Part shown: positions 1 to 44,156 of the stretch, in pieces
Position numbering within the stretch: position 1 is the stretch's first letter
How the letters are laid out: each line of letters opens with the position of its first letter
Assembly: GCA_947631665.1 (NCBI GenBank)
Contig: CANRMF010000014.1
Location: 1 to 44,156, forward strand
Reading direction: 5' to 3'
Source: an uncultured Lachnospiraceae bacterium
GTDB lineage: Bacteria; Bacillota; Clostridia; Lachnospirales; Lachnospiraceae
Length of the DNA: 44,156 bases
Translations under genes and position numbers: made by a program
Notes under the pieces: generated by a model
Told to the model about the DNA's origin: nothing
What the model saw: only the letters and a program-made list of their open reading frames with translations
Databases searched by the model: none

Positions 1-1
1 T

Positions 2-74
2 GGGATCTTAGCTCAGCTGGGAGAGCATCTGCCTTACAAGCAGAGGGTCACAGGTTCGAGCCCTGTAGGTCCCA
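2..74 (+). tRNA. tRNA-Val (anticodon TAC)
   Basis: A full cloverleaf can be drawn. The acceptor arm is GGGATCT paired with AGGTCCC, the D arm starts GCTC, the anticodon stem is TCTGC/GCAGA around the loop CTTACAA, and the T loop is TTCGAGC. The anticodon TAC reads valine GUA codons. The discriminator base is A74 and no CCA follows, so the 3' end must be added by the CCA-adding enzyme. It lies 25 bases before a second tRNA and probably belongs to a tRNA cluster that begins upstream. Confidence 0.95.
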
Positions 75-99
75 TTACATTTTTAAAGTTGCATTTTGT

Positions 100-173
100 G
101 GCGAGATAGCTCAGTTGGCTAGAGCACACGGTTCATACCCGTGGTGTCGGGGGTTCAAATCCCTTTCTCGCTA
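100..173 (+). tRNA. tRNA-Met (anticodon CAT), probably elongator
   Basis: The acceptor stem GGCGAGA pairs with TCTCGCT, with one G-T at the end. The anticodon stem CACGG/CCGTG holds the loop TTCATAC, and the T loop is TTCAAAT. The first acceptor pair is a G-T wobble, and the anticodon stem lacks the three G-C pairs of an initiator, so elongator methionine is the likely identity. A tRNA-Ile with a lysidine-modified CAT anticodon cannot be fully excluded by eye. CCA is not encoded. The T tract just after it (175-180) may help end transcription. Confidence 0.93.
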
Positions 174-182
174 CTTTTTTTA

Positions 183-211
183 TGTCAATTTATTGAAAAT
201 TATGGTATAAT
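183..211 (+). promoter_or_regulatory. Probable extended -10 promoter for the ispF operon
   Basis: TATAAT at 206-211 is preceded by TG at 203-204, the extended -10 pattern. The -35 match (around 183-188) is poor. A dyad, TACGAA at 222-227 and TTCGTA at 236-241, lies just past the expected start of transcription. Confidence 0.45.
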
Positions 212-331
212 TATGTATCTGTACGAAAAACTAAGTTCGTATAGATACTTTTTTCTGTTTATTCCGGCGAAAAATGTCGGAAAGACGCTTCTGATTCAGT
301 TAAGAGGCACAATAATAAAATGGAGTTTAAA

Positions 332-808
332 ATGAGAATTGGAATGGGATATGACGTCCACAAACTGGTGGAAGGACGAAAGTTAATTTTAGGCGGCGTG
401 GAAATTCCTTATGAGAAAGGGCTTTTAGGGCACTCGGACGCTGATGTTCTGCTTCACGCGGTGATGGACGCCCTGCTTGGCGCGTCGGCTTTAGGAGATA
501 TCGGAAAGCATTTTCCGGATACGGATCCGAAATATGCGGGGATTTCCAGTATTGAGTTAATGAAAGATGTAGGACAGCTTCTTAGAGAGCATGGAATAAA
601 AATAGGAAATCTCGATGCGACACTCATCTGCCAAAAACCGAAGATTGCGCCATATCGCGGGGAAATGATTAAAAACATTGCAGAGGCATTGCAGATTGAT
701 GTATCTCAGGTCAGCGTCAAGGCGACTACGGAGGAAGGACTCGGTTTTACGGGGGAGGGACTTGGAATATCTGCGCAGGCGATTGCATTAGTGTACGAAA
801 ACATGTAG
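332..808 (+). CDS. ispF: 2-C-methyl-D-erythritol 2,4-cyclodiphosphate synthase
   Basis: IspF cyclises CDP-methylerythritol 2-phosphate to MEcPP in the cytoplasmic MEP pathway to isoprenoids. The 158-residue protein starts [12 protein letters not shown], with metal ligands D8, H10 and H42 and the signature [17 protein letters not shown] from residue 35, all at the positions known for the family. An in-frame ATG lies 12 bases upstream at 320, but its GGAG (322-325) is the ribosome site for 332, so 332 is chosen. It heads an operon and is followed by a DUF2156 gene nine bases later. The pathway's IspH is also in this window, 38 kb away. Confidence 0.95.
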
Positions 809-817
809 GAGATAAAG

Positions 818-1747
818 ATGTCGGAGATCAGTTATCAGTTAAAAAACATTGAGATAAAGGATTATGAAAATTTAAAAAAATATTATAATCTCCGCAGACC
901 GGAGACAGCGGATAGTAACCTGCTGGACTTATTTATCTGGCTGAACCGTTATCCCACACAATATTTTCTGACAGAGAACGGACTCATTTGGGTTGCCAAA
1001 AGCGAGCAGGGACAGTACTATACGTCAGTGCCAAGTTGTAAAAGCGAGCATCTTCAGGAATGTTTTAATATGGCGCAGACATATTTTAATACAGTATTAA
1101 AAAAGAATCTTGTCATGTATCTGGTAGACCGGAAAGCGCTTGAACAGCTCAGCCTGCCTGAAGATAAATATGTCATTGTACCGGACAGGACTTACGCGGA
1201 TTACGTTTATGACGCCGAAAAACTCCGGACTTTCAGCGGGAAAAAATATCACGCCAAAAAAAATCATTTAAACTTTTTTAAACGTGAATATGAGGGGAGA
1301 TACCGCTTTGCATTTCTGTCAAAAGAAAATGAAACTGAGATTATGGAGTTTCTTGAGTGGTGGAAACTGGGAAAAAAGCATACGCAGGAGCATGAATTTA
1401 TCGACAGCGAGGCAGAGGGAATCCGGTATATTTTAGAACATGAACAGGTTTTTGATTATAAAATCGGCGCGGTTTACATCGATGACCGGCTGGAAGCGTT
1501 TACCATAGGAAATTACAGTCCGATAGAGGATATGGTATACATTCCGGTGGAAAAGGCAAATCCGAATATTCGCGGTCTTTATCAGTATATATGCAGTGAA
1601 TTTTTGAAACAGGCTTTTCCGGAAGCACTGAAGGTAAATCGTGAAGACGATATGGGACTGGAGGGACTGCGCAAGTCAAAGCTTTCCTATAATCCGATTT
1701 ATCTGGTTGAAAAATATACGGTTATTCAAAAGAAAATAGAACAATAG
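818..1747 (+). CDS. DUF2156 (LPG synthase C-terminal-like) protein
   Basis: A 309-residue soluble protein with no signal peptide or membrane segment. The stretch around residues 140-155 (SGKKYHAKKNHLNFFK) is typical of DUF2156, which has the GNAT-like double fold related to the catalytic domain of lysyl-phosphatidylglycerol synthase (MprF) and FemABX aminoacyl transferases. Stand-alone cytosolic members have no assigned reaction that I can state with certainty. The ribosome site AGGAG overlaps the ispF stop. The gene is followed by a GNAT gene and then cysS, which makes a role linked to aminoacyl-tRNA or protein N-acylation imaginable but unproven. Confidence 0.8.
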   Translation: MSEISYQLKNIEIKDYENLKKYYNLRRPETADSNLLDLFIWLNRYPTQYFLTENGLIWVAKSEQGQYYTSVPSCKSEHLQECFNMAQTYFNTVLKKNLVMYLVDRKALEQLSLPEDKYVIVPDRTYADYVYDAEKLRTFSGKKYHAKKNHLNFFKREYEGRYRFAFLSKENETEIMEFLEWWKLGKKHTQEHEFIDSEAEGIRYILEHEQVFDYKIGAVYIDDRLEAFTIGNYSPIEDMVYIPVEKANPNIRGLYQYICSEFLKQAFPEALKVNREDDMGLEGLRKSKLSYNPIYLVEKYTVIQKKIEQ

Positions 1748-1778
1748 CATCGAATTTATCAATAAAATGGAGTTGATT

Positions 1779-2798
1779 ATGATAAGATTTCTTGAACATT
1801 CGGAAAAACAGAATATCCGGCCTCTCTACGAACAGTGTTTTGAGGAACCGAAGCAATATACGGATTACTACTTTGAAAACAGGATACAGGAGGCGCAGGT
1901 AGCCGTCTGCGAGGAAGACGGAGAAATGGTCAGCGCCCTGCATTTAATTCCGAAAATGGTCATTATTGGAGAAATTAAGAGCAGAATTTTTTATATCTAC
2001 GGAGTGTGTACCGATATACTGCACCGAAATCAGGGATTTATGAACAAACTGTTTTGTCAGGCGCTTCATAATCTGTACGAAATCAAACAGCCGTTTACTT
2101 ATCTGATTCCGTCAGATGAGCAGAACGCCTGCATATATCAGAAGTTTGGATTTTCTTATGTCATGGACAGTCAGAAAACCAAGCCAAAAGAACTGTGCAG
2201 AAAGCCGACACATTCCCTGATTTCAAGGAAAGCGGAAAATGCGGATTTGGTGCGGCTTGCCATCTTTGCGCAGACCTGTACGGAAAAAATGTACGATATT
2301 ACACTCTGCCATGACGTAGAATACTTTAAAAAGATGAAAGAACTTGTAGATGTCGAAGGCGGACAGATAGAAATTTATGTCGAAGGAAAAGTAATCGTCG
2401 GGTATCGTATCTGGATAGACGATGAAATCATGGAAGAAGTACTTGATCATTCCATTAAGGGAACCATGACATGGTTAAGCTCCGAGAAAAAGCCGTATGT
2501 GATGGCGCGGATAGTAAATCTGAAAAATATTATGAAACAATTGAGCGTGGCGGGAGAAGGAAGTTCGATACTCCGTCTTTCTGATCCGGTCATTAAAGAA
2601 AACAACGGATATTTTCTGTTTTCCTATGCGGACGGAAAGATCCGCATAGAGCAGAAGAAAGAAGAAACATTCAAGGAAAAACCAAAGCTTGAATTGTCAA
2701 TCGGAGAGTTGACGGCGCACATCTTTGGATATAAGATGGTGGAGGGACTTCCGCAGTTCTGTTCCGAAAATGGATTTTTTATAAACGATTATGTGTAA
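1779..2798 (+). CDS. GNAT family N-acetyltransferase, Eis-like layout
   Basis: A 339-residue protein. The first 150 residues look like a GNAT domain, with a run of hydrophobic strands followed by the cofactor-loop region HRNQGFMNKL near residue 88. The later part (about 160-339) resembles the second GNAT and SCP2-like halves of the Eis family. These enzymes transfer an acetyl group from acetyl-CoA to amines; the substrate here is unknown. The start is set at 1779, not the in-frame ATG at 1767, because GGAG at 1769-1772 is the likely ribosome site. The end overlaps the region just upstream of cysS, so translation is probably coupled. Confidence 0.8.
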   Translation: MIRFLEHSEKQNIRPLYEQCFEEPKQYTDYYFENRIQEAQVAVCEEDGEMVSALHLIPKMVIIGEIKSRIFYIYGVCTDILHRNQGFMNKLFCQALHNLYEIKQPFTYLIPSDEQNACIYQKFGFSYVMDSQKTKPKELCRKPTHSLISRKAENADLVRLAIFAQTCTEKMYDITLCHDVEYFKKMKELVDVEGGQIEIYVEGKVIVGYRIWIDDEIMEEVLDHSIKGTMTWLSSEKKPYVMARIVNLKNIMKQLSVAGEGSSILRLSDPVIKENNGYFLFSYADGKIRIEQKKEETFKEKPKLELSIGELTAHIFGYKMVEGLPQFCSENGFFINDYV

Positions 2799-2811
2799 GA
2801 CAGGAGGCACT

Positions 2812-4224
2812 ATGAAAATATATAATACGCTGACAAAAAAGAAAGAGGAGTTTGTTCCTTTGCAGGAAGGAAAAGTACGAATGTATGTCTGCGGCCCTAC
2901 CGTATATGACCTGATTCATATCGGAAACGCCAGACCTATGATTGTGTTTGATACTTTCCGCAGATATTTGGAATATAAAGGATATGATGTAAACTTTGTT
3001 TCAAATTTTACAGATGTCGATGATAAAATCATCAAACGCGCGCTGGAGGAAGGAACGACCGCCGAAGAAATTTCTCAGCGCTATATCAGGGAATGTAAAA
3101 AAGATATGGAAGACATGAATGTCAAACCCGCCACGAAGCACCCGCTGGCAACGCAGGAAATCGGCGGCATGATCGATATGATTCAGACATTGATGGACAA
3201 AGGATATGCCTACAATTCCGACGGAACTGTTTATTTCAGGACAAGAAAATTTAAGGATTATGGGAAACTGTCCAAGAAAAATATTGACGACTTGGAAGCG
3301 GGACACAGAAATATCAAAGTGGCAGGAGAGGAGTCCAAAGAAGATCCGCTCGATTTTGTTCTCTGGAAACCGAAAAAGGAAGGCGAACCGTTCTGGAAAT
3401 CTCCATGGAGCGACGGCAGACCGGGTTGGCATATTGAATGCTCCGTAATGTCAAAAAAATATCTTGGCGATGAAATCGACATTCACGCAGGCGGAGAGGA
3501 TTTGGTTTTCCCGCATCACGAAAATGAGATTGCGCAGAGTGAGGCGGCAAACGGCTGTACATTTTCCAAATACTGGATGCATAACGCGTTTTTGAATATT
3601 GACGGGACGAAGATGTCTAAATCGCTGGGAAATTTCTTTACGGTCAGGGATATTTCTAAAAAATACGATCTTCAGGTATTGAGATTTTTTATGCTGAGCG
3701 CTCATTACAGAAGTCCGTTGAACTTTAACGCCGAGCTGATGGAAGCAGCGAAAAGCGGCTTGGAGCGGATTATTACGGCAGGAGAAAAAATCAGGGACGC
3801 ACAGCAGACCGGTACAGACGGCGAAATGACAAAGGAAGAACAGGATTTACTTGGAGAGGCTCAGACCTATGTGCAGAAGTTTGAGGCTGCGATGGAAGAT
3901 GACTGTAATACCGCAAACGCCATCTCTGCTGTATTTGAACTGGTAAAATTTACAAACAGCCGGCTGGATTCTTCCAATACAAAAAAATTTGCAAAACAGC
4001 TTTACGATATTTTACTCCGGTTATGCGAGGTTTTGGGGATTCTTTTGGAACGCAGAACTCAGGCGGTTGGCGATGAAGATTATATTAACGAGATGATTCA
4101 GAAACGCGCGCAGGCAAAGAAAGAGAAAAACTTCGCGCTGGCAGACAGTATCCGCGACGAGCTGGCAGGAAAGGGAATTATTCTGAAGGATACGCGGGAA
4201 GGGACAAAGTGGAGCAGAAATTAA
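2812..4224 (+). CDS. cysS: Cysteinyl-tRNA synthetase
   Basis: CysS charges tRNA-Cys with cysteine. The 470-residue class I enzyme shows the zinc ligand C27 in YVCGPTVYD, the HIGH-like motif HIGN (36-39), the second zinc region WHIECSVM and HHENE, and KMSKS at 267-271. The start at 2812 follows AGGAGG (2801-2806); an in-frame ATG at 2791 lies inside the preceding GNAT gene and lacks a site. Mini-RNase III follows directly, the usual Firmicutes order. No T-box leader is present in front of the gene, so it is probably expressed from the ispF promoter. Confidence 0.97.
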   Translation: MKIYNTLTKKKEEFVPLQEGKVRMYVCGPTVYDLIHIGNARPMIVFDTFRRYLEYKGYDVNFVSNFTDVDDKIIKRALEEGTTAEEISQRYIRECKKDMEDMNVKPATKHPLATQEIGGMIDMIQTLMDKGYAYNSDGTVYFRTRKFKDYGKLSKKNIDDLEAGHRNIKVAGEESKEDPLDFVLWKPKKEGEPFWKSPWSDGRPGWHIECSVMSKKYLGDEIDIHAGGEDLVFPHHENEIAQSEAANGCTFSKYWMHNAFLNIDGTKMSKSLGNFFTVRDISKKYDLQVLRFFMLSAHYRSPLNFNAELMEAAKSGLERIITAGEKIRDAQQTGTDGEMTKEEQDLLGEAQTYVQKFEAAMEDDCNTANAISAVFELVKFTNSRLDSSNTKKFAKQLYDILLRLCEVLGILLERRTQAVGDEDYINEMIQKRAQAKKEKNFALADSIRDELAGKGIILKDTREGTKWSRN

Positions 4225-4263
4225 ACCTTTGGGAGAAATAAAGATAAAACAGATAGGAGGCGC

Positions 4264-4401
4264 ATGGATTGGAAGAAACTCTATGCGCTTTTTCAGGGAA
4301 AGCAAGATGCAGGATATTTTTCAGATTATAAAAGAAAAAATGAATTTAAAGGACATCAATATTACAGATTATTCCCCACTGACACTGGCATATATCGGTG
4401 A
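4264..4401 (+). CDS. Possible 45-residue leader ORF overlapping mrnC
   Basis: AGGAGG at 4255-4260 is the best ribosome site in the cysS-mrnC junction, yet the ATG it faces (4264) opens a different frame from mrnC. That frame runs 45 codons (start MDWKKLYALFQ) and stops at 4399-4401, inside mrnC. I recognise no domain. It may be a translated leader peptide that couples mrnC to cysS, or chance. The spacing of three bases is short for a strong start. Confidence 0.25.
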   Translation: MDWKKLYALFQGKQDAGYFSDYKRKNEFKGHQYYRLFPTDTGIYR

Positions 4402-4744
4402 CGGGATTTATGAAATTGTCATTCGCACCATAATTGTTGACGAGGCAAACAGGCAGGTTCATAAAATTCATAAAGCGGCGTCTTCTTTAGTCAAAGCCGA
4501 AACTCAAAAAAATATGATATTGGCGGTGATGGACGGGCTGTCAGAGGCGGAATTGGCTGTTTTTAAACGGGGCAGGAATGCTAAGGCAGTGACAAGAGCC
4601 AAAAATGCCACTTTGGGCGATTACCGCATGGCAACCGGCTTTGAGGCACTGATGGGCTGGCTGTATCTGACGGGACAATCTGAGAGAATGATGGAACTGA
4701 TTGCCGACGGCCTGAAAAAAATAAAGGGAGAAAATCCTGTTTAG
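4307..4744 (+). CDS. mrnC: Mini-ribonuclease 3
   Basis: Mini-III is a dimeric RNase III catalytic domain without the double-stranded RNA-binding domain; in Bacillus it trims both ends of 23S rRNA precursor. The 145-residue protein matches the family length (about 143) and has the catalytic patch around D32 (LAYIGDGIYE) and the conserved KRGRNAKAVTRAKNATLGDYR region. The frame is open from 4229, but similarity begins at MQDIF; the start at 4307 has AGGGA at 4295-4299. The gene sits between cysS and rlmB, as in Bacillus, which fits a role in rRNA maturation. Confidence 0.9.
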   Translation: MQDIFQIIKEKMNLKDINITDYSPLTLAYIGDGIYEIVIRTIIVDEANRQVHKIHKAASSLVKAETQKNMILAVMDGLSEAELAVFKRGRNAKAVTRAKNATLGDYRMATGFEALMGWLYLTGQSERMMELIADGLKKIKGENPV

Positions 4745-4759
4745 GAAAACGGAGTAGTT

Positions 4760-5497
4760 ATGAGATACGAAGAATTTATGATAGAAGGAAGAAATGCGGT
4801 CATCGAGGCGTTTCGCTCAGGGAAAAACGTAGATAAACTGTTTCTGTTGGAACACAGTAAAGAAAGCGCAGTCAATACCGTCATTCGCGAAGCAAAAAAA
4901 CAGGATACGCTGATTCAGTATGTGAAAAAGGAACGGCTTGACCAGATGTCGGAAACCGGACGTCATCAGGGCGTGATTGCCTATATTGCGGCTTATGAGT
5001 ATGCAACCGTAGATGAAATATTGAAAAATGCGGAAAAAAAGGGAGAAGCCCCATTTATTTTTCTGTTAGACGATATTGAAGACCCTCATAATCTGGGAGC
5101 GATTATCCGTACTGCAAATCTTGCCGGCGCGCATGGAGTTATTATTCCAAAGCGCAGGGCCGCGGGGCTGACCGCAACCGCTGTCAAGGCGTCTGCGGGG
5201 GCAATCCATTATACGCCGGTAGCGAAAGTAACAAATCTTTCCAAGACCATTGAAGATTTAAAAAAGCAGGGACTTTGGTTTGTCTGCGCGGATATGGGCG
5301 GCACAATGATGTATGATTTGGATTTTACCGGCAGCATCGGACTGGTGATTGGCAATGAAGGCAGGGGCGTCAGCCGTCTGGTAAAGGAAAAATGTGATTT
5401 TACCGCGGCAATTCCGATGGCGGGAGACATTGATTCGCTCAATGCGTCGGTTGCGGCAGGCGTGTTAGCCTATGAAATTGTCCGGCAGAGAAGATAA
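4760..5497 (+). CDS. rlmB: 23S rRNA (guanosine-2'-O-)-methyltransferase RlmB
   Basis: A SpoU/TrmH-type SPOUT methyltransferase of 245 residues. It has an N-terminal substrate-binding domain (1-75, MIEGRNAV start) and the three SPOUT motifs: N111 and R117 in DPHNLGAIIRTANLAGA, IGNEGRGVS (197-205), and LNASVAAGVLAYE (227-239), which form the knotted SAM site. The family methylates the ribose of G2251 (E. coli numbering) in the 23S P loop. Placement after mrnC gives two 23S maturation enzymes in a row. The stop codon lies inside the terminator stem at 5491. Confidence 0.92.
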   Translation: MRYEEFMIEGRNAVIEAFRSGKNVDKLFLLEHSKESAVNTVIREAKKQDTLIQYVKKERLDQMSETGRHQGVIAYIAAYEYATVDEILKNAEKKGEAPFIFLLDDIEDPHNLGAIIRTANLAGAHGVIIPKRRAAGLTATAVKASAGAIHYTPVAKVTNLSKTIEDLKKQGLWFVCADMGGTMMYDLDFTGSIGLVIGNEGRGVSRLVKEKCDFTAAIPMAGDIDSLNASVAAGVLAYEIVRQRR

Positions 5498-5520
5498 AAA
5501 GAATTCCTTTTTATCTTTTT
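5491..5520 (+). terminator. Rho-independent terminator after rlmB
   Basis: The 11-base arm AAGATAAAAAG (5491-5501) pairs with CTTTTTATCTT (5507-5517) across a five-base loop, then T's. The stem is A-T rich and contains the rlmB stop codon. Confidence 0.75.
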
Positions 5521-5539
5521 CCAATGGGCGGAATCTACC

Positions 5540-5568
5540 TTGACGGCAGGTAGTCAATAGTATAAAAT
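5540..5568 (+). promoter_or_regulatory. Promoter for the yicC-gmk-rpoZ operon, with a dyad over the -35
   Basis: TTGACG (5540-5545), 17 bases, TAAAAT (5563-5568). A perfect dyad, CTACCT at 5535-5540 and AGGTAG at 5548-5553, brackets the -35 box and could be an operator. Confidence 0.65.
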
Positions 5569-5617
5569 ATATTCGATTATGAAATAATTACAAAACTCTT
5601 TACCGAAGGACAGAATT

Positions 5618-6496
5618 ATGATAAAAAGCATGACCGGATTTGGCAGGTTTGAACTATCATCAGAGGACAGAAAAGTCTCCGTTGAAATGAAATCCGTAAA
5701 TCACCGATATTTGGAATTAGGAATTAAACTGCCGAAGAAATTAAATTTTTTAGAGACAAAAATCCGCAATGAAGTGAAAAAGTATATTGAGCGCGGTAAG
5801 GTTGATATATTCATTACCTATGAAAATGATGGCGAGGGCAATGAATGTATCCGTTATAACAGCGCTCTGGCGCAGGAATATTATAATACATATCAGAAAA
5901 TCAGCGACGAACTTTCGATTGAAAACGATATCAAGACCAGCCTGATTATTAAAAGTCCCGACGTCATAACCATTGAAGCCGGCGAAGATGACGAAGAACT
6001 CATGGAACAGCTTGTGTTAAAGGCGGTGGACGGCGCTTCCGAAAAACTGGTAACTGCGCGGAGCGAGGAGGGATTGCGGCTTCAGACGGATTTGCTTCAA
6101 AAATTGGAGCGCATGATTGAAAATGTCAGGTTTATTGAGGAAAAATCCCCACTGATTGTATCGGAATACCGCGAAAAAATTAACGAAAAACTCCACGAAC
6201 TGCTGGAGGATTATCAGATTGATGAAAACCGGATTGCGCAGGAAGTGGTGCTGTTTGCGGACAGAATTTGCGTTGATGAGGAAATTGTCCGTTTATACAG
6301 TCATATAGCAGGTATGAAAGAGGCTGTTTTAAATGGCGGAACGATTGGCAGAAGACTGGATTTTATCGCGCAGGAGATGAATCGGGAAGCAAATACGACA
6401 TTGTCAAAAACGACTGATAAAGAAATCGCGGACGTTGCAATTGAGTTAAAAACAGAAATTGAAAAAATCCGCGAGCAGATTCAGAATATTGAATAA
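5618..6496 (+). CDS. YicC/YloC family endoribonuclease
   Basis: A 292-residue protein starting MIKSMTGFGR, the family's invariant opening. The N-terminal YicC domain covers about 1-155, followed by the C-terminal DUF1732 region (about 205-292, with GRRLDFIAQEMNREANT). Family members are metal-dependent endoribonucleases that act on structured RNA. The order yicC-gmk-rpoZ is conserved across Firmicutes. In Bacillus the small regulator remA lies between yloC and gmk; here only 12 bases separate them, so remA is missing from this spot. Confidence 0.9.
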   Translation: MIKSMTGFGRFELSSEDRKVSVEMKSVNHRYLELGIKLPKKLNFLETKIRNEVKKYIERGKVDIFITYENDGEGNECIRYNSALAQEYYNTYQKISDELSIENDIKTSLIIKSPDVITIEAGEDDEELMEQLVLKAVDGASEKLVTARSEEGLRLQTDLLQKLERMIENVRFIEEKSPLIVSEYREKINEKLHELLEDYQIDENRIAQEVVLFADRICVDEEIVRLYSHIAGMKEAVLNGGTIGRRLDFIAQEMNREANTTLSKTTDKEIADVAIELKTEIEKIREQIQNIE

Positions 6497-6508
6497 CAGG
6501 AGAAAGAG

Positions 6509-7123
6509 ATGAAACGGGGAAAATTGCTAGTCATATCCGGATTTTCGGGCGTGGGAAAGGGAACGGTTGTCCGCAGATTATTGGAAAAATATCCCAATTA
6601 CAAAATTTCCATTTCCGCCACGACAAGAAATCCGCGCGAAGGGGAAGAAGAAGGCGTTCATTATTTCTTTTTAAAGAAAGAAGCCTTTGAGAAAATGATT
6701 GAAAATCAGGAGCTTCTCGAGTACGCGGAATATGTGGAAAATTATTACGGCACGCCAAAACAATATGTCGAGGAAAACCTTGAAGCCGGAAATCATGTTA
6801 TTTTAGAAATTGAGGCGCAGGGAGCGCTTCAGATTAAACAGAAAATGCCGGAAACCATTATGATTTTTCTGCTTCCTCCAACCGCAGAGGAACTGAAAAA
6901 GCGTTTAATCGGCAGAGATACGGAAAGCGGCGAGGTGATTGAAAAACGCCTGAAGAAAGCTGCTGAAGAAACCGAAGCGCTGAAAAATTACGAATATTTT
7001 GTTATCAATGACGAAATAGATGCCTGTGCAGCCAATATCAACCGGATTGTCACAGGAAACAACCCTGTTCTGGCAGATGCAGGGCAGGTAGAAACAATAA
7101 AAAATCAAATTAAAAATTTTTGA
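6509..7123 (+). CDS. gmk: Guanylate kinase
   Basis: Gmk phosphorylates GMP to GDP with ATP, an essential step in guanine nucleotide supply and in (p)ppGpp balance. The 204-residue protein has the P loop GFSGVGKGT (11-19), the GMP-binding stretch SATTRNPREGEEEGVHYFF and the lid region RLIGRDTESGEVIEKRL. Length and motifs are ordinary. The ribosome site is AGGAGA at 6499-6504. It precedes rpoZ by 13 bases, the usual arrangement. Confidence 0.96.
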   Translation: MKRGKLLVISGFSGVGKGTVVRRLLEKYPNYKISISATTRNPREGEEEGVHYFFLKKEAFEKMIENQELLEYAEYVENYYGTPKQYVEENLEAGNHVILEIEAQGALQIKQKMPETIMIFLLPPTAEELKKRLIGRDTESGEVIEKRLKKAAEETEALKNYEYFVINDEIDACAANINRIVTGNNPVLADAGQVETIKNQIKNF

Positions 7124-7136
7124 AAGGAGTCTAATC

Positions 7137-7376
7137 ATGTTACACCCGTCTTATTCAGATTTAATGAAAGTAGTAAACAGTGAGGTGGAAGATGGAGAAC
7201 AGCCGGTAGTGCAGAGCCGTTATTCTATTGTTATGGCAGCTTCAAAAAGAGCCAGACAACTGATTTCAGGAGAAGAACCGCTGATTGATGCGCCGGAGGG
7301 GAAAAAACCGCTGTCCGTCGCAGTAGACGAACTCTATCAGTCTAAAGTGACAATTATGGGAGACGAAGAAGAATAA
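7137..7376 (+). CDS. rpoZ: RNA polymerase omega subunit
   Basis: A 79-residue protein with the omega core: SRYSIVMAASKRARQLI (27-43), the conserved helix that clamps the C-terminal tail of beta', then KPLSVAVDELYQSKV. Omega assists RNA polymerase assembly. The start has a strong site (AAAGGAG) and follows gmk in the same operon. Length is typical of clostridial omega proteins. An inverted repeat at 7391-7411 (TCTTCTG/CAGAAGA) follows the gene but has no T tract. Confidence 0.92.
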   Translation: MLHPSYSDLMKVVNSEVEDGEQPVVQSRYSIVMAASKRARQLISGEEPLIDAPEGKKPLSVAVDELYQSKVTIMGDEEE

Positions 7377-7441
7377 AATTTTTCTGAACTTCTTCTGTCT
7401 GCCGCAGAAGATAAAATACAATTCCGTTAAAGGAGATTTTT

Positions 7442-8782
7442 TTGAAGGTATTATTTATTTCGCTGGGCTGTGACAAAAATCTGGTGGATTCCGAACATAT
7501 GTCAGGTCTGCTCTCCAAAGCAGGATATGAGTTTACTGATGATGAGAATGAAGCAGATATTATTATTATCAACAGTTGCTGTTTTATCAATGACGCCAAA
7601 GAAGAAAGCATTGAGACCATTTTTGATATGGCGCGCTACAAAGAAAACGGCCGTTGTCAGGCATTGGTTCTGGCAGGCTGTCTTGCGCAGCGTTACATTG
7701 ACGAGATAGAAGAAGAAATTCCGGAAATTGATATCTGTATCGGAACGACGGCGATTGACAGTATCGTCGAAGCGCTCGATTTATTTTTTCAAAAGAAAGA
7801 GAAAATCAGGCAGTTGAAGCCTGTTGATTTTTTGGCAGGCGTTGACGCACCGAGAAATTTATCGGCAATCAGCAGTTACGCATATCTGAAAATTGCAGAG
7901 GGCTGCGATAAGCACTGTACATATTGTATTATTCCAAAAATACGCGGAAATTACCGCAGCGTCCCGATGGAAAGCCTCTTGAAAGAGGCGGGCGAACTTG
8001 CCCGGAAAGGAATTCGTGAGCTTGTCCTCGTGGCGCAGGAAACGACAATGTACGGAATTGATTTATATGGCGAAAAATCGCTGCATAAACTGTTAAAACG
8101 ACTGGCAGAAATATCGGAAATCCAATGGATCCGTATTTTGTACTGTTATCCGGAGGAGTTGTACGATGAGCTGATTGATGTTATGGCAGAGGAAAAAAAG
8201 ATTTGCCATTATCTGGATATTCCGATTCAGCACGCCTCTGATTCGGTTTTAAAGCGAATGGGGCGGAAAACGACAAACGCCCAGCTTCGGGAGCGGATTG
8301 CAACGCTCCGCAAAAAAATACCGGATATTGTACTTCGGACGACTTTTATTACCGGTTTTCCGGCAGAAACACAGAAAGACCATCAGGAAGTCATGAAATT
8401 TGTCGATGAAATGGAATTTGACCGTTTGGGCGTCTTTACTTATTCGCCGGAGGAAAATACGCCGGCGGCAGTTATGGAGCATCAGATTGATGAGAGCGTC
8501 AAAACTGCCCGAAGAAATGAAATTATGGAATTACAGCAGGAGATTGCTTTTGAAAAAGCAGGCAGGCTGGTCGGCAAAACATTTCTTACCATGATTGAAG
8601 GGAAAATCAGCGGCGAACATGCCTATATTGGCAGGACTTACATGGATACTCCGGGAGTGGACAGCAATATTTTTGTCGTCACAGACGAGGAACTGATGAC
8701 TGGAGATTTTGTCAGGGTAACGGTAACCGGAACAAATGACTATGACTTAATCGGCGAATTATGTCGGGAGGAGGATAGATGA
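7442..8782 (+). CDS. rimO: Ribosomal protein S12 methylthiotransferase
   Basis: RimO is a radical SAM enzyme that adds a methylthio group to an aspartate of ribosomal protein S12. The 446-residue protein has the UPF0004 domain with cluster-binding C10, C46 and C80, the radical SAM motif C155-x3-C159-x2-C162 in AEGCDKHCTYC, and a C-terminal TRAM domain (about 375-446). GCDKNLVDSEHM near the start is typical of RimO rather than MiaB. The start codon is TTG, placed by AGGAG at 7431-7435. It overlaps pgsA by four bases (ATGA). Confidence 0.95.
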   Translation: MKVLFISLGCDKNLVDSEHMSGLLSKAGYEFTDDENEADIIIINSCCFINDAKEESIETIFDMARYKENGRCQALVLAGCLAQRYIDEIEEEIPEIDICIGTTAIDSIVEALDLFFQKKEKIRQLKPVDFLAGVDAPRNLSAISSYAYLKIAEGCDKHCTYCIIPKIRGNYRSVPMESLLKEAGELARKGIRELVLVAQETTMYGIDLYGEKSLHKLLKRLAEISEIQWIRILYCYPEELYDELIDVMAEEKKICHYLDIPIQHASDSVLKRMGRKTTNAQLRERIATLRKKIPDIVLRTTFITGFPAETQKDHQEVMKFVDEMEFDRLGVFTYSPEENTPAAVMEHQIDESVKTARRNEIMELQQEIAFEKAGRLVGKTFLTMIEGKISGEHAYIGRTYMDTPGVDSNIFVVTDEELMTGDFVRVTVTGTNDYDLIGELCREEDR

Positions 8783-9309
8783 ATTTACCAAACAAATTAA
8801 CAATTATAAGAATGATATTGATTCCTTTTTTTGTTGTTTTTATGCTGGTGGAAGAAATACCGGCGCACAATTATGTTGCGTTGGCATTGTTTATCTTAGC
8901 GAGCGTGACGGACTTTTTCGACGGCATGATTGCCAGAAAAAAGGGACTGGTTACAAATTTTGGGAAGTTTATGGATCCGCTGGCGGATAAACTTCTGGTG
9001 TGTTCGGCCCTGATTTGTCTTTGCGGAAACAAAATTCCGGAGTGGATTGTCATTGTTATTATCAGCAGGGAACTGTTTATCAGTGGCTTCCGTACCCTTG
9101 CGGCCGATCAGGATATCGTTTTGGCTGCAGGCTGGTGGGGAAAGTTTAAAACAGTTTTTCAGATGATTATGATTATTGTGCTGATTTTGGATTTTCAGAG
9201 TCCGTTTTTTAAGACGGCAGAATGGATATTGATTTATATTTCACTGATATTGACCATTATTTCATTGGTTGATTATGTTGTAAAAAATATTAAGGTACTG
9301 AAAAATTAG
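8779..9309 (+). CDS. pgsA: CDP-diacylglycerol-glycerol-3-phosphate 3-phosphatidyltransferase
   Basis: PgsA makes phosphatidylglycerol phosphate, the first committed step to phosphatidylglycerol, which in turn supplies glycerol phosphate to lipoteichoic acid. The 176-residue membrane protein has the complete CDP-alcohol phosphotransferase motif: D45, D48, G49, A52, R53, G62, D66, D70. Several hydrophobic segments follow (about 85-105, 125-145, 150-170). It overlaps the rimO stop, so translation is coupled. The LTA synthase-type gene at 20108 would use its product. Confidence 0.94.
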   Translation: MNLPNKLTIIRMILIPFFVVFMLVEEIPAHNYVALALFILASVTDFFDGMIARKKGLVTNFGKFMDPLADKLLVCSALICLCGNKIPEWIVIVIISRELFISGFRTLAADQDIVLAAGWWGKFKTVFQMIMIIVLILDFQSPFFKTAEWILIYISLILTIISLVDYVVKNIKVLKN

Positions 9310-9334
9310 TTTGTATATGAAGGAGGAAAAGGCG

Positions 9335-10615
9335 ATGGCTTACAGAGAGTTGAGCAAGCGGGAACTACACAAAAGATTAGAGTATTTAAAGGAGCTGTAT
9401 GAGGAAATCTGTGCAGAGGAGGTATCTCTTGATATGTCCAGAGGAAAGCCGGGAACAGACCAGTTGGATCTTTCCATGGGTATGTTTGATGTTTTTCACA
9501 GCTCCTATGATTTTAAAGACGAATCCGGTTTCGATGTGAGAAATTACGGCGTAATGGACGGAATTCCTGAGGCAAAAAAACTGATGGCGGAGATTATGAA
9601 TGTCAGTCCGAAGAATGTTATTGTATACGGAAATTCCAGTCTGAATATTATGTATGATACTGTCGCAAGGTCTTATGCAGAGGGCGTGCAGGGTTCAGAA
9701 CCATGGTGCAGGCTTGACAAAGTAAAATGGCTCTGTCCGGTGCCGGGATATGACAGACACTTTGCAATTACAGAGCATTTTGGGATTGAGATGATTACAG
9801 TTCCTCTTTTAGAGGACGGGCCGGATATGGATATGGTAGAAAAACTTGTGTCTGAAGATAGCGCGATTAAGGGAATTTGGTGTGTTCCAGAGTATTCCAA
9901 TCCGTCGGGCGTATGTTACTCAGACGAAGTCGTAAAAAGAATGGCAGCCCTGAAGCCGGCGGCTGAAGATTTCCGGATTTATTGGGACAATGCCTATGCG
10001 GTACACCATTTATATGAAGAAAAACAGGTGGAAATTTTAGATATTCTGGAGGAATGTGAAAAAGCGGGAAACCCGGACATGGTATACGAGTTTGCGTCCA
10101 CTTCTAAAGTGACATTTCCGGGCGCAGGCATTGCGGCGCTTGCCACATCAAAAGCAAACATCAGGGCGATTAAAAAGCAGATGTTTGTCCAGACAATCGG
10201 ACATGATAAAATCAACCAGTTAAGGCATGTGAGATATTTTAAGGATTTTGACGGCGTTAAAGAGCATATGAAAAAACATGCCGAACTCATGCGGCCGAAA
10301 TTTCAGGCGGTTTTAAATGAGTTTGATGCAGAGTTAAAAGAAGCGGATATCGCAAAATGGACAAATCCGCTCGGCGGATATTTCATCTCTCTGGACGTCA
10401 TGGAAGGCTGCGCAAAGAAAATTGTTCAGATGTGCAAAGATGCGGGAATGGTTCTGACGGGAGCCGGAGCAACGTATCCATATGGCGAAGACCCGAAAGA
10501 CAGTAATATCCGTATCGCGCCGTCCTATGCGACGCCGGAGAAATTGCTGATGGCAAGCCGGATACTGGTGATTTGTGTAAAGATTGTTACCATTGAAAAA
10601 ATGTTGGGCGAATAG
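9335..10615 (+). CDS. Aspartate aminotransferase, type Ic
   Basis: A 426-residue PLP enzyme of the unusual aminotransferase branch related to AspT of Corynebacterium (PF12897). The opening SLDMSRGKPGTDQLDLS, the substrate region EYSNPSG and WDNAYAVHHL, and the Schiff-base lysine K258 in STSKVTFPG are visible. The likely reaction is aspartate plus 2-oxoglutarate to oxaloacetate plus glutamate. The start at 9335 has AGGAGG at 9321-9326; a TTG at 9311 in the same frame lacks a site. It is the last gene before a strong terminator. Its oxaloacetate product is also the substrate of the oxaloacetate-type transferase at 34986. Confidence 0.85.
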   Translation: MAYRELSKRELHKRLEYLKELYEEICAEEVSLDMSRGKPGTDQLDLSMGMFDVFHSSYDFKDESGFDVRNYGVMDGIPEAKKLMAEIMNVSPKNVIVYGNSSLNIMYDTVARSYAEGVQGSEPWCRLDKVKWLCPVPGYDRHFAITEHFGIEMITVPLLEDGPDMDMVEKLVSEDSAIKGIWCVPEYSNPSGVCYSDEVVKRMAALKPAAEDFRIYWDNAYAVHHLYEEKQVEILDILEECEKAGNPDMVYEFASTSKVTFPGAGIAALATSKANIRAIKKQMFVQTIGHDKINQLRHVRYFKDFDGVKEHMKKHAELMRPKFQAVLNEFDAELKEADIAKWTNPLGGYFISLDVMEGCAKKIVQMCKDAGMVLTGAGATYPYGEDPKDSNIRIAPSYATPEKLLMASRILVICVKIVTIEKMLGE

Positions 10616-10628
10616 TCGTGAAAAATAG

Positions 10629-10664
10629 AAAGAGGTGTCCGTATTTTTGGACACTTCTTTTTTT
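10629..10664 (+). terminator. Rho-independent terminator after the aminotransferase gene
   Basis: A 12-base stem, AAAGAGGTGTCC (10629-10640) with GGACACTTCTTT (10649-10660), contains one G-T pair and has an eight-base loop and a T run. Confidence 0.92.
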
Positions 10665-10780
10665 ACAATAAAATACAGGAATAGGAATATGCAAATTAGA
10701 AATTGCATGAAAACTTCTTGCGCCGCTGTGAGAAATATAGTAACATATTATATGTGATTTAATGGCATAATAATATTCTG

Positions 10781-10809
10781 TTGACAGCGTCAGAAAAATA
10801 TATTATGAT
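10781..10809 (+). promoter_or_regulatory. recA promoter
   Basis: TTGACA (10781-10786), 17 bases, TATGAT (10804-10809). The match to the sigma-A consensus is close to perfect. The start of transcription would fall near 10816, next to the LexA box. Confidence 0.9.
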
Positions 10810-10818
10810 TAGCACATA

Positions 10819-10832
10819 CGAACATAAGTTCG
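10819..10832 (+). promoter_or_regulatory. LexA operator (SOS box) of recA
   Basis: CGAACATAAGTTCG is a perfect match to the Gram-positive SOS box CGAAC-N4-GTTCG. It lies about ten bases past the -10 box, so bound LexA would block transcription of recA-recX until DNA damage. lexA itself is not in the window. Confidence 0.92.
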
Positions 10833-10853
10833 ATATGCAGAAAGGATTTTATT

Positions 10854-11909
10854 ATGAACAAAGAAGAAAAAATAAAAGCATTAGATGCAGCGATTGAACG
10901 GATTGAAAAACAGCATGGAAAGGGTTCTGTGATGAAACTCGGCGATTCGGGAGGTCTGATTAACGTTGAGACGATACCGACCGGCTCTTTGAGTCTGGAT
11001 CTTGCGCTCGGTCTTGGCGGAATCCCAAAAGGCAGAGTTATAGAGATTTATGGGCCGGAATCCAGTGGAAAGACTACGGTTGCGCTGCATATGATTGCAG
11101 AAGTGCAAAAAAGAGGCGGCATTGCAGGTTTTATTGATGCAGAGCACGCATTAGATCCTGTCTATGCCAAAGCCATCGGCGTCGATATTGACAATTTATA
11201 CATTTCACAGCCGGATTACGGAGAGCAGGCGTTAGAGATTGCAGAGACGATGGTTCGTTCCGGCGCAGTGGACATTATTGTTGTGGACTCCGTAGCCGCG
11301 TTGGTTCCGAAGGCGGAAATTGACGGCGATATGGGCGATTCCCATATGGGACAGCACGCGCGTCTGATGTCGCAGGCGCTCAGGAAACTGACCGGTATTA
11401 TGAATAAAACCGGCTGTACGGTTGTTTTCATCAATCAGTTAAGAGAAAAAATCGGCGTCATGTTCGGAAATCCGGAAACGACGACCGGAGGACGTGCGTT
11501 AAAATTTTATGCGACCATACGGCTTGACGTCAGACGGATTGAAACTTTAAAGGTCGGCGGAGAGATGGTCGGAAACAGAGCGCGGGTAAAGGTGGTAAAA
11601 AATAAGATTGCCCCGCCGTTTAAAGAAGCAGAGTTTGACATTACGTTTGGAAAAGGAATTTCACGCGAAGGAGATATTTTGGATTTGGCGGCTGAATGTA
11701 ATGTCGTTGCAAAAAGCGGCGCATGGTATGCTTACCATAATGAGAAAATCGGACAGGGCAGGGAAAATGCCAAAAAATATCTTCGGGAAAATCCGCGCAT
11801 TATGGCGGAAATCGAAAATCAGGTTCGGGATTTTTATCATTTAGAGGGTAAGGTTGATTTAGACAAGACAGATGAGCAGGCAGAGGAACTGATTGCTCCG
11901 GTTGAATAA
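10854..11909 (+). CDS. recA: DNA recombinase RecA
   Basis: RecA forms filaments on single-stranded DNA, carries out strand exchange and triggers LexA self-cleavage. The 351-residue protein has Walker [10 protein letters not shown] (67-75), the signature [14 protein letters not shown], and the loop 2 region [20 protein letters not shown]. The ribosome site is AAAGGA at 10841-10846. recX follows two bases after the stop and is probably made from the same SOS-controlled transcript. No intein is present. Confidence 0.98.
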
Positions 11910-11911
11910 AA

Positions 11912-12520
11912 ATGTGTCGGATTACAGAGATTATACCGTATAAAAGCAGGTTTAAAATTAAATTACAGGATACGACCGAATTTCTTTTATATCCGTCTGA
12001 GATAAAAAAGTATCATTTGACGGAGGATATGCTTCTTGAGAAAAGCGTCCTTGATGAAATCATGCAGATTTTATATCGCAGAGCAAAGGAAAGGGCGCTT
12101 TATCTGTTAGACAGGTCTTATAGGACGGAGAGACAGATACAGGACAAATTACGGGCGGGGCTGTATCCGCCGCAGGTCATCTCTCAGGTACTATCCTATC
12201 TGAAAGAATACCATTTGGTAGACGATTACCGGTATGCGCAGATGTATATTGATTACAAAAGAAACAAAAAAAGCAGACGGCAGATGGTACAGGACTTACT
12301 GTTAAAAGGCATTTCCAAAGAAGTGGTGGAGTCGGCTTTTGAAGACTCAGATTTCACAGACGGGGATTCCCTCTCCTGTTTTATACAAAAAGGAAAGCAG
12401 CGGTATGATTTGTCTGATAAAAAAGAGGTTCAAAAATTTTACCGTTATCTGTTGAGTAAGGGATACAGTTATGACGATGTCCGCAGCGCGCTCGAAACGG
12501 TAACGGATTATGACGGATAA
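11912..12520 (+). CDS. recX: RecA regulator RecX
   Basis: A 202-residue helical protein. The motifs are ERALYLLDRSYRTERQIQDKL (first repeat), then YLKEYHLVDDYRYAQMYI and KSRRQMVQDLLLKGI, the usual RecX three-helix repeats. RecX binds and limits RecA filaments. An N-terminal stretch (1-60) precedes the repeats, as in many clostridial RecX proteins. The start lies two bases after the recA stop and has no clear ribosome site of its own, so translation is probably coupled to recA and kept low. Confidence 0.88.
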   Translation: MCRITEIIPYKSRFKIKLQDTTEFLLYPSEIKKYHLTEDMLLEKSVLDEIMQILYRRAKERALYLLDRSYRTERQIQDKLRAGLYPPQVISQVLSYLKEYHLVDDYRYAQMYIDYKRNKKSRRQMVQDLLLKGISKEVVESAFEDSDFTDGDSLSCFIQKGKQRYDLSDKKEVQKFYRYLLSKGYSYDDVRSALETVTDYDG

Positions 12521-12609
12521 AGAGGCTTTTTGCGGAAGCGGTCATACAAGATATATGAGAGTCATAAAAAGCGGCACAATATATGGAATAAATATATATT
12601 GCTGATTAC

Positions 12610-12638
12610 TTGACATAATATGGTTATTCAAGTAAAAT
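12610..12638 (+). promoter_or_regulatory. rny promoter
   Basis: TTGACA (12610-12615), 17 bases, TAAAAT (12633-12638). It gives rny its own transcript with a leader of about 40 bases. Confidence 0.85.
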
Positions 12639-12671
12639 ATAAATGTTGTAATGTACAATGAAAATTAAATA

Positions 12672-12684
12672 AGGAGGTGCTCCT
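12672..12684 (+). promoter_or_regulatory. Hairpin covering the rny ribosome binding site
   Basis: AGGAG (12672-12676) and CTCCT (12680-12684) form a five-pair stem with a GTG loop that ends right before the start codon. The whole Shine-Dalgarno sequence is inside the stem, so folding would hide it from the ribosome. Confidence 0.6.
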
Positions 12685-14244
12685 GTGGAAATAACTTATG
12701 TTATTATCATATGTGCTGTCGAAGCGGTTCTGATTGCCCTCATAGCATCTTTTGCAGCGATTAAAGTCAGCAAAAGTTCAGATGAGAAGAAAATTGGTTC
12801 AGCAGAAAGCAGGGCTCGCGATATCATTGATGAAGCGATTAAAACTGCCGAAGCAAAGAAAAAAGAAGCACTCTTAGAAGCTAAGGAAGAAAACCTTAAA
12901 ACTAAGAACGAGCTGGACAAGGAAATCAAAGAACGAAGAAGCGAAGTACAGCGCTATGAAAAGAGGGTTCTCAACAAAGAAGAAGCGATTGATAAAAAAG
13001 CGGACGCTTTGGATAAAAAAGAGAACAACGTCAAAGCCAAAGAAGAAGCTTTAAACGAAGCACAGGCAAAGGTAGATAAGTTAAGCGAACAGCGATTACA
13101 GGAACTTGAAAGAATCTCTGGATTAACCTCCGAACAGGCAAAAGAATATTTATTACAAATTGTTGAAGATGATGTCAAAATTGAAACTGCAAAGTTGGTA
13201 AAGGAACTGGAAGTCAGAGCAAAAGAAGACGCCGATAAAAAGGCAAAAGAAGTGATTGTCAATGCAATCCAGAAATGCGCTACTGACCATGTTTCTGAAT
13301 CTACCATTTCAGTAGTTTCACTCCCAAATGAAGAAATGAAAGGTAGGATTATTGGTAGAGAGGGTAGAAACATTCGGACGCTGGAGTCTTTAACCGGCGT
13401 CGATTTAATCATCGATGATACCCCTGAAGCCGTAGTTTTATCAGGTTTTGATCCAATTCGGCGGGAAATTGCAAGAATTGCACTGGAAAAACTGATTGTC
13501 GATGGCAGAATTCAGCCAACCCGTATTGAGGAAATGGTCAATAAAGCGAAAAAAGAAGTGGAACAGACCATTCGCGAGGAAGGCGAAGCTGCAATTTTAG
13601 AGGTCGGTGTACATGGAATTCACCCTGAACTTGTACGTCTTTTAGGTAAGATGAAGTTTAGGACAAGTTTCGGACAGAATGCATTAAAACATTCTATTGA
13701 AGTGGCGCATTTGTCCGGACTTATGGCTGCGGAATTGGGACTTGATGTGCGGATTGCAAAACGGGCAGGACTATTACATGATATTGGAAAAGCTGTCGAT
13801 CATGAACAAGGGATTGAAGGCACGCATATTCAGTTAGGTGTTGACCTTTGTAGAAAGTATAAAGAGTCGGCCATTGTAATTAACGCCGTAGAAGCGCATC
13901 ATGGCGATGTTGAGCCGGAGTCTTTGATTGCTTGTATCATTCAGGCGGCTGATGCTATTTCTGCCGCAAGACCGGGTGCAAGACGCGAAACTCTGGAAAC
14001 ATATACAAACAGACTAAAACAGTTAGAAGACATTACAAATTCATTTGAGGGAGTAGATAAATCTTTTGCTATTCAGGCAGGTAGAGAGATTCGGGTAATG
14101 GTCGTTCCGGAAAAAATCAGCGATGCTGATATGGTACTTATGGCGCGGGAAATTTCTAAACAGATAGAAGCCGAGCTTGAGTATCCGGGACAGATTAAAG
14201 TAAACGTTGTAAGAGAATCAAGAGTGATAGATTACGCTAAATAA
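12685..14244 (+). CDS. rny: Ribonuclease Y
   Basis: RNase Y is the membrane-bound endoribonuclease that starts mRNA decay in many Firmicutes. The 519-residue protein has one N-terminal membrane helix (about 3-25), a long charged coiled coil (30-170), a KH domain with [16 protein letters not shown], and an HD domain with H365-D366 in LLHDIGKA. The start codon is GTG; its ribosome site sits in a small hairpin. It follows recA-recX but has its own promoter. The hairpin terminator at 14259 ends the unit. Confidence 0.97.
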
Positions 14245-14258
14245 TATCTATAATTTTA

Positions 14259-14287
14259 GGGAAATACATTTGTATTTCCCTTTTCTT
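14259..14287 (+). terminator. Rho-independent terminator after rny
   Basis: GGGAAATAC (14259-14267) pairs perfectly with GTATTTCCC (14272-14280) over a four-base loop, followed by TTTTCTT. Confidence 0.9.
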
Positions 14288-14297
14288 ATGTTATAAT
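14270..14297 (+). promoter_or_regulatory. Probable proC promoter overlapping the rny terminator
   Basis: TATAAT (14292-14297) with TG at 14289-14290 forms an extended -10. The weak -35 (TTGTAT, 14270-14275) lies inside the 3' arm of the rny terminator hairpin. Confidence 0.5.
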
Positions 14298-14358
14298 AAG
14301 GCAGTCAATATGCGAATTTGCAAAGTGTAGAATTTGAAAAAAATAAAGGAGACGTCAG

Positions 14359-15150
14359 ATGGAACAGATTGGATTTATCGGAATGGGAAATATGGGATAT
14401 GCCATTGCAAAGGGCCTGACATCAAAAAATTTCGGCGCAAAAATCATATTTCACAGTAATACCGTAGAAAAGATGCAGAAAGTTTCAGAGGAGTTGAAAA
14501 TTGCCTATGCAGAGGACAACAGAGCTGTTGTCAGCGCGGCAAAATATATTATACTGGCAGTAAAACCTCAGATGTTTGAACAGGTAATTGCAGAAATTTC
14601 CGATTTGATTCGGGAGGAGCATATTGTTATTTCACTGGCGCCGGGATTTACGATTGAACAGCTTGCTTCTCTTTTGCCGAAGGCAAAAATTGTCCGGACA
14701 ATGCCGAATACGCCGGCACTTGTAGGAGAAGGAATGACGGGAATGTCCTATCATAAAGAGGATTTTTCTTTGGAGGAGCAGGAAATGCTGTATCGTATTT
14801 TTTCTTCGATTGGAAAAGTAAAGGTGGTCGATGAAAAATATATGGATAGTATTGTCTGCGCAAGCGGAAGTTCGCCGGCTTATGTATTTATGTTTATGGA
14901 AGCTCTTGCAGACAGCGCAGTGCAATGCGGACTGCCGAGAGCAGACGCGTATGAGCTGGTCGCGCAGACAGTATTGGGTTCGGCAAAGTTAATGCAGGAA
15001 ACGGGCAAACACCCTGCCCAACTGAAGGATATGGTCTGCTCGCCGGGAGGAACTACGATTGCAGGCGTCGAAGCGTTGGAAAAGAACGGATTTCGCAGCG
15101 CCGTCTTTAGTGCGACGGAGGCTTGTTACCGGAAATGCAAAAAGTTTTAA
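14359..15150 (+). CDS. proC: Pyrroline-5-carboxylate reductase
   Basis: ProC reduces pyrroline-5-carboxylate to proline with NAD(P)H, the last step of proline synthesis. The 263-residue protein has the Rossmann motif G8-x-G10-x2-G13 at the N-terminus, VRTMPNTPALVGEGMTG in the middle, and the C-terminal signature region SPGGTTIAGVEALEKNGFR. Length is typical. The ribosome site is AAGGAG at 14346-14351. The partner genes proA and proB are not in the window. Confidence 0.95.
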   Translation: MEQIGFIGMGNMGYAIAKGLTSKNFGAKIIFHSNTVEKMQKVSEELKIAYAEDNRAVVSAAKYIILAVKPQMFEQVIAEISDLIREEHIVISLAPGFTIEQLASLLPKAKIVRTMPNTPALVGEGMTGMSYHKEDFSLEEQEMLYRIFSSIGKVKVVDEKYMDSIVCASGSSPAYVFMFMEALADSAVQCGLPRADAYELVAQTVLGSAKLMQETGKHPAQLKDMVCSPGGTTIAGVEALEKNGFRSAVFSATEACYRKCKKF

Positions 15151-15242
15151 TATCCGGCAGCGCCACAAAGAGGGCGGAATTATAAAAAGGAAATCGCCAT
15201 TTTGCCGGCGATAGAGTCAAAACCGAAAGAATGGAGTGCATT

Positions 15243-15782
15243 ATGAAAAAGTTTAACCGGGTTGGAAGAAAAACTGTTTATCAGGGAGTAATTTTGGATT
15301 TTTGTGAAGACGAGGTTGTTACGCCCGAAGGAAAAACCGTACAGTGGGATTATTTGAGGCATAAAGGCGCGGCGGCGGTCATTCCCGTTATGGACGACGG
15401 ACGGATTCTTATGGTTCGGCAATGGAGAAATGCGATTGACCGGTTTGCGCTGGAAATTCCGGCGGGAGGTAAAAATGGGACAGAGGAGCCTACGGACATA
15501 TGCGCCGCGAGAGAACTTGAAGAAGAAACCGGTTATCGGGCAAACCGGATTGAATTTTTGCAGACGATTGTTCCGGCAATTGCATATTCCGGAGAATTGA
15601 TTGACATTTATGTCGCTGCGGATTTGGTTAAAACAAAACAGCACTTGGATCCTGATGAGGATATTGAATTGGAAATTTATACGGTTGAAGAATTGATACA
15701 GAAAATTATTGACAATGAAATCAATGACTCAAAAACGATTTCTGCGATATTAACCTATTACCATAAATATTGTCATAAATAA
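15243..15782 (+). CDS. NUDIX hydrolase, ADP-ribose pyrophosphatase type
   Basis: A 179-residue protein with a complete Nudix box at 76-98 (G76, E82, R90-E91, E94, E95, G97) and the preceding strand DRFALEIPAGG, typical of ADP-ribose pyrophosphatases, which split ADP-ribose to AMP and ribose 5-phosphate. The start at 15243 is chosen because GGAG within the in-frame ATG at 15231 is its ribosome site. In Bacillus nudF lies upstream of spoIIM, fur and xerD; a NUDIX gene, a membrane protein and xerD in a row here match that order. Confidence 0.88.
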   Translation: MKKFNRVGRKTVYQGVILDFCEDEVVTPEGKTVQWDYLRHKGAAAVIPVMDDGRILMVRQWRNAIDRFALEIPAGGKNGTEEPTDICAARELEEETGYRANRIEFLQTIVPAIAYSGELIDIYVAADLVKTKQHLDPDEDIELEIYTVEELIQKIIDNEINDSKTISAILTYYHKYCHK

Positions 15783-15827
15783 AATGTTTTACCGTACAAT
15801 TTAATAAAGAATTTTTTTGGACAATGT

Positions 15828-16280
15828 ATGAATAGAATACAGTTCTACAAGAATAAAAAAATCTATGTCTGTTTGGCGGGAATACTGGCGGCTGCCTTTA
15901 TTTACCTGAAAATGAACATAGATTTTTCTTTTTATCCGGTTGATTACGGAATGGAGGCTTTTCTGAATTTGTGCCTTATTTATGCCATAAAAGATTTGAA
16001 GATATGGTGCATTATTTTTTTGCTGCGGAAATTGAAATACCGTTCCCTCATTCAATCGCTGCTCTTATTTTGTCTGGGATACCTGTTTGGAGCCTCAGTC
16101 GTGATTTCGGTCATGTATGGAAACACAATTATGGTTCCGAGAATTGTATTCTGCATTGTGACCTTTTTCTTTATCAATCATTTATATGAGAAAGAGTGGA
16201 GAAAGCTTGACGTTTTTTTTTATCTGATTCTTTTTGTGGCCGATATTTTCCTTCAGGTTTTTTTGAAAATTTTTTTCTGA
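15828..16280 (+). CDS. Hypothetical membrane protein in the spoIIM position
   Basis: A 150-residue, very hydrophobic protein with about four membrane segments (near 12-28, 50-66, 74-96 and 105-150). I do not recognise a family with confidence. It lies between a NUDIX gene and xerD, where Bacillus has spoIIM, and the stretch IKDLKIWCIIFLLRKLKY followed by a Gly-containing helix recalls the SpoIIM/DUF95 layout. It is shorter than SpoIIM (about 210 residues), so it could be a reduced form or something unrelated. Its ribosome site is weak. No stop or frameshift suggests a broken gene. Confidence 0.55.
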   Translation: MNRIQFYKNKKIYVCLAGILAAAFIYLKMNIDFSFYPVDYGMEAFLNLCLIYAIKDLKIWCIIFLLRKLKYRSLIQSLLLFCLGYLFGASVVISVMYGNTIMVPRIVFCIVTFFFINHLYEKEWRKLDVFFYLILFVADIFLQVFLKIFF

Positions 16281-16382
16281 AAAAATTACAATATATAGTG
16301 TGGAAAAATGTAGCGGAAAGTAGATGTTGTGTGATTGTTATGTAACCGTAAAATTATTGTGAATTCTGTGTGAAAAATTCAT

Positions 16383-16411
16383 TTGATTTTCCATAAAAAG
16401 GCTTATATAAT
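16383..16411 (+). promoter_or_regulatory. xerD promoter
   Basis: TTGATT (16383-16388), 17 bases, TATAAT (16406-16411), just upstream of xerD. The rest of the gap at 16281-16437 is A-T rich and holds nothing else I can name. Confidence 0.75.
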
Positions 16412-16452
16412 AGAAATCAGCACTCTTGAAATAGAGTATGAGCGAGGAAAAA

Positions 16453-17340
16453 ATGCAGGATAAAATTGAAGAATTCATCTTACAAATTCATAAGGAAAAG
16501 AATACTTCAAGCAATACGGAAATTTCATATAAGAGAGATATAAAAAAGTTCATAGATTACATACAGAGTAAATCTATTGAGGATATTTCAAAAGTTACGC
16601 ACGAAGATTTGGTACAGTATGTTGAAATGTTGAAGAAGATGGGCAGGGCGCCGTCTACGGTGTCCAGAAATATTGCTTCACTGAAAGCATATTATAATTT
16701 TTTATGCCAAAATGGGTATGCAGATGAAAATCCGGCGACAGGATTAAAAGCACCAAAAATCGAGAAAAAAATCCCTGAAATTTTGTCTTTAAAAGAAATT
16801 GATGCATTGCTGAGGCAGCCGTCAAAGAAAAGCCCGAAAGAGCTGCGGGACAAGTCTATGTTTGAACTGTTGTATGCCACAGGTATGCGGGTTACGGAAC
16901 TGATTTCCCTGCGGCTGGACGATGTCAACATAAAACTGGAATATATCATTTGCAGGGACAGAAAAAAAGAGCGTCTGATTCCTTTTGGGACAGATGCAAA
17001 AAATGCGCTTGTAGAATACCTGCAGAACGGACGCACGCATTTATTGAAAGGCCATCAGGATACCGGCGTTTTGTATCCGAATTGTTCCGGTGGGGAAATG
17101 AGCCGGCAGGGGTTTTGGAAACTGATTAAGTTTTATGGAAAGAAAGCGGGTATTTCTTCTGAAATTACACCGCATACGTTGAGACATTCCTTTGCGGCGC
17201 ATCTGGTTGAAAATGGCGCTGACATCAGATCGGTTCAGGAAATGCTGGGACACTCTGACGTTTCCACGACACAGATTTATATGACTGCGGGAAATAAACG
17301 GGTTCGGGAAGTATATGCAAAAGCCCACCCGAAAGCATAA
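16453..17340 (+). CDS. xerD: Tyrosine recombinase XerD
   Basis: XerD, with XerC, resolves chromosome dimers at dif. The 295-residue protein has an N-terminal SAM-like DNA-binding domain (1-90) and a catalytic domain with the full set R146, K near 170, H241, R244, H267 and the nucleophile Y276. Length matches XerD (about 296). The start at 16453 has GAGGA at 16444-16448; an in-frame ATG at 16438 has a poorer site. Its place downstream of a NUDIX gene supports XerD over XerC or an integrase. No dif site is visible nearby. Confidence 0.85.
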   Translation: MQDKIEEFILQIHKEKNTSSNTEISYKRDIKKFIDYIQSKSIEDISKVTHEDLVQYVEMLKKMGRAPSTVSRNIASLKAYYNFLCQNGYADENPATGLKAPKIEKKIPEILSLKEIDALLRQPSKKSPKELRDKSMFELLYATGMRVTELISLRLDDVNIKLEYIICRDRKKERLIPFGTDAKNALVEYLQNGRTHLLKGHQDTGVLYPNCSGGEMSRQGFWKLIKFYGKKAGISSEITPHTLRHSFAAHLVENGADIRSVQEMLGHSDVSTTQIYMTAGNKRVREVYAKAHPKA

Positions 17341-17377
17341 AAAAACAGACAATATTGTTATACGGTCTGTTTTTTTA
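17341..17377. terminator. Two-way terminator between xerD and the DAHP synthase gene
   Basis: AAAAACAGAC (17341-17350) pairs with GTCTGTTTTT (17365-17374) over a 14-base loop, with T's on one side and A's on the other. It can stop transcripts from both converging genes. Confidence 0.85.
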
Positions 17378-17399
17378 TGTCTTGAAGTAAATTAAAAAC

Positions 17400-18428
17400 T
17401 TATACCTGCTCAGCGATTGTATATAATAAGGTTTCCGTATCTTCCCAGCCGAGACATGGATCCGTAATGGATTTTCCATAGATGTGCTCATCAATTTTCT
17501 GACAGCCGCCTTCGATATAACTTTCAATCATCAAACCTTTCACAAGCGTTTTTAATTCACCCGAATGTTTCCGGTTGTGCATAATTTCTTTTGCAATCCG
17601 GATCTGCTCCATATATTTCTTGTTTGAATTGGAGTGATTGCAGTCAATCACAACTGCCGGATTCGCAAAATCTTTCTGCTCGTAAAGATGATACAGATTT
17701 AACATATCCTCATAATGATAATTTGGAATACACTGTCCATATTGATTCACCGCGCCGCGCAAAATTGCATGTGTCAGGTCGTTTCCGTCCGTCTGGATTT
17801 CCCAGCCGCGGTAAAGGAAGGAATGAGAGGATTGCGCCGCCTCAATGGAATTCATCATAATGGACAAATCCCCGCTGGTTGGATTTTTCATGCCGACCGG
17901 AATATCAAGCCCGCTGGCGGTAAGCCGGTGCTGCTGATTTTCAACGGAACGGGCGCCGACTGCCACATAAGAGAGACAGTCTGAAAAATATCTTGCGTTT
18001 TCCGGATAGAGCATTTCGTCGGCAATCGGAAAACCGGTATCCTCCATGATTTTTAAAAACATCTGCCGTATGGTAATCAACCCCTGAAGCAAATCAGGCT
18101 TTTTCTCAGGATCCGGCTGGTGCAACATACCTTTGTAACCTTTTCCGGTCGTTCGCGGCTTGTTCGTATAGACTCTCGGAACGATAAACAATTTGTCCGC
18201 TACTTTTTCCTGAACTCTTGCAAGACGGCTGACATAATCCTCCACAGCGTCCTGATTATCAGCAGAGCAGGGGCCGATAATGACTGCAAATTTATCGCTT
18301 TCCCCTGTGAAAATCTTTTTTAATTTTTCATCATTTTCTTTTTTCTTTAATTCTACCGCCTCAGGAACCGGATACATCGTTTTGATTTCCAAAGGCGTAG
18401 GCAGTTTTCTGTAAAAAGTACTTCCCAT
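17400..18428 (-). CDS. aroF: 3-deoxy-7-phosphoheptulonate (DAHP) synthase
   Basis: DAHP synthase joins phosphoenolpyruvate and erythrose 4-phosphate, the first step of the shikimate pathway. The 342-residue protein is of the class I alpha (AroFGH) type: IGPCSADNQDAV, VPRVYTNKPRTTGKGYKG, DEMLYPENARYFSDCLSYV, GARSVENQQHR and GMKNPTSGD are all present. It has no fused chorismate mutase or ACT domain; which amino acid inhibits it cannot be read from sequence by eye. The ribosome site is AGGAGG. It stands alone, converging on xerD, with its own promoter and a leader that can form two hairpins. Confidence 0.95.
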   Translation of the reverse strand: MGSTFYRKLPTPLEIKTMYPVPEAVELKKKENDEKLKKIFTGESDKFAVIIGPCSADNQDAVEDYVSRLARVQEKVADKLFIVPRVYTNKPRTTGKGYKGMLHQPDPEKKPDLLQGLITIRQMFLKIMEDTGFPIADEMLYPENARYFSDCLSYVAVGARSVENQQHRLTASGLDIPVGMKNPTSGDLSIMMNSIEAAQSSHSFLYRGWEIQTDGNDLTHAILRGAVNQYGQCIPNYHYEDMLNLYHLYEQKDFANPAVVIDCNHSNSNKKYMEQIRIAKEIMHNRKHSGELKTLVKGLMIESYIEGGCQKIDEHIYGKSITDPCLGWEDTETLLYTIAEQV

Positions 18429-18447
18429 AATTCCTCCTGATAAAATT

Positions 18448-18493
18448 GGAAACAGAAAAATTCCGTTTCCGTTTTATGCGCATCATTGCGCAT
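18448..18493 (-). promoter_or_regulatory. Two hairpins in the DAHP synthase leader
   Basis: Read on the minus strand, the leader first meets ATGCGCA/TGCGCAT (18493-18476, four-base loop) and then GGAAAC/GTTTCC (18470-18448). The second is followed by AATTTTATC and the ribosome site. The T tract is weak, so attenuation is only a possibility. Confidence 0.4.
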
Positions 18494-18509
18494 TTTTAAT
18501 TCAGAACAT

Positions 18510-18537
18510 AGTATAACACATATTTTAAAGAATTCAA
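18510..18537 (-). promoter_or_regulatory. DAHP synthase promoter
   Basis: On the minus strand, TTGAAT (18537-18532), 16 bases, TATACT (18515-18510), with a TG one base before the -10. Confidence 0.7.
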
Positions 18538-18547
18538 CATGAAGCGG

Positions 18548-18563
18548 TTTCCTGCGCAGGAAA
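18548..18563. repeat. Perfect 16-base palindrome between divergent genes
   Basis: TTTCCTGCGCAGGAAA reads the same on both strands. It lies between the divergent promoters of the DAHP synthase and M16 peptidase genes, about 11 bases upstream of the first's -35, and is a candidate operator. Confidence 0.5.
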
Positions 18564-18621
18564 GAACAGCGATGGGAATGAAACCTGCCGTCTTTGGAAA
18601 TGATATGAAAGAAGGAATTTA

Positions 18622-18650
18622 TTGTATTTTTTGACTTTCATTGGTAGAAT
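18622..18650 (+). promoter_or_regulatory. M16 peptidase promoter
   Basis: TTGTAT (18622-18627), 17 bases, TAGAAT (18645-18650), with TG at 18642-18643. Confidence 0.6.
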
Positions 18651-18673
18651 GTAGAAAAGAGTGAGGGTGAAAT

Positions 18674-19945
18674 ATGCAGATTATTCAATTGTCCAATGGA
18701 TTAACGTTGATATCTTATCCAATACAGCACGCAAAATCAGTTGAAATGGGATTGTATATAAAAGCGGGTTCGAGATATGAGACCAAAAGAAATAATGGAA
18801 TTACGCATTTACTTGAACATATGCATTTCAGACAACTTGGCGATATGTCTCAGGAAATGATATATCATAAGGCAGAATGTATGGGAAGTTCTTTGCGCGG
18901 TACTACATACAAAGAAATGTTAAATTTTCAAATGAAAGTCAGACCAAAATATTTGGAAAACTGTTTATCGTTTTTCGAGAAAATTTTAACTTCATTTTAC
19001 TGGACAGACGAGCAGTTGGAAAGTGAAAAAAAGATTGTTTTCAATGAGATATATGAAAAAGAAGACGAACAGGAGATGCAACGGATTTCAGACGAAACAA
19101 TTTGGCAAAAGAATTCACTGTCACAACCAATTTTGGGGAATGAACAGGTGATAAGGAAAATCAGCCGAAAAGAATTAGCAGAGTACAAAAGAGAGGTGTT
19201 TTGTCGGGGGAATATGGCTTTCGTAATTACCGGAGCGATTGGAAATGATGATATGAAATCCATTACCGGACGGTTTGAAAAAATTTCGATTGAGGATTAT
19301 CAAAAAGCGGCTGTAGATGGAAGCGTAGAGGCGCAATTTCAAAGAAAGCCGGATATCGTTATGAAAGAATATTCTTCATGGAATCTTTTAGACGTACAGT
19401 TATCGTTTGATGTAAATTTAAAACTTGTTAAAGAAAATGAACTTCTATTTTTAAATAGTATTATCGGTGGTGGAGACGGTTCCCGGCTGCAAAAAGAGAT
19501 ACGCGAGAAGATGGGGCTTGTGTATGATATATATTCTTATGTTGAAACTTATCATGATGCAGCCGTTTTATCAATATCTTTTTCTATTGAAAAGAAGAAT
19601 TTGCAAACAGGATTGCAAAAAATTATGGATATCCTAAACAATTTAAGCGCGAATATCTCTCAAAGAGATATAGATATGAATATGACTTTTTTTACAGACA
19701 ATCTATGGTTTTGGCTGGAAAATTCTCATGAATTAAATTTTCAGTTGGGATATGATTTTATAAAAGGGAATGAATTACTGACAATTGAAGAAAGAATAGA
19801 GGAAAATGAAAAGATAGACGCTTACCGTTTGAGAGTAGTGTCCGACATTATATTGAAGCGCGAAAATATTTCGTTGATTGTCATGGGAGATACAAAAGGT
19901 TTTACAAAGAAATTGTTAAAAGAATGGTTAGAGATGGAGGGCTGA
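18674..19945 (+). CDS. M16 family zinc metallopeptidase
   Basis: A 423-residue single-domain-pair M16B peptidase. The inverted zinc motif H45-LL-E48-H49 is present, and the third ligand E125 follows at the usual distance (in VFNEIYEKE), so the enzyme should be active. The C-terminal half (about 220-423) is the second clam-shell domain. No signal peptide is seen; it is probably cytoplasmic. It is a lone gene with its own promoter, A-T richer by eye than its neighbours. Related enzymes trim peptides or bacteriocin precursors, but no precursor gene is visible next to it, so the substrate is unknown. Confidence 0.85.
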   Translation: MQIIQLSNGLTLISYPIQHAKSVEMGLYIKAGSRYETKRNNGITHLLEHMHFRQLGDMSQEMIYHKAECMGSSLRGTTYKEMLNFQMKVRPKYLENCLSFFEKILTSFYWTDEQLESEKKIVFNEIYEKEDEQEMQRISDETIWQKNSLSQPILGNEQVIRKISRKELAEYKREVFCRGNMAFVITGAIGNDDMKSITGRFEKISIEDYQKAAVDGSVEAQFQRKPDIVMKEYSSWNLLDVQLSFDVNLKLVKENELLFLNSIIGGGDGSRLQKEIREKMGLVYDIYSYVETYHDAAVLSISFSIEKKNLQTGLQKIMDILNNLSANISQRDIDMNMTFFTDNLWFWLENSHELNFQLGYDFIKGNELLTIEERIEENEKIDAYRLRVVSDIILKRENISLIVMGDTKGFTKKLLKEWLEMEG

Positions 19946-19982
19946 TATCCCGAATTTGCAGGTTTCCTTCCCATAAAAAATA

Positions 19983-19991
19983 TGTTATGAT
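19983..19991 (+). promoter_or_regulatory. Probable extended -10 promoter for the LTA synthase-type gene
   Basis: TGTTATGAT (TG at 19983-19984, TATGAT at 19986-19991). The -35 is poor. Transcription would begin near 19998, directly before a strong hairpin. Confidence 0.5.
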
Positions 19992-20000
19992 AACGAAGAA

Positions 20001-20031
20001 AATGCTGTTGACGCTTGCGTCAAAAAGCATT
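20001..20031 (+). promoter_or_regulatory. Stable hairpin at the expected mRNA 5' end
   Basis: AATGCT plus TTGACGC (20001-20014) pair with GCGTCAA plus AGCATT (20017-20031), broken only by a small internal bulge. There is no T run, so it is not a terminator. It could protect the 5' end or control the gene downstream. Confidence 0.55.
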
Positions 20032-20107
20032 TGAAGAGTATCCACATCGAGACGTCAGTCGAGATGTTATGGTCATTGAACCAAAAGAAAATATGCAGGG
20101 TTTAAAG

Positions 20108-22237
20108 ATGAAAAAAGTCATTGAAAAAATAAAATGCGGTTACCAAAAATTTCGCGCGTTTTTTAAAGAAACATATCATAAGCATATCGCTTATATGTAT
20201 ATTACCATAGCGATTTTAATTACGCTGTTTATTGAAGTGCTTGCGGGGATTGCCGCTTCTGACCGGTCTAATATGCAGGGGATTATCTTTTTACTGGGTT
20301 CCCCTTATATTTTTCTGTGTAATGCGATGATTGTGCTGATGAGCCTTTCCATTACCTTACTGTTCCGGCGGCGTTTTTTCGGAATTTGTCTCGTTTCCAT
20401 GATTTGGTTTATTCTCGGAGTGACAAACGCCATTCTCGTCAGCGTGCGGGTTACGCCGTTTATCGGCTCGGATTTGACGCTGATTGGCAGCGCTTTTTCG
20501 ATTGCGGATAAGTACTTAAAGGCGTGGCAGATTGCGCTTATCGTGGCCATTATGATGCTTGTTATCGGATTTTTGGTTCTGATTTTTATTAAAGCGCCGA
20601 AAGTCCATCACAAAATCAATCTGTGGAGAAATGTGGCTGCGGTCATTGTTATCTGGGTGCTTGGGTTTGGCGTCATTAACTTGGGACGGGCTTCTAATCT
20701 GATTACCAAAAAATTTGACAATCTGCGCGACAGTTATTTTGATTTCGGCTTTGCGTATTGTTTTTCCAACAGTCTGTTTAATATGGGCGTGATTAAGCCG
20801 GAGCATTATAATCGTCTTGTCGTAAAAAATATTTCCAACCAAAATAAAAATGCAGTCGATGAAGAAAAAGTGAGCGATAAACCGAATATTATTTTTGTGC
20901 AGTTGGAATCTTTTTTTGAAGTCAACAATCTGGCAAATGTACGGTTTTCACGCAATCCGATTGCCAATTTTGAACAGTTGATGAGAGACTATCCGAGCGG
21001 ATATATGACTGTTCCGGTTATCGGCGCAGGAACCGTTAATACCGAATTTGAAGTTGAGACCGGCATGACGCTTGAATATTTCGGCTCCGGTGAAATTCCT
21101 TACAACAGTTATCTGCATGACAATACAATGGAGAGTATCTGTTATAACCTCAAAAATTATGATTATCGGACGCATGCAATCCATAATAATGACGCGACAT
21201 TTTACGACAGGGAAAAAGTTTTTTCACATCTCGGATACGATACCTTTGATTCTCTGGAGACCATGCCGGTTCATTTTGCCGATAAAAAGGCGTTTAATGC
21301 AAAGGGGTGGCTCAAAGATTCCTATCTGACCAAAGAAGTGATGGACACATTAAAATCGACCTCGGAACAGGATTTTATTTACACAATTACGGTACAGTCG
21401 CATGGAAAGTACGATCCGGAGGATTACAAATCCAAGATTAAAGTAAGAGGACTGGAAGATGAAAGCCTGACGGATTCCTACGAATATTACGCCGACCAGC
21501 TCTATGAGGTTGACCGGTTTATCAAAAATCTGACTGATGAACTGAAAAAATTTGACGAACATACGATTGTCGTTTTTTACGGAGACCATCTGCCGACCTT
21601 GGATATTACGGCCGGCGATTTGACGACGAGAAATCTGTTCCAGACGCCATACGTTATCTGGAGTAATTATGACAACGATTATTTCAGCGACGGCGATCTG
21701 TATACATTCCAGCTGCAATCCGTAATCCTGAAAGCACTGCATATGACAGACGGTAAAATCAATCTGTGTCATCAGGCAAATCTTGGGAAAAAAATCGAGG
21801 ACTATAAGGACGAACTGCATGTATTGATTTATGATATGACGGACGGTGACCATTACGGCGAGGAAGAAGGAGAAATTATTTATCAGGAAACAGACCTGCA
21901 GATGGGAACAAGACCGATTCAACTGACCAATCTGAATATATCAAACGACTCCAAAGAAATTTTTGTGTACGGAAAAAATTTTACGGAATCCTGCAAAATC
22001 TATCTGAACGGCTCACAGCAGGAAACGGAGTATATTGATGCAAATACTTTAAAATTAACGGACACCGAACTGGAAAATGGAGATGAAATTTCCCTGCAGC
22101 TCGTAAATTCAAAAGATATTTCTTTCTATGAGGCCGATTCCATGACTTACAGAGTGGACGCAATGGAGAAAAGTAAAGAGAATCAGACAAAAAAGAAACA
22201 GGGAAAATCGAAAAACAGAACAAAATCAAAGGAATAA
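20108..22237 (+). CDS. LTA synthase family sulfatase-fold protein with TIG-like tail
   Basis: LtaS-type enzymes polymerise glycerol phosphate from phosphatidylglycerol outside the membrane. This 709-residue form has five N-terminal membrane segments (about 28-50, 60-88, 90-115, 138-162, 175-192) and an outer sulfatase-fold domain (about 258-525) with E267, the likely nucleophile T309 (GAGTVNTEFE) and D493-H494 (FYGDHLP). After it come a TIG/IPT-like beta domain (about 603-684) and a Lys-rich tail (685-709), extras not found in Bacillus LtaS. The frame is open from a TTG at 20015, but AGGG at 20097-20100 supports 20108; an ATG at 20069 is also possible. Confidence 0.85.
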   Translation: MKKVIEKIKCGYQKFRAFFKETYHKHIAYMYITIAILITLFIEVLAGIAASDRSNMQGIIFLLGSPYIFLCNAMIVLMSLSITLLFRRRFFGICLVSMIWFILGVTNAILVSVRVTPFIGSDLTLIGSAFSIADKYLKAWQIALIVAIMMLVIGFLVLIFIKAPKVHHKINLWRNVAAVIVIWVLGFGVINLGRASNLITKKFDNLRDSYFDFGFAYCFSNSLFNMGVIKPEHYNRLVVKNISNQNKNAVDEEKVSDKPNIIFVQLESFFEVNNLANVRFSRNPIANFEQLMRDYPSGYMTVPVIGAGTVNTEFEVETGMTLEYFGSGEIPYNSYLHDNTMESICYNLKNYDYRTHAIHNNDATFYDREKVFSHLGYDTFDSLETMPVHFADKKAFNAKGWLKDSYLTKEVMDTLKSTSEQDFIYTITVQSHGKYDPEDYKSKIKVRGLEDESLTDSYEYYADQLYEVDRFIKNLTDELKKFDEHTIVVFYGDHLPTLDITAGDLTTRNLFQTPYVIWSNYDNDYFSDGDLYTFQLQSVILKALHMTDGKINLCHQANLGKKIEDYKDELHVLIYDMTDGDHYGEEEGEIIYQETDLQMGTRPIQLTNLNISNDSKEIFVYGKNFTESCKIYLNGSQQETEYIDANTLKLTDTELENGDEISLQLVNSKDISFYEADSMTYRVDAMEKSKENQTKKKQGKSKNRTKSKE

Positions 22238-22258
22238 ATTAGCATATTCACAGAAAAG

Positions 22259-22295
22259 CTCCATTACAATATAGAAAGGGTAATGGAGTTTTTTT
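22259..22295 (+). terminator. Terminator whose 3' arm carries the next gene's ribosome site
   Basis: CTCCATTAC (22259-22267) pairs perfectly with GTAATGGAG (22280-22288), then seven T's (22289-22295) and immediately the ATG of the next gene. The GGAG in the 3' arm is the only ribosome site for that gene. The element may end the LTA synthase transcript, hide the ribosome site, or both. Confidence 0.75.
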
Positions 22296-23459
22296 ATGAA
22301 AAAAATCTTAATATTTCTTATTTGCTACATTCTGATATTTCCTGTGCCGGTGTGCGCAGAGCAGGAAGCGAAAAAAGAGGAAGCGGGACTGCAGTCAGAG
22401 CATTATTATCTGATGGAAGCAAATTCCGGAAAAGTAATTGCGGCGAAAAATGAAGACGAGCGTCTGAGCCCTGCAAGTATTACAAAAATCATGACGACGC
22501 TTTTGATTTTTGAGGCGATTGACCAAAAGAAAATCACGATGGAGGATATGGTGACGACAAGCGCTTATGCGAAAAGTATGGGCGGTTCGCAGGTCTTTTT
22601 GGAAGAAGGGGAACAGCAGAGCGTGGAAACGATGATTAAATGTATCATTATTGCCTCCGGTAATGACGCGTCTGTTGCAATGGCAGAAAAGATAGCCGGT
22701 TCAGAAGAAGCGTTTGTGGAGATGATGAATCAGAAGGCTGCAAAGCTCGGTATGAACAACACGCATTTTGAAGACTGCTGCGGACTGACGGATTCCGATA
22801 ACCATTATTCTTCCGCAAAAGACGTGGCGATTATGTCCAGAGAACTGATTACCCGTTATCCGAAAATTCTGGAATATTCTTCCATCTGGATGGAAACGAT
22901 TATCCATAAGACCAATAAGGGTGAGAGCGAATTTGTTTTATCCAACACCAATAAACTGTTAAAGGCAAACGAATATGTGAAAGGGCTGAAAACCGGAAGT
23001 ACCAGCAAAGCAAAGTACTGCGTGTCGAACGTTGCCATCAAGGACGGCGTTACGCTGATTTCCGTTGTGATGGCGGCGCCGGATTATAAAGTCCGTTTTT
23101 CTGATTCGGGAAAACTCATCAATATGGGGTTTGCAAAATGTAAAACTTACACAGACGACGAGGAACAAATGAAGCTTGACACCATAGGCGGCGAAAAAAA
23201 TCAGGTCAGGGTAAAAAAGGAAAAGCTAATTTATGTAGATACCGACGGGATTGATTTTTCAAAAATCCAAAAGAAAAATCAGGTTGACCGGTATTTGGAA
23301 ACGCCGATTAAAAAAGGCGACGTAGTCGGAACTACAGAGTACTATCTGGGCGGCAAAAAGATTGCTCAGAGCAACATTGTGGCGGAGGAATCGGTCGCGC
23401 CGGTTTCTTACGGATTTGAGGTAAAAAGGCTTTTTTCTCTGTTTTTTCAGTTCGCATAA
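22296..23459 (+). CDS. D-alanyl-D-alanine carboxypeptidase (S11), first copy
   Basis: A secreted penicillin-binding protein that removes the last D-Ala from peptidoglycan stem peptides. The 387-residue protein has a signal peptide (1-21, cut after VCA), the nucleophile S61-x2-K64 (SPASITK), S121-G-N123 and K232-T-G234. The C-terminal domain (about 285-375) is the beta-rich PBP5 C domain; the last helix (RLFSLFFQFA) may anchor the protein to the membrane. The ribosome site lies in a terminator-like hairpin. A second S11 gene is at 25123. Confidence 0.93.
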   Translation: MKKILIFLICYILIFPVPVCAEQEAKKEEAGLQSEHYYLMEANSGKVIAAKNEDERLSPASITKIMTTLLIFEAIDQKKITMEDMVTTSAYAKSMGGSQVFLEEGEQQSVETMIKCIIIASGNDASVAMAEKIAGSEEAFVEMMNQKAAKLGMNNTHFEDCCGLTDSDNHYSSAKDVAIMSRELITRYPKILEYSSIWMETIIHKTNKGESEFVLSNTNKLLKANEYVKGLKTGSTSKAKYCVSNVAIKDGVTLISVVMAAPDYKVRFSDSGKLINMGFAKCKTYTDDEEQMKLDTIGGEKNQVRVKKEKLIYVDTDGIDFSKIQKKNQVDRYLETPIKKGDVVGTTEYYLGGKKIAQSNIVAEESVAPVSYGFEVKRLFSLFFQFA

Positions 23460-23470
23460 AGGTTTCGGTA

Positions 23471-23499
23471 TTGAAAAAAAGTCAGATATTATGTAAAAT
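23471..23499 (+). promoter_or_regulatory. scpAB promoter
   Basis: TTGAAA (23471-23476), 17 bases, TAAAAT (23494-23499), preceded by TG. Confidence 0.7.
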
Positions 23500-23525
23500 C
23501 GTTTAGGAGAAAGTGAAGAAGTACT

Positions 23526-24269
23526 ATGGATTTGGAATTTAAGTTACAGGTGTTTGAAGGGCCGCTCGACCTGCTTCTGCATCTGATTGAAAAAAATAAA
23601 ATTGATATTTATGATATTCCGATTGTGGAAATTACAAACCAGTATCTTTCCTATGTGGAGGCCATGCCAAAAGACGATTTGGAACTGGCAAGCGAATTTC
23701 TTGTGATGGCCGCGACGCTGATTGATATTAAAAGCCGTATGCTTTTACCGAAAGAAATTGATGAAAATGGGGAGGAAATTGATCCGAGAGCAGAACTGGT
23801 GGAAAAGTTAATTGAATACAAGACATACAAATATGCTGCCGCAGAACTCAGGGATATGCAGCTTTATGCCGGAAAGTCCATGTACAAAGCGCCTACGGTT
23901 CCAAAAGAGGTGCAGAAGTACGAACCGCCGGTTGATTTAGACCGGCTGCTTTCAGGGGTTACGCTGAAAGGCTTAAATGACATTTTCCAGATGGTTTTAA
24001 AACGACAGGTTGATAAAATTGATCCCGTCCGCAGTAAATTCGGAAAAATCGAAATGGAGGAGGTCAGCCTGCCGGACAAAATAGATTTTGTGTCGAAAAC
24101 CGTAAGGCAGAAGAAGCGGTGCAGTTTTAAGCAACTGCTGGAGGCACAGCACTCCAAAATGGAAGTCATTGTCTCTTTTTTGGCGGTGCTTGAGTTGATT
24201 AAGGTGGGACGGATTGAGGTGCATCAGGAAAATACTTTTGATGATATCTACATAGATTCGATTGAATAA
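23526..24269 (+). CDS. scpA: Segregation and condensation protein A
   Basis: ScpA is the kleisin that links the two heads of SMC with ScpB in bacterial condensin. The 247-residue protein opens with the family's LQVFEGPLDLLLHLIEKNKIDIYDIPI, continues with SEFLVMAATLIDIKSRMLLP, and ends in the winged-helix domain (about 165-247) that binds the SMC head. scpB follows 53 bases later. The pair is placed between two carboxypeptidase genes, an order also found in Firmicutes. Confidence 0.96.
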   Translation: MDLEFKLQVFEGPLDLLLHLIEKNKIDIYDIPIVEITNQYLSYVEAMPKDDLELASEFLVMAATLIDIKSRMLLPKEIDENGEEIDPRAELVEKLIEYKTYKYAAAELRDMQLYAGKSMYKAPTVPKEVQKYEPPVDLDRLLSGVTLKGLNDIFQMVLKRQVDKIDPVRSKFGKIEMEEVSLPDKIDFVSKTVRQKKRCSFKQLLEAQHSKMEVIVSFLAVLELIKVGRIEVHQENTFDDIYIDSIE

Positions 24270-24322
24270 TGAAGACCCATGAAAAAGATAAAACGGAAAT
24301 ATAAGAATTTTCGGAGGATAAG

Positions 24323-24889
24323 ATGGAAAGAAATTACAAGGCGGAAATTGAAGCGATTTTGTTTACAATGGGAGAATCCGTTGAAGTCGGTAAAATTGCC
24401 GCAGCGCTGGATTTAAAATCTGCAGAGGTGAAAAAAATAATCGCGCAGATGCAGGAAGAATTAAAAGATGAATCCAGAGGAATTAAAATTATTGAATTAG
24501 AAGACGCCTATCAGATGTGCACAAAGCCGGAAATGTACGAGGCGCTGATTAAGGTTGCAAAACAGCCGAAACGACAGGTTTTGACAGACGTTCTAATGGA
24601 AACGTTATCGATTATCGCTTATAAACAGCCGGTGACAAAATCTGAAATCGAAAAAATCAGGGGAGTGAAATCGGATTTTGCAGTCAATAAACTGGTAGAG
24701 TATGAACTGGTAGAAGAAATCGGAAGGCTGGACACTCCGGGACGTCCGCTGCTTTTCGGGACTACCGAAGAATTTTTGAGAAGGTTCGGTGTGGAATCGC
24801 CGGACGCGCTTCCTATCGTCGATTCCGAAATGCTGGAGGAATTTAAACAGCAGGCGGAGGAGGAAGTTACTTTAAAATCAAATGATTAA
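24323..24889 (+). CDS. scpB: Segregation and condensation protein B
   Basis: ScpB dimers bind the kleisin ScpA and complete the SMC condensin. The 188-residue protein has two winged-helix domains: the first around 1-85 (EAILFTMGESVEVGKIAAAL), the second around 90-165 with the signature VLMETLSIIAYKQPVTKSEI and GRPLLFGTTEEFLRRFG. The acidic C-terminal tail is usual. The ribosome site is GGAGGA at 24312-24317. The terminator at 24901 follows. Confidence 0.96.
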   Translation: MERNYKAEIEAILFTMGESVEVGKIAAALDLKSAEVKKIIAQMQEELKDESRGIKIIELEDAYQMCTKPEMYEALIKVAKQPKRQVLTDVLMETLSIIAYKQPVTKSEIEKIRGVKSDFAVNKLVEYELVEEIGRLDTPGRPLLFGTTEEFLRRFGVESPDALPIVDSEMLEEFKQQAEEEVTLKSND

Positions 24890-24900
24890 CTCAGATTGGC

Positions 24901-24952
24901 AATGGAGCCGTATTCCGAAACAAAGCGTTCAGGAAAACGGACTCCATTTTTT
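24901..24952 (+). terminator. Rho-independent terminator after scpB
   Basis: AATGGAGCCGT (24901-24911) pairs with ACGG and CTCCATT (24937-24948), with one bulged A and a long loop that can fold further, then a T run to 24952. Confidence 0.75.
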
Positions 24953-25084
24953 ATATCATCTGTTCTTTAATAAAAACCGACTGCAGTTCCATGCCGGAAG
25001 TTTTTCTGATAAATGAAAACGGATTGTTGTACATATAATGTATCAATGAAGTTTTTAGAAGATGGGGAAACCCAATCTTTGCCG

Positions 25085-25108
25085 GTCGTGCAAAAACCAT
25101 ACCACGAC
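25085..25108 (+). promoter_or_regulatory. Dyad upstream of the second carboxypeptidase gene
   Basis: GTCGTG (25085-25090) and CACGAC (25103-25108) flank 12 bases, just before the ribosome site. A TATAAT box (25034-25039) upstream lacks a good -35. The gap 24953-25122 shows no other gene on the plus strand. Confidence 0.3.
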
Positions 25109-25122
25109 GCATGAGGAGGATT

Positions 25123-26238
25123 ATGAAAAAAGTATTTCTGGCGTTTTTCTGCATACTTTTACTGGCAGACTCGATTCCGGTCAATGCGAAAGAGCCGGAT
25201 TTAGGCTGCATTTCGGCGGTGTTAATTGACGCGGAATCCGGAAGGGTACTCTATGAAAAAAATGCTGAAGAAGAAAGGGCGATGGCAAGCACAACAAAAA
25301 TTATGACCTGTATGATTGCATTGGAACAGTCCAATCCGGAGGAACTTGTCACAGTTTCAAAAAATGCCACGCGTATGCCAAAGGTGAAAATGTACATAAA
25401 GCAGGGAGAACAGTACCGGCTGAAAGATTTATTGTATGCGCTCATGCTTGAATCGTATAATGATGTGGCTGTCGCCATCGCTGAACATATTGGCGGGAGT
25501 GTGAAAGGGTTTGCAAAGCGTATGAATCAGAAAGCAAAAGAACTGGGAATGATTCATACCCATTTTGTGACGCCGAATGGTCTGGACGCAAAAAAACATT
25601 ATTCCACTGCCAAAGACATGGCGCTTTTAGGCGCGTATGCCATCAAAAACCCGACGTTTCTGGAGATTGTAAACAAAAAAAATTATCGTATCAAAGAGCA
25701 GAAAAGCGGAAGAATAATTCAGGTTTCCAATAAGGACGCTTATCTCTCTATTGACGCTGATGCAATCGGAATTAAAACAGGTTTTACAAACCGCGCGGGA
25801 TATTGTTTTGTCGGCGCAGTGAAGCAGGACACAGCGGTCTTTACCTCCTGTGTGCTTGCGAGCGGCTGGCCGCCAAATAAAAATCAGAAATATACGGATA
25901 CAAAAAAACTGATGGCTTTTGGGAAACAGCATTTTAAAAAAGATTTATTAAAAATAAACAAAAAGGTTGTTCTGGATATTGATAATGGGCGTTTCAGTCA
26001 TCTGACGGCGCAGATTCAGGGCGAAAAAGAAATTTTAAAACAAAATCAGGAAAGTTACCGTTTTGAAACGAAATATTCTTATAAATTGCCAGTCAAAAAT
26101 AATCAGGTCATTGGTTATACTAATGTATATATTGGGGATTTCTGTTTTGGAAGTTTTGAAATCAGGGCGATGCATGATGTGCCGGTTTATGACTATCAGT
26201 ATTGTTTGAGGGATATTTTAAAACGGCTGTTTCCGTAA
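25123..26238 (+). CDS. D-alanyl-D-alanine carboxypeptidase (S11), second copy
   Basis: A 371-residue secreted S11 enzyme. The signal peptide is at 1-22 (MKKVFLAFF...PVNA). The active-site motifs are S56-x2-K59, S111-Y-N113 and K218-T-G220; the SYN form differs from the SGN of the copy at 22296, so the two are diverged paralogues rather than a recent duplication. The C-terminal part (about 280-371) is beta-rich. The start at 25123 follows AGGAGG at 25114-25119; an in-frame ATG at 25111 overlaps that site. DacB/DacF types in Firmicutes act on cell wall or spore cortex; which applies here is not clear. Confidence 0.92.
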   Translation: MKKVFLAFFCILLLADSIPVNAKEPDLGCISAVLIDAESGRVLYEKNAEEERAMASTTKIMTCMIALEQSNPEELVTVSKNATRMPKVKMYIKQGEQYRLKDLLYALMLESYNDVAVAIAEHIGGSVKGFAKRMNQKAKELGMIHTHFVTPNGLDAKKHYSTAKDMALLGAYAIKNPTFLEIVNKKNYRIKEQKSGRIIQVSNKDAYLSIDADAIGIKTGFTNRAGYCFVGAVKQDTAVFTSCVLASGWPPNKNQKYTDTKKLMAFGKQHFKKDLLKINKKVVLDIDNGRFSHLTAQIQGEKEILKQNQESYRFETKYSYKLPVKNNQVIGYTNVYIGDFCFGSFEIRAMHDVPVYDYQYCLRDILKRLFP

Positions 26239-26290
26239 AGTTCAGCTTGCAGCTCGAATCCGCTTCGCTGCTTGTCGCTGCGGTGGTGTT
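26237..26290. repeat. 54-bp direct repeat, copy 1
   Basis: It begins AAAGTTCAGCTTGCAGC at the stop of the second carboxypeptidase gene and ends GCGGTGGTGTT. It differs from copy 2 at two positions only (T/C and G/C). It can fold on itself through GCAGC/GCTGC and CGAA/TTCG. Confidence 0.9.
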
Positions 26291-26304
26291 AGCAGTTTAT
26301 TTTC

Positions 26305-26358
26305 AAAGTTCAGCCTGCAGCTCGAATCCGCTTCGCTGCTTCTCGCTGCGGTGGTGTT
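26305..26358. repeat. 54-bp direct repeat, copy 2
   Basis: This is the second copy, 68 bases after the first and separated from it by 14 bases. Its first 11 bases, AAAGTTCAGCC, also form the left end of the large palindrome that ends at 26442. Confidence 0.9.
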
Positions 26359-26442
26359 CCACCACCGGATAAAATAATTTTTCACCGAATAGTGCGCAAG
26401 CGCCCTATCGGCTCAAATTATTTTATCGGACGGCTGAACTTT
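26305..26442. repeat. Nested palindromic element (REP or MITE-like)
   Basis: Outer arms AAAGTTCAGCC (26305-26315) and GGCTGAACTTT (26432-26442) enclose several stems. One is CGGTGGTG/CACCACCG with a three-base loop (26350-26368). Another is a perfect 13-base pair, GATAAAATAATTT (26368-26380) with AAATTATTTTATC (26415-26427). Inside that lies an imperfect stem of CCGAATAG and GCGC. No open frame or transposase is present. With the direct repeats this fills most of the 26239-26600 gap; the rest (26443-26600) is A-T rich and leads to dapF. Confidence 0.8.
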
Positions 26443-26531
26443 GGGGCAAATTTAGTTTTACATCTGGGGATATCTGTGTTATATTTATACCAAATTGGGT
26501 TTTACACTAAATATTGTGTTTTTTTCTTTTA

Positions 26532-26559
26532 TTGTAACAAAATCATGATGTTTTATAAG
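26532..26559 (+). promoter_or_regulatory. Possible dapF promoter
   Basis: TTGTAA (26532-26537), 16 bases, TATAAG (26554-26559). The match is weak. Confidence 0.35.
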
Positions 26560-26600
26560 TTTTTATTTTGTCTGAAAGCAGGATTGTTTCGGAGGTGTTT

Positions 26601-27434
26601 ATGAAGTTTACAAAGATGGAAGGTTGTGGAAACGATTATATTTATATCAACGGTTTTGAATACCAGATTGATAATCCGGAAAAACTTGCACAGAAGGTCA
26701 GTGACAGACATTTTGGAATCGGATCTGACGGACTGATTATTATCAATCCTTCTGCGGTTGCAGATTTCAGAATGGATATGTATAATGCGGACGGTTCTCA
26801 GGGAGAGATGTGCGGAAACGGTATCCGGTGCGTCGCAAAATATGTCTATGATTTCGGATTGACGGAAAAAAAGCAGATTACAGTGGAAACGCTTGGAGGA
26901 ATTAAAACACTTGATTTGACTGTTGTGGACGGAAAGGTTTCAACTGTCCGCGTCAATATGGGCGCGCCTGTCCTTGAAGCGAATAAGGTGCCGGTGCTCT
27001 CCGACAAAGAGCAGGTGATTGACGAGCCGGTTCAGGTGCTCGGAAAAACGTACCGGATTACATGCGTATCTATGGGAAATCCACACGCAGTAACATTTGT
27101 TGACGACACCGATGCTTTGGAGATTGAGCAGATTGGCCCATGCTTTGAACATGACAAAATGTTTCCAAACCGCGTCAATACGGAATTTGTACAGGTGCTT
27201 GACCGTAATACGATTAAAATGCGCGTTTGGGAAAGGGGCTCCGGCGAGACTTTTGCCTGCGGTACCGGTACATGCGCAAGCGTCGTCGCATGTGTCTTAA
27301 ACGGAAAAACAGACCCTCAGGTAACTGTCCATCTGCTGGGCGGAGATTTGTTTATTGAATATGATACGAATGAAAATACCGTCTATATGACCGGCCCGGC
27401 AAGGGTTGTATTTTGCGGGGAATATGATGCGTAG
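26601..27434 (+). CDS. dapF: Diaminopimelate epimerase
   Basis: DapF converts LL- to meso-diaminopimelate for lysine and peptidoglycan. The 277-residue protein has the two catalytic cysteines, C71 in GEMCGNGIRC and C220 in ETFACGTGTCAS, and the opening FTKMEGCGNDYIYI. The start at 26601 has GGAGG at 26591-26595; the frame stays open upstream to 26568 without a site. It sits directly before a murE that should use its product. Confidence 0.97.
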   Translation: MKFTKMEGCGNDYIYINGFEYQIDNPEKLAQKVSDRHFGIGSDGLIIINPSAVADFRMDMYNADGSQGEMCGNGIRCVAKYVYDFGLTEKKQITVETLGGIKTLDLTVVDGKVSTVRVNMGAPVLEANKVPVLSDKEQVIDEPVQVLGKTYRITCVSMGNPHAVTFVDDTDALEIEQIGPCFEHDKMFPNRVNTEFVQVLDRNTIKMRVWERGSGETFACGTGTCASVVACVLNGKTDPQVTVHLLGGDLFIEYDTNENTVYMTGPARVVFCGEYDA

Positions 27435-27481
27435 CATCTGAAAGCTGGGCAGTTGGCGTTGAAAAGGATAGGAGGCAGTCT

Positions 27482-28957
27482 ATGAAGCTTGTTGATTTAC
27501 TGACAAAGTTTGATTATGAAGTGGTTCAGGGAAGTACGGAGATTGAAATCAATCATCTGCAAAATGATTCCAGAAATGTCATGCCAAAGGACGTCTTTGT
27601 CTGTATCGAGGGCGCCGGTTTTGACGGGCACCAGTTTGTAAATGAAGTCAGTCAGAGCGGGGCTGCAGCCGTTGTGGTTATGAAGGAAACGGACGCTCCA
27701 AAAGATTTGACGGTGATACGGGTTTCGGATACGCGGTATGCGCTCGCCTGTATGTCCGCAGATTATTTCGGTAATCCGGCGGAAAAAATGACGACAATTG
27801 GCATTACGGGAACTAAAGGAAAAACGACGACCGCCTATATGGTGCGTTCCGTATTGGAGAGTATCGGAATAAAAACCGGACTGATTGGGACGATAGAAAC
27901 AATTATCGGCGAGCATGTGATACCGGCAAAAAACACGACGCCGGAATCATTTGTGATTCAAAAGAGTTTTGCCGAGATGGTGAAAGAGGGCTGCCGCTGT
28001 GTTGTCATGGAGGTTTCTTCGCAAGGGCTGATGCAGAACCGCGTTTCCGGTTTTACCTTTGATTATGGTATTTTTACCAATATTGAGCCGGATCATATCG
28101 GCCCGAATGAACATAAAGATTTTGATGATTATCTGCAGTGTAAGAAAAAACTGCTGACACAGTGCAGGCATGGCATTGTCAATATGGACGCGGATTATAT
28201 TGACCGCGTGCTGGAGGGGCATACCTGCGATTTGGAAACATACGGAGTCAATGGCAGTTATGATTTTATCGCCAAAAACATCAGGCTTTTTAAAAAACCG
28301 GGAAGTTTAGGCGTCTCTTATGATTTAGCCGGGAAACTGGAATTTCCGGTTGAAATTCATGTGCCGGGTTATTTTAATGTCTATAATTCTCTCTGCGCAG
28401 TGGCAATCTGCAGTCATTTTACTACGGATACGGAAAAAATCAGAGCCGCTCTGATGAATGTGCGCGTAAAAGGACGTGTGGAAATCATTCCGATATCCAA
28501 GCGGTTCACACTGATGATTGACTATGCGCACAATGCGATGAGTCTGGAAAGTCTGTTGGAGAGCCTGAGAGAATTTCAGCCAAAGCGTCTTGTTACCCTG
28601 TTTGGTTGTGGCGGAAACCGCTCAAAAGACCGGAGGTATGAAATGGGCGAAGTTTCTTCCCGCCTTTCCGATTTGACGATTGTAACTTCGGATAATCCGA
28701 GATTTGAAGAACCGATGGACATTATTCAGGATATCCTGACCGGCGTACAGAAGGCTGACGGTGAGTATGTGACGATACCGGATCGAAAAGATGCTATCCG
28801 CTATTCCATTTTGAACGCGCAGGACGGCGACGTCATTATCTTAGCCGGAAAAGGGCATGAAGACTATCAGGAAATCAGGGGAGTAAAATATCCGATGGAC
28901 GAGAGGGTTCTGATTGCTGAAATTATTGAAGAAGATGAAGTGAAAAAAGTATTATAG
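27482..28957 (+). CDS. murE: UDP-MurNAc-tripeptide synthetase, meso-DAP adding
   Basis: MurE adds the third residue to the peptidoglycan stem peptide in the cytoplasm. The 491-residue Mur ligase has the ATP loop GTKGKTT (110-116), the UDP-sugar region TTPESF, and D404-N-P-R407, the motif that marks diaminopimelate rather than lysine specificity. The neighbour dapF agrees with this. The ribosome site is AGGAGG at 27471-27476. Only 47 bases separate it from dapF, so they are probably co-transcribed. Confidence 0.94.
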   Translation: MKLVDLLTKFDYEVVQGSTEIEINHLQNDSRNVMPKDVFVCIEGAGFDGHQFVNEVSQSGAAAVVVMKETDAPKDLTVIRVSDTRYALACMSADYFGNPAEKMTTIGITGTKGKTTTAYMVRSVLESIGIKTGLIGTIETIIGEHVIPAKNTTPESFVIQKSFAEMVKEGCRCVVMEVSSQGLMQNRVSGFTFDYGIFTNIEPDHIGPNEHKDFDDYLQCKKKLLTQCRHGIVNMDADYIDRVLEGHTCDLETYGVNGSYDFIAKNIRLFKKPGSLGVSYDLAGKLEFPVEIHVPGYFNVYNSLCAVAICSHFTTDTEKIRAALMNVRVKGRVEIIPISKRFTLMIDYAHNAMSLESLLESLREFQPKRLVTLFGCGGNRSKDRRYEMGEVSSRLSDLTIVTSDNPRFEEPMDIIQDILTGVQKADGEYVTIPDRKDAIRYSILNAQDGDVIILAGKGHEDYQEIRGVKYPMDERVLIAEIIEEDEVKKVL

Positions 28958-28996
28958 ATTGGATTGATTACAGACTAAGGAAAGAAGGATAAACAT

Positions 28997-30880
28997 ATGT
29001 GTGGTATTTGTGGATTTTTTGGGAAGACGGAAAACAATAAAGAGATATTGAAAAAAATGATGGACAAGATTGCCCACAGAGGGCCTGACGACGAGGGAAT
29101 GTATGTGGACGCTCAGGCAGCCATCGGCCACCGCAGGCTGAGCATTATTGATTTGGATCATGGCGCACAGCCAATGTACAATGAAACCGGCGATATTGCG
29201 ATTGTTTTTAACGGAGAAATTTACAACCACTTAGAAATCCGAAAAGATTTAATAGGGAAAGGCCATCAGTTTGCCAATGATTCCGATACCGAATGTCTGA
29301 TTCATGGATATGAGGAATACGGCGTCGATCTGCTTTCAAAACTGCGTGGAATGTTTGCCTTTGTAATCTGGGATTCCAAAAATCAGACCGCTTTTGGCGC
29401 AAGAGACCATTTTGGAATTAAACCGTTTTATTATGCAAAAGATGAAAAGCATTTGATTTTCGCTTCGGAGACAAAAGCCATTCTGGAGTTTCCTGAATTC
29501 CGCAAAGAGTTGAATGAGGCTGCGCTGGAGCAGTATTTGAGTTTTCAGTATTCCGTCCTTCCGGAAACTTTCTTTAAAGGGATTTACCGGCTTCCTGCCG
29601 GTCACTATATGATTTATAAAGACGGGCATCTGACTATCGACCGCTATTTTGATCCGATGATGGAGCCAAAGAGCGACGGAAATCTTTCCGAGACCGTTTC
29701 GGAGATTGAGGCAGTCGTCCACGATACCGTTGACGCCCATATGATTGCCGACGTCGAAGTTGGTTCTCTGTTGTCGAGCGGCGTGGATTCCAGTTATGTT
29801 GTTTCCGAATTTCCGGGCGAGAAAACGTTTACCGTCGGTTTTCTGGACAAGCAAAGCCGCTACAATGAAATCCGTTATGCGGAGGACTTGGTCGGAGAAC
29901 TGGGCAAGAAAAACTTCAGTAAAAATATTGACAGCGATGAATATTTTGATTCAATCGAAACGGTGATGTATTACATGGACGAGCCGCTTGCAGATCCGTC
30001 CTGTATTGCGCTGTATTTTGTCGACCAGCTCGCCGCAGAGCAGATTAAGGTCGTTCTGTCCGGCGAGGGCGCAGATGAGTTTTTCGGAGGATACAATATT
30101 TACCACGAACCGCTGTCTTTGAAAAATTATCAGAAAATTCCGAAATTTATCCGCAAAGGCCTTGCGTCAATTGCAAAAAAAATGCCGGATATCAAAGGAC
30201 GCGATTTTATTATACGGGGCAGCAAGAGTGTGGAGGAGAGGTTTATCGGAAATGCAAACATGTTTTCCGTTGAGGATCGGGAGAAACTTTTAAAGACCAA
30301 TCTGACGCATATCACACCACAGGAAATTGTATCGACGACCTACGACAAAGTATCGCATCTCAATGATATTGCAAAAATGCAGTATATCGATACGAATTTC
30401 TGGCTTCAGGGCGATATCTTATTAAAAGCCGATAAAATGAGCATGGCGCATTGCCTTGAGTCGAGAGTACCGTTCCTTGACGTGAAGGTTTTTGAATATG
30501 CAAAGAAGCTGCCGATTGACTTCCGGTGCAATAAAGAGGCTACCAAGAGGGCTTTCCGGATTGCTGCAAAACGTCATATACCGGAAGCGACAGCCAATAA
30601 AAAGAAGTTGGGCTTTCCGGTTCCAATCCGCGTATGGCTGAAGGAGGAGCGCTATTACAACCGCGTTCTTTCCACGCTGACATCGGATACGGCAAAACAG
30701 TTTTTCCATACAGAACAGCTTGTTCAGCTGATGGAGGAGCATAAAGCGGGAAAAGCCGACCACAGCAGAAGAATCTGGACTGTTTATGTTTTTCTGGTAT
30801 GGTATCGGGTTTACTTCGAGGAAGAAGCCTTTTGTCCGAAAAATCACGACTGGATACAACAGCGGATTCGGACGGCATAA
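28997..30880 (+). CDS. asnB: Asparagine synthetase, glutamine-hydrolysing
   Basis: AsnB makes asparagine from aspartate, glutamine and ATP. In the 627-residue protein C2 is the glutaminase nucleophile (MCGICGFFG), the class II glutamine amidotransferase domain covers about 2-190, and the synthetase domain has the PP-loop SSGVDSS (260-266; usually SGGVDSS). EGADEFFGGY and the C-terminal SRVPFLD region are typical. It lies 39 bases after murE. In Bacillus some AsnB proteins amidate DAP in the cell wall; the place beside murE and dapF makes that role worth testing, though ordinary asparagine synthesis is the default call. Confidence 0.92.
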   Translation: MCGICGFFGKTENNKEILKKMMDKIAHRGPDDEGMYVDAQAAIGHRRLSIIDLDHGAQPMYNETGDIAIVFNGEIYNHLEIRKDLIGKGHQFANDSDTECLIHGYEEYGVDLLSKLRGMFAFVIWDSKNQTAFGARDHFGIKPFYYAKDEKHLIFASETKAILEFPEFRKELNEAALEQYLSFQYSVLPETFFKGIYRLPAGHYMIYKDGHLTIDRYFDPMMEPKSDGNLSETVSEIEAVVHDTVDAHMIADVEVGSLLSSGVDSSYVVSEFPGEKTFTVGFLDKQSRYNEIRYAEDLVGELGKKNFSKNIDSDEYFDSIETVMYYMDEPLADPSCIALYFVDQLAAEQIKVVLSGEGADEFFGGYNIYHEPLSLKNYQKIPKFIRKGLASIAKKMPDIKGRDFIIRGSKSVEERFIGNANMFSVEDREKLLKTNLTHITPQEIVSTTYDKVSHLNDIAKMQYIDTNFWLQGDILLKADKMSMAHCLESRVPFLDVKVFEYAKKLPIDFRCNKEATKRAFRIAAKRHIPEATANKKKLGFPVPIRVWLKEERYYNRVLSTLTSDTAKQFFHTEQLVQLMEEHKAGKADHSRRIWTVYVFLVWYRVYFEEEAFCPKNHDWIQQRIRTA

Positions 30881-30899
30881 GAACGGATTTTACATTTTT

Positions 30900-30925
30900 C
30901 GTCAGATTTCACTTGATATTTGACG
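30900..30925 (+). promoter_or_regulatory. Dyad overlapping a possible -35 box upstream of the decarboxylase operon
   Basis: CGTCAGAT (30900-30907) and ATTTGACG (30918-30925) pair with one wobble over ten bases. The right arm contains TTGACG, a possible -35. Confidence 0.35.
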
Positions 30926-30948
30926 GTAAAAGATTTAATCTATATGAG
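30920..30948 (+). promoter_or_regulatory. Possible promoter of the Na+ decarboxylase operon
   Basis: TTGACG (30920-30925), 17 bases, TATGAG (30943-30948). The -10 is imperfect. The leader would then hold two further hairpins, at 30998-31015 (CGCAGGAA/TTTCTGCG) and 31024-31047 (AACTCTCAT/ATGAGGGTT), the second just before the ribosome site. Confidence 0.4.
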
Positions 30949-31074
30949 GTGAAAATTGTAACATTTTTATTCGACAGAATGAATTGTTGTTGCTAATCGC
31001 AGGAATATTTCTGCGTAAATAAAAACTCTCATAAATTGATGAGGGTTCAATAATATATAATGGAGGACTATTTT

Positions 31075-32520
31075 ATGAGTACTACGGCAGAAGTTACAGC
31101 AAGAAAGAGAATGGAAGCTCTCCTTGATGATAACAGTTTTGTTGAAATCGGTGCTTTTGTAAAAGCAAGAAGTACGGATTTTAACCTTCCAAAAAAAGCT
31201 GCTTTGTCAGACGGTGTCATTACCGGATATGGACTCATCAACGGCAGACTGGTGTATGCGTACAGTCAGGACGCGTCAGTATTGGGAGGTTCTGTTGGCG
31301 AAATGCACGCAAAGAAAATTTTAAATCTTTATCAGTTGGCAATGAAGACGGGCGCTCCGGTCATAGGTCTTATTGACAGTGCCGGTTTAAGGCTTCAGGA
31401 AGGCGTCGACGGATTAGACGCGTTTGGAAAAATTTACCAGAAACAGGCAATGGCTTCCGGCGTAATTCCACAGATTTCGGCTGTTTTCGGAAATTGTGGC
31501 GGAGGGCTTAGCGTTATGGCAGGTCTTTCTGATTTTACGTTTATGGAAAAAGACCATGCGCAGTTGTTTATCAATTCCCCGAATGCAGTTGACGGCAACA
31601 GAAAAGAACTCTGTGATACGGCGTCAGCTTCTTTCCAGAGCGGGCAGGCAGGCAATGTCGATTTTGTGGGAACGGAGTCAGAAATTTTAAATGAAATCAG
31701 AGATCTCATCTCCATCTTACCTGCGAACAACGAGGAGGAGGCCTGCGACGTCGAATGTAAAGACGATTTAAACAGAGCGGCGGCAGGAATTGAAACCCAG
31801 ATTGAAGATACAAAACTGGCGGCAGAAAATCTTTCTGACGATGGCTTTGTAATGGAAGTAAAGAAAGCGTATGCGCCGGAAATGTTTACGGCGTTTATCA
31901 AACTGAATGGCGCAACGGTCGGCGTCGTTGCAAACAGAACAAAAATCTACGGCGACGATATGGAGGCTGTGGCTGAATTTGATGCAAAACTTACATACAA
32001 GGGCTGTGAAAAAGCCGTTGATTTTGTAAACTTCTGCGACGCTTTTCAACTTCCGGTTCTGACGCTTACAAATGTAAACGGATATGAAACTTCAAAGTGT
32101 CAGGAATATCATGGCGCAAAGCAGACTTCAAAATTGATTTACGCTTATGCCAACGCCACTGTGCCAAAGGTAAATGTGATTCTTGGAAACGCCGTAGGAA
32201 GCGCTTATATTGCAATGAACAGTAAAGCAGTCGGCGCAGACATGGTTTACGCATGGCCGACGGCAAAAATCAGCATGATGGAAGCCGGAGAGGCTGTTAA
32301 AATCATGTATGCAGAGGAACTTGCAGCCGGAACGGCAGACGTTTCCACAAAGACGGCCGAATATGAAGCGATGCAGGGTTCTATTTCATCTGCCGCTGCC
32401 AGAGGCGTGGTGGACAGCATTATTGAGCCGGCAGATACGAGAAAGTATGTCATTGGAGCTTTTGAAATGCTCTATACCAAATACGAGGAAAGACCATCAA
32501 AAAAACATGGAACCGTTTAA
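31075..32520 (+). CDS. Acyl-CoA carboxyltransferase subunit (12S/MmdA type)
   Basis: A 481-residue carboxyltransferase with the two crotonase-like halves of the acetyl/propionyl-CoA carboxylase beta family: the N half carries GLIDSAGLRLQEG and GNCGGGLSVMAGL, the C half NVILGNAVGSAYIAMNS. Such subunits move CO2 between biotin and an acyl-CoA, as in methylmalonyl-CoA decarboxylase or the transcarboxylase 12S protein. It is shorter and more diverged than classical MmdA (about 510), so the acyl-CoA is uncertain. The start at 31075 uses GGAGG at 31062-31066. It heads a five-gene operon. Confidence 0.85.
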   Translation: MSTTAEVTARKRMEALLDDNSFVEIGAFVKARSTDFNLPKKAALSDGVITGYGLINGRLVYAYSQDASVLGGSVGEMHAKKILNLYQLAMKTGAPVIGLIDSAGLRLQEGVDGLDAFGKIYQKQAMASGVIPQISAVFGNCGGGLSVMAGLSDFTFMEKDHAQLFINSPNAVDGNRKELCDTASASFQSGQAGNVDFVGTESEILNEIRDLISILPANNEEEACDVECKDDLNRAAAGIETQIEDTKLAAENLSDDGFVMEVKKAYAPEMFTAFIKLNGATVGVVANRTKIYGDDMEAVAEFDAKLTYKGCEKAVDFVNFCDAFQLPVLTLTNVNGYETSKCQEYHGAKQTSKLIYAYANATVPKVNVILGNAVGSAYIAMNSKAVGADMVYAWPTAKISMMEAGEAVKIMYAEELAAGTADVSTKTAEYEAMQGSISSAAARGVVDSIIEPADTRKYVIGAFEMLYTKYEERPSKKHGTV

Positions 32521-32533
32521 GAGAGGTGATCAA

Positions 32534-33406
32534 ATGAAAAAATTGCGTTATATTTTTAGTGTCATTTTGCTTCTTACCTGTTTCGTTTTTTCAGGTGTTT
32601 CCGTAAGGGCTGACGATACTTTAGATGAGAATGCGCTGGCAGGAATGTATGCGCAGCCGGAGGCGGAAACAGAACCGGAATCCACTTATGCTGACGGAAA
32701 ATTAACCCAGTCAGAGGTTGACCAATATGTCCAGCAGTATGCCGGAATGATTTCATCACTGTTAAGTTTTTCAGAGGAAGAAGTCGGGGTGGTTCAGAAA
32801 AGTTCTGAGGGACAGACCGGTTTTGAAGGTATTTTTGAAACTTACGAGCAACTGAAAGAGATGGACTTAGGAGAATATCAGACCTGTAACAATACGACCG
32901 TATCCGAAAGCGCGGCGGATAATGTCAATCTTCTTTTTGATATGGTTTTTGAAAAAAAGACAGTCACTCTGGATATTGATTTATCTGTTTACGATAATAT
33001 CGGAGTTACTTACAACAACTTATCTCTAGTAAACCGGGACGATGTTCTGAAAAAAGCAAAAAAAGGAAGCGGGGAGACGTTAAGCGAGCGAATGCTCACT
33101 GCGCTTGCAAATACCCTGATGGGTATGGGAACAGTCTTTCTTGTACTGATTTTTATCAGCTTAATTATTTCGTTGTTTAAATATATTCCGTTGATTACGC
33201 AAAAAGTAAATCAGCGCAAGGCAAAGCAGGCTCAGCAGTCTGTGCCTGCCGCAGTAAAAAATACGGACGCTGTGCAGGAATTGCCTGCCGATGTCAAAGA
33301 AAGTCCGGATAATCAGGAATTGATTGCCGTTATTGCCGCAGCGATTGCAGCAAGCGAACAGGTATCCACAGACAGTTTTGTAGTCCGTTCTATCAGAAGA
33401 AGATAA
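32534..33406 (+). CDS. OadG-family (gamma) subunit with extracytoplasmic domain
   Basis: A 290-residue protein. A signal peptide (1-26) is followed by an outer domain (27-190), one membrane helix (about 195-217, GMGTVFLVLIFISLIISLF) and a cytosolic tail rich in Ala, Gln and Val that ends VVRSIRRR. The helix plus tail is the OadG pattern; gamma subunits anchor and assemble the Na+ decarboxylase. The large outer domain is an addition to the usual short OadG of about 80 residues. The start at 32534 follows GAGAGGTGAT. It lies 13 bases after the carboxyltransferase gene. Confidence 0.75.
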   Translation: MKKLRYIFSVILLLTCFVFSGVSVRADDTLDENALAGMYAQPEAETEPESTYADGKLTQSEVDQYVQQYAGMISSLLSFSEEEVGVVQKSSEGQTGFEGIFETYEQLKEMDLGEYQTCNNTTVSESAADNVNLLFDMVFEKKTVTLDIDLSVYDNIGVTYNNLSLVNRDDVLKKAKKGSGETLSERMLTALANTLMGMGTVFLVLIFISLIISLFKYIPLITQKVNQRKAKQAQQSVPAAVKNTDAVQELPADVKESPDNQELIAVIAAAIAASEQVSTDSFVVRSIRRR

Positions 33407-33441
33407 AAAATCAAAGAGAAGTTTAGGAGGAATCAGTCAAA

Positions 33442-33804
33442 ATGAAAAATTATAGCATTACAGTCAATGGAACAACTTATGATGTTATTGTAGAGGAAAA
33501 AGGAAGCGCACAGAGCGCACCGGTAAGAAACAGCGCTCCGGCTGCCCCTGCGCCGGCTGCTGCCGCACCGGTATCAGACCAGACAGCGGGAAGCATTAAA
33601 GTAACCGCGCCGATGCCGGGTAAGGTTTTGTCCATTACCGCAGAAGTAGGTCAGGCAGTAAAGAAGGGCGACACAATTTTAGTATTTGAGGCAATGAAGA
33701 TGGAAAATTCTGTTGTAGCTCCACAGGACGGAACGGTTGCAGGAATTTCTGTTGCAGTAGGGGATTCCTTTGAATCCGGCGCTGTAATCGCTTCACTGAA
33801 CTAA
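33442..33804 (+). CDS. Biotin carboxyl carrier subunit (1.3S type)
   Basis: A 120-residue protein: a short N-terminal segment (1-20) with MKNYSITVNGTTYDV, an Ala/Pro linker (25-48), and a biotinyl domain (51-120). Biotin is attached at K86 in EAMKMENS. It carries CO2 between the carboxyltransferases and the membrane beta subunit. The ribosome site is TTAGGAGGA at 33422-33430. The flexible linker is typical of carriers that visit several active sites. Confidence 0.93.
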   Translation: MKNYSITVNGTTYDVIVEEKGSAQSAPVRNSAPAAPAPAAAAPVSDQTAGSIKVTAPMPGKVLSITAEVGQAVKKGDTILVFEAMKMENSVVAPQDGTVAGISVAVGDSFESGAVIASLN

Positions 33805-33840
33805 CGATGTAAGGCATGACTGTAAATTTGGAGGTAACTT

Positions 33841-34965
33841 ATGAATATATTAGATACAATAGGAAATCTAATTGATCAGACCGCCTTTTTCGGATTATCA
33901 TGGGGCAACTATGTCATGATTCTGGTTGCCTGTGTGTTTCTGTATCTGGCTATCAGAAAGGGATACGAACCGTTACTGCTGGTTCCGATTGCTTTCGGTA
34001 TGCTTTTGGTAAATATGTATCCGGATATTATGAAAGAGGAGGGGCTGCTTCATTATTTTTACCTGTTAGATGAATGGAGTATTCTTCCGTCGCTGATTTT
34101 TATGGGCGTCGGAGCCATGACAGACTTTGGCCCGCTGATTGCCAATCCAAAGAGTTTTCTTCTCGGAGCGGCAGCGCAGTTTGGTATTTACTCCGCATAT
34201 TTTCTGGCAATACTTATGGGATTTAACGGAGAGGCGGCCGCAGCCATTTCCATTATCGGTGGAGCGGACGGGCCGACTTCCATCTTCCTTGCGGGAAAAC
34301 TCGGACAGACAGCGCTTTTAGGCCCGATTGCGGTCGCTGCATATTCTTATATGTCTTTAGTTCCGATAATCCAGCCGCCGATTATGAGATTGTTTACGAC
34401 GGAAAAAGAACGTAAAATCAAGATGGAACAGCTAAGGCCTGTTTCCAAACTGGAAAAAATTCTTTTCCCGATTATCGTTACGATTGTCGTTGTAATGATT
34501 TTGCCTACGACCGCACCGTTGGTCGGTATGCTGATGCTTGGAAATCTCTTTAGGGAATCCGGTGTTGTAAAGCAGTTGCAGGAAACAGCTTCCAATGCGA
34601 TGATGTATATTGTCGTTATTTTCCTCGGCACCAGCGTCGGCGCGACAACCAGCGCAGAGGCATTTTTGAATATTTCCACAATCAAGATTGTGATTTTAGG
34701 TTTGGTAGCGTTTGCAGTCGGTACTGCGGCAGGCGTGCTGTTTGGAAAACTGATGTGCGGCGCTACGCATGGCAAGGTAAATCCGCTGATTGGCTCCGCA
34801 GGCGTTTCGGCAGTTCCGATGGCGGCGAGAGTTTCCCAGAAGGTCGGCGCAGAAGCAGATCCGACAAACTTTTTGCTGATGCACGCGATGGGGCCGAATG
34901 TTGCCGGCGTTATCGGTACGGCGGTTGCGGCAGGTACCTTTATGGCGATATTTGGTGTTAAATAA
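33841..34965 (+). CDS. oadB: Na+-translocating decarboxylase beta subunit
   Basis: A 374-residue membrane protein with about nine or ten hydrophobic segments. It has the conserved GGADGPTSIFLAGKL signature near residue 140 and the C-terminal GSAGVSAVPMAAR with the Na+-site region MGPNVAGVIGTA. The beta subunit decarboxylates carboxybiotin and exports Na+. The same family serves oxaloacetate, methylmalonyl-CoA, malonate and glutaconyl-CoA decarboxylases, so it does not settle the substrate. It lies between the biotin carrier and the alpha-type subunit. Confidence 0.93.
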   Translation: MNILDTIGNLIDQTAFFGLSWGNYVMILVACVFLYLAIRKGYEPLLLVPIAFGMLLVNMYPDIMKEEGLLHYFYLLDEWSILPSLIFMGVGAMTDFGPLIANPKSFLLGAAAQFGIYSAYFLAILMGFNGEAAAAISIIGGADGPTSIFLAGKLGQTALLGPIAVAAYSYMSLVPIIQPPIMRLFTTEKERKIKMEQLRPVSKLEKILFPIIVTIVVVMILPTTAPLVGMLMLGNLFRESGVVKQLQETASNAMMYIVVIFLGTSVGATTSAEAFLNISTIKIVILGLVAFAVGTAAGVLFGKLMCGATHGKVNPLIGSAGVSAVPMAARVSQKVGAEADPTNFLLMHAMGPNVAGVIGTAVAAGTFMAIFGVK

Positions 34966-34985
34966 TAATTACGGAGGAAAATAAA

Positions 34986-36392
34986 ATGGCAGAGAAAAAA
35001 CCGGTAAAGATTACCGAAACAATATTGAGAGATGCGCATCAGTCTTTAATTGCTACGAGAATGCCGACGGAGCTGATGCTTCCGATTATTGATACAATGG
35101 ATCAGGTCGGATATTATTCCGTAGAATGTTGGGGCGGAGCAACGTTTGACGCGTGTCTCAGATTTTTGAAAGAAGATCCATGGGAGAGACTGAGAAAATT
35201 AAAAGACGGATTTAAAAATACAAAACTTCAGATGCTTTTTCGGGGACAGAACATTTTAGGGTACAGTCATTATTCTGACGACGTCGTAGAATATTTTGTC
35301 CAGAAATCTCTGGCAAACGGAATTGATATTATCCGTATTTTTGATTGTCTTAATGATCTTAGAAATCTTGAAACCGCAGTCAAGGCGGCAAACAAAGAAA
35401 AAGGTCACGCGCAGGTTGCACTTTCTTATACTTTGGGAGACGCTTATACGCTTGACTACTGGAAAGAGACTGCAAAGCGCATTGAGGATATGGGCGCAGA
35501 TTCTCTCTGTATCAAGGATATGGCGGGACTTTTAACGCCGTTTAAGGCAACAGAACTGGTGCAGGCCTTAAAAGAGGGAACCGATCTTCCGATTGACCTG
35601 CATACGCATTATACTTCCGGCGTTGCTTCCATGACTTATTTAAAAGCTGTAGAGGCAGGCTGCGATATTCTGGATACGGCGATTTCACCATTCTCTATGG
35701 GAACTTCACAGCCGGCAACCGAAGTGATTGTAGAAACGCTTAAAGGCACCGAATACGATACCGGTCTTGACCAGAACCTTTTGAAGAAAGTCGCAGACCA
35801 CTTTAAACCATACAGGGAGGAATGTCTTTCCAACGGATTGCTGAACACGAAAGTTATGGGCGTGGATATAAACGCCCTGCTTTATCAGGTTCCGGGCGGT
35901 ATGCTTTCCAACATGGTTTCCCAGCTCAAGGAAATGGGCGCGGAAGATAAATTTGATGAAGTGCTTCAGGAAATTCCGAGAGTTCGTAAAGATTTCGGTG
36001 AACCGCCGCTTGTAACGCCGTCCAGCCAGATTGTAGGGACACAGGCAGTGTTGAATGTCGTAATGGGCGAACGCTATAAAATGGTCAACCAGCAGGCAAA
36101 AGATCTGCTTTCAGGAAAATACGGTCAGACGGTAAAACCGTTTGATAAAGAAGTGCAAAAGAAAGCAATCGGTGATGAGGAACCGATTACCTGCAGACCG
36201 GCGGATTTAATTGCGCCGTCACTGGATCAATTTGAAAAAGAATGTGCGCAGTGGAAACAGCAGGACGAAGACGTTTTGACTTACGCCCTGTTCCCACAGG
36301 TAGCAAAGGAATTTTTTGAGTATCGGCAGGCACAGCAGACAAAAGTAGATCCTGCTGTCGCCGACAAGGTAAACGGATCATATCCGGTATAA
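34986..36392 (+). CDS. Oxaloacetate/pyruvate carboxyltransferase (5S, OadA type)
   Basis: A 468-residue TIM-barrel carboxyltransferase. The opening ETILRDAHQSLIATRMPT gives metal ligand D16; K177 in CIKDMAGLL is the lysine that is carbamylated in the family; H206 and H208 in HTHYTSG complete the metal site. It moves CO2 from oxaloacetate to biotin. There is no C-terminal biotin domain, unlike classical OadA (about 590 residues); the separate carrier at 33442 takes that role. This matches the 5S subunit of transcarboxylase. A terminator follows at 36411. Confidence 0.92.
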   Translation: MAEKKPVKITETILRDAHQSLIATRMPTELMLPIIDTMDQVGYYSVECWGGATFDACLRFLKEDPWERLRKLKDGFKNTKLQMLFRGQNILGYSHYSDDVVEYFVQKSLANGIDIIRIFDCLNDLRNLETAVKAANKEKGHAQVALSYTLGDAYTLDYWKETAKRIEDMGADSLCIKDMAGLLTPFKATELVQALKEGTDLPIDLHTHYTSGVASMTYLKAVEAGCDILDTAISPFSMGTSQPATEVIVETLKGTEYDTGLDQNLLKKVADHFKPYREECLSNGLLNTKVMGVDINALLYQVPGGMLSNMVSQLKEMGAEDKFDEVLQEIPRVRKDFGEPPLVTPSSQIVGTQAVLNVVMGERYKMVNQQAKDLLSGKYGQTVKPFDKEVQKKAIGDEEPITCRPADLIAPSLDQFEKECAQWKQQDEDVLTYALFPQVAKEFFEYRQAQQTKVDPAVADKVNGSYPV

Positions 36393-36410
36393 AGAAAAGG
36401 ATAAAAAATA

Positions 36411-36442
36411 AAAAGAGGACAGTCTGATGCTGTCCTTTTTTT
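36411..36442 (+). terminator. Rho-independent terminator of the decarboxylase operon
   Basis: AGGACAG (36416-36422) pairs with CTGTCCT (36430-36436) over seven bases, flanked by A's and a T run. Confidence 0.88.
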
Positions 36443-36457
36443 AAAAACGGGAGAATT

Positions 36458-37687
36458 ATGAGCAGGGTTTTAATCATTGGCGGCGGAGCTTCCGGAATGA
36501 TGGCAGCAATCGCAGCCGCATATCAGGGACATGAGGTTCATGTTTTTGAAAAAAATGAAAAATTAGGAAAAAAACTCTATATTACCGGCAAAGGAAGATG
36601 TAATCTGACCAACAATTCCGACAGGGAAATCCACTTTCAAAATATTATAAGAAATCCCAAGTTTTTATACAGCGCTTACCATTGCATGGACGCACAGGCG
36701 GTCTGCGCAATGTTTGAAGCTGCGAAAACGGCGCTCAAAACAGAGCGTGGAAACAGGGTATTTCCGGTCAGTGACAAATCGTCGGATATTATCCGCGCCC
36801 TGACGGATTTGATGAAAGAAGCAGGCGTACAAATCCATACAAATACTGAAATTCAAAGTATTTCCGTTTCTGAAAATAAAGTATTTCTGGAGGATAACCG
36901 CCGGCGCACTCACGAGGGCGGCAAGGTGATTGTCGCAACCGGAGGGCTGTCTTATCCCGTAACCGGTTCGACCGGAGACGGTTACCGGTTTGCGCAAAAA
37001 CTTGGCCATACGATAGAAGAAACGTCGCCGTCACTGGTTCCTTTTCACATTAGCGGCGAACTCTGCAAAAAGATGCAGGGGTTATCGCTCAAAAATGTTT
37101 CGTTAAAAATCATTGACGAAAACGGAAAAGAGTATTATAAGGAACAGGGAGAAATGCTTTTTACGCATTTTGGTATGAGCGGGCCGTTAGTACTATCGGC
37201 AAGTTCTTTTATCAGCGGTCAGTTGAAAAAACACCGTTTTTGGGCAGTTATCGACTTAAAGCCGGCGCTGACTTTTGAGGAGCTTGATTTGCGCCTGCTT
37301 CGGGATTTTGAAATGTTTTCCAATAAAAATTTTCAAAACGCCCTAGACCGGCTGCTGCCAAAAAAGATGATTCCCGTTATTGTCGGGCTGACCGGCATCA
37401 GCCCTTTCAAGAAAGTGCATGAAATCACAAAGAAAGAGCGTCTTGCTCTGGTGCGCTTGTTGAAAGAGTTGAAGTTTTCCATTGCGGGACTTCGCGGTTA
37501 TAATGAAGCAATTATCACAAAGGGCGGCGTCTCTACCAAAGAAATCAATCCAAAAACGATGGAGTCCAAACTCTGCCCGAATGTATATTTTGTCGGAGAG
37601 GTTATAGACGTAGACGCGCTGACCGGAGGCTTTAATCTCCAGATTGCATGGAGTACCGGATATCTTGCGGGAAGCAGTATTGATTAA
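36458..37687 (+). CDS. HI0933/YhiN-family FAD-dependent oxidoreductase
   Basis: A 409-residue flavoprotein. The N-terminal dinucleotide site is G8-G-G-A-S-G13, followed by KLGKKLYITGKGRCNLTNN, the family hallmark, then a middle insertion domain and the C-terminal KGGVSTKEINPKTMESKL and GGFNLQIAWSTGYLAG, the second FAD-binding part. Related clostridial proteins include BaiN, linked to bile-acid dehydroxylation, but the family is broad and is commonly found next to cmk. So no specific substrate is assigned. It starts a cmk-ispH-rpsA gene group; cmk follows after 43 bases. Confidence 0.88.
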   Translation: MSRVLIIGGGASGMMAAIAAAYQGHEVHVFEKNEKLGKKLYITGKGRCNLTNNSDREIHFQNIIRNPKFLYSAYHCMDAQAVCAMFEAAKTALKTERGNRVFPVSDKSSDIIRALTDLMKEAGVQIHTNTEIQSISVSENKVFLEDNRRRTHEGGKVIVATGGLSYPVTGSTGDGYRFAQKLGHTIEETSPSLVPFHISGELCKKMQGLSLKNVSLKIIDENGKEYYKEQGEMLFTHFGMSGPLVLSASSFISGQLKKHRFWAVIDLKPALTFEELDLRLLRDFEMFSNKNFQNALDRLLPKKMIPVIVGLTGISPFKKVHEITKKERLALVRLLKELKFSIAGLRGYNEAIITKGGVSTKEINPKTMESKLCPNVYFVGEVIDVDALTGGFNLQIAWSTGYLAGSSID

Positions 37688-37730
37688 ATCGGGACAAGAC
37701 ACAGAAATCAAAAATCAGGAGGAATTTAAA

Positions 37731-38381
37731 ATGTATAATATCGCAATCGATGGGCCGGCGGGCGCCGGAAAAAGCACTATTGCAAAAATTGTCGCAAAGA
37801 AACTCGGTTATATTTATGTTGATACGGGAGCGATGTACCGCACGCTGGCGCTTTCCTGTTTTCGGGCAGAAATTGCTGCCTCAGAGCAGGAAAAAGTTGT
37901 GGAAAACTGCAGGTCAGTCAAGGTTACGCTCGGTTATGAGGACGGGACGCAGAAGGTCTATCTGAACGGCGAAGACGTCAGCGCGGAAATCAGACAGGAG
38001 GAGATTGGCAACATGACCTCCGCGATTGCCGTATATCCGCCGGTGCGTGAAATTATGGTGGCAATGCAAAAGCAGATTGCAAAAGAAAACAACGTCGTGA
38101 TGGACGGACGGGATATCGGTACGGTCGTGCTGCCTGATGCCGATTTGAAAATATATCTGACTGCCAGCGCGAGAACGAGGGCGGAAAGAAGATATAAAGA
38201 ACTGACCGAAAAAGGTCAGGAATGTAATATTGATGAAATTGAAGCTGATATTATTGAGCGGGATTATCGTGATATGCACAGGGAAGTATCGCCGCTGAAG
38301 CAGGCAGACGACGCCGTTTTAGTGGATTCTTCACAGATGGATATCGAGCAGGTCGTAGAAAAGATTATCAGTCTGGTGTAA
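37731..38381 (+). CDS. cmk: Cytidylate kinase
   Basis: Cmk phosphorylates CMP and dCMP. The 216-residue protein has the P loop GPAGAGKST (8-16), the DTGAMYRTLA nucleotide-binding segment, MDGRDIGTVVLPDADLKIYL and the lid region. The start at 37731 has AGGAGG at 37717-37722, although the frame is open back to 37644 inside the previous gene. The cmk-ispH-rpsA order is common in Clostridia. Confidence 0.96.
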   Translation: MYNIAIDGPAGAGKSTIAKIVAKKLGYIYVDTGAMYRTLALSCFRAEIAASEQEKVVENCRSVKVTLGYEDGTQKVYLNGEDVSAEIRQEEIGNMTSAIAVYPPVREIMVAMQKQIAKENNVVMDGRDIGTVVLPDADLKIYLTASARTRAERRYKELTEKGQECNIDEIEADIIERDYRDMHREVSPLKQADDAVLVDSSQMDIEQVVEKIISLV

Positions 38382-38406
38382 CTTCCACAGGAAAGGGTGC
38401 AGAAAA

Positions 38407-39255
38407 ATGCAGGTAAAAATTGCCAAAAGCGCGGGCTTCTGTTTTGGGGTGCAGCGCGCAGTGGACAGTGTATATAGCGAAATCGCGACAAACGAAGGCG
38501 ATATTTATACATTCGGGCCGATTATACATAACGATCAGGTTGTCGACGATTTAAAAAGCAGGGGCGTTTCGGTAATCACCTCCGAGCAGGAGTTAAGGCA
38601 GATTACCGAGGGCACTGTGGTCATTCGTTCTCATGGAATTTCCAGAGATTTGTATGAAAAAATAAAACGGCAGGGCGTGAAAATTGTCGATGCAACCTGT
38701 CCGTTTGTAAAAAAAATTCATAAAATTGTGGATCAGGAGAGCAAATCCGGAAAAATTATTGTGATTATCGGGAATGACAGACACCCGGAGGTGGAAGGAA
38801 TTCGCGGCTGGGTGCATGGAAAAAGTGTAGTGCTGAGCAGGGAAGAACAGATTGACGATTTGATGCGTGAAAAAACAGTCCGTTATTGTGTTGTATCGCA
38901 AACGACATTTAATCACAATAATTTTAAATATTTAGTTGAAATTATGCGAAAAAAGGGGTATGATATAAACGTTGTAAACACAATTTGCAATGCGACAAAT
39001 GTACGTCAGGTTGAAGCTAAAGAAATTGCGTCGGAAGTTGATGCGATGATTGTCATAGGAGGAAGGAACAGTTCCAACACACAAAAGCTTGTCGATATCT
39101 GTAAGGCACAGTGTGGAAATACCTTCTTTGTACAGACTGCCGATGACTTGAATTCCTATGATTTGAAAGCATTTCAGTCTATTGGTATTACAGCAGGGGC
39201 GTCAACCCCAAAGAATATTATTGAGGAGGTTCATACTGAATGTCAGAAGAGATGA
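38407..39255 (+). CDS. ispH: 4-hydroxy-3-methylbut-2-enyl diphosphate reductase
   Basis: IspH makes IPP and DMAPP, the last step of the MEP pathway. The 282-residue protein has the three iron-sulfur cysteines C12 (GFCFGV), C98 (DATCPFV) and C194 (NTICNAT), and GASTPKNIIEEV near the end. In many Clostridia IspH is fused to the S1 protein in one chain. Here the last 16 bases overlap the start of rpsA in another frame, so the two are separate but linked by translation. ispF lies at the left end of the window. Confidence 0.96.
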   Translation: MQVKIAKSAGFCFGVQRAVDSVYSEIATNEGDIYTFGPIIHNDQVVDDLKSRGVSVITSEQELRQITEGTVVIRSHGISRDLYEKIKRQGVKIVDATCPFVKKIHKIVDQESKSGKIIVIIGNDRHPEVEGIRGWVHGKSVVLSREEQIDDLMREKTVRYCVVSQTTFNHNNFKYLVEIMRKKGYDINVVNTICNATNVRQVEAKEIASEVDAMIVIGGRNSSNTQKLVDICKAQCGNTFFVQTADDLNSYDLKAFQSIGITAGASTPKNIIEEVHTECQKR

Positions 39256-40577
39256 GTTTTGAACAAATGTTAGAAGATTCCATTAAGTCTGTTCATAATG
39301 GAAGCACTGTTGAAGGAAAGGTTATCAGCGTTAAGCCGGACGAGGCTGTTTTAAATATCGGGTATAAGGCTGATGGCATTCTCACAAGTACGGAATACTC
39401 TAATACACCTGTTGATCTGACAACTGTAATTTCAGTAGGCGATGAACTGACAGTAAAGGTTCTTAAAGTCAATGACGGCGACGGTCAGGTTGCCCTGTCA
39501 TACAAGAAGCTTGCTGCAGAGAAAGCAAATAAGAAAATTGAAGAAGCTTTTGAAAATAAAGAAGTTCTCAAAGCACCAGTTGTTCAGATTTTGAAAGGCG
39601 GTTTGAGTGTTGATGTCGATGGCGGCAGAGTATTTATTCCGGCAAGTCTTGTTTCAGATAATTTTGAAAGAGACCTGAATAAATATCTCAATCAGGAAAT
39701 CGAATTTGTAGTTACTGAATTTGAGCCGAGAAAAAGAAGAATTATCGGCGACAGAAAACAGTTGATTGTAGCGCAGAAAGAAGCTGCAAAGAAAGCGCTG
39801 TTTGAAAAGATTGAAGTGGGACAGGTCGTTGACGGCGTTGTAAAGAGCGTTGTTGATTTCGGTGCGTTTGTCGATATCGGCGGCGCGGACGGACTGCTTC
39901 ATATTTCCGAAATGTCATGGGGACGCGTTGGAAATCCAAGAAAATTATTCAAAGCCGGCGACAAAGTAACCGTTTTCATTAAAGAAATCAATGATGACAA
40001 GATTGCATTGAGCCTGAAATTTGAAGATACAAATCCTTGGACAAATGCTTCTGAAAAATTTGCGCCGGGCGTTATTGTTACCGGCAAAGTTGCCAGAATG
40101 ACAGATTTCGGTGCTTTTGTTGAAATTGAACCGGGCGTTGACGCCCTGCTTCATGTATCGCAGATTGCAAAGCATCATGTCGATAAACCTTCCGACGAGT
40201 TGAAAGTCGGACAGGAAATCGAGGCAAAGATTGTTGATTTCAATGAAGAAGAAAAGAAAATCAGCCTGAGCAGAAAAGTTTTACTTCCGGACGAAGAACC
40301 GGTAGAAACAGAAGAAGAACCTGCTGTCGAGACGGTTGAAACAATATCTGAGGAAGCCGCAGAGGAATCCGCACCGGAAGAAACCGAAGAAATATCTGAG
40401 AAAACTGAAGAAGTTGAAGAAGTATCTGAGGAAACTTCTGAAAAGGCTGAAGAAGCCGAAGAAACGTCAGAGGAAGCTTCTGAAGAAACCGAAGCAACTC
40501 CTGAGGAAACTGAAGAAACTTCTGAAGAAACAGCTGAGGAAACCGAAGAAACTTCTGAAGAAACTCCGGAAGCGTAA
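39240..40577 (+). CDS. rpsA: 30S ribosomal protein S1 (four S1 domains, acidic tail)
   Basis: An RNA-binding protein of 445 residues with four S1 domains at about 18-90, 105-175, 192-261 and 275-346; the third and fourth are the best preserved (DFGAFVDIGGADGLLHISEM, DFGAFVEIEPGVDALLHVSQI). Residues 351-445 are a low-complexity Glu/Thr/Ser tail with only two lysines, absent from E. coli S1. The protein is a shorter Gram-positive type, and its role in translation initiation is less certain than that of E. coli S1. AGGAGG at 39224-39229, inside ispH, serves as ribosome site. Confidence 0.9.
   Translation: MSEEMSFEQMLEDSIKSVHNGSTVEGKVISVKPDEAVLNIGYKADGILTSTEYSNTPVDLTTVISVGDELTVKVLKVNDGDGQVALSYKKLAAEKANKKIEEAFENKEVLKAPVVQILKGGLSVDVDGGRVFIPASLVSDNFERDLNKYLNQEIEFVVTEFEPRKRRIIGDRKQLIVAQKEAAKKALFEKIEVGQVVDGVVKSVVDFGAFVDIGGADGLLHISEMSWGRVGNPRKLFKAGDKVTVFIKEINDDKIALSLKFEDTNPWTNASEKFAPGVIVTGKVARMTDFGAFVEIEPGVDALLHVSQIAKHHVDKPSDELKVGQEIEAKIVDFNEEEKKISLSRKVLLPDEEPVETEEEPAVETVETISEEAAEESAPEETEEISEKTEEVEEVSEETSEKAEEAEETSEEASEETEATPEETEETSEETAEETEETSEETPEA
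40290..40575 (+). repeat. Low-complexity repeat encoding the S1 acidic tail
   Basis: Short GAA, GAG, ACT and TCT codon runs repeat imperfectly here, giving EETSEE-type blocks. The other plus frame is also open and would give a Lys/Arg/Leu-rich product, a by-product of the repeat. Confidence 0.85.
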
Positions 40578-40598
40578 GATTATTTTTATAGAACTGAT

Positions 40599-40625
40599 AA
40601 AAAGCAAGCATTTTGCTTGCTTTTT
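40599..40625 (+). terminator. Rho-independent terminator after rpsA
   Basis: The 12-base perfect stem AAAAAGCAAGCA (40599-40610) with TGCTTGCTTTTT (40614-40625) has a three-base loop. It ends the rpsA transcript 30 bases before rsmD. Confidence 0.9.
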
Positions 40626-40654
40626 ATTTTCAAAATTTTGCATGGAGATTTTTG

Positions 40655-41215
40655 ATGAGAGTTATTGCGGGAAAAGCAAGAAGAATTGAATTAAAAACTG
40701 TTGCGGGAATGAATACAAGACCTACTACGGATCGGATTAAGGAAACACTTTTCAACATGATTCAGTATGAAATTCCTGAGTGCGCTTTTTTGGATTTATT
40801 CAGCGGAAGCGGCGCTATCGGCATTGAGGCTTTAAGCCGCGGGGCGAAAACGGCGTGTTTTGTGGAAAATAACCGTCAGGCAGTTCAGTGTATTCAAAGA
40901 AATCTCAAAGCGACGGGCTTGGAAGCGCAGGCGCAGGTGTATGACAAAAGCGTCATGTATACGCTGGACGTATTACAAAAGCAGGGAAAATACTTTGATT
41001 TTGTTTTTATGGATCCGCCATATCAGAAGGAATATGAAAAAGAAGTATTGATTTTTTTAAGTAAATCTGATTTAATTGATAAAGATTCCATAGTGATTGT
41101 AGAAGCCTCGCTCAATACTCCGCTGGATTATTGTACGCAGCTTGGCTTTGAAATGGTAAGAGTAAAGAAATATAAGACAAATCAGCATTATTTTTTAAAA
41201 TTAAAGGAAACATGA
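40655..41215 (+). CDS. rsmD: 16S rRNA (guanine(966)-N(2))-methyltransferase
   Basis: A Rossmann-fold SAM methyltransferase of 186 residues. It has [11 protein letters not shown] at the start, [13 protein letters not shown], the SAM loop [19 protein letters not shown] and the catalytic D120-P-P-Y123. The start at 40655 has GGAG at 40644-40647; the open frame back to 40613 runs through the terminator and is not likely to be translated. coaD begins one base after its stop, the same order as ylbH-coaD in Bacillus. Confidence 0.93.
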
Positions 41216-41216
41216 T

Positions 41217-41714
41217 ATGAAAAGAGCAATTTATCCGGGCAGTTTTGATCCGGTGACATTGGGGCACTTAGATATTATAAAGCGGTCTGCAAAAATTGTA
41301 GACGAGTTGGTTGTGGGCGTTTTAAATAATAATTTAAAAACACCATTGTTCTCTGTTGAAAATCGTGTTAAAATGTTAAAAGAGGTCGTAAAAGATATTC
41401 CAAACGTAAGAGTAATGGCCTTTGAAGGACTGTTAGTTGACTTTGCAAAAAAACTTGACGCAAAGATTATTGTGAGGGGACTTCGCGCCGTCACTGACTT
41501 TGAATATGAACTTCAGATGTCACAGACAAATATGGTGCTGGATAAAGAAATTGATACGATCTTCTTTACGACGAGTCTGGAATACGCATATTTAAGTTCC
41601 AGCACAGTGAAGGAGGCTGCCTTTTATGGAGCCGATATCAGCCGGTTTGTACCGGAATCTGTGATTCATCAGGTATACGAAAAGTTAAAGGAAAAGGAGA
41701 AGAAAAATGAGTAA
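41217..41714 (+). CDS. coaD: Phosphopantetheine adenylyltransferase
   Basis: CoaD transfers AMP to 4'-phosphopantetheine, the next-to-last step of coenzyme A synthesis. The 165-residue protein has the nucleotidyltransferase motif [10 protein letters not shown] (8-17), [15 protein letters not shown] and the C-terminal SSSTVKE, close to the usual ISSTxVRE. It lies one base after rsmD and overlaps the next gene by eight bases. Confidence 0.97.
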
Positions 41715-42309
41715 AATTGAACAGATTATTACGGAAATTGAGGAATATATTGACAACTGTAAATTCCAGCCGTTGTCTACTTCCAAGATTATTGTGAATA
41801 AGGACGATATTGACGAGCTGTTGGCAGAGTTAAGACTGCGCACGCCGGACGAAATCAAAAAGTATCAGAAGATTATTGCAAATAAAGACGCAATCTTAAA
41901 TGACGCGAAAGAACGGTCTGAGGCTATGATTGCAGAGGCAACAGCGCACATCAATCAACTGGTCAGCGAACATGAAATTATGCAGAAGGCTTATTCCGAA
42001 GCAAATGCCATTATTGAACAGGCACAGGCAGAGGCGCAGGGGATTTTGGATTCAGCGACAAACGAGGCAAATGATTTAAGGACACGCGCCGTACAGTATA
42101 CTGATGACATTCTTTCCAATGTCCAGAGTATCTTAACAAACGGAATCAGCAGTTTTGAAGATGCCCAGAATACATTGATGAGTGAAATGAACAGTTCATT
42201 AAATGTTGTCGTAGAGAGCAGAAAAGAGTTGGGCGCGCAAGATGACGACAACGCTTATGGCGCAGATGACAACGATGAAGACGGAGATTTAACTTTAGAC
42301 TTATTATAA
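41707..42309 (+). CDS. Coiled-coil protein, DivIVA or ATPase-b-like
   Basis: A 200-residue protein without signal or membrane segments. Residues 35-175 are almost entirely charged helix with Ala-rich heptads, typical of a long coiled coil. The end is strongly acidic ([16 protein letters not shown]). Similar proteins follow coaD in Lachnospiraceae and are usually labelled ATPase or DivIVA-like, but I see no P loop, so ATPase is probably a misnomer. Its start lies inside coaD and the ribosome site AAGGAGA (about 41695-41701) is strong. A structural role at the cell pole or septum is only a guess. Confidence 0.7.
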
Positions 42310-42329
42310 GCCGGATTTGTTATAAAGAG

Positions 42330-42362
42330 AAAAGCGTTAGGTTTCAAACTTAACGCTTTTTC
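42330..42362. terminator. Two-way terminator between the coiled-coil gene and ylbJ-like gene
   Basis: AAAAGCGTTA (42330-42339) pairs with TAACGCTTTT (42351-42360); the inner GTTT/AAAC extends the stem. A's and T's on either side let it work in both directions. Confidence 0.88.
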
Positions 42363-42366
42363 TATG

Positions 42367-43248
42367 TTATTTAAAAAGGTATGCAGTGCTTATCATAATA
42401 ACGGTAATCAGGCATTGCTCCAATTTGCCGTAAATGTAAAATTTTTTGAGCGCGGCGTCGGAAATAAATGAAAAACACTGCGCCATTGTGGATATTCCGC
42501 CAAATACCGCGGAAAGAATGACGCAGAAAAAGGTATTGGGGAAAATACCGTTTTCTGTTATATATTTCAGACCGGTTGTGATTTCAAAAAGCGAAGAAAG
42601 ATTTCTCCAATATGGAATCTGCCAATTCTGTAAAAGCGATACGGCAGTGGAAAATAAAATGACAAACACACAGATTTTTGTGATGGACGCCACAGCGGGC
42701 TGAATAATTCCGTTCGCGCCGGACTGCTGGATCCCGCATTCCGTTTTATGGCTGAAAAAGAAACGGTTTATCAATCCGGTCAGCGCGGGCGGGAGATAAA
42801 TAAAAAAAATCAACTCTGATACCGGAACTTTATCGCATAAACAGGAAAATCCGATGTAATTGACGACGAAGGACAGACTGCAGTTGTTGCAGAAAGTCAT
42901 AAGGTGCGCAGATTCCGAAAAGGAGAGTTTTTTCATCTGATACAGTTCTGAAATTGTTTTTGCGCCCATAGGAAATCCGCTTAGAAAACTTAATATCATA
43001 GCGAATGTACCGTTGGGCGATAAACCGTATATGCCATGAAGTACAGGATAAAAAATTCTGGCGATATTTTCCGTCAGATTTTGGCTTGTAATAATATTTG
43101 CAATTAAAATAAACGGAAACAGGGCAGGAATGACCTGATACAGAGAAAGCCGGATTCCGCTTTTGACACCGGAGATGACTGCCGCCGGAAATGAAAGAAT
43201 AATCCCGATGGACAGTATACATAAGACAGATAAGAATATTTTTTTCAT
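42367..43248 (-). CDS. YlbJ-like sporulation integral membrane protein
   Basis: A 293-residue membrane protein with about seven or eight hydrophobic segments. The sequence shows the nucleoside-recognition (gate) type layout of YlbJ/SpoVV: SLYQVIPALFPFILIANII, LSFLSGFPMGAKTISELYQ and CNNCSLSFVVNYIG. In Bacillus YlbJ is needed for spore cortex formation and is placed next to coaD, as here, but this copy faces the other way. The start at 43248 has AAGGGA upstream; the open frame runs on to 43293 without a ribosome site. The call as YlbJ rests on both motifs and position. Confidence 0.75.
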   Translation of the reverse strand: MKKIFLSVLCILSIGIILSFPAAVISGVKSGIRLSLYQVIPALFPFILIANIITSQNLTENIARIFYPVLHGIYGLSPNGTFAMILSFLSGFPMGAKTISELYQMKKLSFSESAHLMTFCNNCSLSFVVNYIGFSCLCDKVPVSELIFFIYLPPALTGLINRFFFSHKTECGIQQSGANGIIQPAVASITKICVFVILFSTAVSLLQNWQIPYWRNLSSLFEITTGLKYITENGIFPNTFFCVILSAVFGGISTMAQCFSFISDAALKKFYIYGKLEQCLITVIMISTAYLFK

Positions 43249-43302
43249 TACAGAGATTTCCCTTAATTGTTTTCTATTTCTATATTTATGCAAATAATAC
43301 GG

Positions 43303-43331
43303 TTGAAATTATCAGAAAAATACAATAAAAT
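43303..43331 (+). promoter_or_regulatory. Promoter of the metallo-beta-lactamase gene
   Basis: TTGAAA (43303-43308), 17 bases, TAAAAT (43326-43331), about 25 bases before the start codon. Confidence 0.65.
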
Positions 43332-43356
43332 GGACAAGGAAGTTTAGAGGTGGATT

Positions 43357-44154
43357 ATGATTATTGCGCCGATTTCTAGCGGAAGCAGGGGAAACAGCAT
43401 ATTGATAGCGCATGAAGGCACCAGATTGCTCGTAGATGCCGGTATCAGCGGAAAACGCATAGAGGAGGGACTGTCTTTTTACGGATACCGTCCCACAGAC
43501 TTAAACGGACTGTTGATTACGCATGAGCATACGGATCACATTCAGGGGCTCGGCGTTTTTTTGAGGAAGTATGATATTCCGGTGTACGCTCCGAAAGAAA
43601 CGATTGCGGCAGTGCTGTCCTCGCCGAAGATTGGTAAAGTCAATCCGGCGTTATTCAACCCGATAGAGGTCGGAGAATGTACGCAGATAGAGAAGGTTTC
43701 CGTCTTTCCGATAAAAGTGGTACATGACGCCGTCAATCCGGTCTGCTACCGGTTTGATACTTCGGAAAAATCATGCGCGGTAGTCACAGATCTGGGCTGT
43801 TACGATGATACGCTGGTCAGCAGGCTGAAAGGGCTGGATACGGTTTTAATAGAGTCAAATCACGATATCCGTATGCTTCAGACGGGGCCATATCCTTTTC
43901 CGTTAAAACAGAGGATTTGGGGCAGTCAGGGGCATTTGTCCAATGAAAACTGCGGCAGGCTTTTAAGCAGGATTGCCGGAAAACGGCTGAAACATATTAT
44001 TCTGGGACATCTGAGTGGAGAAAACAATTATCCGGAGTTAGCTTTTGAGGCGGTTCGGAATGAAATAAATTTTGCAGACAACGGAATCAATGCGGACGAG
44101 TTGGATATTCAGGTCGCCAGCAGAACAGAGCCGTCCTGTCTGGTTGAATTTTAG
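43357..44154 (+). CDS. walJ: MBL-fold hydrolase, WalJ/YycJ type
   Basis: A 265-residue metallo-beta-lactamase fold protein. It has the metal motif H56-x-H58-x-D60-H61 (THEHTDH), the opening SSGSRGNSILI with LLVDAGISGKRIEE, and later metal ligands H in HDAVNP and GHLSGENN. These match YycJ/WalJ of Bacillus, an exonuclease-like protein tied to DNA replication and cell wall signalling. In Bacillus it lies at the walRK locus; here no walR or walK is in the window, though they could follow past its end. The stop is two bases before the window edge. Confidence 0.75.
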   Translation: MIIAPISSGSRGNSILIAHEGTRLLVDAGISGKRIEEGLSFYGYRPTDLNGLLITHEHTDHIQGLGVFLRKYDIPVYAPKETIAAVLSSPKIGKVNPALFNPIEVGECTQIEKVSVFPIKVVHDAVNPVCYRFDTSEKSCAVVTDLGCYDDTLVSRLKGLDTVLIESNHDIRMLQTGPYPFPLKQRIWGSQGHLSNENCGRLLSRIAGKRLKHIILGHLSGENNYPELAFEAVRNEINFADNGINADELDIQVASRTEPSCLVEF

Positions 44155-44156
44155 GA

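Follow-up and report, generated by a model that had tools for sequence, protein, structure and literature searches.

Among the repeated elements of bacterial genomes, BOX repeats have a modular structure. Bacterial MITEs include QMITE2 of Coxiella and the Correia elements of Neisseria, and SPRITE of Streptococcus pneumoniae is a terminator-like element, in the part of a review that deals with them (PMC10969869). IS66 elements have GTAA ends and 8-bp duplications according to the relevant portions of two sources (PMC12888890, PMC11946415).

The locus described here lies in a window of 44,156 nt, the entire contig C14 of a draft genome (G000; 1.99 Mb, 94% complete) of an uncultured Lachnospiraceae bacterium. 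It is read, with a probability of about 0.78, as a non-autonomous MITE-type transposable element with a strand-specific four-way junction as its interior and one tandem duplication of its own 3′ part (P4 + P1′). This reading draws on direct observation of dispersal, inverted arms, 8-bp duplications around related copies in multi-copy genomes, an empty site, covarying helices and a variable number of units, and it is held with confidence as regards the family, its mobility and its fold.

Architecture of the window copy

Two 54-nt copies are located at 26237-26290 and 26305-26358, between ORFs which we take to be a dacF-type carboxypeptidase gene and dapF. They mismatch at 2 of 54 positions, as the preliminary description had reported, and the spacing of 68 nt that it gave is confirmed as the distance from start to start, with a gap of 14 nt between the copies. 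Their placement directly after the carboxypeptidase gene is likewise borne out; the dacF-type ORF stops at 26238, so that the last two bases of its stop codon already belong to the first copy. The ATG of dapF, read from the sequence, is at 26601.

The complete element is 140 nt long (26304-26443, minus strand) and has the order P1-P2-P3-P4-P1′, an assignment based on the minus-strand fold of 26303-26444, a covariance-model match (26305-26439, 93 bits) and an architecture common to other copies. The 5′ outer arm P1 (CAAAGTTCAGCC; 26432-26443, minus strand) is a terminal inverted repeat, complementary at 12 of 12 positions to the 3′ outer arm P1′ (GGCTGAACTTTG; 26304-26315, minus strand). An inverted repeat of 11 bases closing at 26442 had been described; it is real, and with 12/12 bp it is one base longer on each side (26304-26443). 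P2 is a long hairpin (26368-26427, minus strand) defined by fold and covariation. It starts with a 13-bp A-T stem, in which 26368-26380 and 26415-26427 are paired at 13 of 13 positions, continues with an imperfect inner stem and ends in a G[CTTG]C tip near 26394-26403; both stems had been noticed before, the former as a perfect 13-base stem. The short hairpin P3 (26350-26366, minus strand), defined by fold and sequence, reads GGTGGTG-GAA-CACCACC and has 8 bp including a flanking C-G pair. It corresponds to the eight-base G-C stem of the preliminary description, CGGTGGTG/CACCACCG around a TTC loop, of which the inner 7 bp fall within 26350-26366 and the eighth pair was read from the sequence. 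P4 (26317-26349, minus strand) is a conserved hairpin, GCAGCGAGAAGCAGCGAAGCGGATTCGAGCTGC, assigned from its position in the fold, from conserved alignment columns and from a core pattern that recurs in other genomes (see below); its conserved sequence on the minus strand is CAGCGAGAAGNAGCGAAGCGGATTCGAGCTG.

In the minus-strand fold P1, P2, P3, P4 and P1′ meet at a single four-way junction. The preliminary description had called for both strands to be folded, and as RNA 26303-26444 gives -63.1 kcal/mol on the plus and -69.8 kcal/mol on the minus strand (z = -7.8 and -8.2); none of 200 shuffled sequences matched this stability on either strand. The second 54-nt copy (26305-26358, plus strand) is, by repeat comparison, P1′, P4 and the start of P3 within the complete element. 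Repeat comparison and fold identify the first (26237-26290, plus strand), which overlaps the dacF stop, as an extra tandem unit composed of a P4 (26249-26281) and a P1′ (26237-26247). Folded alone, this extra unit preceding the element is unstable (z -0.02 and -0.29). On the plus strand the only ORFs reaching into the element are short (56 and 70 aa), and it has no transposase gene. Elsewhere in the window, a coding-like tract at 40377-40601 contains GAAGAAACTTCTGAA-type repeats, of which 11 overlapping copies were found.

Distribution, tandem units and traces of insertion

The same P1-P4 order is found in different letters elsewhere in G000, on contigs C11 (two places), C2, C17 and C28. The P4 sequence of these copies is largely conserved; the letters of P1, P2 and P3 differ yet pair. 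Wider searches used a covariance model, R1 (39 sequences), which has just 14 base pairs because RNAalifold missed P1-P3 in the underlying alignment A1; its E-values are rough, and its figures for matches per genome and positive genomes are lower bounds. At E≤0.001 it finds 14 full-length and 6 partial matches in the G000 draft and is positive in at least 20 of 23 genomes of the genus, the own genome included. In the family, with up to 11 candidates scored per genome, at least 134 of 299 genomes are positive at E≤1e-5, and in the class, with up to 8 scored, at least 14 of 392 at E≤1e-6, 11 belonging to the same family and 3 to two other families. Two of these three out-of-family matches were inspected; one is a full junction, and the other keeps P1, P2 and P3 with a weak P4. 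The further copies on which the preliminary description had staked its reading are thus present in its own genome, genus and family. A BLAST-type search of 60 genomes gave 13 positives including the own genome, 12 of the same genus and one of another genus of the family. The exact P4 pattern occurs in 44 genome_contigs stretches, half of them (22/44) titled Lachnospiraceae and the others mostly Lachnoclostridium, Eisenbergiella, Eubacterium and the like, with a few titled 'bacterium' or Clostridiales. Several copies lie at the ends of draft contigs (G022:C11, G006:C126, G002:C27, G012:C73). Spread on phages or plasmids was rejected, since there were 0 exact P4 patterns in viral_contigs, no match to the window copy in phages and none to a G081 copy in plasmids.

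Two single loci may be added. A stretch of 668 bp that includes a one-unit copy is 98.8% identical between G000 and G022 (L189/L197), while the DapF proteins are 73% identical, a difference that suggests a probable recent transfer. At L149:512-658 a fully paired, unrelated P4 (CAGCCTGAAAATTTC...AGGCTG) occupies the same P1-P3 frame; from this variant, a weak model match (E = 0.0045), the P4 slot may take other hairpins.

The extra units at other loci consist mostly of the 3′ part, that is P4, P1′ and some spacer at constant spacing; at L028 and L037 P2 and P3 are repeated as well. More than one unit, with a maximum of five, is present at 21 of the 60 distinct loci scanned, and the number is unequal in five of six comparable orthologous pairs, as it is between two copies of G013. 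The unit numbers are rough, as draft assemblies can collapse tandem repeats, and the orthologous pairs were hand-picked, a seventh (L227/L234) being excluded as cut by a contig end. The partial self-duplication proposed for the window is accordingly correct and recurs with varying unit number. By eye, the spacer between units differs from the flank behind the last unit, so simple slippage of an inserted element lacks support. Slippage or template switching prompted by the hairpins could multiply the P4 + P1′ unit.

The local duplication, with its 2 differences in 54 nt, might also have arisen by chance beside a chance palindrome, with no wider family behind it. The same architecture at many loci of this and other genomes, with compensatory changes, speaks against such an accident, which is refuted by the genome-wide family and its covariation and is left with practically no probability.

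The MITE-type element is further supported by an empty site. The distance between the end of the dacF match and dapF is 365 bp in G000 and 152 bp in its closest relative G011. All 11 informative relatives, meaning those whose fetched stretch contained the two genes together, have 98-219 bp; the remaining 11 of 22 gave no dacF match there. In G011 CCGTAG runs straight into TTTACATT, where G000 has about 213 extra bases. By comparison of spacing, the inserted DNA reaches from the dacF stop to TTTTACATC (26239-26455, borders approximate). A promoter-like TTTACA-17-TATATT lies in the native flank before dapF (26457-26485), and the insertion therefore lies between the end of dacF and what may be the promoter of dapF. 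TTTACA and TATATT stretches are found at the same place in several relatives, and the hits of the promoter scan are no more than chance expectation.

The ends of copies in G081, G208 and G160 are mostly GTAAC(A/T)(G/A)TTCAG...CTGAA(T/C)(A/T)GTTAC, that is GTAACAGTTCAGCC or GTAACTATTCAGAGCC with their complements, and those in G141 are mostly TTACAG...CTGTAA or similar. The end motif GTAACWRTTCAG occurs 125 times in G081 (2 for a reversed-pattern control) and 45 times in G208 (control 3), just 3 times in G000 and not once in G022 (control 1 in both). Target duplications were tested in the 65 of 134 collected copies with both end anchors, the 59 copies without TTCAG ends being left out. Of 196 flank offsets, the one placed symmetrically just outside GTAAC/GTTAC scores highest, with a mean identity of 3.86/8; the runner-up, shifted by one base, gives 3.69/8 and the median offset 2.6. 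Sixteen of the 65 copies match at ≥6/8, 13 at ≥7 and 4 at 8/8, where permutation of the flanks expects 2.0 (≥6/8) and 0.5 (≥7) (p = 5e-5 each, the lowest value attainable with 20,000 permutations, uncorrected for the choice of offset). Duplications of ≥6/8 flank 12 of 18 copies with intact ends and 4 of 47 others. The 16 copies come from G208 (6), G081 (5), G160 (2), G013 (2) and one MAG locus (L020); 0 of 9 tested copies from G141 reach 6/8. Exact 8-bp duplications are TATGAAAT (L298), GTATATAT (L276), TAAAATCA (L292) and GAAAAAAT (L282). Shortened copies of 48-109 bp keep both ends with most of the interior lost, and one of them (L333) is flanked by AATATTTT at either end.

The window copy itself has no GTAAC ends and no recognisable 8-bp duplication (2/8), and its membership rests on homology and the empty site. 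With respect to what characterizes a MITE, the element is short and lacks a transposase gene, it has terminal inverted repeats, and it has an empty site and, at the family level, a target duplication; no autonomous partner with the same ends was found in the loci searched. The preliminary description had proposed a REP or MITE class. Its MITE half is upheld by the inverted arms, the empty site and the duplications of related copies, and its REP half is not.

A REP/BIME element would be moved by a RAYT (Y1 HUH) transposase. The copies do form intergenic-looking, palindromic, tandem clusters, and the Y1_Tnp domain (PF01797) is over the cut-off in 5 of 23 genus genomes, among them G013 (51 R1 matches, partial units included) and G004 (12). 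However, it is absent from G000 and does not track the element across the genus, being present in G014 with 0 elements and absent despite elements from G002 (22 matches) and G012 (39; draft 65% complete). HUH transposition is not known to produce 8-bp duplications in the flanks. REP/RAYT mobility was therefore rejected as very improbable.

For the MITE-type element, a DDE-type transposase acting in trans would cut at the ends and join the element to target strands staggered by 8 nt. IS66 copies from the same bacterial family (L342, L346, L357) have GTAA ends and 8/8 duplications. Among 36 IS66 loci, of which only about 7 had recognised ends, there was no inverted pair matching the element ends beyond GTAA(C), only scattered single matches at ≤4 mismatches, and the IS66 domain PF03050 is absent from G000, G013, G012 and G208. 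As a direct parent IS66 was rejected, since wherever its ends are recognisable its inverted repeats are unlike those of the element, despite the agreement in GTAA ends and in 8-bp duplications. In 20 stretches around end motifs no transposase was recognised by eye, and the ORFs resemble ordinary host genes. Between the two transposase families searched, IS66 and Y1, an IS66-like mobilising enzyme is the best guess, at somewhat under even odds. A tyrosine-recombinase region at L085 (G019) was rejected as an autonomous form, since its 68-bp duplication is the end of a rubrerythrin gene and not the element. This duplication (L085:1545-1612 and 5236-5303) bounds a tyrosine-recombinase-like ORF region, as in an integrated island. 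At L085:5391-6832 (G019:C1) two ORFs, by eye an IS3-type transposase pair, lie in the apparent P2 tip of another copy, and the hairpin tip may thus be an IS target.

Covariation, strand and gene context

Covariation was measured on a separate alignment, A2, of 42 TTCAG-type copies (51 selected, 9 left out by hand for odd length or near-related loci). In A2 26 of 36 pairs have changed on both sides, and 94.9% of cells are paired. The covariation score, 0.562, is reached by 0/500 shuffles, which score 0.150, and compares with 0.069-0.100 when the structure is slid, a control in which it is favoured, having been derived by RNAalifold on A2 itself with hand-added pairs. All 12 counted pairs of the outer P2 stem covary across the 42 copies. 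In the nine G141 copies of A2, differing P2 pairs stay Watson-Crick 128 times and are lost in one copy 16 times. The same copies are 95% identical in P3 with the junction, 86% in P4, 88% and 87% in the two ends and 88% in the P2 tip, and only 72-73% identical in the outer P2 arms. These identities and pairing counts indicate that in the outer P2 stem it is the pairing that is preserved; in P3, P4 and the tip it is more the letters themselves.

The fold, as judged from pair counts, belongs to one strand. At P2 positions 11-28 from the tip, to which the counts were limited as the junction begins beyond 28, G-T outnumbers A-C by 50:24 in 69 TTCAG-type copies and by 37:4 in 57 other copies, and A-G outnumbers C-T by 33:2 and 18:4, respectively. 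The counts cover 126 of 134 copies with a distinct usable hairpin, with arms aligned without favouring G-T, and are non-independent as the copies are related. By themselves they do not separate RNA from single-stranded DNA. The 5′ arms of P2 have A over T at 504:152 and 546:271 in the two subgroups and the 3′ arm is T-rich, a composition that resembles a two-way intrinsic terminator. In A2, CCAT of the 5′ arm (columns 16-19) can pair with either of two ATGG stretches, one before P3 (columns 87-90) and one in the 3′ end arm, and these mutually exclusive pairings are a possible switch.

The two subgroups differ in their relation to genes, ORFs having been called crudely and counted only within 400 nt. 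The TTCAG-type copies (75/134) have no orientation preference relative to the upstream ORF (28 co-directional, 39 opposite), whereas of the 59 of 134 without TTCAG ends 51 have a near upstream ORF and 45 of these run in its direction, 23 of the 45 beginning ≤20 nt from the stop codon. Judged by their translated or nucleotide 3′ ends, several of the genes upstream of this second subgroup are presumably infA, groEL, rubrerythrin and rpsI. The infA-adjacent site is common to six genomes, in which orthologous copies are retained, and a groEL-like 3′ end, named by eye, precedes copies at six loci (L031, L038, L043, L044, L056, L058). None of the 134 copies lies inside an ORF, but this carries no weight, as an inserted copy would itself break the ORF. 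The subgroup without TTCAG ends looks like function rather than transposition, which counts against a plain MITE reading, and its stronger G-T bias would fit a role as a transcribed 3′ structure.

The preliminary description had named a structured RNA as the alternative to a mobile repeat. It is worth considering that the repeat is primarily a structured RNA or 3′-end device, co-transcribed with the upstream gene and terminating or protecting the mRNA end, with mobility as its mode of spread. The strand bias of P2 in both subgroups, the co-directional non-TTCAG copies, their persistence behind infA and the groEL-like gene and the terminator-like excess of A in the 5′ arms all argue for this, and a covarying fold on one strand is what would be expected of an unclassified structured RNA. 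On the other hand, the orientation of the TTCAG copies is unbiased, the window copy gives no terminator-like match in a simple scan, and P2 acting as a terminator would leave P3, P4 and P1′ untranscribed. A known RNA family was rejected, as Rfam 15 finds tRNAs alone at gathering score in the window and nothing at that score in 6 related loci, where permissive matches below it are mostly to microRNA models on the long hairpin. A device of this kind is a minority reading, to which we give about one chance in three.

The conservation of P3, P4 and the P2 tip inside the element is not something that plain MITEs need, and was counted against the MITE reading. Within the MITE-type element, selection would keep the fold of the element strand, aiding mobilisation or giving host genes a 3′-end structure. 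P4, P3 and the CTTG tip being conserved by sequence and the outer P2 stem by pairing alone, the interior may be a functional folded single strand (RNA, or DNA exposed in replication or transposition) and not passive MITE filler, a view that we hold tentatively, at a little less than an even chance. If it is true, the family unites a cut-and-paste element that has inverted ends and duplicates 8 bp of its target with a covarying four-way-junction nucleic acid, two things that are usually separate, and retention behind infA, groEL and rubrerythrin would be domestication as a Lachnospiraceae 3′-end module.

Relation to known systems

No described repeat family of this kind in the Lachnospiraceae was found in the literature searched, most subscription papers lying outside it. 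The Lachnospiraceae dominate mammalian guts. Nearly half of the sampled family genomes have at least one copy (at least 134/299) and some carry dozens of matches. As the copies move, adjoin promoters and stop codons and vary in unit number, regulatory variation can readily arise from them, and they lend themselves to strain typing. With its conserved and covarying interior, the family allows a test of whether a MITE can carry a functional structured nucleic acid.

Like BOX, RUP and SPRITE of S. pneumoniae, the family consists of strongly folding, modular repeats between genes in which the number of modules varies; compared by description, it differs in that its modules are P4 + P1′ units of a four-way junction and in the GTAAC ends of part of the family. 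Like REP/BIME elements it forms palindromes clustered between genes, but it is about 140 nt long with four helices and 8-bp duplications, and does not consistently go with Y1_Tnp. It has GTAA ends and 8-bp duplications in common with IS66, as far as the latter is covered by the relevant portions of the IS66 sources (PMC12888890, PMC11946415), whereas beyond GTAA(C) the inverted repeats differ, with GTAACCGTCAAATAA, GTAAGCGTCAAATAA and GTAAGTAGGAAATAATCC in IS66 and GTAACAGTTCAGCC or GTAACTATTCAGAGCC in the element. The closest likeness in kind is to bacterial MITEs as characterized in the pertinent part of the review (PMC10969869), with which it shares a length below 500 bp, the absence of genes, terminal inverted repeats, direct repeats around young copies, deletion derivatives and a stable fold of the transcript. 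No parent IS was recognised for it, and unlike those MITEs it has a covarying four-way-junction interior, P3, P4 and P2 tip conserved in sequence, and one half that amplifies in tandem. It is an element of an ordinary kind, a MITE, with an unusual conserved and covarying interior and a modular tandem habit.
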